Part shown: positions 1-38,576 of the stretch, piece by piece
Layout of the letters: every line of letters begins with the position of its first letter
Position numbering within the stretch: position 1 is the first letter of the stretch
Assembly: GCA_947466965.1 (NCBI GenBank)
Contig: CANIFU010000025.1
Span: forward strand, 1-38,576
Length of the DNA: 38,576 nt
Source: Bacteroidota bacterium
Lineage (GTDB): Bacteria; Bacteroidota; Bacteroidia; 2-12-FULL-35-15
Direction: 5' to 3'
Position numbers and translations under genes: made by a program
The notes under the pieces: model-generated
Databases searched by the model: none
Seen by the model: only the letters and a program-made list of their open reading frames with translations
What the model was told of the DNA's origin: nothing

Positions 1-1876
1 ACAAGAATGCATATACCGGCATTATTGAGCCCGGAGACATTGTAGTTGGATCCATCATATGGTTGTAATGCCATGAGTCAGGATATTTATTGTTAAGTCG
101 GGCAAGATCCGGACCTGTACGTTTTGATCCCCATTGAAACGGATGATCATATACAAATTCTCCAGCCTTTGAATATTCTCCGTAACGTTCTGTTTCAAAA
201 CGCAAAGGTCGAACCATTTGAGAGTGACATGTGTAACATCCTTCACGAATGTAAATATCTCTTCCTTGCAACTCAAGAGGAGTATATGGTTTCACACTTG
301 CAATGGTTGGAATATTTGATTTAATCAAGAAAGTAGGAATCATTTCAATTGCACCTCCAATTAAGATCACAACCAAACTTACGATCATCAACTGGATCGG
401 TCTGCGTTCGATCCAACGATGCCAATGTTCACCCGCATGTGCCTTTTCATTCTTTACAAGTGCAGGTGCTTCAGCATCTTCATTTTCAAGCAAAGAACCC
501 ATTCTTACTGTTTTAATTAAATTGTAAGTCATGAAAATGAAACCAACCAAGTACATTGTTCCACCTAAAGAACGCATGATATACATCGATCTAAGTTGCG
601 TAACGGTTTCTAAAAAGTTAGAATATTTCAAGAACCCTTCAGGAGTAAATTCCTGCCACATCAAATATTGTGTAAAGCCAGCCCAATATAATGGTACAGC
701 ATAAAATAAGATACCTAGTGATCCTAACCAAAAATGCCAGTTAGCCAATTTTACAGAATATAAATTTGTTCTGAAAATCCTAGGAATCAACCAATATAGA
801 ATTCCAAATGTTAAGAAACCGTTCCACCCTAATGCTCCAACATGAACGTGTGCAACGATCCAATCTGTAAAGTGCGCAACAGCGTTTACTTTTTTCAATG
901 AAAGCATCGGTCCTTCAAAAGTGGCCATACCATATGCCGTAACTGCAACAACCATAAATTTCAACACAACACTTTCACGAACTTTATCCCATGCACCTCT
1001 AAGTGTAAGCAAACCATTGATCATTCCACCCCATGATGGAGCTATCAACATAATAGAAAACACAACACCTAACGATTGTGCCCAATCAGGAAGTGCAGTA
1101 TACAATAAATGGTGAGGTCCTGCCCAGATATATAAAAAGATTAAGGCCCAAAAGTGAATGATCGATAAACGGTAAGAGTAAACAGGGCGCTCTGCAGCTT
1201 TTGGAATGAAATAATACATCAAACCTAAATAAGGAGTTGTAAGAAAAAAAGCAACAGCATTATGACCGTACCACCACTGAACTAAAGCATCCTGAACACC
1301 AGCATACCATGAATAACTTTTAAATAGTGAAACAGGTAATTCAAAAGAGTTTACAATGTGTAAAACGGCAACCGTTACAAACGTTGCAATGTAAAACCAG
1401 ATTCCAACATATAAATGGCGCTCCCTTCTTTTTAAGATTGTACCAAACATGTTCCAACCAAAAATCACCCAAACCAATGCAATGGCAATGTCAATTGGCC
1501 ACTCTAACTCGGCATACTCCTTTCCGGAAGTAATACCAAATGGAAGCGTAAGAGCAGCAGCAACAATAATCAACTGCCAGGCCCAAAAATGAATCTTGCT
1601 TAATTTATCACTGAACATACGCGCTTTACACAAACGCTGTAGGGAATAATAAATCCCCATAAAAATTCCATTACCCACAAAAGCAAAAATAACCGCATTT
1701 GTATGCAACGGTCTTAAACGCCCAAAGGATGTCTGAGGTAAAATATTTAGGGTTGGGTATATTAACTGCAATGATACCCACAAACCAATTAACATTCCGA
1801 CCAAGCCCCATAATATTGTTGCAAAGGCGAATTGTTTTACAATCTTGTTATCGTACGAAAATTTTTCTACTTCCAT
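1..1876 (-). CDS. ccoN: cbb3-type cytochrome c oxidase, fused CcoN-CcoO subunits (3' end cut by window edge)
   Basis: Catalytic subunit of the high-affinity cbb3 terminal oxidase in the inner membrane, which reduces O2 with electrons from cytochrome c. The frame is open from ATG at 1876 to the left edge, about 625 codons. Roughly residues 1-470 are the multi-span CcoN part, with the family's histidine segments: RPLHTNAVIFA near the N terminus, WYGHNAVAFF, GPHHLLY for CuB, and HFTDWIVAHVHVG for the hemes. After a charged linker and one more membrane span the chain runs straight into a CcoO-like c-type domain with CYTCH (Cys547, Cys550, His551) followed by SQMVRP, a CcoO signature. No stop separates the two parts, so this is a CcoNO fusion, known in Bacteroidota. 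It starts 8 bases after ccoS ends, so the two are co-transcribed. The C terminus is missing only because the window ends. Confidence 0.96.
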   Translation of the reverse strand, partial: MEVEKFSYDNKIVKQFAFATILWGLVGMLIGLWVSLQLIYPTLNILPQTSFGRLRPLHTNAVIFAFVGNGIFMGIYYSLQRLCKARMFSDKLSKIHFWAWQLIIVAAALTLPFGITSGKEYAELEWPIDIAIALVWVIFGWNMFGTILKRRERHLYVGIWFYIATFVTVAVLHIVNSFELPVSLFKSYSWYAGVQDALVQWWYGHNAVAFFLTTPYLGLMYYFIPKAAERPVYSYRLSIIHFWALIFLYIWAGPHHLLYTALPDWAQSLGVVFSIMLIAPSWGGMINGLLTLRGAWDKVRESVVLKFMVVAVTAYGMATFEGPMLSLKKVNAVAHFTDWIVAHVHVGALGWNGFLTFGILYWLIPRIFRTNLYSVKLANWHFWLGSLGILFYAVPLYWAGFTQYLMWQEFTPEGFLKYSNFLETVTQLRSMYIMRSLGGTMYLVGFIFMTYNLIKTVRMGSLLENEDAEAPALVKNEKAHAGEHWHRWIERRPIQLMIVSLVVILIGGAIEMIPTFLIKSNIPTIASVKPYTPLELQGRDIYIREGCYTCHSQMVRPLRFETERYGEYSKAGEFVYDHPFQWGSKRTGPDLARLNNKYPDSWHYNHMMDPTTMSPGSIMPVYAFL

Positions 1877-1884
1877 AATCTGTT

Positions 1885-2058
1885 TTATTTTTTTATTGAT
1901 TTATTTTCTTTTGAAGGGGTTTTATTTTCAAAAAGCATTCTCACAGAAGGGGTATAATCATCGTCATATTGCCCACTTCTTACACTCCAGATGAACGCTG
2001 CCAAAAAGCCTATTGCTACAACTATACTCACACATATTAATACGAATAATGCACTCAT
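1885..2058 (-). CDS. ccoS: CcoS, cbb3 oxidase assembly protein
   Basis: A 57-residue protein starting MSALFVLICVSIVVAIGFLA, with one N-terminal membrane helix (about residues 3-26) and the juxtamembrane stretch FIWSVRSGQYDDDYTPSVRM. That length and layout (one helix, then an aromatic/acidic segment with a SGQYDD-like motif) are those of the CcoS/FixS family, which is needed to put heme and copper into the cbb3 catalytic subunit. It lies immediately upstream of the ccoNO fusion (8-base gap) and downstream of ccoI on the same strand, which is the expected context. A promoter with two upstream dyads lies at 2081-2145. An overlapping longer frame on this strand (1964-2170) is rejected because it is out of register with this recognisable protein and would cover the promoter. 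Confidence 0.92.
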   Translation of the reverse strand: MSALFVLICVSIVVAIGFLAAFIWSVRSGQYDDDYTPSVRMLFENKTPSKENKSIKK

Positions 2059-2080
2059 CTTTTTGCTTGATTTTATGCTT

Positions 2081-2145
2081 CAAAAATATGTACTGGATTC
2101 CAAACCAATTATGAGGGTAGTCAGCATTTCGTATGATTAATTTCA
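2081..2145 (-). promoter_or_regulatory. ccoS-ccoNO promoter with two tandem Fnr-like dyads
   Basis: Seen on the plus strand: CAAAAATA at 2081-2088 (TATTTTTG on the coding strand, a full match to the Bacteroidota -7 box TAnnTTTG), dyad TGAGGGTAGTCA at 2112-2123 and dyad TGATTAATTTCA at 2134-2145. The dyad centres are 36.5 and 58.5 bases from the first base of CAAA, exactly as in the promoters at 5104-5168 and 7207-7271. The transcription start should be near 2076, giving a leader of about 18 bases. By analogy with Crp/Fnr-family activators the proximal site would sit near -41.5. Regulator identity is inferred. Confidence 0.7.
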
Positions 2146-2261
2146 TGTTTTTAAAAACTATTATTGCCAAAAATGGCTAAAACATGCTGGCTATCAAGAC
2201 TTAAAAAAGAAAGGTGTATTTAAGAAAAATGATTACAGAAAAGAGAGTCTATTAAATCGAA

Positions 2262-4673
2262 CTATAAACCGTTTTTTCTGGAAAAAAGTGAACTCGCAAT
2301 CGTGGTAAGCAATATTATTGAAATGGAGCTTGCAGGCATAAGTATGGCTGCTATCACTGGTGATAGTTGCCCCTGAACAGCAAAAAATATCCCTACTAGG
2401 TTATATAAAATAGACATAACAAAACTAATGAAAATGATGTTTTTACCACTTTTTGAAAACTGTAGCAATTGTTTGATCTTTTTGAATGAATCACCATCCA
2501 AAATGACATCACAGGAAGGTGAAAAATTATTTATATCATCGGATACAGATATCCCGACATCACTCTGAAACAAAGCACCGGCATCATTCAAGCCATCACC
2601 CAACATAATGACCTTATTCCCTGTTTGCTGAAGAGATTTTATATATTCCAGTTTATCTTCCGGATTTTGATTGAAATGAAGATTTTCAAAAGGAATAATT
2701 TTTTGAAGAACATCTTTTTCAGCGTCATTATCACCAGAAATAAGATGTACATTATAAGTTTTGCTTAAGTCTTTGATCAAATCAGTAATTCCTGTTCTAT
2801 AAGAACTATTAATACTATAATAACCTAAAACATTTCCGTCCAATGAAAAGAACACTTTACTTGTGGTGCTGTTTTGTGTGCTTCGATTTCCGGTAACAAA
2901 ATACTCAGACCCCATTAAAACATGCATTCCGTTCAGCAAGGCTTTCATTCCTTTGCCTTGAATTTCTTCAAAATTTTGGACAGTATAGTTCAGATCGGAG
3001 GAAAAGTGCTCACAAATTTTTCTACTCAAAGGATGAAGTGAATTAGAAGAAACGGATGCCGCAATCGCATTTTCTTCTTTACTTAGCTGCATACCTATAA
3101 ATTGCACACTTGAGCCATGCGTTATGGTTCCCGTTTTATCGAATACGATGGTATCTATCTTTGCTAACTTCTCTACGACCATAGCATTTTTGATGTAAAA
3201 TTTATTCCTGCCGAAAATGCGTAACATATTTCCATTGGTAAAAGTAGCTGACAATAATAATGCACATGGGCAAGCAACAATTAAAACAGCGGTCAATGCA
3301 TTTAATCCTCTGTTCAGATCTGATGAAAAGGTCCAATATAGAAAACCACTTAACGCGATCATAAAAAGTGCGATTGTAAAATATTTACTTACTTTATGAA
3401 TAAACGATTGCGAATCACTCGCAATTACATCACTGGAATCCTTATTCCAGAGACGTGTTAAATAACTTTGTGATACTTCCTTTTCAACATCAAGTTCAAT
3501 TGCACCTTGAAGTTGTCGACCACCGGCATAAATCAATTCACCTTGGATCTTTTTAATTGGACGTGATTCTCCTGTAACAAAACTATAATCAATATAAGTG
3601 CTGTCTGATTTCAGAATCGAATCGGCAGGAATGATCTCGTTACTTCTTACAAGTATTCGATCACCTTTTTTTAAATCAGAAACGGGAATACTCAACTCCT
3701 TTTTATCCTTTAGCAGTGCTACAGATATTGGGAAATATGATTTATAATCCCGCTCAAACGAAAGATTGTCGTAAGTTATATTTTGAAAATATCTGCCTAT
3801 GAGCATAAAAAAAACGATTCCACTCATAGAGTCCAAATAACCGGCACCGGTTCCGCTGATAATTTCAAAGATACTTCTTGTAAAAGTTATCAGGATAGCG
3901 AAAGCGATAGGAAGATCAATATTTAAAAAACGTTGCCTAATACCTTTCAAGGCAGATATAAAAAACTCAGAAGCACTATAAAAGAAAACAGGTAAGGAAA
4001 GCATTAAATTTATCATTCCGAAAAACTTTTTCAATTCATGCTGGTCATAAAAATTACCCAATGAAAAGTATTCAGGAAAACTCAGCATCATGATATTTCC
4101 AAAACAAAATCCGGCAATACCAATTTTAATGATTCCTTCTTTATTTGCTTTTTTCTCTTTTTTATGCTCGAGATCATTTAAACTTATCAATGGCTCATAG
4201 CCAATATTGGTTAGCAGTTCAACGATTCCGGATAATTTAACGGCATTGTCCATAAAGACAACTGTAACATCTTTTTTCAAAAAATTAACGGTTGAACTGA
4301 TCACTCCTGTATTTAGCCTTTGTAAATTCTCTAATAGCCAGATACATGAACTGCAATGCATTTTAGGTATATAAAATATTACATGTACCTCATTCCCTTC
4401 AATGAAATGAATAAGTTTTCGCTTTACCTCCTCATTATCAAGATAGGTAAACCGTTCCGAAGGAATTGTCTTATTAAAATGAATGCCGGGGGTAGAATTA
4501 AGAGTGTAATAGGTGCAAAGATTATTTTCATTCAAAAGCTCATAAACAAGTTTACAGCCATCACAACAAAAATCTTTTTGATCAAATATTATTGGAGTAA
4601 CATTAACAGGTTCTCCGCAATGATAGCATTGAATCTGATTTTCTACCTTTTGCTTTTGATAATTTAACTGCAT
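2262..4673 (-). CDS. ccoI: CcoI/FixI-type copper-translocating P1B ATPase
   Basis: An 803-residue P1B-type ATPase that exports copper for cbb3 oxidase maturation. The N-terminal domain is cysteine-rich (Cys16/Cys19, Cys36/Cys37/Cys40), as in FixI/CcoI. It is followed by a heavy-metal-associated domain with MHCSSC (Cys107, Cys110), membrane spans, the actuator motif TGES (about 367-370), the transmembrane metal motif CPC (468-470), the phosphorylation motif DKTGT (512-516), an HP motif (SLHPLS) and the hinge GDGLND. The gene lies 12 bases after a DUF2892-like gene and about 200 bases upstream of ccoS on the same strand, so the assignment to the oxidase-specific branch rather than general copper efflux (CopA) rests on both the N-terminal cysteine domain and the neighbours. 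Expression probably comes from the promoter at 5104-5168. Confidence 0.95.
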   Translation of the reverse strand: MQLNYQKQKVENQIQCYHCGEPVNVTPIIFDQKDFCCDGCKLVYELLNENNLCTYYTLNSTPGIHFNKTIPSERFTYLDNEEVKRKLIHFIEGNEVHVIFYIPKMHCSSCIWLLENLQRLNTGVISSTVNFLKKDVTVVFMDNAVKLSGIVELLTNIGYEPLISLNDLEHKKEKKANKEGIIKIGIAGFCFGNIMMLSFPEYFSLGNFYDQHELKKFFGMINLMLSLPVFFYSASEFFISALKGIRQRFLNIDLPIAFAILITFTRSIFEIISGTGAGYLDSMSGIVFFMLIGRYFQNITYDNLSFERDYKSYFPISVALLKDKKELSIPVSDLKKGDRILVRSNEIIPADSILKSDSTYIDYSFVTGESRPIKKIQGELIYAGGRQLQGAIELDVEKEVSQSYLTRLWNKDSSDVIASDSQSFIHKVSKYFTIALFMIALSGFLYWTFSSDLNRGLNALTAVLIVACPCALLLSATFTNGNMLRIFGRNKFYIKNAMVVEKLAKIDTIVFDKTGTITHGSSVQFIGMQLSKEENAIAASVSSNSLHPLSRKICEHFSSDLNYTVQNFEEIQGKGMKALLNGMHVLMGSEYFVTGNRSTQNSTTSKVFFSLDGNVLGYYSINSSYRTGITDLIKDLSKTYNVHLISGDNDAEKDVLQKIIPFENLHFNQNPEDKLEYIKSLQQTGNKVIMLGDGLNDAGALFQSDVGISVSDDINNFSPSCDVILDGDSFKKIKQLLQFSKSGKNIIFISFVMSILYNLVGIFFAVQGQLSPVIAAILMPASSISIILLTTIASSLFSRKNGL

Positions 4674-4685
4674 AAAGAGAACGGT

Positions 4686-4889
4686 TTACTTTTTGTTATT
4701 GAGGGCATCTTTGGGAACTGTATTTATTCCTAAAAGTAAATAAAGCGGACAAATACCTACCTGAACCGTTATAATTGGAATTATTCCAAATACACCCCAA
4801 ACACCATTCAAATGTGCACCAAGAATAATCACAAAAGAACCCAATAAAACACGAATGATTTTATCAACCTTTCCTATATTGATATCCAT
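4686..4889 (-). CDS. DUF2892-like two-helix inner-membrane protein
   Basis: A 67-residue protein starting MDINIGKVDKIIRVLLG, with two hydrophobic helices (about 12-30 and 32-55) separated by a short turn and with VGICPLY near the second helix. This pattern (N-terminal amphipathic lead, RVLLG, GxCPLY at the end of helix 2) is that of DUF2892/YgaP-type membrane proteins, which occur alone or fused to rhodanese domains. The molecular role is unknown. I chose ATG at 4889 over the upstream in-frame start at 4967 because the extension would overlap the preceding small gene and is not hydrophobic or family-like. It ends 12 bases before ccoI and begins 2 bases after the upstream gene stops, so the three genes form a tight operon. 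Confidence 0.8.
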   Translation of the reverse strand: MDINIGKVDKIIRVLLGSFVIILGAHLNGVWGVFGIIPIITVQVGICPLYLLLGINTVPKDALNNKK

Positions 4890-4891
4890 TG

Positions 4892-5074
4892 TTAAAGTTT
4901 TTCTTTTCCATCGGTAATCGTCAAACCCATAAACCCAAGTGTTCCTAAAATGGTTGCAAGCATACACATAAGGTTTACGGTATTCGAAGAAGCAGGACTT
5001 AAAACGGAATACCTGAAAGGGAAAGCAAAGACCAAAGCAATTAAAATAAGTCCATAAATTTTTCTAGTTTTCAT
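4892..5074 (-). CDS. small two-helix membrane protein at head of the ccoI operon
   Basis: A 60-residue protein, MKTRKIYGLILIALVFAFPF at its start, with two hydrophobic segments (about 6-24 and 33-53) and a charged tail ending DGKEKL. I do not recognise a family. Its stop is 2 bases from the start of the DUF2892-like gene, and that gene is 12 bases from ccoI, so it is the first cistron of a probable three-gene operon. The putative transcription start near 5099 leaves a leader of about 25 bases. Its position suggests a role around oxidase or copper-ATPase function, but that is inference from context only. Confidence 0.7.
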   Translation of the reverse strand: MKTRKIYGLILIALVFAFPFRYSVLSPASSNTVNLMCMLATILGTLGFMGLTITDGKEKL

Positions 5075-5103
5075 AGTTTTTTTTATTTATTGGTTTATGA
5101 AAA

Positions 5104-5168
5104 CAAAATTGCCTGAAATTATGTAAATCAAATATGACGCTGGTCAATAAAAAACATGACACTTTTCA
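5104..5168 (-). promoter_or_regulatory. ccoI-operon promoter with two tandem Fnr-like dyads
   Basis: On the plus strand: CAAAATTG at 5104-5111 (CAATTTTG on the coding strand, keeping A2 and TTTG of the TAnnTTTG -7 box), the perfect dyad TGACGCTGGTCA at 5135-5146 and a second dyad TGACACTTTTCA at 5157-5168. Dyad centres are 36.5 and 58.5 bases from the first base of CAAA, the same spacing as upstream of ccoS and the hemerythrin gene. The start site would be near 5099. The weaker -7 box is consistent with dependence on an activator bound near -41.5; that functional reading is inferred. Confidence 0.72.
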
Positions 5169-5267
5169 TATTTATTTATATTTTGAACGGTGTAATACCT
5201 TTGCCTCGTCAATTGAATGCGAAACAGATAGGTCTTGTTCCTTTTTAGCTAGATGTGCTAGATTTCT

Positions 5268-5630
5268 TTAGAAAACAGCTAATATTTCGAGTTCACCCTC
5301 TGTCAGGTCTTCAACATCAACGAGCCTGTTACTTGGACCTTTTAAAGAAGCTAACAGCTCATTCAACTTCAAATGAATTGCTTTGGAATCTTTGTTTTGA
5401 GTCCGCTGTATCAAAAAAACCATTAAAAAAGTAATGATTGTGGTTCCTGTATTAATAACCAATTGCCAGGTATCTGAAAAATCAAATAAAGGTCCGGTAA
5501 TTAACCAGGTTGCGATAATGGAAACGGCAAGCATAAATGAAGTGGTTGTACCTGTGAAAACAGTTGCACTGCGGGCAATTTTTTCAAAAATATTTGCCTT
5601 GTATATTTTTATTGTTTTAGTTGCTTTCAT
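5268..5630 (-). CDS. low-affinity iron permease family protein
   Basis: A 120-residue protein with two membrane helices (about residues 29-47 and 58-76) and a C-terminal cytoplasmic segment (QRTQNKDSKAIHLKLNELL). The arrangement, including FTGTTTSF, the WQLVINTGTTIITFLMVFLI helix and the QNKD-containing region after it, matches the bacterial low-affinity iron permease family (PF04120), named after yeast Fet4. Bacterial members are short, so transport activity is not proven and the name should be read as a family label. It sits about 110 bases after the universal stress gene on the same strand and about 190 bases before the ccoI operon, in a block devoted to low-oxygen metal and respiratory functions. 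Confidence 0.82.
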   Translation of the reverse strand: MKATKTIKIYKANIFEKIARSATVFTGTTTSFMLAVSIIATWLITGPLFDFSDTWQLVINTGTTIITFLMVFLIQRTQNKDSKAIHLKLNELLASLKGPSNRLVDVEDLTEGELEILAVF

Positions 5631-5740
5631 TAAATAGTAAGGAATTATTAATTTCTTTTTTTAGTAATAAAACAACAAAATCATCTCTGCCGGGTAACCT
5701 ACTAAAATAAACATTAGTCCTATCCAAAATACTAAATGAG

Positions 5741-6598
5741 CTATATCATAAACAAATCAGTATTTCTATGGATTACTTTACTCTTTCCTGGAATTGTCAG
5801 CAGTGGGATAATAGAGTGAAATGCCAATCTTTTTGTATGACTTTCTTTGAACAAATTCTGAATAAAACTATGCTTATGAGGAACGATCGCGATAAGATCG
5901 GTGGAATGTTTCTCAACAAAATTAACAATTCCGTGGATAAAATCGTCATCTTCTTCAAAGTAATAGTTGTGCGTTACATCCTCCATAAAATTTTCCAAAA
6001 TAATGCCTATAGATGCCTTTTGAGTATTCATCACTTCCTTTTCCTTCAAAAGGTTGAGTATCATAACCTCCGAATCAAATGTTTTTATAAACTTTTTTAA
6101 GGGATCAAGAACTGCAGTTGTCTGTGTCAAATTATAGTCGCATGCGAATGTTATTTTTTTAGGTAAGCGGAAAGCTGCATTTTCAGGGACAACGATGACA
6201 GGAGTTACTGCCTTTGAGATCAATGCCGTTGTAATACTACCAAATAAATATTCTGAAAATTTGCCTGCCCCACGCATCCCCATTATGATCAGATCCGGTT
6301 TGTGAGAATCCTCAACTTCTATGATATTGTCCACTGCAAATCCGGCCAAAGCAACACATTCGATATCCAACTCGTTGGTAGGATCTAATAAACGTTTTTC
6401 AGCATTCAACTTATTCATACTCTCTTGCTCCAAATCATCGTATGATACAAGAATAGGGACTTCCGTTGCAGGAACATGAATATGGTAGGAGTGAAATAGA
6501 ATAACTTTTGCTTTTGTAAACTTTGCTAATTCGACACCATAATGAGACGCATTTTTAGCGGCATCAGAGTAATCAGTTGGAATAAGAATTGTTTTCAT
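5741..6598 (-). CDS. tandem-domain universal stress protein
   Basis: A 285-residue cytoplasmic protein with two UspA-like domains (about 1-148 and 149-285). The first starts with the typical strand MKTILIPTDYSDAAKNA and holds the nucleotide-binding pattern GMRGAGKFSEYLFGS (G-x2-G-x9-GS), so it probably binds ATP. The second begins near PKKITFACDYN and lacks a clear glycine motif, so it is probably structural. Tandem Usp proteins of this size are common in Bacteroidota and are often induced by low oxygen or respiratory stress. The gene starts 58 bases after the hemerythrin-domain gene ends on the same strand, with no obvious terminator between, so the promoter at 7207-7271 may serve both. Confidence 0.93.
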   Translation of the reverse strand: MKTILIPTDYSDAAKNASHYGVELAKFTKAKVILFHSYHIHVPATEVPILVSYDDLEQESMNKLNAEKRLLDPTNELDIECVALAGFAVDNIIEVEDSHKPDLIIMGMRGAGKFSEYLFGSITTALISKAVTPVIVVPENAAFRLPKKITFACDYNLTQTTAVLDPLKKFIKTFDSEVMILNLLKEKEVMNTQKASIGIILENFMEDVTHNYYFEEDDDFIHGIVNFVEKHSTDLIAIVPHKHSFIQNLFKESHTKRLAFHSIIPLLTIPGKSKVIHRNTDLFMI

Positions 6599-6656
6599 TT
6601 TTTGTATCTAATTAGCACTGTTTTTATCCTTTTTAATGGCACGTTGACACTTATAA

Positions 6657-7190
6657 TCATTTATTTTTTCTTTTCTCTAAATCTGATAGTTTTGAAAACA
6701 AAACATTTTCAGCTAAAAAAGCATGCTTATGAATATCTTGTTCCAAATCAAACAGCTGAGCATAACAAAGTTTTAAGGCAGGAGAAGAATTCACTGATGG
6801 AGTATAATTATTACTCAGTACCCGTATTTGTTTTAAATGCGCAGCAATTTTTAAGTGCTCCGACCGTATTTTTTTAATGGGGCTATCTAATAAATAGTTG
6901 GAGGATTCTTTTGTATTCACAATCAATTTTTTAATATATGGGAACAGAATATATTTCTCAAAATTCAAATGCTGTTCAAGCAATTCTTTTAATTCCTGAG
7001 TAAGTTGGTTGATCAATGACACTTCGGGATGTATCATCAAATCAACTTTTACAATGGTTTTTGAATGAACATTGAACCGACTAAGTGCGTTCTTTATATA
7101 GGAATGATGAGTATCGATAATATATTCAATTAATTTATCGGCTCTTAATTCATTGAAATTCACAACTCCCCCTTGTTCCACGCTTTTCAT
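6657..7190 (-). CDS. hemerythrin-domain protein (ScdA/YtfE/Ric-like di-iron domain)
   Basis: A 177-residue alpha-helical protein with the hemerythrin-like ligand set of iron-sulfur-repair proteins: His28/His29, His74 and Glu78 in HLNFEKYILFP, His112 and His116 in EHLKIAAHL, and His154/His156 with Glu161 in HKHAFLAENVLF. Such di-iron proteins protect or repair Fe-S centres under NO or oxidative stress. The N-terminal ScdA_N (DUF542) cysteine domain of full-length Ric proteins is absent. I use ATG at 7190. The longer in-frame start at 7250 would place the first 20 codons over the promoter and its proximal dyad (7238-7249), and those residues are not family-like. The predicted transcription start near 7202 supports 7190. 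Confidence 0.87.
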   Translation of the reverse strand: MKSVEQGGVVNFNELRADKLIEYIIDTHHSYIKNALSRFNVHSKTIVKVDLMIHPEVSLINQLTQELKELLEQHLNFEKYILFPYIKKLIVNTKESSNYLLDSPIKKIRSEHLKIAAHLKQIRVLSNNYTPSVNSSPALKLCYAQLFDLEQDIHKHAFLAENVLFSKLSDLEKRKNK

Positions 7191-7206
7191 TTTTTTATTT
7201 TTTATA

Positions 7207-7271
7207 CAAAATTCAAGTTTTCCTAAAAAACTATGAATGACAGAAGTCAATATACTTTATGATATTTGTCA
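7207..7271 (-). promoter_or_regulatory. hemerythrin-gene promoter with two tandem Fnr-like dyads
   Basis: On the plus strand: CAAAATTC at 7207-7214 (GAATTTTG on the coding strand), the perfect dyad TGACAGAAGTCA at 7238-7249 and a second dyad TGATATTTGTCA at 7260-7271. Centres are 36.5 and 58.5 bases from the first base of CAAA, identical to the promoters of ccoS and the ccoI operon. The segment GTCAATA after the proximal dyad and TCAT after the distal dyad are also shared with the ccoI promoter. The start site would be near 7202, with a leader of about 12 bases. Confidence 0.72.
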
Positions 7272-7344
7272 TGCGTTTGATTTCCCATTACTTTATCTAG
7301 AAATAAATACATAAAAAAACTCCAATTTTCATCTAAGTTATTGA

Positions 7345-7536
7345 GTTCTCCCGAGCGAATTGTATATCAATGTTGAAAATCGGGATGTATTTTACAACAA
7401 ACCGAATCACATTGAATCTCAAACGCTAATCGAAATAAAAAATGAAGCAGGGAAGGTGATTTCGGGTAATATCTATACGAGAATGGACATGCTATTTTTT
7501 TTGCTTCAAAATAATTTACATAAAAAGCTATTATAA
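7345..7536 (+). pseudogene. possible gene remnant: 63-codon open stretch with no good start
   Basis: Between the hemerythrin promoter and the next gene, one plus-strand frame stays open from just after a TGA (7342-7344) to TAA (7534-7536) and reads like protein: VLPSELYINVENRD, then TLIEIKNEAGKV and IYTRMDMLFFLLQNNLHKK. There is no ATG near its start; TTG at 7360 is the only usable initiator. I do not recognise a family. It may be the 3' end of a decayed gene or a chance open frame. The rest of 7272-7560 shows nothing else I can support. Confidence 0.25.
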
Positions 7537-7560
7537 GTTTTCTACAAAAGATACAATTTA

Positions 7561-7568
7561 TAAATTTG
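7561..7568 (+). promoter_or_regulatory. -7 box TAAATTTG directly before the 7573 start
   Basis: TAAATTTG is a full match to TAnnTTTG and ends 4 bases before the ATG at 7573, so transcription would start at or next to the start codon. I see no convincing -33 TTG at the usual distance. The placement suggests a leaderless or nearly leaderless mRNA, as also seen at 33955. Confidence 0.45.
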
Positions 7569-7572
7569 CCTC

Positions 7573-7923
7573 ATGCAAAAAAACCGTCATTACCAGAATC
7601 TGCACATTCCACTTTGGTTGCTAAAGGATACCTGTTGGATGCTTCAATGGAAGACATTAGGAATAATAATGATCGTTCCCACATTATTAGTCGCTATCGT
7701 TATTTCATATAAATCGTGGAAAGAAAAGGACGATGAATTCTGGATCAATCTCGCTATTTGTTTTTGGATTTCAGCAAACTCCTATTGGATGATCTGCGAA
7801 TTTATAGACCACGAAGAAGTAAAGAATTATGCTGGAATAGCTTTTATTGCAGGAATGCTCTGTGTCGCCTATTTCTATTATAAAAGACTTGTCGTTAATA
7901 AACGGAACAATGAAATTTTTTAA
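7573..7923 (+). CDS. small three-helix membrane protein of unknown function
   Basis: A 116-residue protein with three predicted membrane helices: about 25-46 (LGIIMIVPTLLVAIVISYKS), 56-76 (FWINLAICFWISANSYWMIC) and 84-104 (YAGIAFIAGMLCVAYFYYK). The N terminus (MQKNRHYQNLHIPLWLLKDTCW) is polar/aromatic and the C terminus is basic. The pattern of Trp and Cys residues at helix ends recalls uncharacterised membrane proteins I have seen in Bacteroidota, but I cannot name a domain. It stands alone on the plus strand between the hemerythrin gene and ribH, both on the minus strand. A -7 box ends 4 bases before its ATG. Confidence 0.75.
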   Translation: MQKNRHYQNLHIPLWLLKDTCWMLQWKTLGIIMIVPTLLVAIVISYKSWKEKDDEFWINLAICFWISANSYWMICEFIDHEEVKNYAGIAFIAGMLCVAYFYYKRLVVNKRNNEIF

Positions 7924-7999
7924 GTTGATGCTTTGGGAAAGCCCAATACAGCTAACAACAAAATTATTCTAAAATGTCGCGAATAGAGGGAATTTGATT

Positions 8000-8488
8000 T
8001 TATAAACGAGATTTTAAAGCAATCATTTTCAACACAGTAACCGCAGCCTCATCACCTTTATTACCATGCTTTCCTCCTGCTCTGTCTTCAGCCTGCTGAA
8101 GTGTATTTGGCGTTAGAACACCAAATATAACGGGCTTGTTGTATTTCAAACTAACATTTGTAACACCATGTGCCACGGCATTGCAAATAAAATCAAAATG
8201 GCGCGTTTCTCCTTGAATTACACAACCTAAAGTAATTACAGCATCAATACTGTTATCATCACATAAAAATTGTGCGCCCATGGTTAATTCAAAACTGCCT
8301 GGAACATAGTGTAAAACGATATCTTTTTCCAATACCCCGTTTTCAAGCAAGGTATTTATTGCACCATCGCGAAGTGCTCCTGTTATGGCGATATTCCATT
8401 CTGCAACTACAATTCCAATGCGCATTCCTTTTCCATTAGGAACAGAACTTCCTTCAGGCTGTGATAAATTTTTATTGACTGATGACAT
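8000..8488 (-). CDS. ribH: 6,7-dimethyl-8-ribityllumazine synthase
   Basis: Penultimate enzyme of riboflavin synthesis, condensing 5-amino-6-ribitylaminouracil with 3,4-dihydroxy-2-butanone 4-phosphate. The 162-residue chain has the family's landmarks: RIGIVVAEWN at the substrate site, VPGSFELTMGAQFL, and TLGCVIQGETRHFDF with the catalytic His97, followed by NAVAHGV and PVIFGVLTPNT. Length is normal, with a short polar N-terminal extension of about 20 residues. It lies downstream of the TPR gene on the same strand, but a hairpin terminator (8551-8593) lies between them, so it probably has its own promoter. An Fnr-like dyad at 8539-8550 lies 51-62 bases before its ATG. Confidence 0.97.
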   Translation of the reverse strand: MSSVNKNLSQPEGSSVPNGKGMRIGIVVAEWNIAITGALRDGAINTLLENGVLEKDIVLHYVPGSFELTMGAQFLCDDNSIDAVITLGCVIQGETRHFDFICNAVAHGVTNVSLKYNKPVIFGVLTPNTLQQAEDRAGGKHGNKGDEAAVTVLKMIALKSRL

Positions 8489-8538
8489 TTATTCCTTAAA
8501 ATTTAAATGTTTATGTTTAAAATCTAATGATATGAATT

Positions 8539-8550
8539 TGATAGATATCA
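8539..8550. promoter_or_regulatory. isolated Fnr-like dyad TGATAGATATCA
   Basis: TTGAT-AGAT-ATCA with a C in place of the last A: close to the textbook Fnr consensus TTGAT-N4-ATCAA. It lies between the TPR-gene terminator and the ribH start. Unlike the three tandem promoters, it has no partner 22 bases away and no CAAA box 36.5 bases downstream, so it may be a chance occurrence. Confidence 0.25.
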
Positions 8551-8593
8551 CTGAAAAAATAAAAGGTGACTCTTTTACAAAAATCACCTTTTT
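8551..8593 (-). terminator. intrinsic terminator of the TPR gene
   Basis: AAAAGGTGA (8561-8569) pairs with TCACCTTTT (8584-8592) across a 14-base loop. On the minus strand the stem is followed by TTTTATTTTTTC, a good U-tract. It lies just after the stop of the gene at 8613-9299. Confidence 0.7.
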
Positions 8594-8612
8594 AAATGCT
8601 ACATATTTAATG

Positions 8613-9299
8613 TTATAAATTTCCTAAAACTTTAGCGCGTGCAATAAATTTATCCATTTCTCTACCTTCTGTTGTTTCAGCATATTCATTTCTGATGCGC
8701 TCATATATTTTGATTGCATCGGCATAATTTTGTTTTTCTTCATAAGCCAAACCTGCTTTTTTCAAACAGATAGGTGAATCAAAAAGATTGTTATTTTGCT
8801 CTGCTGCTTTCAGGTAAAAAGTGATCGCATCATCTACTTTACCTAATTCCATATTAGCATCACCAATAGCAGCTGTAGCTAGAGGAGCAACAATTTGGTC
8901 TTTTCCATTAAATGACTCCAAGTGAGAAATCGCTTCTTCAAACTGACCTTTTTTCAAATAGCATATACCTAAGTAGTATTCAGCTAGATTGCCAGATGGC
9001 GTAATTCCGTAATCTTCAACAATCTGAATAAATCCTACTGAACCATTTTTATCGCCATTCATTGCATAGTCGATAGAATCTTTTCCGAAATAATCCTCAG
9101 CAACAAACATTTCTGCTCTTGCTTTGGTTTCTTCTCCTGCAACATACCAATATTTGTAGGCTAAATAACCACCTACTATTAGTACAATAGCCCCCAGAAT
9201 AATCCCAAGGCTCTTTTTATTTTGCTCAATATATAATTCAGTTTTACTAAACGCTTGTTCAACGTCTACAATCGGTTCATCATTCATTTCTTTTGCCAT
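8613..9299 (-). CDS. membrane-anchored tetratricopeptide repeat protein
   Basis: A 228-residue protein with a cytoplasmic N terminus, one membrane helix (about 33-52, SLGIILGAIVLIVGGYLAYK) and a C-terminal region of TPR-type helical pairs, for example LAEYYLGICYLKKGQFEEAI, then ATAAIGDANMELGKVDDAITFY and KKAGLAYEEKQNYADAIKIY. The layout of a short N tail, one helix and a TPR domain resembles YfgM-like and related anchored TPR proteins that act as envelope scaffolds, but its partner is unknown. It is divergent from recF across about 190 bases and has a -7 box at 9328-9335. Confidence 0.88.
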   Translation of the reverse strand: MAKEMNDEPIVDVEQAFSKTELYIEQNKKSLGIILGAIVLIVGGYLAYKYWYVAGEETKARAEMFVAEDYFGKDSIDYAMNGDKNGSVGFIQIVEDYGITPSGNLAEYYLGICYLKKGQFEEAISHLESFNGKDQIVAPLATAAIGDANMELGKVDDAITFYLKAAEQNNNLFDSPICLKKAGLAYEEKQNYADAIKIYERIRNEYAETTEGREMDKFIARAKVLGNL

Positions 9300-9327
9300 A
9301 ATTCTTTTTGATCTTGTTAATGGATTG

Positions 9328-9335
9328 CAAAAATA
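9328..9335 (-). promoter_or_regulatory. -7 box of the TPR gene
   Basis: Plus-strand CAAAAATA is TATTTTTG on the coding strand, a full TAnnTTTG match, 28 bases before the ATG at 9299. The box is part of an imperfect inverted repeat in which TTGCAAAAA at about 9326 faces TTTTTTGCAA ending at 9349. Confidence 0.45.
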
Positions 9336-9487
9336 AGTTTTTTTTGCAATATCTATAATTAATTCTGAACAATCTGAATTTTCCTCTGTTTTTTAGTTAA
9401 TTTTACCATCGAGGCCTATTTCCTGCTAGCTATTGCTAAAAAGGGCTTCCGTGCTTAATAAGAAGTCAATTACTCAGTGAAAATCTA

Positions 9488-10603
9488 ATGTTTTTAAAGA
9501 AATTATCGGTCTTAAATTTTAAAAATTACCCGGAGGCAGAACTACGCTTCAGCAAACAGATCAACTGCTTAACGGGTAATAATGGAGAGGGAAAGACCAA
9601 TATATTGGATGCCATTCACTATTTATCCTTCTGCAAAAGCTTTTTTAATCCGATCGACTCTCAGAATATCCTCCACGAATCCGCTTTTTTCCTTATTCAG
9701 GGAACTTTTGAGGTGGCCGACCAGGAAGAGGAGATATACTGCGGACTTAAGCGCAACCAAAAAAAACAATTCAAAAGGAATAAAAAAGAATATACCCGTT
9801 TGGCCGACCATATTGGCTTATATCCATTAGTAATGATCTCTCCGGCCGATTCTGAACTGATCACCGAAGGAAGTGAAAGCCGCCGACGTTTTATAGACAG
9901 TGTAATTGCTCAATTTGATCGCGAATACCTCGAAAATCTTATTTCTTACAACAAGGTCCTTTCACAACGAAATGCTTTATTAAAACAATTCGGGGACAGC
10001 AGGAAATTTGATAAAGATTCCCTTGAAATATGGGATATGCAGCTGATCGCCTATGGTGAAAAAGCACACCGTTGCCGCCAAAATTTTGTGAATGATTTTG
10101 TTCCCATTTTCCAATCTTATTACGAGTTGATCTCCGGAGGCCGTGAAAAGGTGAATGTTTTGTACGCTTCTCACTTAAATGATGCCACTTTCGCAGATGT
10201 TCTTGAAAAAGCACTCAATCGGGATCGCATGGTAGAATATTCAACAGTAGGCATACACAAAGATGATCTCGAGTTTACAATAAATGACTACCCTATTAAA
10301 AAGTATGCTTCACAAGGACAGCAAAAGTCCTTTCTGATTGCCCTTAAACTCGCACAATTCGATTTCATAAAAAACATTAAAAAGAACACTCCCATTTTAT
10401 TACTGGATGATATCTATGACAAACTGGACGATTTGAGAGTGAAACAACTAATGGAACTCGTTAGTAGCGATAAATTCGGTCAACTTTTTATTACAGATAC
10501 GCATCCCAGCAGGTTATCTGATCTTTTTAAATCTGGAGATGTTGATTATAAAGTTTTTAAAATTTCGAATGGAACAGTTAATTTAGCTGAAGTAGAAAAC
10601 TAA
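9488..10603 (+). CDS. recF: DNA replication/repair protein RecF
   Basis: A 371-residue SMC-like ATPase that binds ssDNA-dsDNA junctions and helps load RecA at gaps through RecFOR. Visible are the N-terminal LSVLNFKNYPEAEL strand, Walker A GNNGEGKTN (30-38), the RecF-typical LSFCKSFF region, GESRRRFID-like motif EGSESRRRFIDSV, the ABC signature ASQGQQKSFLIALKLAQ, and Walker B with D-loop ILLLDDIYDKLDDLR. Length is normal. It is followed after 28 bases by the DUF721 gene, a pairing common in Bacteroidota, and is divergent from the TPR gene. Confidence 0.97.
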   Translation: MFLKKLSVLNFKNYPEAELRFSKQINCLTGNNGEGKTNILDAIHYLSFCKSFFNPIDSQNILHESAFFLIQGTFEVADQEEEIYCGLKRNQKKQFKRNKKEYTRLADHIGLYPLVMISPADSELITEGSESRRRFIDSVIAQFDREYLENLISYNKVLSQRNALLKQFGDSRKFDKDSLEIWDMQLIAYGEKAHRCRQNFVNDFVPIFQSYYELISGGREKVNVLYASHLNDATFADVLEKALNRDRMVEYSTVGIHKDDLEFTINDYPIKKYASQGQQKSFLIALKLAQFDFIKNIKKNTPILLLDDIYDKLDDLRVKQLMELVSSDKFGQLFITDTHPSRLSDLFKSGDVDYKVFKISNGTVNLAEVEN

Positions 10604-10631
10604 AAAATAACAAACGATAAGGCATAAAAAA

Positions 10632-10922
10632 TTGAGAAAACACAACGAACATAGCCTTAAAGAGGTAATTGATCAGTTATTGAAAGCCTATAAGCTAGAT
10701 GATAAACTGGCGGAAAGACGCCTTATTGCTTCCTGGGAAAGCGTAATGGGTGCTATGATCGCAAAACATACAACAGATCTGTACATTAAACACAAACAAC
10801 TTTTTGTAAGCCTTGATTCTGCAGCCCTAAGAAACGAATTATCTTTGGCCAAAACAAAAATCGTTAAAATGCTGAATGATGAAGTTGGATTAGAAGTAAT
10901 CAATGATGTTATTTTAAAATAA
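10632..10922 (+). CDS. DUF721 / DciA-like protein
   Basis: A 96-residue basic protein with the DUF721 pattern: an N-terminal helix (LKEVIDQLLKAYKLDDKL), then WESVMGAMIAKHT and a strand pair (LYIKHKQLFVSLDSAALRNEL) before the C-terminal helix. DUF721 includes DciA, the replicative-helicase loader/operator of many bacteria, and the domain is typically found next to recF or dnaA-linked genes, as here. The only in-frame initiator at the right place is TTG at 10632, because an in-frame TAA lies at 10608 and there is no ATG before the conserved region. DciA function in this organism is inferred from the family. Confidence 0.88.
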   Translation: MRKHNEHSLKEVIDQLLKAYKLDDKLAERRLIASWESVMGAMIAKHTTDLYIKHKQLFVSLDSAALRNELSLAKTKIVKMLNDEVGLEVINDVILK

Positions 10923-10974
10923 AAAACTTTTACTAAAATAAAACTTGTATATAATAGCATTGAATACCTATAAA

Positions 10975-11009
10975 AAATGTTCAGTTTAAAATTCTCTACT
11001 GAAACATTT
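10975..11009. terminator. hairpin between DUF721 gene and M28 peptidase
   Basis: AAATGTTCAGT (10975-10985) pairs with ACTGAAACATTT (10998-11009), apart from one bulged base, around a 12-base loop. It lacks a clear T-run, so it may be a terminator of the recF operon or a leader structure for the peptidase gene starting 20 bases later. Confidence 0.35.
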
Positions 11010-11029
11010 AAATTATAAAAATTTAAATT

Positions 11030-12403
11030 ATGAAATCGAAATTACTGATCGCCAGTCTGTTTATTTTTACCACTGCTATCACCGCTCAAAATGATTCGGT
11101 TATGTTCAGAAAAATCTTTACTGAAGCTCTTACAAATGGTAAAAGCTATTCAAATCTCAATTATTTATGCAAAAAAATAGGTGGAAGATTAGCAGGATCA
11201 CCACAAGCTCAGCAAGCTGTTGAATGGACATTCAAAGCAATGAAAGAAGCTGGAGCTGATACGGTTTATCTTCAGGAATGCATGGTTCCTCATTGGATTA
11301 GAGGTGGAAAAGAATCGGCTAGAGTCATCTCTTCAGGTGGAAAAATAATTAAGGATGTTCCTATCTGTGCTTTGGGAAATTCAATTGCAACTCCAGTTCA
11401 AGGTATCACTGCACAAGTAATTGAAGTTTTCGGAATTGCTGAACTTGAAAAAATGGGAAAAGAAAAAATACAAGGTAAAATTGTGTTCTTCAATCAAGCA
11501 ATGGACCCTACTAATATTGAAACCTTCCGTTCATATGGAGGAGCAGTTTCGCAACGCTGGGGAGGCGCTTCAGAAGCTGTAAAATATGGTGCTGTAGCAA
11601 TAATTGTGCGTTCGGTTACTTTAACGCAGGATGATAATCCACATACTGGATCAATGGGTTACAAGGACAGCCTAAATAAAATTCCGGCTTGTGCAATCAG
11701 TTCAAATGGCGCAAACTGGCTAAGCGATTATTTGAAAACGGATAAAGATTTAAAATTCTATCTTAAAACAAATTGCAAATTTCTTCCTGAAGAAAAATCA
11801 TATAATGTTGTTGGCGAACTTTATGGATCAGATAAAAATGAAGGAATTATTACTGTTGGAGGACATTTGGATTCGTGGGATACAGGCGAAGGAGCGCATG
11901 ATGACGGAGCTGGAATTGTTCAAAGCATTGAAATAATACGAATCTTTAAAAACATAGGAATTAAACCCAAACACACTATCCGTGCAGTTGCATTTATGAA
12001 TGAAGAGAATGGATTGAGGGGTGGAAAAAAATATGCCGAATTAGCCAAATTAAAAAATGAAAAACATACCGCTGCAATTGAATCAGACGCTGGTGGTTTT
12101 TCTCCACGTGGTTTTAGTAGTGAAATGGAGCTAATTCAAAAGTCGAAATTGAAAAGCTGGGCACCATTATTTTTACCTTATGGAGTTTATGATTTCGATA
12201 ATGATGGCGGTGGTGCCGATATTGGTCCATTGAGGGAAGCACTCGGTACTCCAATACTTGAATTAATGCCTGACTCACAACGTTATTTTGATTATCACCA
12301 TACTGCAATTGATACATTTGAAACTGTAAATAAAAGGGAATTAGAATTAGGAGGTGCTTCAATGGCAGCGCTCATTTGGATGATTAGTGAATACGGTTTA
12401 TAA
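11030..12403 (+). CDS. secreted M28-family zinc metallopeptidase (carboxypeptidase Q-like)
   Basis: A 457-residue exported exopeptidase with a signal peptide (about 1-19, cleavage near AITA/QND), an inserted PA-like region (about 100-235) and a C-terminal M28 catalytic domain. Dinuclear-zinc ligands and catalytic residues are visible: His279 and Asp281 in GGHLDSWD, Asp291/Asp292 in AHDDGAG, Glu325/Glu326 in MNEENGLRGG, Asp353 in IESDAGG and His423/His424 in YHHTAIDTFE. The overall form resembles mammalian plasma glutamate carboxypeptidase (CPQ) and its Bacteroidota relatives, which cleave dipeptides or peptide N termini in the periplasm. No type IX sorting domain is present at the C terminus, so it should stay periplasmic. 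It precedes a TlpA-like thioredoxin gene by 11 bases, which suggests co-transcription. Confidence 0.94.
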   Translation: MKSKLLIASLFIFTTAITAQNDSVMFRKIFTEALTNGKSYSNLNYLCKKIGGRLAGSPQAQQAVEWTFKAMKEAGADTVYLQECMVPHWIRGGKESARVISSGGKIIKDVPICALGNSIATPVQGITAQVIEVFGIAELEKMGKEKIQGKIVFFNQAMDPTNIETFRSYGGAVSQRWGGASEAVKYGAVAIIVRSVTLTQDDNPHTGSMGYKDSLNKIPACAISSNGANWLSDYLKTDKDLKFYLKTNCKFLPEEKSYNVVGELYGSDKNEGIITVGGHLDSWDTGEGAHDDGAGIVQSIEIIRIFKNIGIKPKHTIRAVAFMNEENGLRGGKKYAELAKLKNEKHTAAIESDAGGFSPRGFSSEMELIQKSKLKSWAPLFLPYGVYDFDNDGGGADIGPLREALGTPILELMPDSQRYFDYHHTAIDTFETVNKRELELGGASMAALIWMISEYGL

Positions 12404-12414
12404 TAAAAATTCGA

Positions 12415-12900
12415 ATGTCCTTAAAAAAATTAGCCGGAATTATTTTATTAGTGCTGCTGCTTTTTGCGGCAATATGGTTTTATAAAACTTATAAAACCCT
12501 ACCGACTTTTCCCGCTTATGAAAATCCGTTAATAAATGATAACGGACAAACTGTTAACGTATCTGATTTAAAAGACCGCTATGTGTTGATTAGTTATTTC
12601 CAAACTTGGTGTGGCGACTGTATAAAAGAACTTCCAAGTATTGATAAATTGCAAAATGAAGTTGGTAATAAAAAACTAATAGTGCTGATGGTGAGCGATG
12701 AAAAAAAAGATAAAATTGATCGTTTCAAGGAAAAATATTGTAACACATTAAATTATTATCAATCTCTAAAATCATTGCACGATATGAATATACGTGTTTT
12801 TCCAACCACCTACCTTCTTGATAAAAAAGGAGCTGTGATCATGGGAAAATTGGAAGGTTACGATTGGAGTAACGAACAGGTCATCCAACTTATCAAATAA
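12415..12900 (+). CDS. membrane-anchored TlpA/ResA-like thiol-disulfide oxidoreductase
   Basis: A 161-residue protein with an N-terminal signal anchor (about 5-23, LAGIILLVLLLFAAIWFY) and a periplasmic thioredoxin fold. The active site is WCGDC (Cys66, Cys69), as in many Bacteroidota TlpA-like proteins, and VFPTTYLLDKKG carries the conserved cis-proline and the strand after it. It probably reduces disulfides in exported proteins or apocytochromes. Its start lies 11 bases after the M28 peptidase stop, and its stop is 24 bases before the flavoprotein start. Confidence 0.92.
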   Translation: MSLKKLAGIILLVLLLFAAIWFYKTYKTLPTFPAYENPLINDNGQTVNVSDLKDRYVLISYFQTWCGDCIKELPSIDKLQNEVGNKKLIVLMVSDEKKDKIDRFKEKYCNTLNYYQSLKSLHDMNIRVFPTTYLLDKKGAVIMGKLEGYDWSNEQVIQLIK

Positions 12901-12924
12901 ACAGAATACGACAAGACGATATTC

Positions 12925-14145
12925 ATGAACAAGAAAAATGTAATTGTAATTGGTGGAGGAGCAGCCGGTTTTTTTGCCGCTATCAATTGCGCACAATCAC
13001 CTGACATAACGGTTACCATTCTGGAAAAAAGCTCTAAGCTACTTTCAAAAGTGAGGGTTTCGGGAGGTGGGCGCTGCAATGTTACGCATGCTTGTTTTGA
13101 CAATGCAATTCTTATTAAAAACTATCCTCGAGGAGAAAAAGAATTAAGAGGTGTTTTCAGCAGATTTACTACATCCGATACGATAGAATGGTTTAAACAA
13201 AGAGAAGTAGAATTAAAAACCGAAAACGACGGACGAATATTCCCAATAACAGATAGCTCTGATACTATAATTAATTGCCTCTTAAAAGAGGCAGAAAAAA
13301 AGAATGTTAAAATAAAATTGAATGTTTCTATTGAAGAAATCATAAAAAATGATAAAGGCTCGTTCACACTTAAAGCAGCTGGTGGTGGAACATTCGTTTG
13401 TGATAAATTAATAATTGCAACAGGGGGAAATGCAAAGTCGGAAGCATACAACTGGCTAATTAAATTAGGACATAGTATTTCAAAACCTACTCCTTCCCTA
13501 TTCACTTTCAATATACCCGGAAGTAACATTACGCAATTAATGGGAGTTGCAGTTCCTCTTACGAAAGTAAGAGTAACAGGAACAAAATTAGAAACAGAAG
13601 GTCCATTAATGATAACACATTGGGGTATGAGTGGACCAGTTATTTTAAAGGCATCTGCGTGGGGTGCCAGAATATTGAGTGATCTAAATTACCGTTTTAC
13701 CGCGCTAATTAGTTGGCTTCCGATGTATACAGAAGAAAAAATAAAAATCGAGTTTAATAATCAAAGAGAAGAAAATTCCTCTAAAATAATTCTTAGTAAT
13801 TGTCCGTTTGAATTACCTAAAAGATTATGGGAATACCTGGTGCAAAAAGCAAACATTTCAGAAACACTTCGTTGGGCAGATCTACCCAAAAAAAACGCGA
13901 ATTTATTATCACACTTTTTAATAAATGACGAATATAAAGTGGATGGAAAAACTACTTTTAAAGAAGAATTTGTAACATGTGGCGGTATAAGTTTGAAAGA
14001 AATTGATTTAGCAACAATGCAAAGCAAAATAGTGCCCGATCTATACTTTTCGGGAGAAATTATAGATGTAGATGGAATTACAGGAGGTTTTAATTTTCAA
14101 AATGCTTGGAGCACAGCCTGGATTGCGGCAAATAATATAATTTAA
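12925..14145 (+). CDS. HI0933/BaiN-type FAD-dependent oxidoreductase
   Basis: A 406-residue flavoprotein of the HI0933-like family (PF03486). The N-terminal dinucleotide-binding motif is VIGGGAAGFFAA (about 8-19), followed by the family hallmark SGGGRCNVTH. The C-terminal FAD-contacting segment is TCGGISLKEID, then DLYFSGEIIDVDGITGGFNFQ. The family is widespread, is often annotated as NAD(P)/FAD-dependent oxidoreductase or aminoacetone oxidase, and includes BaiN of bile-acid metabolism; the substrate here is unknown. It is the last gene of a run beginning with the M28 peptidase and is followed by the MarR control region. Confidence 0.93.
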   Translation: MNKKNVIVIGGGAAGFFAAINCAQSPDITVTILEKSSKLLSKVRVSGGGRCNVTHACFDNAILIKNYPRGEKELRGVFSRFTTSDTIEWFKQREVELKTENDGRIFPITDSSDTIINCLLKEAEKKNVKIKLNVSIEEIIKNDKGSFTLKAAGGGTFVCDKLIIATGGNAKSEAYNWLIKLGHSISKPTPSLFTFNIPGSNITQLMGVAVPLTKVRVTGTKLETEGPLMITHWGMSGPVILKASAWGARILSDLNYRFTALISWLPMYTEEKIKIEFNNQREENSSKIILSNCPFELPKRLWEYLVQKANISETLRWADLPKKNANLLSHFLINDEYKVDGKTTFKEEFVTCGGISLKEIDLATMQSKIVPDLYFSGEIIDVDGITGGFNFQNAWSTAWIAANNII

Positions 14146-14161
14146 CATCTACTATAATTAA

Positions 14162-14194
14162 ATGTATATACATATAATGTATTAGTATTTACAT
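14162..14194. promoter_or_regulatory. two inverted repeats, candidate MarR operators
   Basis: ATGTATATACAT at 14162-14173 is a perfect 12-base palindrome. ATGTA at 14177-14181 and TACAT at 14190-14194 form a second dyad with the same half-site. Both lie just upstream of the -7 box (14207-14214) of the MarR gene, where an autorepressor would block RNA polymerase. Binding by this MarR protein is inferred. Confidence 0.5.
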
Positions 14195-14206
14195 ATAGAA
14201 TTTCAG

Positions 14207-14214
14207 TATATTTG
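14207..14214 (+). promoter_or_regulatory. -7 box of the MarR gene
   Basis: TATATTTG is a full TAnnTTTG match 15 bases before the ATG at 14230. It supports 14230 as start over the TTG at 14212, which overlaps the box itself. Confidence 0.55.
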
Positions 14215-14229
14215 TTTAGCACAAGAAAA

Positions 14230-14679
14230 ATGGAAATAAGCAAAGAAATAAAACAAACAAAATTTAAGAATGAGTATCAAAAGATGCTGATTAACATTTT
14301 GTTTACCAGCAGCTGGTTGAGTTCAAAGCACAATTGTAACTTAAAACCTTTCGGAATATCGTCCCAGCAATTTAATATTTTACGAATACTTAGAGGTCAA
14401 TATCCAAAACCTGTCACAGTTAATTTATTAATAGACCGGATGTTGGACAAAAACTCAAATGCGTCGCGTTTAGTTGAAAAGCTTCGTATTAAAAAGTTGG
14501 TTGATAGAGCAATTTGCCTAGAAGATAGAAGAGCCGTTAATGTAATTATTACTCAGAAAGGGCTCGACTTACTCCAAGTGCTTGATAAAAAAGATAGTAC
14601 TTTCTTAAATGAATTAAAAAATATTTCTGTAAAAGAAGCCACTAAAATTAATACACTTCTTGATAAACTTAGAGATTAA
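14230..14679 (+). CDS. MarR-family winged-helix transcriptional regulator
   Basis: A 149-residue dimeric DNA-binding protein. After an N-terminal dimerisation helix (KMLINILFTSSWLSSKHNCN) come the helix-turn-helix and wing: ISSQQFNILRILRG, then VTVNLLIDRMLDKNSNASRLVEKL and the wing DRRAVNVIITQKGLDLL. The D-x-R wing motif is that of MarR proteins. Ligand and targets are unknown. Two ATGTA/TACAT dyads upstream suggest self-regulation, and the downstream muconolactone-isomerase-like and pirin genes (131 and about 440 bases on, same strand) are candidate targets. In Bacteroidota, similar MarR genes are often next to YceI or pirin genes. Confidence 0.9.
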   Translation: MEISKEIKQTKFKNEYQKMLINILFTSSWLSSKHNCNLKPFGISSQQFNILRILRGQYPKPVTVNLLIDRMLDKNSNASRLVEKLRIKKLVDRAICLEDRRAVNVIITQKGLDLLQVLDKKDSTFLNELKNISVKEATKINTLLDKLRD

Positions 14680-14809
14680 AAATCATTATTATTTAAAATT
14701 ATTTATCTTAATTGAATCTAAAGGCAATTTAAGATCAACAAAAAAGTACTAAATTAAAACTAAGCCACAAAGAGCATGCAACATATTTTGTTGAACTAAA
14801 AAAATAACA

Positions 14810-15106
14810 ATGAATACATTCATGATCACACTTCAATTACCAAATGAATTAACGGAAGAATTTATTTCATTAATTCCAATGCAAAGAAAAATAATAAATG
14901 AATTATTAGATGTAGGGAAAGTAATTCAATATTCTCTTTCAATCGATAGATCTCAAGCATGGGTTACTATTGCTGCTGCTTCTGAACAAAAAGCCTTGGA
15001 TATTTTATCAACGTTTCCACTTATTCATTTTATGAAACCTGAAATATTCGAATTGGCATTTCACAATAGTGTTTCTAATGAATTACCTAAACTGATTATG
15101 AATTAA
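14810..15106 (+). CDS. muconolactone isomerase-like / YciI-like ferredoxin-fold protein
   Basis: A 98-residue alpha+beta protein: MNTFMITLQLPNELTEEFIS, then the KVIQYSLSIDRSQAWVTIAA strand pair, then helix ALDILSTFPLIHFM and a final strand. The pattern is that of small dimeric ferredoxin-like barrels related to muconolactone delta-isomerase (PF02426). There are no other genes of aromatic catabolism nearby, so a true muconolactone isomerase role is doubtful; these stand-alone forms are usually of unknown function. The pirin gene starts 15 bases after its stop, so the two are probably co-transcribed, perhaps under the MarR regulator upstream. Confidence 0.8.
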   Translation: MNTFMITLQLPNELTEEFISLIPMQRKIINELLDVGKVIQYSLSIDRSQAWVTIAAASEQKALDILSTFPLIHFMKPEIFELAFHNSVSNELPKLIMN

Positions 15107-15121
15107 TCAAACTAAAAAATA

Positions 15122-15832
15122 ATGAAAACGATATTTCATAAAGCATCAGAAAGAGGACATGCCAATCATGGTTGGTTGAATGCAAAACATTCATTTAGTT
15201 TTGCCAGCTATCACGATCCGAGCAAAGTACATTTCGGTTTATTAAGGGTGTTGAATGATGATATTGTTGCACCAGGAATGGGATTCGGAATGCACCCCCA
15301 CGATAACATGGAAATTATTACAATCCCATTAAGTGGAACATTAGAACACAAAGATAGTATGGGAAATATCGGAGTGATCCGTCCGAATGAAATTCAAGCG
15401 ATGAGCGCAGGTTCGGGACTAATGCATAGTGAATACAATCATTCAAAAACCGAAGAAATTAATTTATTGCAGATTTGGGTATTCCCAAAAGAAAGAAATA
15501 TTTCTCCTCGTTATGATCAACGCATTTTTTCTGAGAATGATAAAAATGGAAAATTTAAAACAATAGTATCACCTGTAAAAGCGGATGATGTGATGTGGAT
15601 CAATCAAGATGCTTTTTTCTCTTTAGGAAAATTTAAATTGGGAAGCAAAGTTGAATACAACATCAAACACAAGGGTAACGGCGCCTATATTTTTATTATT
15701 GAGGGCGAAACATCAATAGAAGGAAATAAAACTGAAAAACGGGATGCTATTGGAATATGGGAAACAGATGAAATTTTAATCGAAGTAAACGCAGACTCAG
15801 AAATATTGGTAATTGAAGTGCCTATGAATTAA
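15122..15832 (+). CDS. pirin family protein (YhhW-like bicupin)
   Basis: A 236-residue bicupin. The N-terminal cupin has the metal ligands of pirins: His58 and His60 in GMHPHDNMEIIT and His102 with Glu104 in GSGLMHSEYNHS. The start, RGHANHGWLNAKHSFSFASY, and the RISPRYDQ-like segment (NISPRYDQRIF) are typical of the YhhW type, which shows quercetin 2,3-dioxygenase activity in vitro. The physiological role is not settled; pirins are often tied to redox stress. It is the last gene of the MarR/isomerase-like/pirin group. No clear terminator follows. Confidence 0.94.
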   Translation: MKTIFHKASERGHANHGWLNAKHSFSFASYHDPSKVHFGLLRVLNDDIVAPGMGFGMHPHDNMEIITIPLSGTLEHKDSMGNIGVIRPNEIQAMSAGSGLMHSEYNHSKTEEINLLQIWVFPKERNISPRYDQRIFSENDKNGKFKTIVSPVKADDVMWINQDAFFSLGKFKLGSKVEYNIKHKGNGAYIFIIEGETSIEGNKTEKRDAIGIWETDEILIEVNADSEILVIEVPMN

Positions 15833-16489
15833 ACTATTTTTAAAAACTAATTTATTCTAAAAACGAGTACAATTAATTCAACTATCATCGATCTTATCCT
15901 ACACTCCTTTTCAGTGTTCAATCAGTTAATAAAAATAGTTATCAAATCTTGTAACCGCTGCACTTAATTATAAATAATAATTTGCCTTATTTTTAAATGT
16001 TTCTTTTTTAGAATTACTGACAAATTAATCAGCATATTCATCTGAAGATACAAACATCAAAAGTTCTTTTTGAAGTTAAAAATCATGATGCGTAATTTTT
16101 TTCTACACCAATAAGCTCAAAACTGAATCTTTTATCTCCTTTTATTTCTATGAATCACCCTTTCTGTTTTACAGTAAAAAAACTTAAAAACAAAAGTAGA
16201 TTTTAACAATTCGTAAATTCAATAAACGGTAAATTATATTTCAAAAAAATATCCAGTAAAATAGTCAGTAATTATTATCTTAATAAGCCAATAAGTCATT
16301 TAAAATCAGTGGAATCAGACAATTCGTCCTATAAAAAGCAGTCTTTGGAATTGGAATAGCGTTTGACTCATTCTTAATACAAAATACTTCGTTAAAATTA
16401 AAAAGAGGTAATCATATGGTAATTTAAAATGAAGCAGATTATCTAAAGAAGAAAATTAACATCTAAAAAGTAATAATAAAATTAAATAT
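15833..16489. other. 657-base AT-rich intergenic region before clpB
   Basis: No open frame longer than about 20 codons with a sensible start, no tRNA-like or repeat structure and no clear terminator can be seen. The only candidate signal is a sigma54-like element at 16345-16361. The length is unusual for this gene-dense window. Confidence 0.6.
16345..16361 (+). promoter_or_regulatory. possible sigma54-type -24/-12 element upstream of clpB
   Basis: TTGGAATTGGAATAGCG holds GG (16347-16348) and GC (16359-16360) separated by exactly ten bases, the invariant spacing of sigma54 promoters. The flanking match is partial (TTGG fits -24; TAGC is a weak -12). It lies about 130 bases before the clpB ATG. 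No enhancer-binding protein gene is in the window. Confidence 0.25.
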
Positions 16490-19105
16490 ATGAATCTGAA
16501 TAATTATACAATCAAATCCCAGGAGTCTATTCAACAAGCAATACAACTTGCAACTGTTAATGGTCAACAAGCAATTGAAACCGCTCATGTCCTAAAAGGT
16601 ATTTTAGAAGTAGATGAAAATGTAACACCGTTTATTTTGAAAAAATTAAATGTAAATACGATCAACTTTTCTAAAGCTTTAGATAAAATAGTAGAAAGCT
16701 TCCCTAAAGTTTCTGGAGGACAGCCTTTTTTTTCAAATAATGCGAATCAAGCGATAGCAAAATCTTCTGTTTATCTAAAAGATTTTGGTGATGAATATGT
16801 TTCAATAGAACATTTGCTTCTAGCGCTGCTCTCAACAAACGATGTTATTTCACAACTAATGAAGGACAGCGGAGTTACTGAAAAAGATCTTAAAACCGCC
16901 ATCAGCGAGTTACGAAAAGGCTCAAAAGTGACAAGTCAAACAGCTGAAGAGACATACAATGTGCTTAATAAATTTGCCATCAACTTAAACGAACAAGCAA
17001 AAAAAGGAAAGCTAGATCCTGTAATCGGTCGTGATGAAGAAATAAGAAGAGTTTTGCAAATTTTATCTCGTAGGACGAAAAATAATCCAATTTTAGTTGG
17101 TGAACCTGGAGTTGGGAAAACAGCTATTGCTGAAGGATTAGCCCACCGAATTATTAATGGCGATGTTCCTGAAAATTTAAAATCAAAACAAATTTTTTCA
17201 CTGGATATGGGTTCTTTAATTGCAGGAGCCAAATTCAAAGGTGAATTTGAGGAACGATTAAAATCGGTAGTAAAAGAAGTTATTGCAGCAGAAGGTGAAA
17301 TTATTTTATTTATTGATGAGATCCATACGTTAGTTGGCGCAGGTGGCGGTGAAGGTGCAATGGATGCAGCAAATATTTTAAAACCAGCGCTGGCTCGCGG
17401 TGAATTAAGAGCTATTGGTGCAACAACATTAAATGAATTTCAAAAGTATTTTGAGAAAGATAAAGCACTTGAAAGACGTTTCCAAAAAGTAATGGTTGGA
17501 GAACCAAACGCTGAAGATGCTATTTCAATACTTCGTGGCATTAAAGAAAAATACGAAACGCATCACAAAGTTCGAATTAAGGATGAAGCGATTATTGCTG
17601 CCGTTGAACTATCTCAACGATATATTAATGATCGTTTTTTACCGGATAAGGCCATTGACTTGATGGACGAAGCTGCTTCAAAACTAAGAATGCAGATCAA
17701 CTCAATGCCCATTGAGCTCGATGAAGTTGAACGTAAAATCAGACAATTAGAAATTGAACGTGAAGCCATTAAAAGAGAAAATGACCAGAAAAAACTGGAA
17801 GAATTACATAAAGAAATTGCTGAATTATCTGACAAAAGAAGCGATTTGCGCGCAAAATGGCAAGGGGAAAAAGTTGTGGTTGAGGGTATTCAGAAAGTGA
17901 AAGAACAAATTGAACAATTCAAGTTTGAGGCTGACCAAGCAGAGCGAAATGGTGATTATGGACAAGTTGCTGAAATCCGCTACGGAAAAATAAAAGATTC
18001 CGAATTAGAATTAAAAAGCTTTGAAAGTAAATTAGCAGAGATGCAACAAAGCGGTTCTCAAATGATAAAAGAAGAAGTTGGCTCTGAAGATATTGCTGAA
18101 GTAATAGCTGTTTGGACTGGCATTCCTGTTTCACGGATGCTACAAAGTGAAAGAGAAAAATTATTGCATTTAGAAGACGAGCTTCACAAACGTGTTGTTG
18201 GACAAGAAGAGGCAATTGAAGCAATCAGCAATGCTGTTAGAAGAAGTCGAGCTGGATTACAAGATACCAAAAGACCAATAGGATCGTTCATTTTTCTAGG
18301 AACAACAGGTGTTGGTAAAACAGAATTAGCAAAAGCATTAGCTGAATTCCTCTTCAATAATGAAAACAGTATGACTCGTATTGACATGAGTGAATATCAG
18401 GAAAGACATGCTGTAAGCAGGTTAGTTGGAGCACCTCCAGGATATGTAGGATATGAAGAAGGCGGTCAATTAACCGAGGCTGTCCGCAGAAAACCATACA
18501 GCGTTGTATTGTTAGATGAAATTGAAAAAGCCCATCCCGATGTGTTCAACATTTTATTACAAGTATTGGATGATGGCAGATTGACAGACAACAAAGGAAG
18601 AGTCGTAAATTTTAAAAATACGATAATTATTATGACTTCAAATATCGGCTCTCATTTGATTCAAGAGCACTTCGAAAAAATGATTGAAGGGAATAAGGAT
18701 GAGGTTATTGCGAAAACTAAAGTAGAAGTTTTTGAATTATTAAAAAAATCTGTTCGTCCAGAATTTTTAAACAGGATAGATGAAACGATCATGTTTACAA
18801 CACTTAACCGCGAAAATGTGCAACAAATTGTAGAAATTCAATTTAGAGGCATCGTAAAAATGCTAGAAGAAAATGATATACATTTAACTGCAACGCATGA
18901 AGCCATAGATTGGTTAGCTCAACTGGGTTTCGATCCGCAATTTGGCGCAAGACCTGTTAAACGTGTGATGCAAAAACGAGTTTTAAATGAATTATCTAAA
19001 CAGATTTTGGCCGGAAAAGTTGCAAAAGATTCTCAAATAATTCTGGATCTAATTAACAATGAATTTGTATTCAGAAACCCTGAAGTGGATCACCAAATGA
19101 AATAA
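16490..19105 (+). CDS. clpB: ATP-dependent disaggregase ClpB
   Basis: A hexameric AAA+ chaperone that threads aggregated proteins together with DnaK, cytoplasmic. The 871-residue length is normal. Domains in order: Clp N-domain repeats (1-145), AAA-1 with Walker A GEPGVGKT (204-211), Walker [10 protein letters not shown] and sensor GATTLNEFQ, a coiled-coil M-domain (about 405-530) with the charged stretch [21 protein letters not shown]-2 with Walker [10 protein letters not shown] and Walker [12 protein letters not shown], and the C-terminal D2-small domain with [12 protein letters not shown]. The M-domain separates it from ClpA and ClpC. It is preceded by a long non-coding region and followed by a 47-residue gene. 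Confidence 0.98.
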
Positions 19106-19238
19106 TAAAGAAAGGAGAGTAACATACACAAGTTAAAATATGTTAATGTTAAAACAATTAGCAGCTATTTTGTGTTATATAAATAGAATGAAATTGACTA
19201 TGAATTAATAGTATTCAAGAATAAAAAAAAACAAAGCC

Positions 19239-19382
19239 ATGAGCAAAATAAAAAAAGAAATCATTGATATTCGCCCGAAATACAAGTTGCAATTGGATAG
19301 CAGAACAACGATCACTGTTAGGACTGAAGGTGCTTTGAAGGCTTGGAAAGAAAAATATCCAGAAGCGAAACTGATTGAATAA
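19239..19382 (+). CDS. 47-residue small protein downstream of clpB
   Basis: ATG at 19239 to TAA at 19380-19382 encodes a basic 47-residue protein starting MSKIKKEIIDIRPKYKLQLD and containing TTITVRTEGALKAWKEKYPE. The codons look genuine: a mixed amphipathic composition, AAAGCC spacing before the ATG and no low-complexity bias. The first half suggests two beta strands, the second a helix. It resembles tiny conserved proteins of Bacteroidota from memory, but I cannot name a family. It follows clpB by 133 bases and could share its transcript or have its own. Conservation has not been tested. Confidence 0.6.
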   Translation: MSKIKKEIIDIRPKYKLQLDSRTTITVRTEGALKAWKEKYPEAKLIE

Positions 19383-19698
19383 AAAGCAGGAACACCACTA
19401 TTAAAAAAGTGCTTTCAATTTATAACTAATCATTTTTCTTGTCTATCCTTAAATATACAACCTTCTATTAATTTTATATTTAAAACAATTTCCTCATTGT
19501 TTTAAATACATAGTATGGATTTTTTCATATTTAAAATAAGTAAAAAAAGTAATTACTCATGATGCGCCTCTTGTTCGGCTGAAAAGATAGTATTGAGAAT
19601 CAATTGAATTTTCATGAATTATCGATGCATTACTGCAGAACATTCGAACTGACATCTAGAAAAGAGGATTTTATTAAAATATAATTTTAAGTGGTATT
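19383..19698. other. intergenic region before the 19699 terminator
   Basis: AT-rich and without supportable genes. A short, relatively GC-rich patch near 19560-19590 encodes on the minus strand the end of a 20-codon frame (NTIFSAEQEAHHE), which is too short to call. Confidence 0.5.
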
Positions 19699-19738
19699 AA
19701 AAAAAGCCTTTCTTTAAAATTAAAGAAAGGCTTTTTTT
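19699..19738. terminator. bidirectional intrinsic terminator
   Basis: AGCCTTTCTTTAA faces TTAAAGAAAGGCT, a 13-base perfect stem flanked by seven A on the left and seven T on the right. It therefore works for both the plus-strand clpB side and the minus-strand MoxR operon, whose stop is at 19755. Confidence 0.88.
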
Positions 19739-19754
19739 ATTTTTTGTTGGAATA

Positions 19755-20717
19755 TTATTTCATTAACTCTGAAATAATTTTTTCTACACTAATACCTTCC
19801 GCTTCCGCTTTATAATTGCGTACGATTCGATGACGTAAAATGGCTGTTGCTACAGCTTTTACATCTTCAATATCAGGAGAATATTTTCCCTTTATCAAGG
19901 CATGACATTTTGCTCCGATCACCAAAAATTGTGAAGCTCTGGGTCCTGCACCCCATGATAAATAGTTATTTGCTATTTCTGCAGCGTACTCCGTATTCGG
20001 GCGAGATTTTGATGCTAATTTAACCGCAAATTCCAATACATTATCTGCAATCGGAATTCTACGGACTAATTCTTGAAAATAAAGAATTTCTTCAGCCGAC
20101 AAAATCTTCTTAAGTTCAAACTTTCTACTAGATGTTGTATTTTTAACAACTAAATATTCATCCTCCAATTTTGGATAATCTAACCACACATTAAACATAA
20201 AACGATCTAATTGCGCTTCAGGCAAAGGATAAGTACCTTCCTGTTCTATGGGATTCTGAGTTGCTAAAACAAAAAAAGGATTTCCTAATTCGTAACGCTT
20301 CCCTCCAGTTGTGATGCTTCTTTCCTGCATTGCTTCAAGCAATGCGGCTTGGGTTTTAGGAGGTGTTCGGTTAATTTCATCTGCTAAAACAATATTCGCA
20401 AACAATGGACCTTTTATAAATTTAAAATGACGGTCATCTCCTAATATTTCTGAACCGATAATATCGGATGGCATAAGATCCGGAGTAAATTGAATACGGT
20501 TATAGGTCAAACCCAATACATCTGCAATGGTATTTACCAAGAGCGTTTTTGCCAATCCGGGAACACCAATAAGTAAACAATGTCCTTTGCTGAAAATGGA
20601 GATCAAAACATCTTTCACCACTTCATCCTGCCCAATGATCACCTTACTAATTTCAGCATTCAGCTCTTTGTATTTTGAAACAAAAGCATCTGCGGCTTCT
20701 ACGTCTGATTGATACAT
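19755..20717 (-). CDS. MoxR-family AAA+ ATPase
   Basis: A 320-residue MoxR ATPase. Visible are the N-terminal helix with ISKVIIGQDEVVKDVLISIF, Walker A GVPGLAKT, the QFTPDLMPSDIIGSEI motif, Walker B NIVLADEINRTPPKTQAALLEAMQE, sensor ATQNPIEQEGTYPLPEAQLDRFM and a C-terminal lid (LRHRIVRNYKAEAEGI). MoxR proteins act as chaperones for maturation of partner proteins, often with a VWA-domain protein such as BatA/BatB. No DUF58 or VWA gene follows here; instead the gene is the last of a minus-strand run with two PPIase-type periplasmic proteins, 40 bases after the SurA-like gene. Confidence 0.96.
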   Translation of the reverse strand: MYQSDVEAADAFVSKYKELNAEISKVIIGQDEVVKDVLISIFSKGHCLLIGVPGLAKTLLVNTIADVLGLTYNRIQFTPDLMPSDIIGSEILGDDRHFKFIKGPLFANIVLADEINRTPPKTQAALLEAMQERSITTGGKRYELGNPFFVLATQNPIEQEGTYPLPEAQLDRFMFNVWLDYPKLEDEYLVVKNTTSSRKFELKKILSAEEILYFQELVRRIPIADNVLEFAVKLASKSRPNTEYAAEIANNYLSWGAGPRASQFLVIGAKCHALIKGKYSPDIEDVKAVATAILRHRIVRNYKAEAEGISVEKIISELMK

Positions 20718-20757
20718 ATTTCTAAGTATTACTAATTTAAAGAATTATAAACGCTAA

Positions 20758-22116
20758 TTAATTTATCCATTTGTTATTGAATATACAATCTTTATAATCA
20801 TCCGAAAGATGAACATACGTATCTGCTGACTTTTTCTTTATCCAGACTTTAGTCGCTTCCTGTTGTTTTTTAGAAAGGGTGGCAGCCTGTATACTTTGAT
20901 AATCATCAACAAGATTTGCACGATGAGGCAACGTACGTTTTTTTAAATACAAGATACGATATGCTTGCTTACCATCGTTTGTGGTCATTGGCATTGGTTT
21001 GGTGTATTCTCCGATTTTTAATTTATCGATCGCAAATGCGATACTTTGATCCAGTTGTCCTATTTCATCCATTTGAAAACGTGTAGAACCTGAATAAGGA
21101 TTAATTATCAAGCCTCCACTGTTTTTACTATCTTCATCATCGGAATATCTTGCAGCCATATCCGAAAAAGTAATCGTATCGGCAACCAATCGAGTATAAA
21201 TAGTATCGAGGGATAATTTTGCTGTTATCATATCCTGAGCATCAACTGCAGGAGCAATCAATAAACTTCTTGCATCTACTTCTTCACCTCTACGGGCAAT
21301 TAATTGAATAATAAAATATCCATATACAGTTTCAAATACTTCACTCACTTCCATCGGCTTCAATTTAAATGCCCATGCATCCCATTCCGGAACAAACTGC
21401 CCGCGTTGAATGTGTTCATACAATCCACCTTTATTAGCGGATCCAGGATCCATTGAATACAAAGCAGCCATGGATGAAATGTTTGTTTCACCTTTTATGA
21501 TCCGTTGACGGATACCTTCAATTTTCTCTTTCGCTTCTTTTTTCGCTGCAGTAGAAACAACCGGCTTTTTTACAATTTGTCCTACTTCTATTTCAGCATT
21601 TATAAATGGAATAGAATCTTCAGGTATAGCTTTAAAGTATTCTTTTACTTCATTAGGAGTAACGGAAATATCTCCCGTAATCTTACCTTGCATTTGCTGC
21701 TCCAACAACAAGTCTCGCACATCATCTTTCAATTCCAACTTATAATCCTCCACAGACTTTCCGTAAAAGGCTACAAATTTTTCTTCCGAACCAAATTGTT
21801 GTAAATAATATTTCATCCTTCTATCAAGTTCTTGTTCCAGTTGTCCTTCTGTTACATCCAAACTATCTTTTTGAGCTTGTGCCAACAATAATTTTTGGTA
21901 CAATAATTCTTCCATTATTTTGCAACGTGTTTTTTCAGAAACAGGTTCCTGTGCTGAAAGCATTTGCTGGTATTGTGTTTCTAAATCAGATTGTAAAATA
22001 TAGTTATTACCTACAACAGCAGCAATACGATCAATAACAATCTCCTGAGCAGTTGCAGCTGTTAAACACAAAAGACAAAGTCCGGCAAGAAAAATTTTAT
22101 TTTTTAAGTTTATCAT
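20758..22116 (-). CDS. SurA-like periplasmic peptidyl-prolyl isomerase
   Basis: A 452-residue periplasmic chaperone with a signal peptide (about 1-23, cleavage near TAATA/QEI), a SurA N-terminal helical domain (IAAVVGNNYILQSDLETQY, LYQKLLLAQAQKDSL) and two parvulin-like domains (about 170-280 and 285-395), in which SSMAALYSMDPGSANKGG and SDMAARYSDDEDSKNSGG show the typical S-D-x-S-x-x-x-GG rotamase segment. The family folds outer-membrane proteins. Its first 20 bases overlap the end of the upstream lipoprotein gene, so the two are translationally coupled, and the MoxR gene follows. Confidence 0.93.
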   Translation of the reverse strand: MINLKNKIFLAGLCLLCLTAATAQEIVIDRIAAVVGNNYILQSDLETQYQQMLSAQEPVSEKTRCKIMEELLYQKLLLAQAQKDSLDVTEGQLEQELDRRMKYYLQQFGSEEKFVAFYGKSVEDYKLELKDDVRDLLLEQQMQGKITGDISVTPNEVKEYFKAIPEDSIPFINAEIEVGQIVKKPVVSTAAKKEAKEKIEGIRQRIIKGETNISSMAALYSMDPGSANKGGLYEHIQRGQFVPEWDAWAFKLKPMEVSEVFETVYGYFIIQLIARRGEEVDARSLLIAPAVDAQDMITAKLSLDTIYTRLVADTITFSDMAARYSDDEDSKNSGGLIINPYSGSTRFQMDEIGQLDQSIAFAIDKLKIGEYTKPMPMTTNDGKQAYRILYLKKRTLPHRANLVDDYQSIQAATLSKKQQEATKVWIKKKSADTYVHLSDDYKDCIFNNKWIN

Positions 22117-22966
22117 CTGAATATATTTCTATTTTTTTAGTGTTTGCTGCATCATTGTATACATCCTCTTTCATTTTAGAAATAAGCTGCAGCTTACGTT
22201 TATTTAAAATGATATTTTTAATATTTTCTTTTTCAAATCCTAAAGGAGAAAGGCTGTTTCTAATCTTAAAACCTTTAATATTTACAAAATAATCATTCAA
22301 CGAATCACTAACCTCAACACAACGATTGTTTTGCAAAAATAACTCTTTATTATAGGTTTGAATAGGAATTTCTTTCAATAAATCGTCAAACAATAACCAA
22401 GATGAATCATCCAGATAAAAATTAGTAGCAAATTGGTGGCAGTAGCTTGCTAATTGCTCCCGATCCTTCATATTATCTGACTTATACCATTTTTTAAGCT
22501 TTTCAATTCCCGGTGCTTTTTTATCCACTTTCACATACACCACTTTGATGATGTTATCTTTTAACTCAAAATCAGCCTTATTATTATTATAATATTCTTC
22601 TATTTCGAAATCGGAAACAACTGTATCTAATTTTTGCTTTACTAGTTCTTTTTCATAGGCATATGTTATGAGGGAATTTCGGTAATCACGTAATTGTTTG
22701 TCAACATTTTTTTGTTCATCGGTGAGATTCTTCTCCGCTTTCTGTTTAACCAATGATTCCCGCACCCAGTTATCAATATACTTTTTAATTAATTCCGCAC
22801 TATCTTTGCTTGGCGTACCTTGCGGAACAATATCAATAATATCATCCAGATACAAATATTCATTATCTGCCCTTGCAATCGAAATGCTATTTATGTCCTT
22901 TTCGGATGCCGTATTGCATGAAAAAAGGAGTAGATTACTAATTAAAAAAAAGATGTAATGTTTCAA
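22097..22966 (-). CDS. lipoprotein with SurA-N/PPIase-like architecture, degenerate parvulin domain
   Basis: A 289-residue lipoprotein with a signal peptide and lipobox LLLFSC (Cys17). It has a SurA-like helical N-terminal region (DELVKQKAEKN-type helices, for example LIKKYIDNWVRESLVKQKAE) and then a segment FEIEEYYNNNKADFELKDNI that looks like the entry to a parvulin domain. The S-D-x-x-x-x-GG rotamase signature seen in both neighbours is absent, so isomerase activity is doubtful. The start is TTG at 22966; no in-frame ATG is available upstream. It overlaps the SurA-like gene by 20 bases and lies downstream of the terminator at 23031-23077. Probably an outer-membrane biogenesis chaperone; inferred from layout. 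Confidence 0.78.
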   Translation of the reverse strand: MKHYIFFLISNLLLFSCNTASEKDINSISIARADNEYLYLDDIIDIVPQGTPSKDSAELIKKYIDNWVRESLVKQKAEKNLTDEQKNVDKQLRDYRNSLITYAYEKELVKQKLDTVVSDFEIEEYYNNNKADFELKDNIIKVVYVKVDKKAPGIEKLKKWYKSDNMKDREQLASYCHQFATNFYLDDSSWLLFDDLLKEIPIQTYNKELFLQNNRCVEVSDSLNDYFVNIKGFKIRNSLSPLGFEKENIKNIILNKRKLQLISKMKEDVYNDAANTKKIEIYSDDKLKK

Positions 22967-23030
22967 ATCATTGTTTGTATTAAAAATTTATTTCCAAACG
23001 TTCATTAAGAATCTCTAGAAAAAACAGATC

Positions 23031-23077
23031 CCGTAAAAAACTAAAAAAGTTTATGGCGTTTTTAACACCATAAACTT
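23031..23077 (-). terminator. terminator of the two-domain PPIase gene
   Basis: AAGTTTATGG (23047-23056) pairs with CCATAAACTT (23068-23077), extended by GTT/AAC past one mismatch. On the minus strand it is followed by TTTTTTAGTTTTTT. It lies 21 bases after the stop at 23099. Confidence 0.8.
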
Positions 23078-23098
23078 ATATTATTGGAAATACAGATA

Positions 23099-25096
23099 TT
23101 ACTTAATTGAAGAAAGAACGGCCTTATCAATTGTAACAGAATATTTAGCTTTCAAAGAAGCAATCCATTCTTTTTCTAAATAATTCTGATAGTCAGCAGT
23201 AACCATACCTTTTGAATCAGAATATGATTTAGGCTCCGGCGTCAACAATTTAGATGTTACCACAATAACAGTTTTTTTATCTTTCTCAGATTTCATATCA
23301 GCTGAAGTAATCGGATTCCAATTTTTATCTACAAATTCATTTTCACCTTTATTGAAAACACGTGTTTCCACTTGTAAATTCAACTGTGAATCTTTATTTA
23401 CAGCAGCAAGTATATCCTTTTCAGATTTTTTCTTTTTCATCAAACTACGAACCTGAGCAGCCACTTTATCATTCGCGCATGAATAAACGGATGCATCAGC
23501 ACGCTCATCCCACATGTAATTTGTTTTATTCTTTTCATAGAAAGCTTTAGAACCTGTAGAATCTTTAACAGCTTTGCTCCAAACTTTCTGATCTGTTAAT
23601 TCAAACAATAAGATACCATCTCTGTATTCTTGCATTAACGCTTTAAATTCAGGATATTTATGATCCAAACGTGCCTCTTCGTATGCAACAGCACTTTCTT
23701 CAACATATTGTTTATACAATTGATTCAACACAATTATAACATCGGTTTTAGGTCGTTTACTTTGGTGAGATGAAATATAGGTAGCAAAATCAACTTGCGA
23801 ATACACTTTTTCATTGAAATTAAACATTGGTTTGTTTAATGCTTTTGCTTTAGCGATATCCCAGCGCCCTTCAAATAATGAAGAATCCATCAGCTTAGTG
23901 AATTCATCTACCAATTTAGGATTTTCTTTAAACTTGTATTCTGCTTTTACTTTTGCAATCAAAGAAGCGCGTCCTGCCTGAGAGCGGGAATCCTTGGTCA
24001 CTTTGGCTTTCAATTCATTTTTCATATCATCGAAGGAAGCCAAACCTCTTTTGTCGATCAATTTAATCACATGCCAACCGTACTTAGTGCGCATTGGCTC
24101 ACTAAAGCCTCCTTTATTTGTCATTGAGAATGCTACCTTTTCAAATTCCAATGGCATTTTTCCTGTTCCGAACCAAGGTAATTCCCCACCTTTTTTTGCA
24201 GATGATTTATCATCAGAAAATTCCTGAGCAAGATCTTCGAATTTAGAACCTGTTTTTAATTTGTTGAAGATCTCCGTAACTTTAGTATAGGAATTCAATG
24301 AATCCTCTTTGGTCATATTCGGAGTTGTCTTCACCATTATGTGAGCAACCATCACTTCTCCTTGCGCTTTTCTTCTTTCAATTACTTTGATAATATGGTA
24401 GCCGTAACGAGTACGAATAGGCATAGAGATATCACCTACTTTTGTGCTGTAAGCAGCCGATTCAAAAGGATAAACCATTTGTAAGGCAGTAAAGAAACCT
24501 AGATCACCACCATTATCTTTTGCCGAAGGATCATCTGAAATTCCTTTTTCTGAAGCTACTTTATTAAAATCTTCCCCCTTTAAAATGCGGGCACGTATTT
24601 TCAAGATCTTATTGTAAGCTTCTAAGGTATCTTTAGGCAAAGCGATATCTGATACTTTAATAAGAATATGAGAAGCGTGAATATCTTCCTGCATACGATT
24701 ATACGTTTCTTTCAATAATTTTTCATTTACATCCTTATCCGTCAAATAAGGCTGAGCTAATTGTTTTCGGTAACCAGCCAATTCTTCTTTGAAAGATTTG
24801 GCTGTATCCAAGCCTAATTCTTCGGCTTCTTTCACTTTTAGTTTAAAATTTACAAACAAATCTACATAATCGTTCAAGGATTTCGTATCCATTGTTCCTT
24901 CTTTTGTATTGTTCTTATGATACACGTTTTCAAATTCAGAAACGGTCACTTTTGTAGTACCAATATTCATGAGTACTGGATCTATTTTTACTGTAGCTAA
25001 AGATGCAACAGGCTTTTTCGATTGAGCATTTGCAGTATTAAAAGTTAAAAGTGCCACAGGCAAAATCAATGACTTGATTAAAAGACTTCTGTTCAT
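23099..25096 (-). CDS. periplasmic peptidyl-prolyl isomerase with two parvulin domains
   Basis: A 665-residue exported PPIase with a signal peptide (about 1-24, NTANA/QSK). A SurA/PpiD-like N-terminal helical region (VTVSEFENVYHKNN, YVDLFVNFKLKVKEAEELG) is followed by two rotamase domains (about 135-235 and 240-355), marked by ASHILIKVSD with GGDLGFF and AHIMVKTTPN with GGELPWFG. The C-terminal 300 residues are a helical/beta region typical of large Bacteroidota PPIases. The family assists outer-membrane protein folding. The gene has its own promoter (25124-25152) and terminator and lies between guaB and the lipoprotein/SurA pair; this cluster is common in Bacteroidota as far as I recall. Confidence 0.94.
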   Translation of the reverse strand: MNRSLLIKSLILPVALLTFNTANAQSKKPVASLATVKIDPVLMNIGTTKVTVSEFENVYHKNNTKEGTMDTKSLNDYVDLFVNFKLKVKEAEELGLDTAKSFKEELAGYRKQLAQPYLTDKDVNEKLLKETYNRMQEDIHASHILIKVSDIALPKDTLEAYNKILKIRARILKGEDFNKVASEKGISDDPSAKDNGGDLGFFTALQMVYPFESAAYSTKVGDISMPIRTRYGYHIIKVIERRKAQGEVMVAHIMVKTTPNMTKEDSLNSYTKVTEIFNKLKTGSKFEDLAQEFSDDKSSAKKGGELPWFGTGKMPLEFEKVAFSMTNKGGFSEPMRTKYGWHVIKLIDKRGLASFDDMKNELKAKVTKDSRSQAGRASLIAKVKAEYKFKENPKLVDEFTKLMDSSLFEGRWDIAKAKALNKPMFNFNEKVYSQVDFATYISSHQSKRPKTDVIIVLNQLYKQYVEESAVAYEEARLDHKYPEFKALMQEYRDGILLFELTDQKVWSKAVKDSTGSKAFYEKNKTNYMWDERADASVYSCANDKVAAQVRSLMKKKKSEKDILAAVNKDSQLNLQVETRVFNKGENEFVDKNWNPITSADMKSEKDKKTVIVVTSKLLTPEPKSYSDSKGMVTADYQNYLEKEWIASLKAKYSVTIDKAVLSSIK

Positions 25097-25123
25097 AGGA
25101 TAATGATTTTTTTATTTGGGTAA

Positions 25124-25152
25124 CAAATGTAGTTATTTATGCGATGTATCAA
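25124..25152 (-). promoter_or_regulatory. promoter of the two-domain PPIase gene
   Basis: Plus-strand CAAATGTA (25124-25131) is TACATTTG on the coding strand, and TTG (CAA at 25150-25152) lies 18 bases upstream, matching TTG-N17-23-TAnnTTTG. Confidence 0.6.
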
Positions 25153-25186
25153 AATAAAAACAGTGCCAAAAACGATTGGCACTGTT
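25151..25186 (-). terminator. terminator of guaB
   Basis: AACAGTGCCAA (25159-25169) pairs perfectly with TTGGCACTGTT (25176-25186) around a 6-base loop, and the minus strand continues TTTTATTTT. It is 31 bases after the guaB stop and overlaps the -33 region of the next promoter. Confidence 0.85.
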
Positions 25187-25217
25187 GTTAAATTTTGTTA
25201 AGCTAAAATATAGCTTT

Positions 25218-26687
25218 TTATCGACTGTAATTAGGTGCTTCGCGTGTAATAGAAACACCATGAGGATGGCTTTCCCTAATACCTGAATTGGTGATTCGTA
25301 TAAATTTCGCCTTTTGCAATTCCGTGATTGTTTTAGCCCCGCAATAGCCCATTCCAGCTCTTAATCCACCAACGAACTGGTAAACTACTTCAGCCAAACT
25401 ACCTTTCACAGGAACACGACCAGAGATTCCTTCGGGAACTAGTTTTTTTATATCATCTTCTGCATCCTGAAAATAACGATCTTTAGAACCCTTTTGCATG
25501 GCTTCAATAGAACCCATTCCTCGATAAGACTTAAACTTACGTCCTTCAAAAATAATTGTTTCCCCTGGGGATTCTTCCACTCCAGCGAACATAGAGCCCA
25601 TCATTACAGAACTTGCACCGGCAGCTAATGCTTTTACGATATCTCCGGTAAAACGAATACCGCCATCTGCTATCAAAGGAACCCCTTTTCCTTTTAGTGC
25701 TTTTGCTACTTCCAGAACAGCAGTTAATTGAGGAACGCCCACTCCAGCGATAATACGTGTAGTACAAATTGAACCTGGTCCAATACCAACTTTAATAGCA
25801 TCTGCACCTGCGGCAACCAATGCTCGTGCCGCTTCTTGAGTTGCTACATTTCCTACCACAACTTGTAATTTAGGATAGGTCTTTTTAATTTTTTTTAATG
25901 CTTCGATCACCCCTTTCGAATGACCGTGGGCAGTATCCAACACAACAGCATCTACACCTGACCTTACCAAAGCTTCCACTCGTTCAATAACATCGGCGGT
26001 AACGCCAACAGCTGCAGCAACACGTAAACGACCCAGATCGTCCTTATTCGCATTCGGATGTACTTTTACTTTTATAATATCACGGTAGGTAATTAATCCG
26101 ATCAACTTCCCAGCTTTATCAACTACAGGCAGTTTTTCAATTTTATGGTGCTGAAGGATTTGTTCGGCTTTTTTAAGATCGGTTCCTTCTTTGGCTACTA
26201 CCATGTTTTTACTGGTCATCACTTCCTTTACCGGACGCTTGTGATTTTTTTCGAAACGCAAATCACGGTTTGTAACAATACCTATCAGGTAGCGTTTATC
26301 ATTGATTACGGGAATTCCACCGATCTTATTTTCTTTCATTATTGTCAAGGCATCTTTCACTGTTGCCGTTTCCAACAATGTTACTGGATCCATGATCATA
26401 CCACTTTCTGAACGTTTTACTTTACGAACCTGAGCAGCTTGTTCTTCGATACTCATATTTTTGTGCAATACACCTATTCCGCCTTCCTGGGCTATTGCAA
26501 TAGCAAGTTGAAACTCAGTAACTGTATCCATAGCAGCGGAAACAATCGGAGTGTTTAGTTTTATTTTTTTTGTAAAATAAGAAGATGTATTTACTTCGCG
26601 TGGAAGTACTTCTGAATAAGCAGGTACTAAAAGTACATCATCGTAGGTTAATCCTTCTCCTACAAATTTGCTTGAATCTATTGGCAT
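25218..26687 (-). CDS. guaB: inosine-5'-monophosphate dehydrogenase
   Basis: Catalyses IMP to XMP with NAD+, the committed step of guanine nucleotide synthesis. The 489-residue chain has the normal order: N-terminal barrel strand [13 protein letters not shown], two CBS domains (about 95-205) flanking [10 protein letters not shown] and [10 protein letters not shown], the K+ and catalytic loop [12 protein letters not shown] with Cys308, [19 protein letters not shown] for the phosphate site, and the mobile flap [10 protein letters not shown] with downstream [11 protein letters not shown]. It is complete with a full CBS pair. It stands alone with its own promoter (26731-26762) and terminator. Confidence 0.98.
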
Positions 26688-26730
26688 ATGAACGGGTTTT
26701 GAATTTTAAAATCTATGGTTAAAATTCTCG

Positions 26731-26762
26731 CAAAGATACACTTTTTTTGTTTGCAAACGCAA
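26731..26762 (-). promoter_or_regulatory. guaB promoter
   Basis: Plus-strand CAAAGATA (26731-26738) is TATCTTTG on the coding strand, with TTG (CAA at 26760-26762) 21 bases upstream, both within the Bacteroidota consensus. The leader to ATG at 26687 would be about 39 bases. Confidence 0.6.
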
Positions 26763-26775
26763 CACAACATTAAAA

Positions 26776-26797
26776 GAGCTCCTTAAATCAGGAGCTC
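26776..26797 (-). terminator. hairpin downstream of the large surface-protein gene
   Basis: GAGCTCCT (26776-26783) pairs with AGGAGCTC (26790-26797) around a 6-base loop, followed on the minus strand by TTTTAATGTT, a modest U-tract. It lies about 130 bases past the stop at 26928 and ahead of the guaB promoter. Confidence 0.55.
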
Positions 26798-26927
26798 ATC
26801 TGTAAATAAAATTATAAAAAAAACGTTTATTTAACAAGGTGAATCAAAAATGCTGATTGAAATTTTTTAGGCCCTGTACCGATTGTTTTTTCTGTATAAA
26901 CACAGATAAATTAAGAAAAATAAATGT

Positions 26928-29900
26928 TTATCTCAACAACGTAACAGCGCCTTTAAATTCAAGATATTCACCTTTTGAATTTCGGAACCGAACGAGGTAG
27001 ACATAAACACCGAGTTCTTGCTTTACTCCACCGTTTGTTCCATCCCAACCTTCATCAATAGCAGTTGTAGAAAAAACTTTTAATCCCCAACGGTTGAATA
27101 CTTCAAATTGATAATCTGTATAATTGACATAGGAAGAGACCGGAAGAAACACCCCATTGAATCCTGAGGGTTTGAAGGCATTTGGAATAAATACAATTGG
27201 ATCCTGATAGGCTTCAGCGATATTTGAAATACTGTTTTCACTAAATCCATATGTATTTCCCATTCCTTCTATAGCTTCAACATAATAATCGAAAACACCT
27301 TGTCCCTGAAGCAGCATTGAAATATCATCGGTATAAGTATTTGATCCGGAACCATTAAAGGGAACATTTGCTATTGGCGTGGGATCCATTACTCCATCGA
27401 TACCTCGGTATATATTATACGACATTACATTCCCTAACCAATCTTCATAATCATTCCAGGATAAATAATTGAGCATATCTACACTGTTACTTATTGCTTT
27501 CAGCAAGATGGTTCTACCAACATTTGTTTCTATGCCATCATACCCGCAGCTATCCACATTTATAATTTTATAATAATAACTGTATTTATCTGTCAATACA
27601 TTAAAATCGGAAAACAGAACAGGAGTAGAAGCCGTTACTGGAGCAATTCCAACCTGAACAAAATTTGCTGGAACATTATCTAAGGAACGCATAATCTTAT
27701 AATTTAAAGTAGAAGCAGCAAGATCGACATGACAGGAAACATCAACCCGATTAGGATCCAACACATTTACTTTGAGGAGATATGAGAATGCAGGAGGAAT
27801 TGGGATAGCCGAATAAAAATTGATGCGATTAGAGGATACGGTTCGTGTTCCGGATAAATCAAACGCTTCGATCTTATAATAATAAATTGTACTTGCTGCC
27901 AACCCTGAAGAATTAAATGTGAGTGTTCCGGGAGCAACTGTACCTTCAAGTATAAAAGGTCCTGTTATTCCTACTGTTGATCTGTAAATCCGATAGCCTG
28001 CTAATCCTGTTCCGATTGAAGAATAAGCTGTCCAGTTTAAATTCACACTCCTACTACAGATATCTGCAACAGCAGTCAAGTGAATTGTTTTTAATACAGT
28101 ACCTAATGGACTAATATTTCCGCAGGTATCATATGCCGCTAACCGATATTGTTCAGAAGCAAGATCAGCTGCCGATAATAAGTAATTATAAATGGTAGAG
28201 TTGATTCCGTATACTGTATCGATTGCAATCCAAGCAGTGCCATCGAAACGATATACGATATATGCTTCCACATCCACAGAAGGATTCACATTCCAATTCA
28301 TCAGCGCATTATTACTGTCATCCACACTCAGTGAATCAAGCAGAGGAATTTCTGGAACAATAATATTTTGAAACAAGCCACCATTGATTGAAGAAACAGA
28401 GATACAACCGGAAGTATCGGCAATTTCGACACGATAATTTACTGTTTGATTGCAAACCATGATTGTATCTATAAAACTTAACCCAGAAGTAGTACCAATA
28501 AATGTCCATATTCCGGAAGGAAATTCCTGATAAATTGAATATATACCTGAAGATGAAGCAATGTTCGGACTAGCAATTGGGTTCCAAGATAGAACAGCAG
28601 TTCCATTTGCAGGATTGGTCACATTTAAATAAATGGAATTAACAGTATCTATAGCAGGCATATAAATTTGTCCGCCACAACCGGACCGTGTCTGAATGTA
28701 ATAATAAACGGGAGCGGCATTTCCATTTGCCCCGATATGCGTGTAAGATGTTTGTCCGTATATAAAAATACTATCCAACACTGTAAAAGGTCCTGCAGGA
28801 GATGCAGCAGAATATATGTGAAAACTATTGAAGGTACTTCCAGTATCTAGCGGAGTTGACCAAGTAAGTGTAATATCTCCGTTTGGAAGCACAGACACAC
28901 ATCGAGGCTGAGGCGACTCAACTATAGGAAGAGCAAGAACAGTGATAGAAATTGTGGTAATTCTTTCGGCCGGTGCGGGACAAAAATCATCTTTACTTTT
29001 AAAAACAAAAGTATAGGTATTCGATTGTGTGTTGCATGCCGAATTATTGGAAATATGATTACAGCTTGTCTGCCAGTTAAAAGTGGTTGAAGCGTTCACC
29101 GAACCGGAAACGGGAGATGCAGGACTAAGTGTAGCGCAGGGAGGATTTAAGCAACCTGTAACGCTGCTAGTAAATCCGGTTCCGAATTGCGGACCGGTTG
29201 CCGAGATCGTAACAGTTTGCGGAGTTATCCCATCCGATAAAAGATCTGTGTCATTCGCCGAAAGCGAAAAATTAATTGTTGTTCCGGCAATCACAGTATC
29301 CTGAAACGTTGTGTATGTAACTAAAGGAGAATTATTGGTTGCACAAGGAAGAAGAACAATTTGAATTTCACGATAAATCTCGGCAACCAATTGACCACAT
29401 TTCCATGCCTCCACCTTTACTACTGTAATAAAATTCCCTTGTGTATAGGATGTAAAAGAAATCTCACCTGTTGCAGGATTGATTGAAGCAGGAACATTCA
29501 AAGGATTTTGTAAACTACCAGGCAAGGGACTGCTAGCGGAATAGCCGGGAGCAAAAGGCAATGAAATGGGATCGATTGGTGGATTAAAAACGGGATTAAA
29601 ATCGTCTAAAGGTGCAGCCCAAGAATAGGACAAGGAATCTAACTCCGGATCGGATGCATTGTGATTATATGTATAAGGGTAACCCACACAGATAACAGTA
29701 CTTGGACTTTCTAAAAAACGAGGTGAAGAATCAAAGCAAGGATTCGCATTTTGTCCGGAATAAGCGTACATAACAGCACGCAATGTAAAACCGAAAGCGG
29801 CAGGGGTTTGTATATTTGTGATAGAACTATTTCTGCAGCAGTCATCATAGGTAAAAATCCATCCTAAAGCAGAGGGAATTCCTGGCAAAGCAGTGGGTGC

Positions 29901-30263
29901 CGATTGAAAAACGGATTCCTGAACAGCACCATAAACTGGACTTGAACTAAGGGGCCAACCCGGTTGTGATTCGGCACCAAAACAGGAGATCCCGGGACCA
30001 GCAGCATTGCATCCCGGAGAAATATCTGATTGGGATATAAGATTCAAAGGAATACTGGAAATAGTAGGATGATTAAAAACGGAGAGTGAAACAATCGCAG
30101 AAGGAGCTATTCCATTGCAATCGCGGTACAATTTCATTGAAAAAACATACTGCCCTCCCCCAATACAATCCCAGGTAATTTCTCCACCCATCAAATGAGA
30201 TGCATTTGTTTTGGAAGAAAACAATGCTGTGAAAAAAATAAGAAAGAGAAATTTCTTTATCAT
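26928..30263 (-). CDS. large type IX-secreted protein with fibronectin-III repeats and gliding-motility (CHU_C) C-terminal domain
   Basis: A 1111-residue exported protein. It has a signal peptide (about 1-21, SSKTNA/SHL), then the N-terminal module SHLMGGEITWDCIGGGQYVF with many Cys, which recurs at the N terminus of Bacteroidota surface proteins. Roughly residues 300-450 look like cadherin/Ig-type beta domains. About 455-1020 hold several fibronectin-III-like units with repeated NLTW/NLNWTAY-type strands and YYYKIEAFD/YYYIQTRSG endings. The C-terminal 90 residues, VFIPNAFKPSGFNG, then FEVFNRWGLKVFST, DEGWDGTNGG and YVYLVRF, are the type B T9SS sorting domain. Probably an adhesin or structural surface protein; the binding partner is unknown. 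Confidence 0.92.
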   Translation of the reverse strand: MIKKFLFLIFFTALFSSKTNASHLMGGEITWDCIGGGQYVFSMKLYRDCNGIAPSAIVSLSVFNHPTISSIPLNLISQSDISPGCNAAGPGISCFGAESQPGWPLSSSPVYGAVQESVFQSAPTALPGIPSALGWIFTYDDCCRNSSITNIQTPAAFGFTLRAVMYAYSGQNANPCFDSSPRFLESPSTVICVGYPYTYNHNASDPELDSLSYSWAAPLDDFNPVFNPPIDPISLPFAPGYSASSPLPGSLQNPLNVPASINPATGEISFTSYTQGNFITVVKVEAWKCGQLVAEIYREIQIVLLPCATNNSPLVTYTTFQDTVIAGTTINFSLSANDTDLLSDGITPQTVTISATGPQFGTGFTSSVTGCLNPPCATLSPASPVSGSVNASTTFNWQTSCNHISNNSACNTQSNTYTFVFKSKDDFCPAPAERITTISITVLALPIVESPQPRCVSVLPNGDITLTWSTPLDTGSTFNSFHIYSAASPAGPFTVLDSIFIYGQTSYTHIGANGNAAPVYYYIQTRSGCGGQIYMPAIDTVNSIYLNVTNPANGTAVLSWNPIASPNIASSSGIYSIYQEFPSGIWTFIGTTSGLSFIDTIMVCNQTVNYRVEIADTSGCISVSSINGGLFQNIIVPEIPLLDSLSVDDSNNALMNWNVNPSVDVEAYIVYRFDGTAWIAIDTVYGINSTIYNYLLSAADLASEQYRLAAYDTCGNISPLGTVLKTIHLTAVADICSRSVNLNWTAYSSIGTGLAGYRIYRSTVGITGPFILEGTVAPGTLTFNSSGLAASTIYYYKIEAFDLSGTRTVSSNRINFYSAIPIPPAFSYLLKVNVLDPNRVDVSCHVDLAASTLNYKIMRSLDNVPANFVQVGIAPVTASTPVLFSDFNVLTDKYSYYYKIINVDSCGYDGIETNVGRTILLKAISNSVDMLNYLSWNDYEDWLGNVMSYNIYRGIDGVMDPTPIANVPFNGSGSNTYTDDISMLLQGQGVFDYYVEAIEGMGNTYGFSENSISNIAEAYQDPIVFIPNAFKPSGFNGVFLPVSSYVNYTDYQFEVFNRWGLKVFSTTAIDEGWDGTNGGVKQELGVYVYLVRFRNSKGEYLEFKGAVTLLR

Positions 30264-30281
30264 TTGTAAAGATAATAACTA

Positions 30282-30289
30282 CAAATTTA
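30282..30289 (-). promoter_or_regulatory. -7 box of the large surface-protein gene
   Basis: Plus-strand CAAATTTA is TAAATTTG on the coding strand, a full match, 18 bases before the ATG at 30263. No -33 TTG is seen at the usual distance; the region beyond is the end of the upstream M16 gene. Confidence 0.4.
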
Positions 30290-30312
30290 ATCAATTATAA
30301 AAGCTTCGCCTA

Positions 30313-31599
30313 TTATTTTTTACCTACAATCAATTCGATCATGCTGTCTTTATCAAAATAAGTGGATGCTAAATCACGAAGTTGAGAGGCAGTAATAGCC
30401 TTAATAGTAGCAATGTATTTATCAAAATAATCATACGAAAGATCATATTCGAGTATACCTTTAAAACGGTCGGCCATTGCAAAAGGACCATCAACAGAAC
30501 GTAGGAATGTTCCTAACAAATAATTTTTCACCAATTGCAATTCATCATCAGGTATTAGTTCATTGCGGAGACGATCCATTTCAAAATAGATTTCATGAAT
30601 GGCATTTTTACAAACGTCAACCCCCACTTCGGTAGAAATAAAGAAATAACCGGAGTTTTGCAACGACGCTATTCCTGAGCCAATACCATATGTGTAACCT
30701 TTATCTTCACGGATATTTGACATCAAGCGAGAACCAAAATAACCACCAAAAACTGTATTTAAAATTTGTAAGGCTTGGAAATCAGGATGTGTTTTATTGA
30801 AGAGTACTTTCCCGATTCGAATTGCAGATTGTAATGCATCCTCTTTGTAAATCAATTGCTCTCTTTCTTTGCAGGAAATGATTTCAACCAGATTAGGTTT
30901 CAAAGTGTTTTCTGATGACCAGTCGTTTGATCCAAAATGCTCATCCAGCAATGAAAAAACATCTTCATCAATTTTTCCTGCCAACACAATTTTACAATTC
31001 CCTGATCGGTAAAATGATTGGTAAAAATCAACAAGGTCGGTTCGTTTTATTTTTTCAAAGTCAGTTTCCTGAACATTTATTCCATAGGGATGTTTTTCAC
31101 CAAAAATCAATTCCGTGAATCGCTTGCGTGCAAGTGTAGCTACCTTTTGGTTATTCACATGAAATTTTTGTTTTTTATTTGTCAGATGGGTTCCTAATTC
31201 ATCTTCTGGAAAAACAGCATTTTTAATAACATCTTCAACAACCGACAACGTTGATTTTAAATGCTTATTTAGTGTATATAATACAACAGAGGCCTGATCT
31301 TGTGAAACACCAACCTCTAAAAAAGCACCATAATAATCAACGGCATCGGCAATTTGGGCTGCATTCATTTTAGAAGTACCTTCTTCAATCATTGCATTAA
31401 CGGTAGCTGCCTGTAATGGTTTTATCTGCTGAAACATTCCTGCAGAAAAAATAAATTCCACTTTTATTAATTCCTGAGTACCGGCATTAATAGAATAAAC
31501 AGGAATGTTGTTTCGCAACCTTTTTTCGGTAGCATGAATCATTTCTATTTTTTCTACTGTTTTAAATGCGGGAGAAATTGTTCTATTAATTGTTTGCAT
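30313..31599 (-). CDS. M16-family peptidase, catalytically silent partner
   Basis: A 428-residue M16 (pitrilysin/insulinase clan) protein with both typical halves: the N-terminal domain with VEFIFSAGMFQQ and the C-terminal domain with GGYFGSRLMSNIREDKGYTYGIGSG, the R/Y motif that helps hold substrate. Where the zinc motif HxxEH should stand it has TVNAMIEEGTSKM, so it cannot bind zinc in the usual way. Such inactive subunits pair with an active M16 subunit, which here is the gene 55 bases upstream. There is no signal peptide. The heterodimer is inferred from family precedent. Confidence 0.92.
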   Translation of the reverse strand: MQTINRTISPAFKTVEKIEMIHATEKRLRNNIPVYSINAGTQELIKVEFIFSAGMFQQIKPLQAATVNAMIEEGTSKMNAAQIADAVDYYGAFLEVGVSQDQASVVLYTLNKHLKSTLSVVEDVIKNAVFPEDELGTHLTNKKQKFHVNNQKVATLARKRFTELIFGEKHPYGINVQETDFEKIKRTDLVDFYQSFYRSGNCKIVLAGKIDEDVFSLLDEHFGSNDWSSENTLKPNLVEIISCKEREQLIYKEDALQSAIRIGKVLFNKTHPDFQALQILNTVFGGYFGSRLMSNIREDKGYTYGIGSGIASLQNSGYFFISTEVGVDVCKNAIHEIYFEMDRLRNELIPDDELQLVKNYLLGTFLRSVDGPFAMADRFKGILEYDLSYDYFDKYIATIKAITASQLRDLASTYFDKDSMIELIVGKK

Positions 31600-31654
31600 A
31601 AGATTGTTTTTTTTCTGTCATTCTTTGAGAAGAAATGACGTAAGAAGAAGTTAT

Positions 31655-32893
31655 TTATTTTTTCATATTATAATACAATGTCGAGCAATTTTCGATTCTG
31701 AAAATGGTATTGGCCTGCTCTCTGATTTGTTCGGCAGTTACAGACAAATATTTATCGACTTCTAAATTTACCATATTAGCATCTCCTAATAGTTCAGAAA
31801 CAGCCAAATTAGTTGCTTTATTCAACACTTCAATTTCACCAAAAACGTGAGACGATTCCATTTTGTTTTTCACCTTTTGTAATTCTTCAACTGTTACCAA
31901 TTGCATTTTCATTTTATTCAATTCTTCAATGATCGCTTTATCCGCATCTTCCATCGTAACACCAGAAGAAAGTTTACCGGAAACAATAAAAAGTCCTTTA
32001 TCAAAATCGCCCATAACATAAGCATGCAGATCACTGAACATTTTTTTTTCTTTGATTAGTGAGTTGTGTAAACGGGACGAATTACCTCTGGAAAGAATAT
32101 CCGAGATCAGATCGGTTGCATAATATTCCTTATCATAACGGGAACACATATGATATGCTTTATAAATAGCGGCAGCAGGAACATCGCGTTCAACAATTAA
32201 ACTTTGAGCTATCTTTTGAGGAGGCTCAGCCGGAAGGTTCCGTTTGTTTTCTGGCCCTTTTGGAATTGGGGCAAACCACTTAACGGAGAGCGCTTTCACA
32301 TCTTCGAATTCCACATTTCCGGCAACAACCATAATGGCATTATTCGGACAATAGAATTTTTTGAAGAAATTTTTCACATCCTGCATTTGTGCATTTTCTA
32401 TGTGGGAAATTTCTTTTCCGATCGTATCCCATTGATATGGATGCACCTTATAGATCAACGGGCGCATCAGCAACCAAACATCGCCATAAGGCTGATTTAA
32501 GTAGCGTTGTTTAAACTCTTCGATCACCACGCTGCGCTGCACTTCTAAGCTTTTATCAGAGAACGCCAAACTAAGCATTCGATCACTTTCCAACCAAAAA
32601 CCCGTTTCCAAATTTTCGGAAGGCAGCGTCAGATAGTAGTTTGTTATATCATTTGTGGTGAAGGCATTATTTTCTCCGCCAACACGTTGCAAAGGTTCGT
32701 CATAATTGGGAATATTTACAGATCCACCAAACATAAGGTGTTCAAATAAATGAGCGAAGCCTGTTTGATCGGGATGTTCATCCCGTGAACCAACATCATA
32801 AAGAATATTGATACAGGCAATCGGAGTGGATTTATCCTGATGAACAATAACTTTTAAACCGTTTTCAAGTTCGAATTTTTCGTATTTTATCAT
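31655..32893 (-). CDS. M16-family zinc peptidase, active subunit
   Basis: A 412-residue M16 peptidase with the inverted zinc motif HLFEH (His48, Glu51, His52) in AHLFEHLMFGGS and the distal glutamate in VVIEEFKQRY. The C-terminal half (for example LISDILSRGNSSRLHNSLIKEK) retains the second M16 fold. Together with the zinc-less gene downstream it forms a matched active/inactive pair like mitochondrial processing peptidase or bacterial equivalents. No signal peptide is visible, so location is likely cytoplasmic, although related Bacteroidota proteins also occur in the periplasm. It follows the nitronate monooxygenase-like gene by 36 bases. Confidence 0.95.
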   Translation of the reverse strand: MIKYEKFELENGLKVIVHQDKSTPIACINILYDVGSRDEHPDQTGFAHLFEHLMFGGSVNIPNYDEPLQRVGGENNAFTTNDITNYYLTLPSENLETGFWLESDRMLSLAFSDKSLEVQRSVVIEEFKQRYLNQPYGDVWLLMRPLIYKVHPYQWDTIGKEISHIENAQMQDVKNFFKKFYCPNNAIMVVAGNVEFEDVKALSVKWFAPIPKGPENKRNLPAEPPQKIAQSLIVERDVPAAAIYKAYHMCSRYDKEYYATDLISDILSRGNSSRLHNSLIKEKKMFSDLHAYVMGDFDKGLFIVSGKLSSGVTMEDADKAIIEELNKMKMQLVTVEELQKVKNKMESSHVFGEIEVLNKATNLAVSELLGDANMVNLEVDKYLSVTAEQIREQANTIFRIENCSTLYYNMKK

Positions 32894-32929
32894 AAGTACT
32901 TTTTAGATTCAATAAATTAAATTTAGCTA

Positions 32930-33874
32930 CTAAAATCCTTTTAATAATTCAGATTTAGCGTTATTGTATTCAGCAATTATTTCAGCAACAATTTCATGAG
33001 CAGGTTTTATTTCTTTAATAATGGCGGCAACTTGTCCGATTTCCAATTCACCATTTTCCAAATCACCTTCAAACATACCTTTTTTTGCGCGTCCCCGACC
33101 AAGCAATTGTGTTAATTCTTCTAAAGAAGCACATCTGTTTTCCGCTTCCTGAACCAAATCAAAAAACGGATTTTTCAACAATCGGACAGGAGTAAGGTGT
33201 TTCATCATCAATTTGGTATCCCCTTCATTGGAATGAATGACACTGTTCTTAAAGTGAATGTCGGCAGAAGACTCTGCCGAAGCCACAAAGCGACTACCGA
33301 TTTGAACACCATCAGCACCCAGCGCCATTGTTGCTAGCATTGCTCTTCCTGTAGCTATTCCACCGGCAGCTATAACGGGGATGGCGACTGTTTGTTTAAT
33401 AATCGGAATAAGACAAAGAGTTGTTGTTTCTTCCCTTCCGTTATGTCCGCCTGCTTCAAAACCTTCTGCAACAATCGCATCAACGCCCGCTTCTTCTGCC
33501 TTTTTGGCAAATTTAGCATTCGACACCACATGGACAACAATTATTCCCTTTTCTTTCAGTGTCTGCGTCCAAGTTTTCGGATTTCCGGCAGAAGTAAAAA
33601 CGATCTTTACCCCTTCCGAGATGATAACATCCATGTGTTTTTCGATATCGGGGTATAACATAGGGATATTCACAGCAAAAGGAAGATTTGTTGCTTTTTT
33701 ACACTTTTGAATGTGTTCACGTAACACTTCGGGGTACATACTTCCGCTTCCAATAATGCCTAATCCACCAGCATTGCTAACTGCTGAGGCAAGTTGCCAG
33801 CCACTGCACCATATCATACCGGCCTGAACAATAGGATATTTAATATTGAAAAGTTGCATTATTTTATTGTCCAT
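32930..33874 (-). CDS. nitronate monooxygenase / FabK-like FMN enzyme
   Basis: A 314-residue FMN-dependent TIM-barrel protein of the 2-nitropropane dioxygenase family (PF03060). Seen: the N-terminal YPIVQAGMIWCSGWQLASAV, SNAGGLGIIGSGS, then AVNIPM, FTSAGNP, VVHVVSN, VDAIVAEGFEAGGHNGREETT, IPVIAAGGIATGRAM and GADGVQIGSRF. These are shared by nitronate monooxygenases and enoyl-ACP reductase FabK, and the sequence alone does not decide which activity applies. It is the first gene of a probable three-gene operon with the M16 pair, but there is no clear functional link between them. Confidence 0.9.
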   Translation of the reverse strand: MDNKIMQLFNIKYPIVQAGMIWCSGWQLASAVSNAGGLGIIGSGSMYPEVLREHIQKCKKATNLPFAVNIPMLYPDIEKHMDVIISEGVKIVFTSAGNPKTWTQTLKEKGIIVVHVVSNAKFAKKAEEAGVDAIVAEGFEAGGHNGREETTTLCLIPIIKQTVAIPVIAAGGIATGRAMLATMALGADGVQIGSRFVASAESSADIHFKNSVIHSNEGDTKLMMKHLTPVRLLKNPFFDLVQEAENRCASLEELTQLLGRGRAKKGMFEGDLENGELEIGQVAAIIKEIKPAHEIVAEIIAEYNNAKSELLKGF

Positions 33875-33954
33875 GTGAATTAGTTTTTTATTTTTGTAAT
33901 GAAGTTACGAAGGTAAATAAATATCATTTGCCATTTTTTTATTCATAATTTTTA

Positions 33955-33962
33955 TATATTTG
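33955..33962 (+). promoter_or_regulatory. -7 box directly before the DUF6089 start
   Basis: TATATTTG ends 4 bases before the ATG at 33967, so the transcript should start at or beside the start codon. A possible -33 TTG (33928-33930) lies 24 bases upstream, one beyond the usual range. The same 4-base spacing occurs at 7561. Confidence 0.5.
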
Positions 33963-33966
33963 TGGT

Positions 33967-34875
33967 ATGCGAAAAATAATTATCATTTCAATCATGTGTT
34001 TTCTCTCTTCAATAAGTTACAGCCAATATCTTTGGGATTTCGGTGTGCATGCTGGAGCGTCCAACTATTTGGGGGAGATTGGCGGAAAATCTGATACAAG
34101 AAAAGATTTTATTTCTGATATTAAATTATCAAAAACCCAGTTTACCGTTGGTGGATTTGCACGTTACAAATTCAATCCAATCATCTCAGGTAAGTTAGGA
34201 TTAAATTGGAACCGTATTTCCGGAGCTGATTACCTTTCTTCAAACCGCGCGCGTGCTGGTCGCAATTTATCTTTCAGAAACGACATCATTGAGTTGGAAC
34301 TTACTGGTCAATTTTATTTTGTGGATATTCCTGATTTAGGTCGCACTTACCAATATCGAAATGATTTCAAAATGTATGCTTTTGTTGGTGTTGCAGCATT
34401 TTATCACAATCCGAAAACATATTATAACGGTGAGTGGACCGCACTTCAGCCTCTTCAGACGGAAGGAGTAAATTATTCAACATTTGGGGCAGCTGTTCCT
34501 TTAGGAATTGGTTTATATTTTACAATTGACAAACAACACCGTATCGGCTGGGAATTTGACTGGAGAACAACCTTTACAGATTACTTAGATGATGTAAGTA
34601 CTGTTTATGCTGACCCGTCTGCATTAACAAGTGCAGAGGCACAAGCGCTTTCAAATAGAAGAGATGAATTAGGAAACGACCCGGATGTTGCAGGCAGAGA
34701 CAATTACATTGCTGGAAAAAAACGTGGTGATCCTTCCCATAACGATTCTTACCTTACTACTTCAATTAATTACAGCTATATCATCAGAGGTAAGAGTTCA
34801 TTCTACCGTTCTAAGTATGGCAGCATTTTCAAGAAAAAGAAATACAAGAAACGTAAGATACGTGCTAAGTTCTAA
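33967..34875 (+). CDS. DUF6089 outer-membrane beta-barrel protein
   Basis: A 302-residue protein with a signal peptide (about 1-19, SISYS/QYL) and an OmpA-like eight-strand barrel. YLWDFGVHAGASNYLGEIGG at the N terminus, FTVGGFARYKFNPIISGKLG, ELTGQFYFVDIP, KMYAFVGVAAFYHNPK and IGWEFDWRTTFTDYLDDVS are the strand-turn pattern of DUF6089, which is confined to Bacteroidota as far as I know. The C-terminal 30 residues are strongly basic (FKKKKYKKRKIRAKF), unusual for a barrel end and probably periplasmic. The function is unknown. It stands alone on the plus strand between two minus-strand operons. Confidence 0.9.
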   Translation: MRKIIIISIMCFLSSISYSQYLWDFGVHAGASNYLGEIGGKSDTRKDFISDIKLSKTQFTVGGFARYKFNPIISGKLGLNWNRISGADYLSSNRARAGRNLSFRNDIIELELTGQFYFVDIPDLGRTYQYRNDFKMYAFVGVAAFYHNPKTYYNGEWTALQPLQTEGVNYSTFGAAVPLGIGLYFTIDKQHRIGWEFDWRTTFTDYLDDVSTVYADPSALTSAEAQALSNRRDELGNDPDVAGRDNYIAGKKRGDPSHNDSYLTTSINYSYIIRGKSSFYRSKYGSIFKKKKYKKRKIRAKF

Positions 34876-34880
34876 TTTAA

Positions 34881-34912
34881 AAATCCTCTGTTAAACAGAG
34901 GATTTTTTTTTT
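34881..34912 (+). terminator. terminator of the DUF6089 gene
   Basis: AAATCCTCTG faces CAGAGGATTT around a 5-base loop, followed by a run of ten T. The stop codon is 5 bases before the stem. It may also serve the minus-strand glycosyltransferase operon that ends at 34954. Confidence 0.9.
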
Positions 34913-34953
34913 CAAAAACATAAACTGATATTACTAAAGAAAAACAGGGGATT

Positions 34954-35706
34954 TTATTTTTTCAAGAACTGTCCTAATTTCGATAATGGCTTACGGATAA
35001 AGGTGAACATTCCGGCTTGTAAACCATTTAGTTCCCAGGACTTTTTATCTTCACGGTTTGCTTTGATCCTGTTCATGATGGAAACATTACTCTTTCCTCC
35101 GACTCTCATTTTAACCAATACCCTTGGAATGTAATCAACAGAACAATTGTGTTTATATAATAAACGAAGCATCAGTTCATAATCGGCGGCTGAACGAAGT
35201 GTAGTATTGAACATACCAAATTTTTCATAGCAAATTTTTTTTGCAAAAAAAGAAGGATGAGGTGGCATCCACCCTTTTAAAAAATTTTGTTTTTTATAGT
35301 TTCCTGAAATCCAGTTTCTTTTTATGTTCGAAGTGTCTTGCCTATCAACATATTGAAGATCGCCATAAACAGTATCTATATTATTTTTATCAAAACAATT
35401 TACTACTGAGGAAATCACCTGCCCGTCTGCATAAAAATCATCGCCATGAATTATCGCAATGATATCACCTGTTGCAGCAGCAATTCCTTTGTTTATCGCA
35501 TCATAGATCCCATCATCCTTTTCAGAAATTATTTTTGAAATAGAAACGCGATAGCGATCAACGATCTGCAGAGTTGAATCTGAAGATCTTCCATCCACAA
35601 CGATGTATTCGATATTAGGATAGTCCTGCGCAAGAACAGACTGGATCGTTCGTTCAATTGTTTCTGAACTATTAAAACAAACAGTTATGATGGAAACTTT
35701 AAGCAT
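34954..35706 (-). CDS. glycosyltransferase family 2
   Basis: A 250-residue GT-A glycosyltransferase. Seen: VSIITVCFNSSETIERTIQSVLAQDYPNIEYIVVDG, the DDGIYDAINKGIAAATGDII segment typical of WcaA/WbdN-like family 2 enzymes, the metal-binding GDDF in place of DxD, then WMPPHPSFFAKK and SAADYELMLRLL with an acceptor-side acidic pair. There are no membrane spans, so it acts at the inner face of the membrane. Its ATG directly abuts the stop of the acetyltransferase gene (35707), which means tight translational coupling. It is the last gene of a four-gene surface-polysaccharide operon. Sugar specificity cannot be told. Confidence 0.95.
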   Translation of the reverse strand: MLKVSIITVCFNSSETIERTIQSVLAQDYPNIEYIVVDGRSSDSTLQIVDRYRVSISKIISEKDDGIYDAINKGIAAATGDIIAIIHGDDFYADGQVISSVVNCFDKNNIDTVYGDLQYVDRQDTSNIKRNWISGNYKKQNFLKGWMPPHPSFFAKKICYEKFGMFNTTLRSAADYELMLRLLYKHNCSVDYIPRVLVKMRVGGKSNVSIMNRIKANREDKKSWELNGLQAGMFTFIRKPLSKLGQFLKK

Positions 35707-36255
35707 TTATTGTATGATTCTGTCTCTGACAATTACAGCAGGATTTCCCTGATAAATTTTATAGGATTCCAGATTTGAAGTGGCAACTGAATTTACAGCT
35801 AATACTGAATGGGAATGACATGTAATTCCTGGACAAACAATTGCTTTAGCACCGATCCATACGCCATCTTCTAAAACAATTCCACCAAGAACTAAATCAA
35901 ATGTTTGTTTTTTATAATCGTGGTTACCACAAAGCAACATTGCACCTTGTGAGATACAAACATTATCACCGATAGTCACTTGGGCCAAGTTATCAATCCA
36001 GACCTGCTCCCCTATCCAGACATTATTTCCTATAGCTAATTTCCAGGGATATTTAATAGAAACCCTTGGCTTGATCACCACACCGGAACCAATTTTTGCA
36101 CCATATAGACGCAACAAAAAAACCTTTATAAAACTAATAGGAAAAGCAGAATTGAACCAAATAACATTAGTAAAATACCAGAGAAACCTAGTCAGCATAT
36201 TCCCACCCGGCTTGTAAAATGTATTATTAAATTTTGATAAATTAGTACTATTCAT
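35707..36255 (-). CDS. WcaF-like hexapeptide-repeat O-acetyltransferase
   Basis: A 182-residue left-handed beta-helix acetyltransferase. After an N-terminal lead (NKFNNTFYKPGG-type, ending LTRFLWYFTNVIWFNSAFPI) it shows the hexapeptide pattern in VVIKPRVSIKYPWKLAIGNNVWIGEQVW, QVTIGDNVCISQGAMLLCGNHDYK (with the catalytic-type histidine) and VWIGAKAIVCPGITCHSHSV. This is the architecture of colanic-acid WcaF and related O-acetyltransferases acting on exopolysaccharide units. It lies 12 bases after the GT4 gene and directly before the GT2 gene. Confidence 0.92.
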   Translation of the reverse strand: MNSTNLSKFNNTFYKPGGNMLTRFLWYFTNVIWFNSAFPISFIKVFLLRLYGAKIGSGVVIKPRVSIKYPWKLAIGNNVWIGEQVWIDNLAQVTIGDNVCISQGAMLLCGNHDYKKQTFDLVLGGIVLEDGVWIGAKAIVCPGITCHSHSVLAVNSVATSNLESYKIYQGNPAVIVRDRIIQ

Positions 36256-36267
36256 ATCACAAATGTA

Positions 36268-37413
36268 TTAAACATTAAACAAATGTCTGTTTTGATTTAC
36301 AATTTCAGGATCATTCATATACTTTTTAGCACAGTCGTATGCTGCATTCGACATATGGGTATATTCTTGTTGATCCATGACTGCTGCTTTGTCGATTGCA
36401 CTTGCGAATGCAGAAAGATCGTGTAAAGAAAGATCCCAACCGACATTTTCCTTCTTCAAATTCTTCCAAGGAGTTTGATCACTGATGATTACCGGACATC
36501 CAACAGAAAGTGACTGCAGGATGATGTGACCAAAATTTTCTCCGCGGGTAGGCATAAATAGCATGTGGTATTTTTCCAGGTGTGCCAATACCTTATTGCT
36601 TTCCAAACTACCTTTATAGCTCACCGAAATATTCGGAGGAAGCTCGTTCATTAACGCTTTACATGCTTCCCAATACTCGGCATTGTATATAGGTCCATAA
36701 AAATCGAATGACACATTCTGTTTTAGTTGTTTTAATATTTGCAGGGCGAATAAGAGATTTTTTTCGGGAGCAATTCGGGCAACATTAACTAATTTTAAGG
36801 AGCCGGCTATTTTAATTTTTTCTGTATTTTTTTGTGTTGTAGTTCGTTGTGGAAGATTCCCTGCTATTTTTATCACCATTGAATTCCCTAATGCTTTAAT
36901 AATATCCTGCTTTTCATTTTCTGTAGAGGCATGGAAAACAACCTGATCAAATAGTTTCAATGTTTTCACTGCACCCAAAAAAAAACGTTTTTTCATCTTT
37001 TTAACACCCAATGCACTTGCAGCAAGCATTCCTCTTGCAGCAATTACCACCTTTTTATTTTTATGTTTACGCAAATAGTATAGAGGCAAAAGTGTAAAAT
37101 AGAGAGAGAATATACCATTCAGGTATACGCTATCAAATGGTGTCTGATGGAGTAATTTTCTGATATTGGAACGATTTAAATTATTTTGTGAAAAATAAAA
37201 AACGTTCACTCCACTCTCGGTTACATTCCATTGATTACTTATTATATCCGAATAGGGAATTGATTCACAATAATCTGTATCGCGAGTAACAATGTAAAAA
37301 TCAAATTCATCTTTCAAATGATCAACCAGATTAGAGACCGACTGAATCGGTCCACCGGCCTTGTATCCGGGAAGATACCAATCAATAAAAATGATAATTT
37401 TCTTCTTCTCCAT
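36268..37413 (-). CDS. glycosyltransferase family 4 (GT-B)
   Basis: A 381-residue retaining glycosyltransferase. The N-terminal domain starts IIFIDWYLPGYKAGGPIQSVSNLVDHL, with the acceptor-loop GG motif. The C-terminal domain has LKLVNVARIAPEKNLLFALQIL, a nucleotide-sugar-binding opening, and MLFMPTRGENFGHIILQSLSVGCPVII, which carries the E-x7-E motif of GT4 enzymes. It probably adds a sugar to a lipid-linked polysaccharide unit. Its ATG overlaps the stop of the upstream amidotransferase gene by one base, so the two are coupled in translation. Confidence 0.95.
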   Translation of the reverse strand: MEKKKIIIFIDWYLPGYKAGGPIQSVSNLVDHLKDEFDFYIVTRDTDYCESIPYSDIISNQWNVTESGVNVFYFSQNNLNRSNIRKLLHQTPFDSVYLNGIFSLYFTLLPLYYLRKHKNKKVVIAARGMLAASALGVKKMKKRFFLGAVKTLKLFDQVVFHASTENEKQDIIKALGNSMVIKIAGNLPQRTTTQKNTEKIKIAGSLKLVNVARIAPEKNLLFALQILKQLKQNVSFDFYGPIYNAEYWEACKALMNELPPNISVSYKGSLESNKVLAHLEKYHMLFMPTRGENFGHIILQSLSVGCPVIISDQTPWKNLKKENVGWDLSLHDLSAFASAIDKAAVMDQQEYTHMSNAAYDCAKKYMNDPEIVNQNRHLFNV

Positions 37414-38576
37414 CAGTCTTCAATTTTATTCTCCTGAAGCCAATTCTCTAACACAACCAAATACCAGATGCGCGACCAGGTAACTTTAGGATTGTCTGTT
37501 AAGAAATCAGTCCATAGTTTCATTACACCTTTTTCATTAAACAAGTTACGTTTCGACAAAGAAATCATTTTCTGAAAACAAAAGTCTTTTAATTCACCCT
37601 TCATCCAATCTTTCCAGGGGAATGTAAAACCCATTTTGGGTCTGTTTACAATTTCAGATGGCAGCAGATCACCCAATGAATCGATCAATAATTTTTTTGG
37701 TGTAGTAGGATTTTTATATTTATCGGGAACACCCAAGACGTATTCCACCAAGGTATAATCAACAAAGGGAACACGGATCTCCAAGGCAAGAGCCATACTC
37801 ATCTGATCGGCATCACCTAACAAAACATTTTGCAAATAGGTAGAGATTTCTGCAATTGAAATTTGTGAAATTTTCGATTTAACAGCTGAAATATTCGCAA
37901 CATCAATAATTTCAGAAACACGGTTGTGTGCCAATTCCTTGTGATTGATTATTCCTGAAAGATCTTTATCCATCAGTATTTGTCGCGATAAAGGGTAAAA
38001 GGATTTTAGATTTATAGATTCTTGTTTTAATAGTTCAGCAATTTTCTCTGAAGCGATACCGGGTTTTGCTTTTGTCAAAAGGCTTCCTCCTGCACTCCTC
38101 ATAAATCGAGGAACTAGGTTCAACCAGGCTTTTTTATTTAATTCCAATGAACGTTTAAAAACATCGTATCCGGCAAATAATTCATCACCGCCTAAACCGG
38201 ACAAGGCCATTGTGATCCCCGCTTCTTTCGTTGCTTTTGAAACGATATATGTATTGGGACCGTCACCACTGGGATGGTCCATCGCTTTTATAGCGTTGGG
38301 CAATTCTTTCAAAAAGTCGGACGGGTTCAATTTTAATTCGTGATGATCGGTATTGAATTTCTTCGCGATGAGTTGTGCATATTTCGATTCAGAAAATTCA
38401 CTTTCATCAAATGTCACGGAAAATGTTTTAACCTTTTCTGTTGACACTTTGCTCATCAATCCTACAATAGCGCTTGAATCGATACCACCTGAAAGGAATG
38501 CTCCAAAAGGAACATCCGCAATGAGTCGTCTTTCAACAGCTTTAGTTAATAAGAAATTTACATCTTTACAAACCTC
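37413..38576 (-). CDS. asnB: asparagine synthase-like amidotransferase (5' end beyond window)
   Basis: The C-terminal 387 residues of a glutamine-hydrolysing asparagine-synthase-type enzyme. The frame is open to the right edge and includes the PP-loop SGGIDSSAIVG (minus strand near 38460-38500), then HHELKLNPSDFLKELPNAI, DHPSGDGPNTYIVSKATKEAG, ALSGLGGDELFAGYD and the C-terminal RVPFVDYTLVEYVLGVP. The N-terminal glutaminase domain lies outside the window. In polysaccharide operons, members of this family often amidate a sugar acid or amino sugar rather than make free asparagine; position at the head of GT4-WcaF-GT2 favours that here. An internal ATG at 38459 would remove the PP-loop and is not the start. 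Confidence 0.93.
   Translation of the reverse strand, partial: EVCKDVNFLLTKAVERRLIADVPFGAFLSGGIDSSAIVGLMSKVSTEKVKTFSVTFDESEFSESKYAQLIAKKFNTDHHELKLNPSDFLKELPNAIKAMDHPSGDGPNTYIVSKATKEAGITMALSGLGGDELFAGYDVFKRSLELNKKAWLNLVPRFMRSAGGSLLTKAKPGIASEKIAELLKQESINLKSFYPLSRQILMDKDLSGIINHKELAHNRVSEIIDVANISAVKSKISQISIAEISTYLQNVLLGDADQMSMALALEIRVPFVDYTLVEYVLGVPDKYKNPTTPKKLLIDSLGDLLPSEIVNRPKMGFTFPWKDWMKGELKDFCFQKMISLSKRNLFNEKGVMKLWTDFLTDNPKVTWSRIWYLVVLENWLQENKIED

Follow-up and report, generated by a model that had tools for sequence, protein, structure and literature searches.

What do two very small membrane proteins do at the head of an operon for the cbb3 oxidase? The question is raised by the window analysed here, a stretch of 38,576 bp that is an entire contig, one of 128 in a draft genome of 3.1 Mb, so that window position 1 cuts through the cco operon. 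On the minus strand, a tandem dyad is followed by an ATG-initiated 60-aa two-helix membrane protein, here called P60 (4892-5074), a 67-aa protein of the YgaP-like_TM type (PF11127/DUF2892; 4686-4889, ATG start, assigned by Pfam), ccoI, encoding the P1B-type copper ATPase of cbb3 biogenesis (2262-4673; Pfam/NCBIfam), ccoS (FixS, TIGR00847; 1885-2058; Pfam/NCBIfam, FixS profile PF03597 at 2.1e-21) and a ccoNO fusion truncated by the contig end (2-1876; NCBIfam). The distances given in the first-pass annotation are exact, as the two small ORFs are 2 bases apart (4890-4891) and ccoI starts at 4673, 12 bases beyond the end of the 67-aa ORF at 4686, and the dyads lie upstream of P60, with the two ORFs as the first cistrons behind this promoter. 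What looks like the remainder of the operon is found at the end of contig C20, with the last part of ccoO, a 59-aa CcoQ-like ORF, ORFs resembling ccoP, ccoG and ccoH, and a membrane protein; in a relative, Pfam identified the equivalents of these ORFs, with FixQ staying under its cut-off. Upstream, and behind a promoter of the same type, stand genes for a RIC-like hemerythrin, a universal stress protein (Usp) and a low-affinity iron permease (5268-7250, minus strand; Pfam/NCBIfam), which by inference form one operon. For the RIC-like ORF the listed start is a TTG at 7250, which overlaps the tandem dyad, and the promoter layout makes an ATG about 20 codons inward (near 7190) the likelier start.

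The second cistron is an ordinary, generic and interchangeable member of PF11127. It matches this profile with 62.3 bits against a cut-off of 25.3 (4.7e-17, positions 1-65 of 66), in agreement with its earlier description as DUF2892-like, and it resembles YgaP-like_TM/DUF2892 proteins both in matching the whole profile and in its two hydrophobic segments. Among 36 genomes of the genus, PF11127 is found in 21 and lies inside the cco operon in three, hence the conserved placement proposed for both small proteins does not hold for this one. Escherichia coli YgaP is a membrane rhodanese (PMC4730233) with in vivo substrates described as unknown (PMC9774250), and unlike the rhodanese type the 67-aa ORF is sited in a cco operon and has no rhodanese domain in the Pfam scan. 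The likeness to E. coli YgaP is found at the second YgaP_TM copy of the genome, which stands near a CRP-family regulator and two rhodanese-like ORFs (by eye); the order at this gene (L265, contig C37 of G000 near 20777-21508; L233) is regulator, YgaP_TM, small membrane ORF and two rhodanese-like ORFs.

The first-pass annotation could not place P60, and P60 indeed has no Pfam or NCBIfam family and, by profile search of PDB sequences, no PDB relative. Foldseek with the P60 model gives nothing at E<=0.001 (best 1.3); its matches to V-ATPase subunit e (2.6) and to a bo3 oxidase chain (6.6) are too weak and were counted as no evidence, and neither this search nor that of the PDB yields a structural or sequence relative pointing to a respiratory role. 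Weak matches of P60 to the profiles of Pox_A14 (0.017) and a PTS subunit (0.058), both far below the cut-offs, were taken as chance hydrophobic similarities, and a match to a hexose transporter (0.23) was taken in the same sense. When 51 homologues were scanned singly against Pfam, 38 families appeared at E<=0.1 (25 of them listed; best E 0.0016), none of them matched by more than three members.

By its conservation, P60 is nevertheless more than a chance ORF, namely a member of an unnamed family of small membrane proteins. A profile of seven homologues detects it in 11 of 36 genus genomes and 54 of 395 class genomes, and a 51-row profile in 71 of the 395 at E<=1e-3 and in 65 at E<=1e-6, the latter count leaving out six genomes with E above 1e-6 (G034, G163, G259, G302, G367 and G404). 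G259, among those excluded, looks genuine by gene context. Within the sampled Bacteroidia the family occurs in 15 family-level groups, which bear anonymous labels (f1, f4 and so on); the genomes are mostly drafts and, being related, do not count as independent. In a phylum-wide sample only 4 of 296 genomes match, this one convincingly and three weakly within longer reading frames, which suggests that the family is restricted to particular groups of Bacteroidia. A scan of genome contigs with P60 found no relative, and a second scan was therefore done with CcoI, of whose 227 relatives the best 80 were kept.

The 76 sequences assembled (61 earlier homologues and 15 later ones) are 57-81 aa long and on balance positively charged at the N-terminus (mean +2.1 across 7 residues). 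The motif P[FLMV][RHKQ] is present in 62 of them and strict PFR in 45, the loop is acidic wherever a PFR-like motif is found, and 45 carry at least one His within the last 15 residues. A 129-aa chance match (L095) was excluded from the alignment and from the sets of 61 and 76 but is counted among the 62 positions used for neighbourhoods below. Ten of the 12 homologue pairs in which dN/dS (NG86) is computable give about 0.01-0.13, the remaining two being one saturated pair and one with only 2 differences and a dS of 0, and by this measure the family is under purifying selection with mainly synonymous change. AlphaFold models P60 with moderate confidence as a helix hairpin (2-25 and 31-55; mean pLDDT 71, pTM 0.41), and the topology is probably N-in/C-in with Pro-Phe-Arg (P19, F20 and R21) at the outer end of helix 1. 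The P60-type genes of group f45 (L070, L076-L078, L081, L083, L089, L090 and L201) form a divergent, His-tailed subgroup whose genomes have no ccoN, whose genes have no dyad and whose neighbours are different or unrelated; its role may differ. Locus L083 has two very similar genes of the P60 type (6024-6230 and 8132-8341), about 2 kb apart in the same genome.

Whether placement beside ccoI is conserved depends on the end from which it is viewed. Nine of the 11 P60-bearing genomes of the genus (f1) have P60 directly before ccoI or before YgaP_TM-ccoI, the remaining cases being one with a 429-aa ORF between and one without ccoI within the fetched 6 kb, and in family f4 ccoI follows P60 immediately in 6 of 6 P60-bearing genomes. 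Two f12 loci have the order P60, FixL-like kinase, REC-CRP-type regulator, an unnamed protein of about 125 aa and ccoI, with gene identities taken from similarity to members tested with Pfam. To this extent the expected linkage stands for P60. Seen from ccoI it does not, as P60 lies within the upstream region at only 8 of the 64 ccoI loci that have at least 2.5 kb upstream, where Usp occurs at 14, RIC at 10, a REC-CRP/FixL-like pair at 10, the unnamed protein of about 125 aa at 7, YgaP_TM at 3 and none of the searched proteins at 28. Outside cco loci, frequent neighbours of P60 are Usp, RIC, FixL-like and REC-CRP genes. Usp, the commonest named neighbour and found so in several families, adjoins P60 at 15 of 62 positions and at 2 of 14 more, two with a CRP/FNR-type regulator gene nearby, and FixL-like and REC-CRP genes stand beside P60 in f4, f9, f5 and f12 loci (Pfam on representatives). 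The neighbour names QueD, HemN, citrate synthase, MBL-fold and rhodanese were assigned by eye. Judged from these arrangements, P60 belongs to a gene pool that is shuffled around ccoI. The soluble protein of about 125 aa (L196:2368-2748; also L113, L114, L118, L121, L148, L150 and L160), which has no Pfam match and is often beside Usp or P60, is another unnamed member of the ccoI-side pool.

The promoter gives a second handle on P60. Upstream of the gene, on the minus strand, lie a distal dyad with one mismatch to TGAYN4RTCA, TGAAAAGTGTCA (5157-5168, read 5168-5157), and a proximal dyad, TGACCAGCGTCA (5135-5146, read 5146-5135), spaced 22 bp start to start, followed by a -7 box, CAATTTTG (5104-5111), at an offset common to 27-28 of 28 aligned P60 promoters. 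With these 28 aligned on the proximal dyad, TTTG occupies offsets 39-42 at frequencies of 1.00, 1.00, 1.00 and 0.96, A stands at offset 36 in 0.89, and the full TANNTTTG is present in 9. Because the G of the -7 box sits at -5 in Flavobacterium (PMC6847099) and the offset between dyad and box is fixed, the dyads would be centred at -41.5 and -63.5, and transcription is predicted to start near 5099. A second tandem dyad was found by pattern search at 7238-7271 (minus strand), before the co-oriented RIC-Usp-iron permease genes; it is exact, with GAATTTTG by eye, and the P60 promoter shows the full layout with one mismatch. With at most one mismatch allowed, this genome has no further pair in front of a gene; a third tandem match with one mismatch (C79:3942) falls within an ORF and was disregarded.

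Strict TGAYN4RTCA dyads lie within 200 bp of 27 of 61 P60 genes. Of 443 control genes from the same loci, each encoding 150 aa or more, 38 have one, among them Usp 5/23, RIC 4/6, CcoI 1/10 and CcoNO 0/6, and Markov shuffles give a mean of 0.69. Tandem pairs, allowing one mismatch over the two sites, precede 28 of 76 P60 genes (shuffled mean 0.02), at a spacing of 22 bp in 24 and 23 bp in 4. The same step recurs in 143 loci plus the window, where 74 distinct strict pairs are spaced by 22 bp and 9 by 23 bp, and every other spacing up to 70 bp is represented by 4 pairs at most; these 144 sequences include three that were fetched by the dyad pattern (L185-L187), and one of the 74 pairs is theirs. 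Across the class, the exact pair is present in 183 of 395 genomes and the reversed pattern matches in 2, one being the repeat-rich G339, with 109 matches to the forward pattern and 61 to the control. Genomes with P60 have the exact pair more often (44/65 vs 139/330; p 0.0002, uncorrected for ancestry), and the tandem element may mark a Bacteroidota low-oxygen promoter class that extends well beyond P60. The link of P60 to a low-oxygen regulon is not universal, since 34 of 61 genes have no strict dyad within 200 bp (all of f9, all of f45 and most of f33) and 48 of 76 have no tandem pair.

A candidate for the protein that reads these dyads is encoded on contig C20, where a 351-aa protein with REC, cNMP_binding and HTH_Crp domains (Pfam) and a PAS histidine kinase, similar in its PAS region to FixL heme-PAS structures (4e-12), stand about 1 kb apart with one ORF between (L264:1948-3036 and 4030-5316, regulator and kinase), on the same contig as the remaining cco genes. 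Similar kinase/REC-CRP pairs precede P60-ccoI in most f4 loci and occur at 10 of 64 ccoI loci in the 2.5 kb upstream. The genome thus holds a putative FixL-type heme-PAS kinase together with REC and CRP-type output, which may act as a pair, and the natural reading would be a one-step FixL/FixJ-FixK-like circuit with the REC-CRP protein as candidate activator. A second CRP-family protein of 208 aa is an alternative candidate.

Taken together with the gene context, these features make it somewhat probable, in our estimation, that P60 is a low-oxygen accessory of respiratory membranes and that much of its family belongs to a low-oxygen regulon. In the lineage of the window, P60 would be the first cistron of ccoI-ccoS-ccoNO. 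The REC-cNMP_binding-HTH_Crp regulator, presumably fed by the FixL-like PAS kinase, would be the CRP/FNR-superfamily activator that binds both dyads (centres -41.5 and -63.5) and brings RNA polymerase to the -7 TTTG box, from which one mRNA would run through P60, YgaP_TM, ccoI, ccoS and ccoNO. P60 itself, as a small protein of the inner membrane, may then stabilise or tune a respiratory membrane complex at low oxygen, its partner being cbb3 where the gene is linked to ccoI and another complex where cbb3 is absent; it would not be a replacement for CcoH or CcoQ and is probably no copper carrier to CcoI. The sequence itself establishes the family, its conservation, the geometry of the promoter and the neighbouring genes, whereas the identity of the regulator, co-transcription, topology and function are inferences from it.

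The roles proposed in the first-pass annotation were narrower, namely a cbb3-assembly or copper-delivery factor, perhaps standing in for CcoH or CcoQ. The stand-in role is refuted, because the genome has its own FixH (PF05751, C20:39696-40118) and a CcoQ-like 59-aa ORF after ccoO, whose equivalents in two relatives match FixQ weakly, below the cut-off. P60 has no match at E<=1 to FixH (PF05751) or to FixQ (PF05545), for which its position, not after ccoO, would also be wrong, and none to FixS (PF03597), CcoS being the separate ORF at 1885-2058. Copper delivery is disfavoured, on an assessment by Cys and His ligands, which a copper carrier should conserve where it is linked to ccoI: two close P60 alignments contain no invariant Cys or His, and a His among the 15 C-terminal residues is present in 3 of the 15 members that immediately precede ccoI, as against 42 of the 61 others (p 0.0009, uncorrected for ancestry). 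Direct linkage to ccoI in f1 and f4 speaks for a dedicated cbb3 biogenesis or copper-delivery factor, as does a modest association across genomes, with ccoN above the cut-off in 46 of the 65 genomes with P60 and in 171 of the remaining 330 (Fisher p 0.006, uncorrected for ancestry), and in the 15 genus genomes of the class sample 4 have both, 6 have neither and none has P60 alone. The remaining 5 of these 15 have ccoN only, in 17 of the 65 genomes with P60 ccoN finds no match at E<1e-50, and 171 of 217 cbb3-bearing genomes have no P60, from which it follows that the oxidase can do without it; by genome content P60 is not cbb3-specific. That P60 is a dedicated factor of cbb3 biogenesis or copper delivery acting with CcoI, with its other occurrences secondary, is hence unlikely, also in view of the rarity of His tails in the ccoI-linked members and of the CcoH, CcoQ-like, CcoG and CcoS proteins already encoded in the genome. 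Dedication to cbb3 or copper is thus disfavoured as the general role of P60 and possible in the ccoI-linked groups.

A looser role is conceivable as well, in which P60 would be a general membrane protein of low oxygen or stationary phase without a direct respiratory partner, for example acting with Usp or altering membrane energisation. The prominence of Usp among its neighbours in several families and the otherwise varying context agree with this, and YohP, a different small membrane protein, has been reported to silence metabolism (PMC12719787). Yet Usp precedes ccoI with or without P60 (the 14 of 64 loci above), so that the link between Usp and P60 may only mirror a shared regulon, and the linkage to ccoI in f1 and f4 is tighter; we regard this role as rather unlikely. 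That the two ORFs are leader or chance frames before ccoI, without functional proteins, would suit their shortness and the absence of a named family for P60, but is highly improbable given the conservation of P60 at the protein level across 15 family-level groups with mainly synonymous change, its occurrence in contexts other than ccoI and the match of the second ORF to PF11127.

The low-oxygen accessory reading can be carried further, and it is possible, although we offer it tentatively, that P60 founds an unrecognised Bacteroidota family of small respiratory-membrane accessories, which a one-step oxygen circuit of FixL and REC-CRP turns on from promoters of a strict -41.5/-63.5 tandem-dyad class and which serve the low-oxygen complex of each lineage, cbb3 in f1, f4 and f12. 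It is easy to overlook the small membrane proteins of respiratory complexes, and the P60 of the window matches nothing in Pfam or NCBIfam although its family reaches across 15 family-level groups. The promoter rule (dyads at a 22-bp step, TTTG at a fixed offset) would offer a cheap reading of a low-oxygen regulon throughout the class, and it opens the choice of regulator to a direct test.

Searches of open-licence literature, judged by titles and opening lines of abstracts, listed no paper on P60, on its promoter layout or on a REC-CRP regulator of cbb3. CcoQ, CcoS and CcoM are small accessory proteins of the cbb3 oxidase. Like them, P60 is a very short membrane protein encoded with or near cco genes, and a similar way of working is plausible; unlike them, it has two helices, and FixQ, FixS and FixH are absent from the profile matches listed for it. 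Class II CRP/FNR promoters have a dyad centred at -41.5. The proximal dyad of P60 would take the same position, with the start predicted from the -7 spacing in Flavobacterium (PMC6847099), whereas the second dyad, 22 bp (24/28) or 23 bp (4/28) further upstream, sets the P60 promoters apart, as does the Bacteroidota -7 box, in contrast to the -10 element of sigma-70 promoters. The FixLJ-FixK cascade has been described in alphaproteobacteria (PMC9104804), and this genome resembles it in having a FixL-like PAS kinase and a CRP/FNR-type DNA-binding domain with cbb3 genes nearby, but differs in that the receiver and CRP domains are fused, so that the FixJ and FixK steps would become one, and in that the dyads stand in tandem at a strict 22-bp step.
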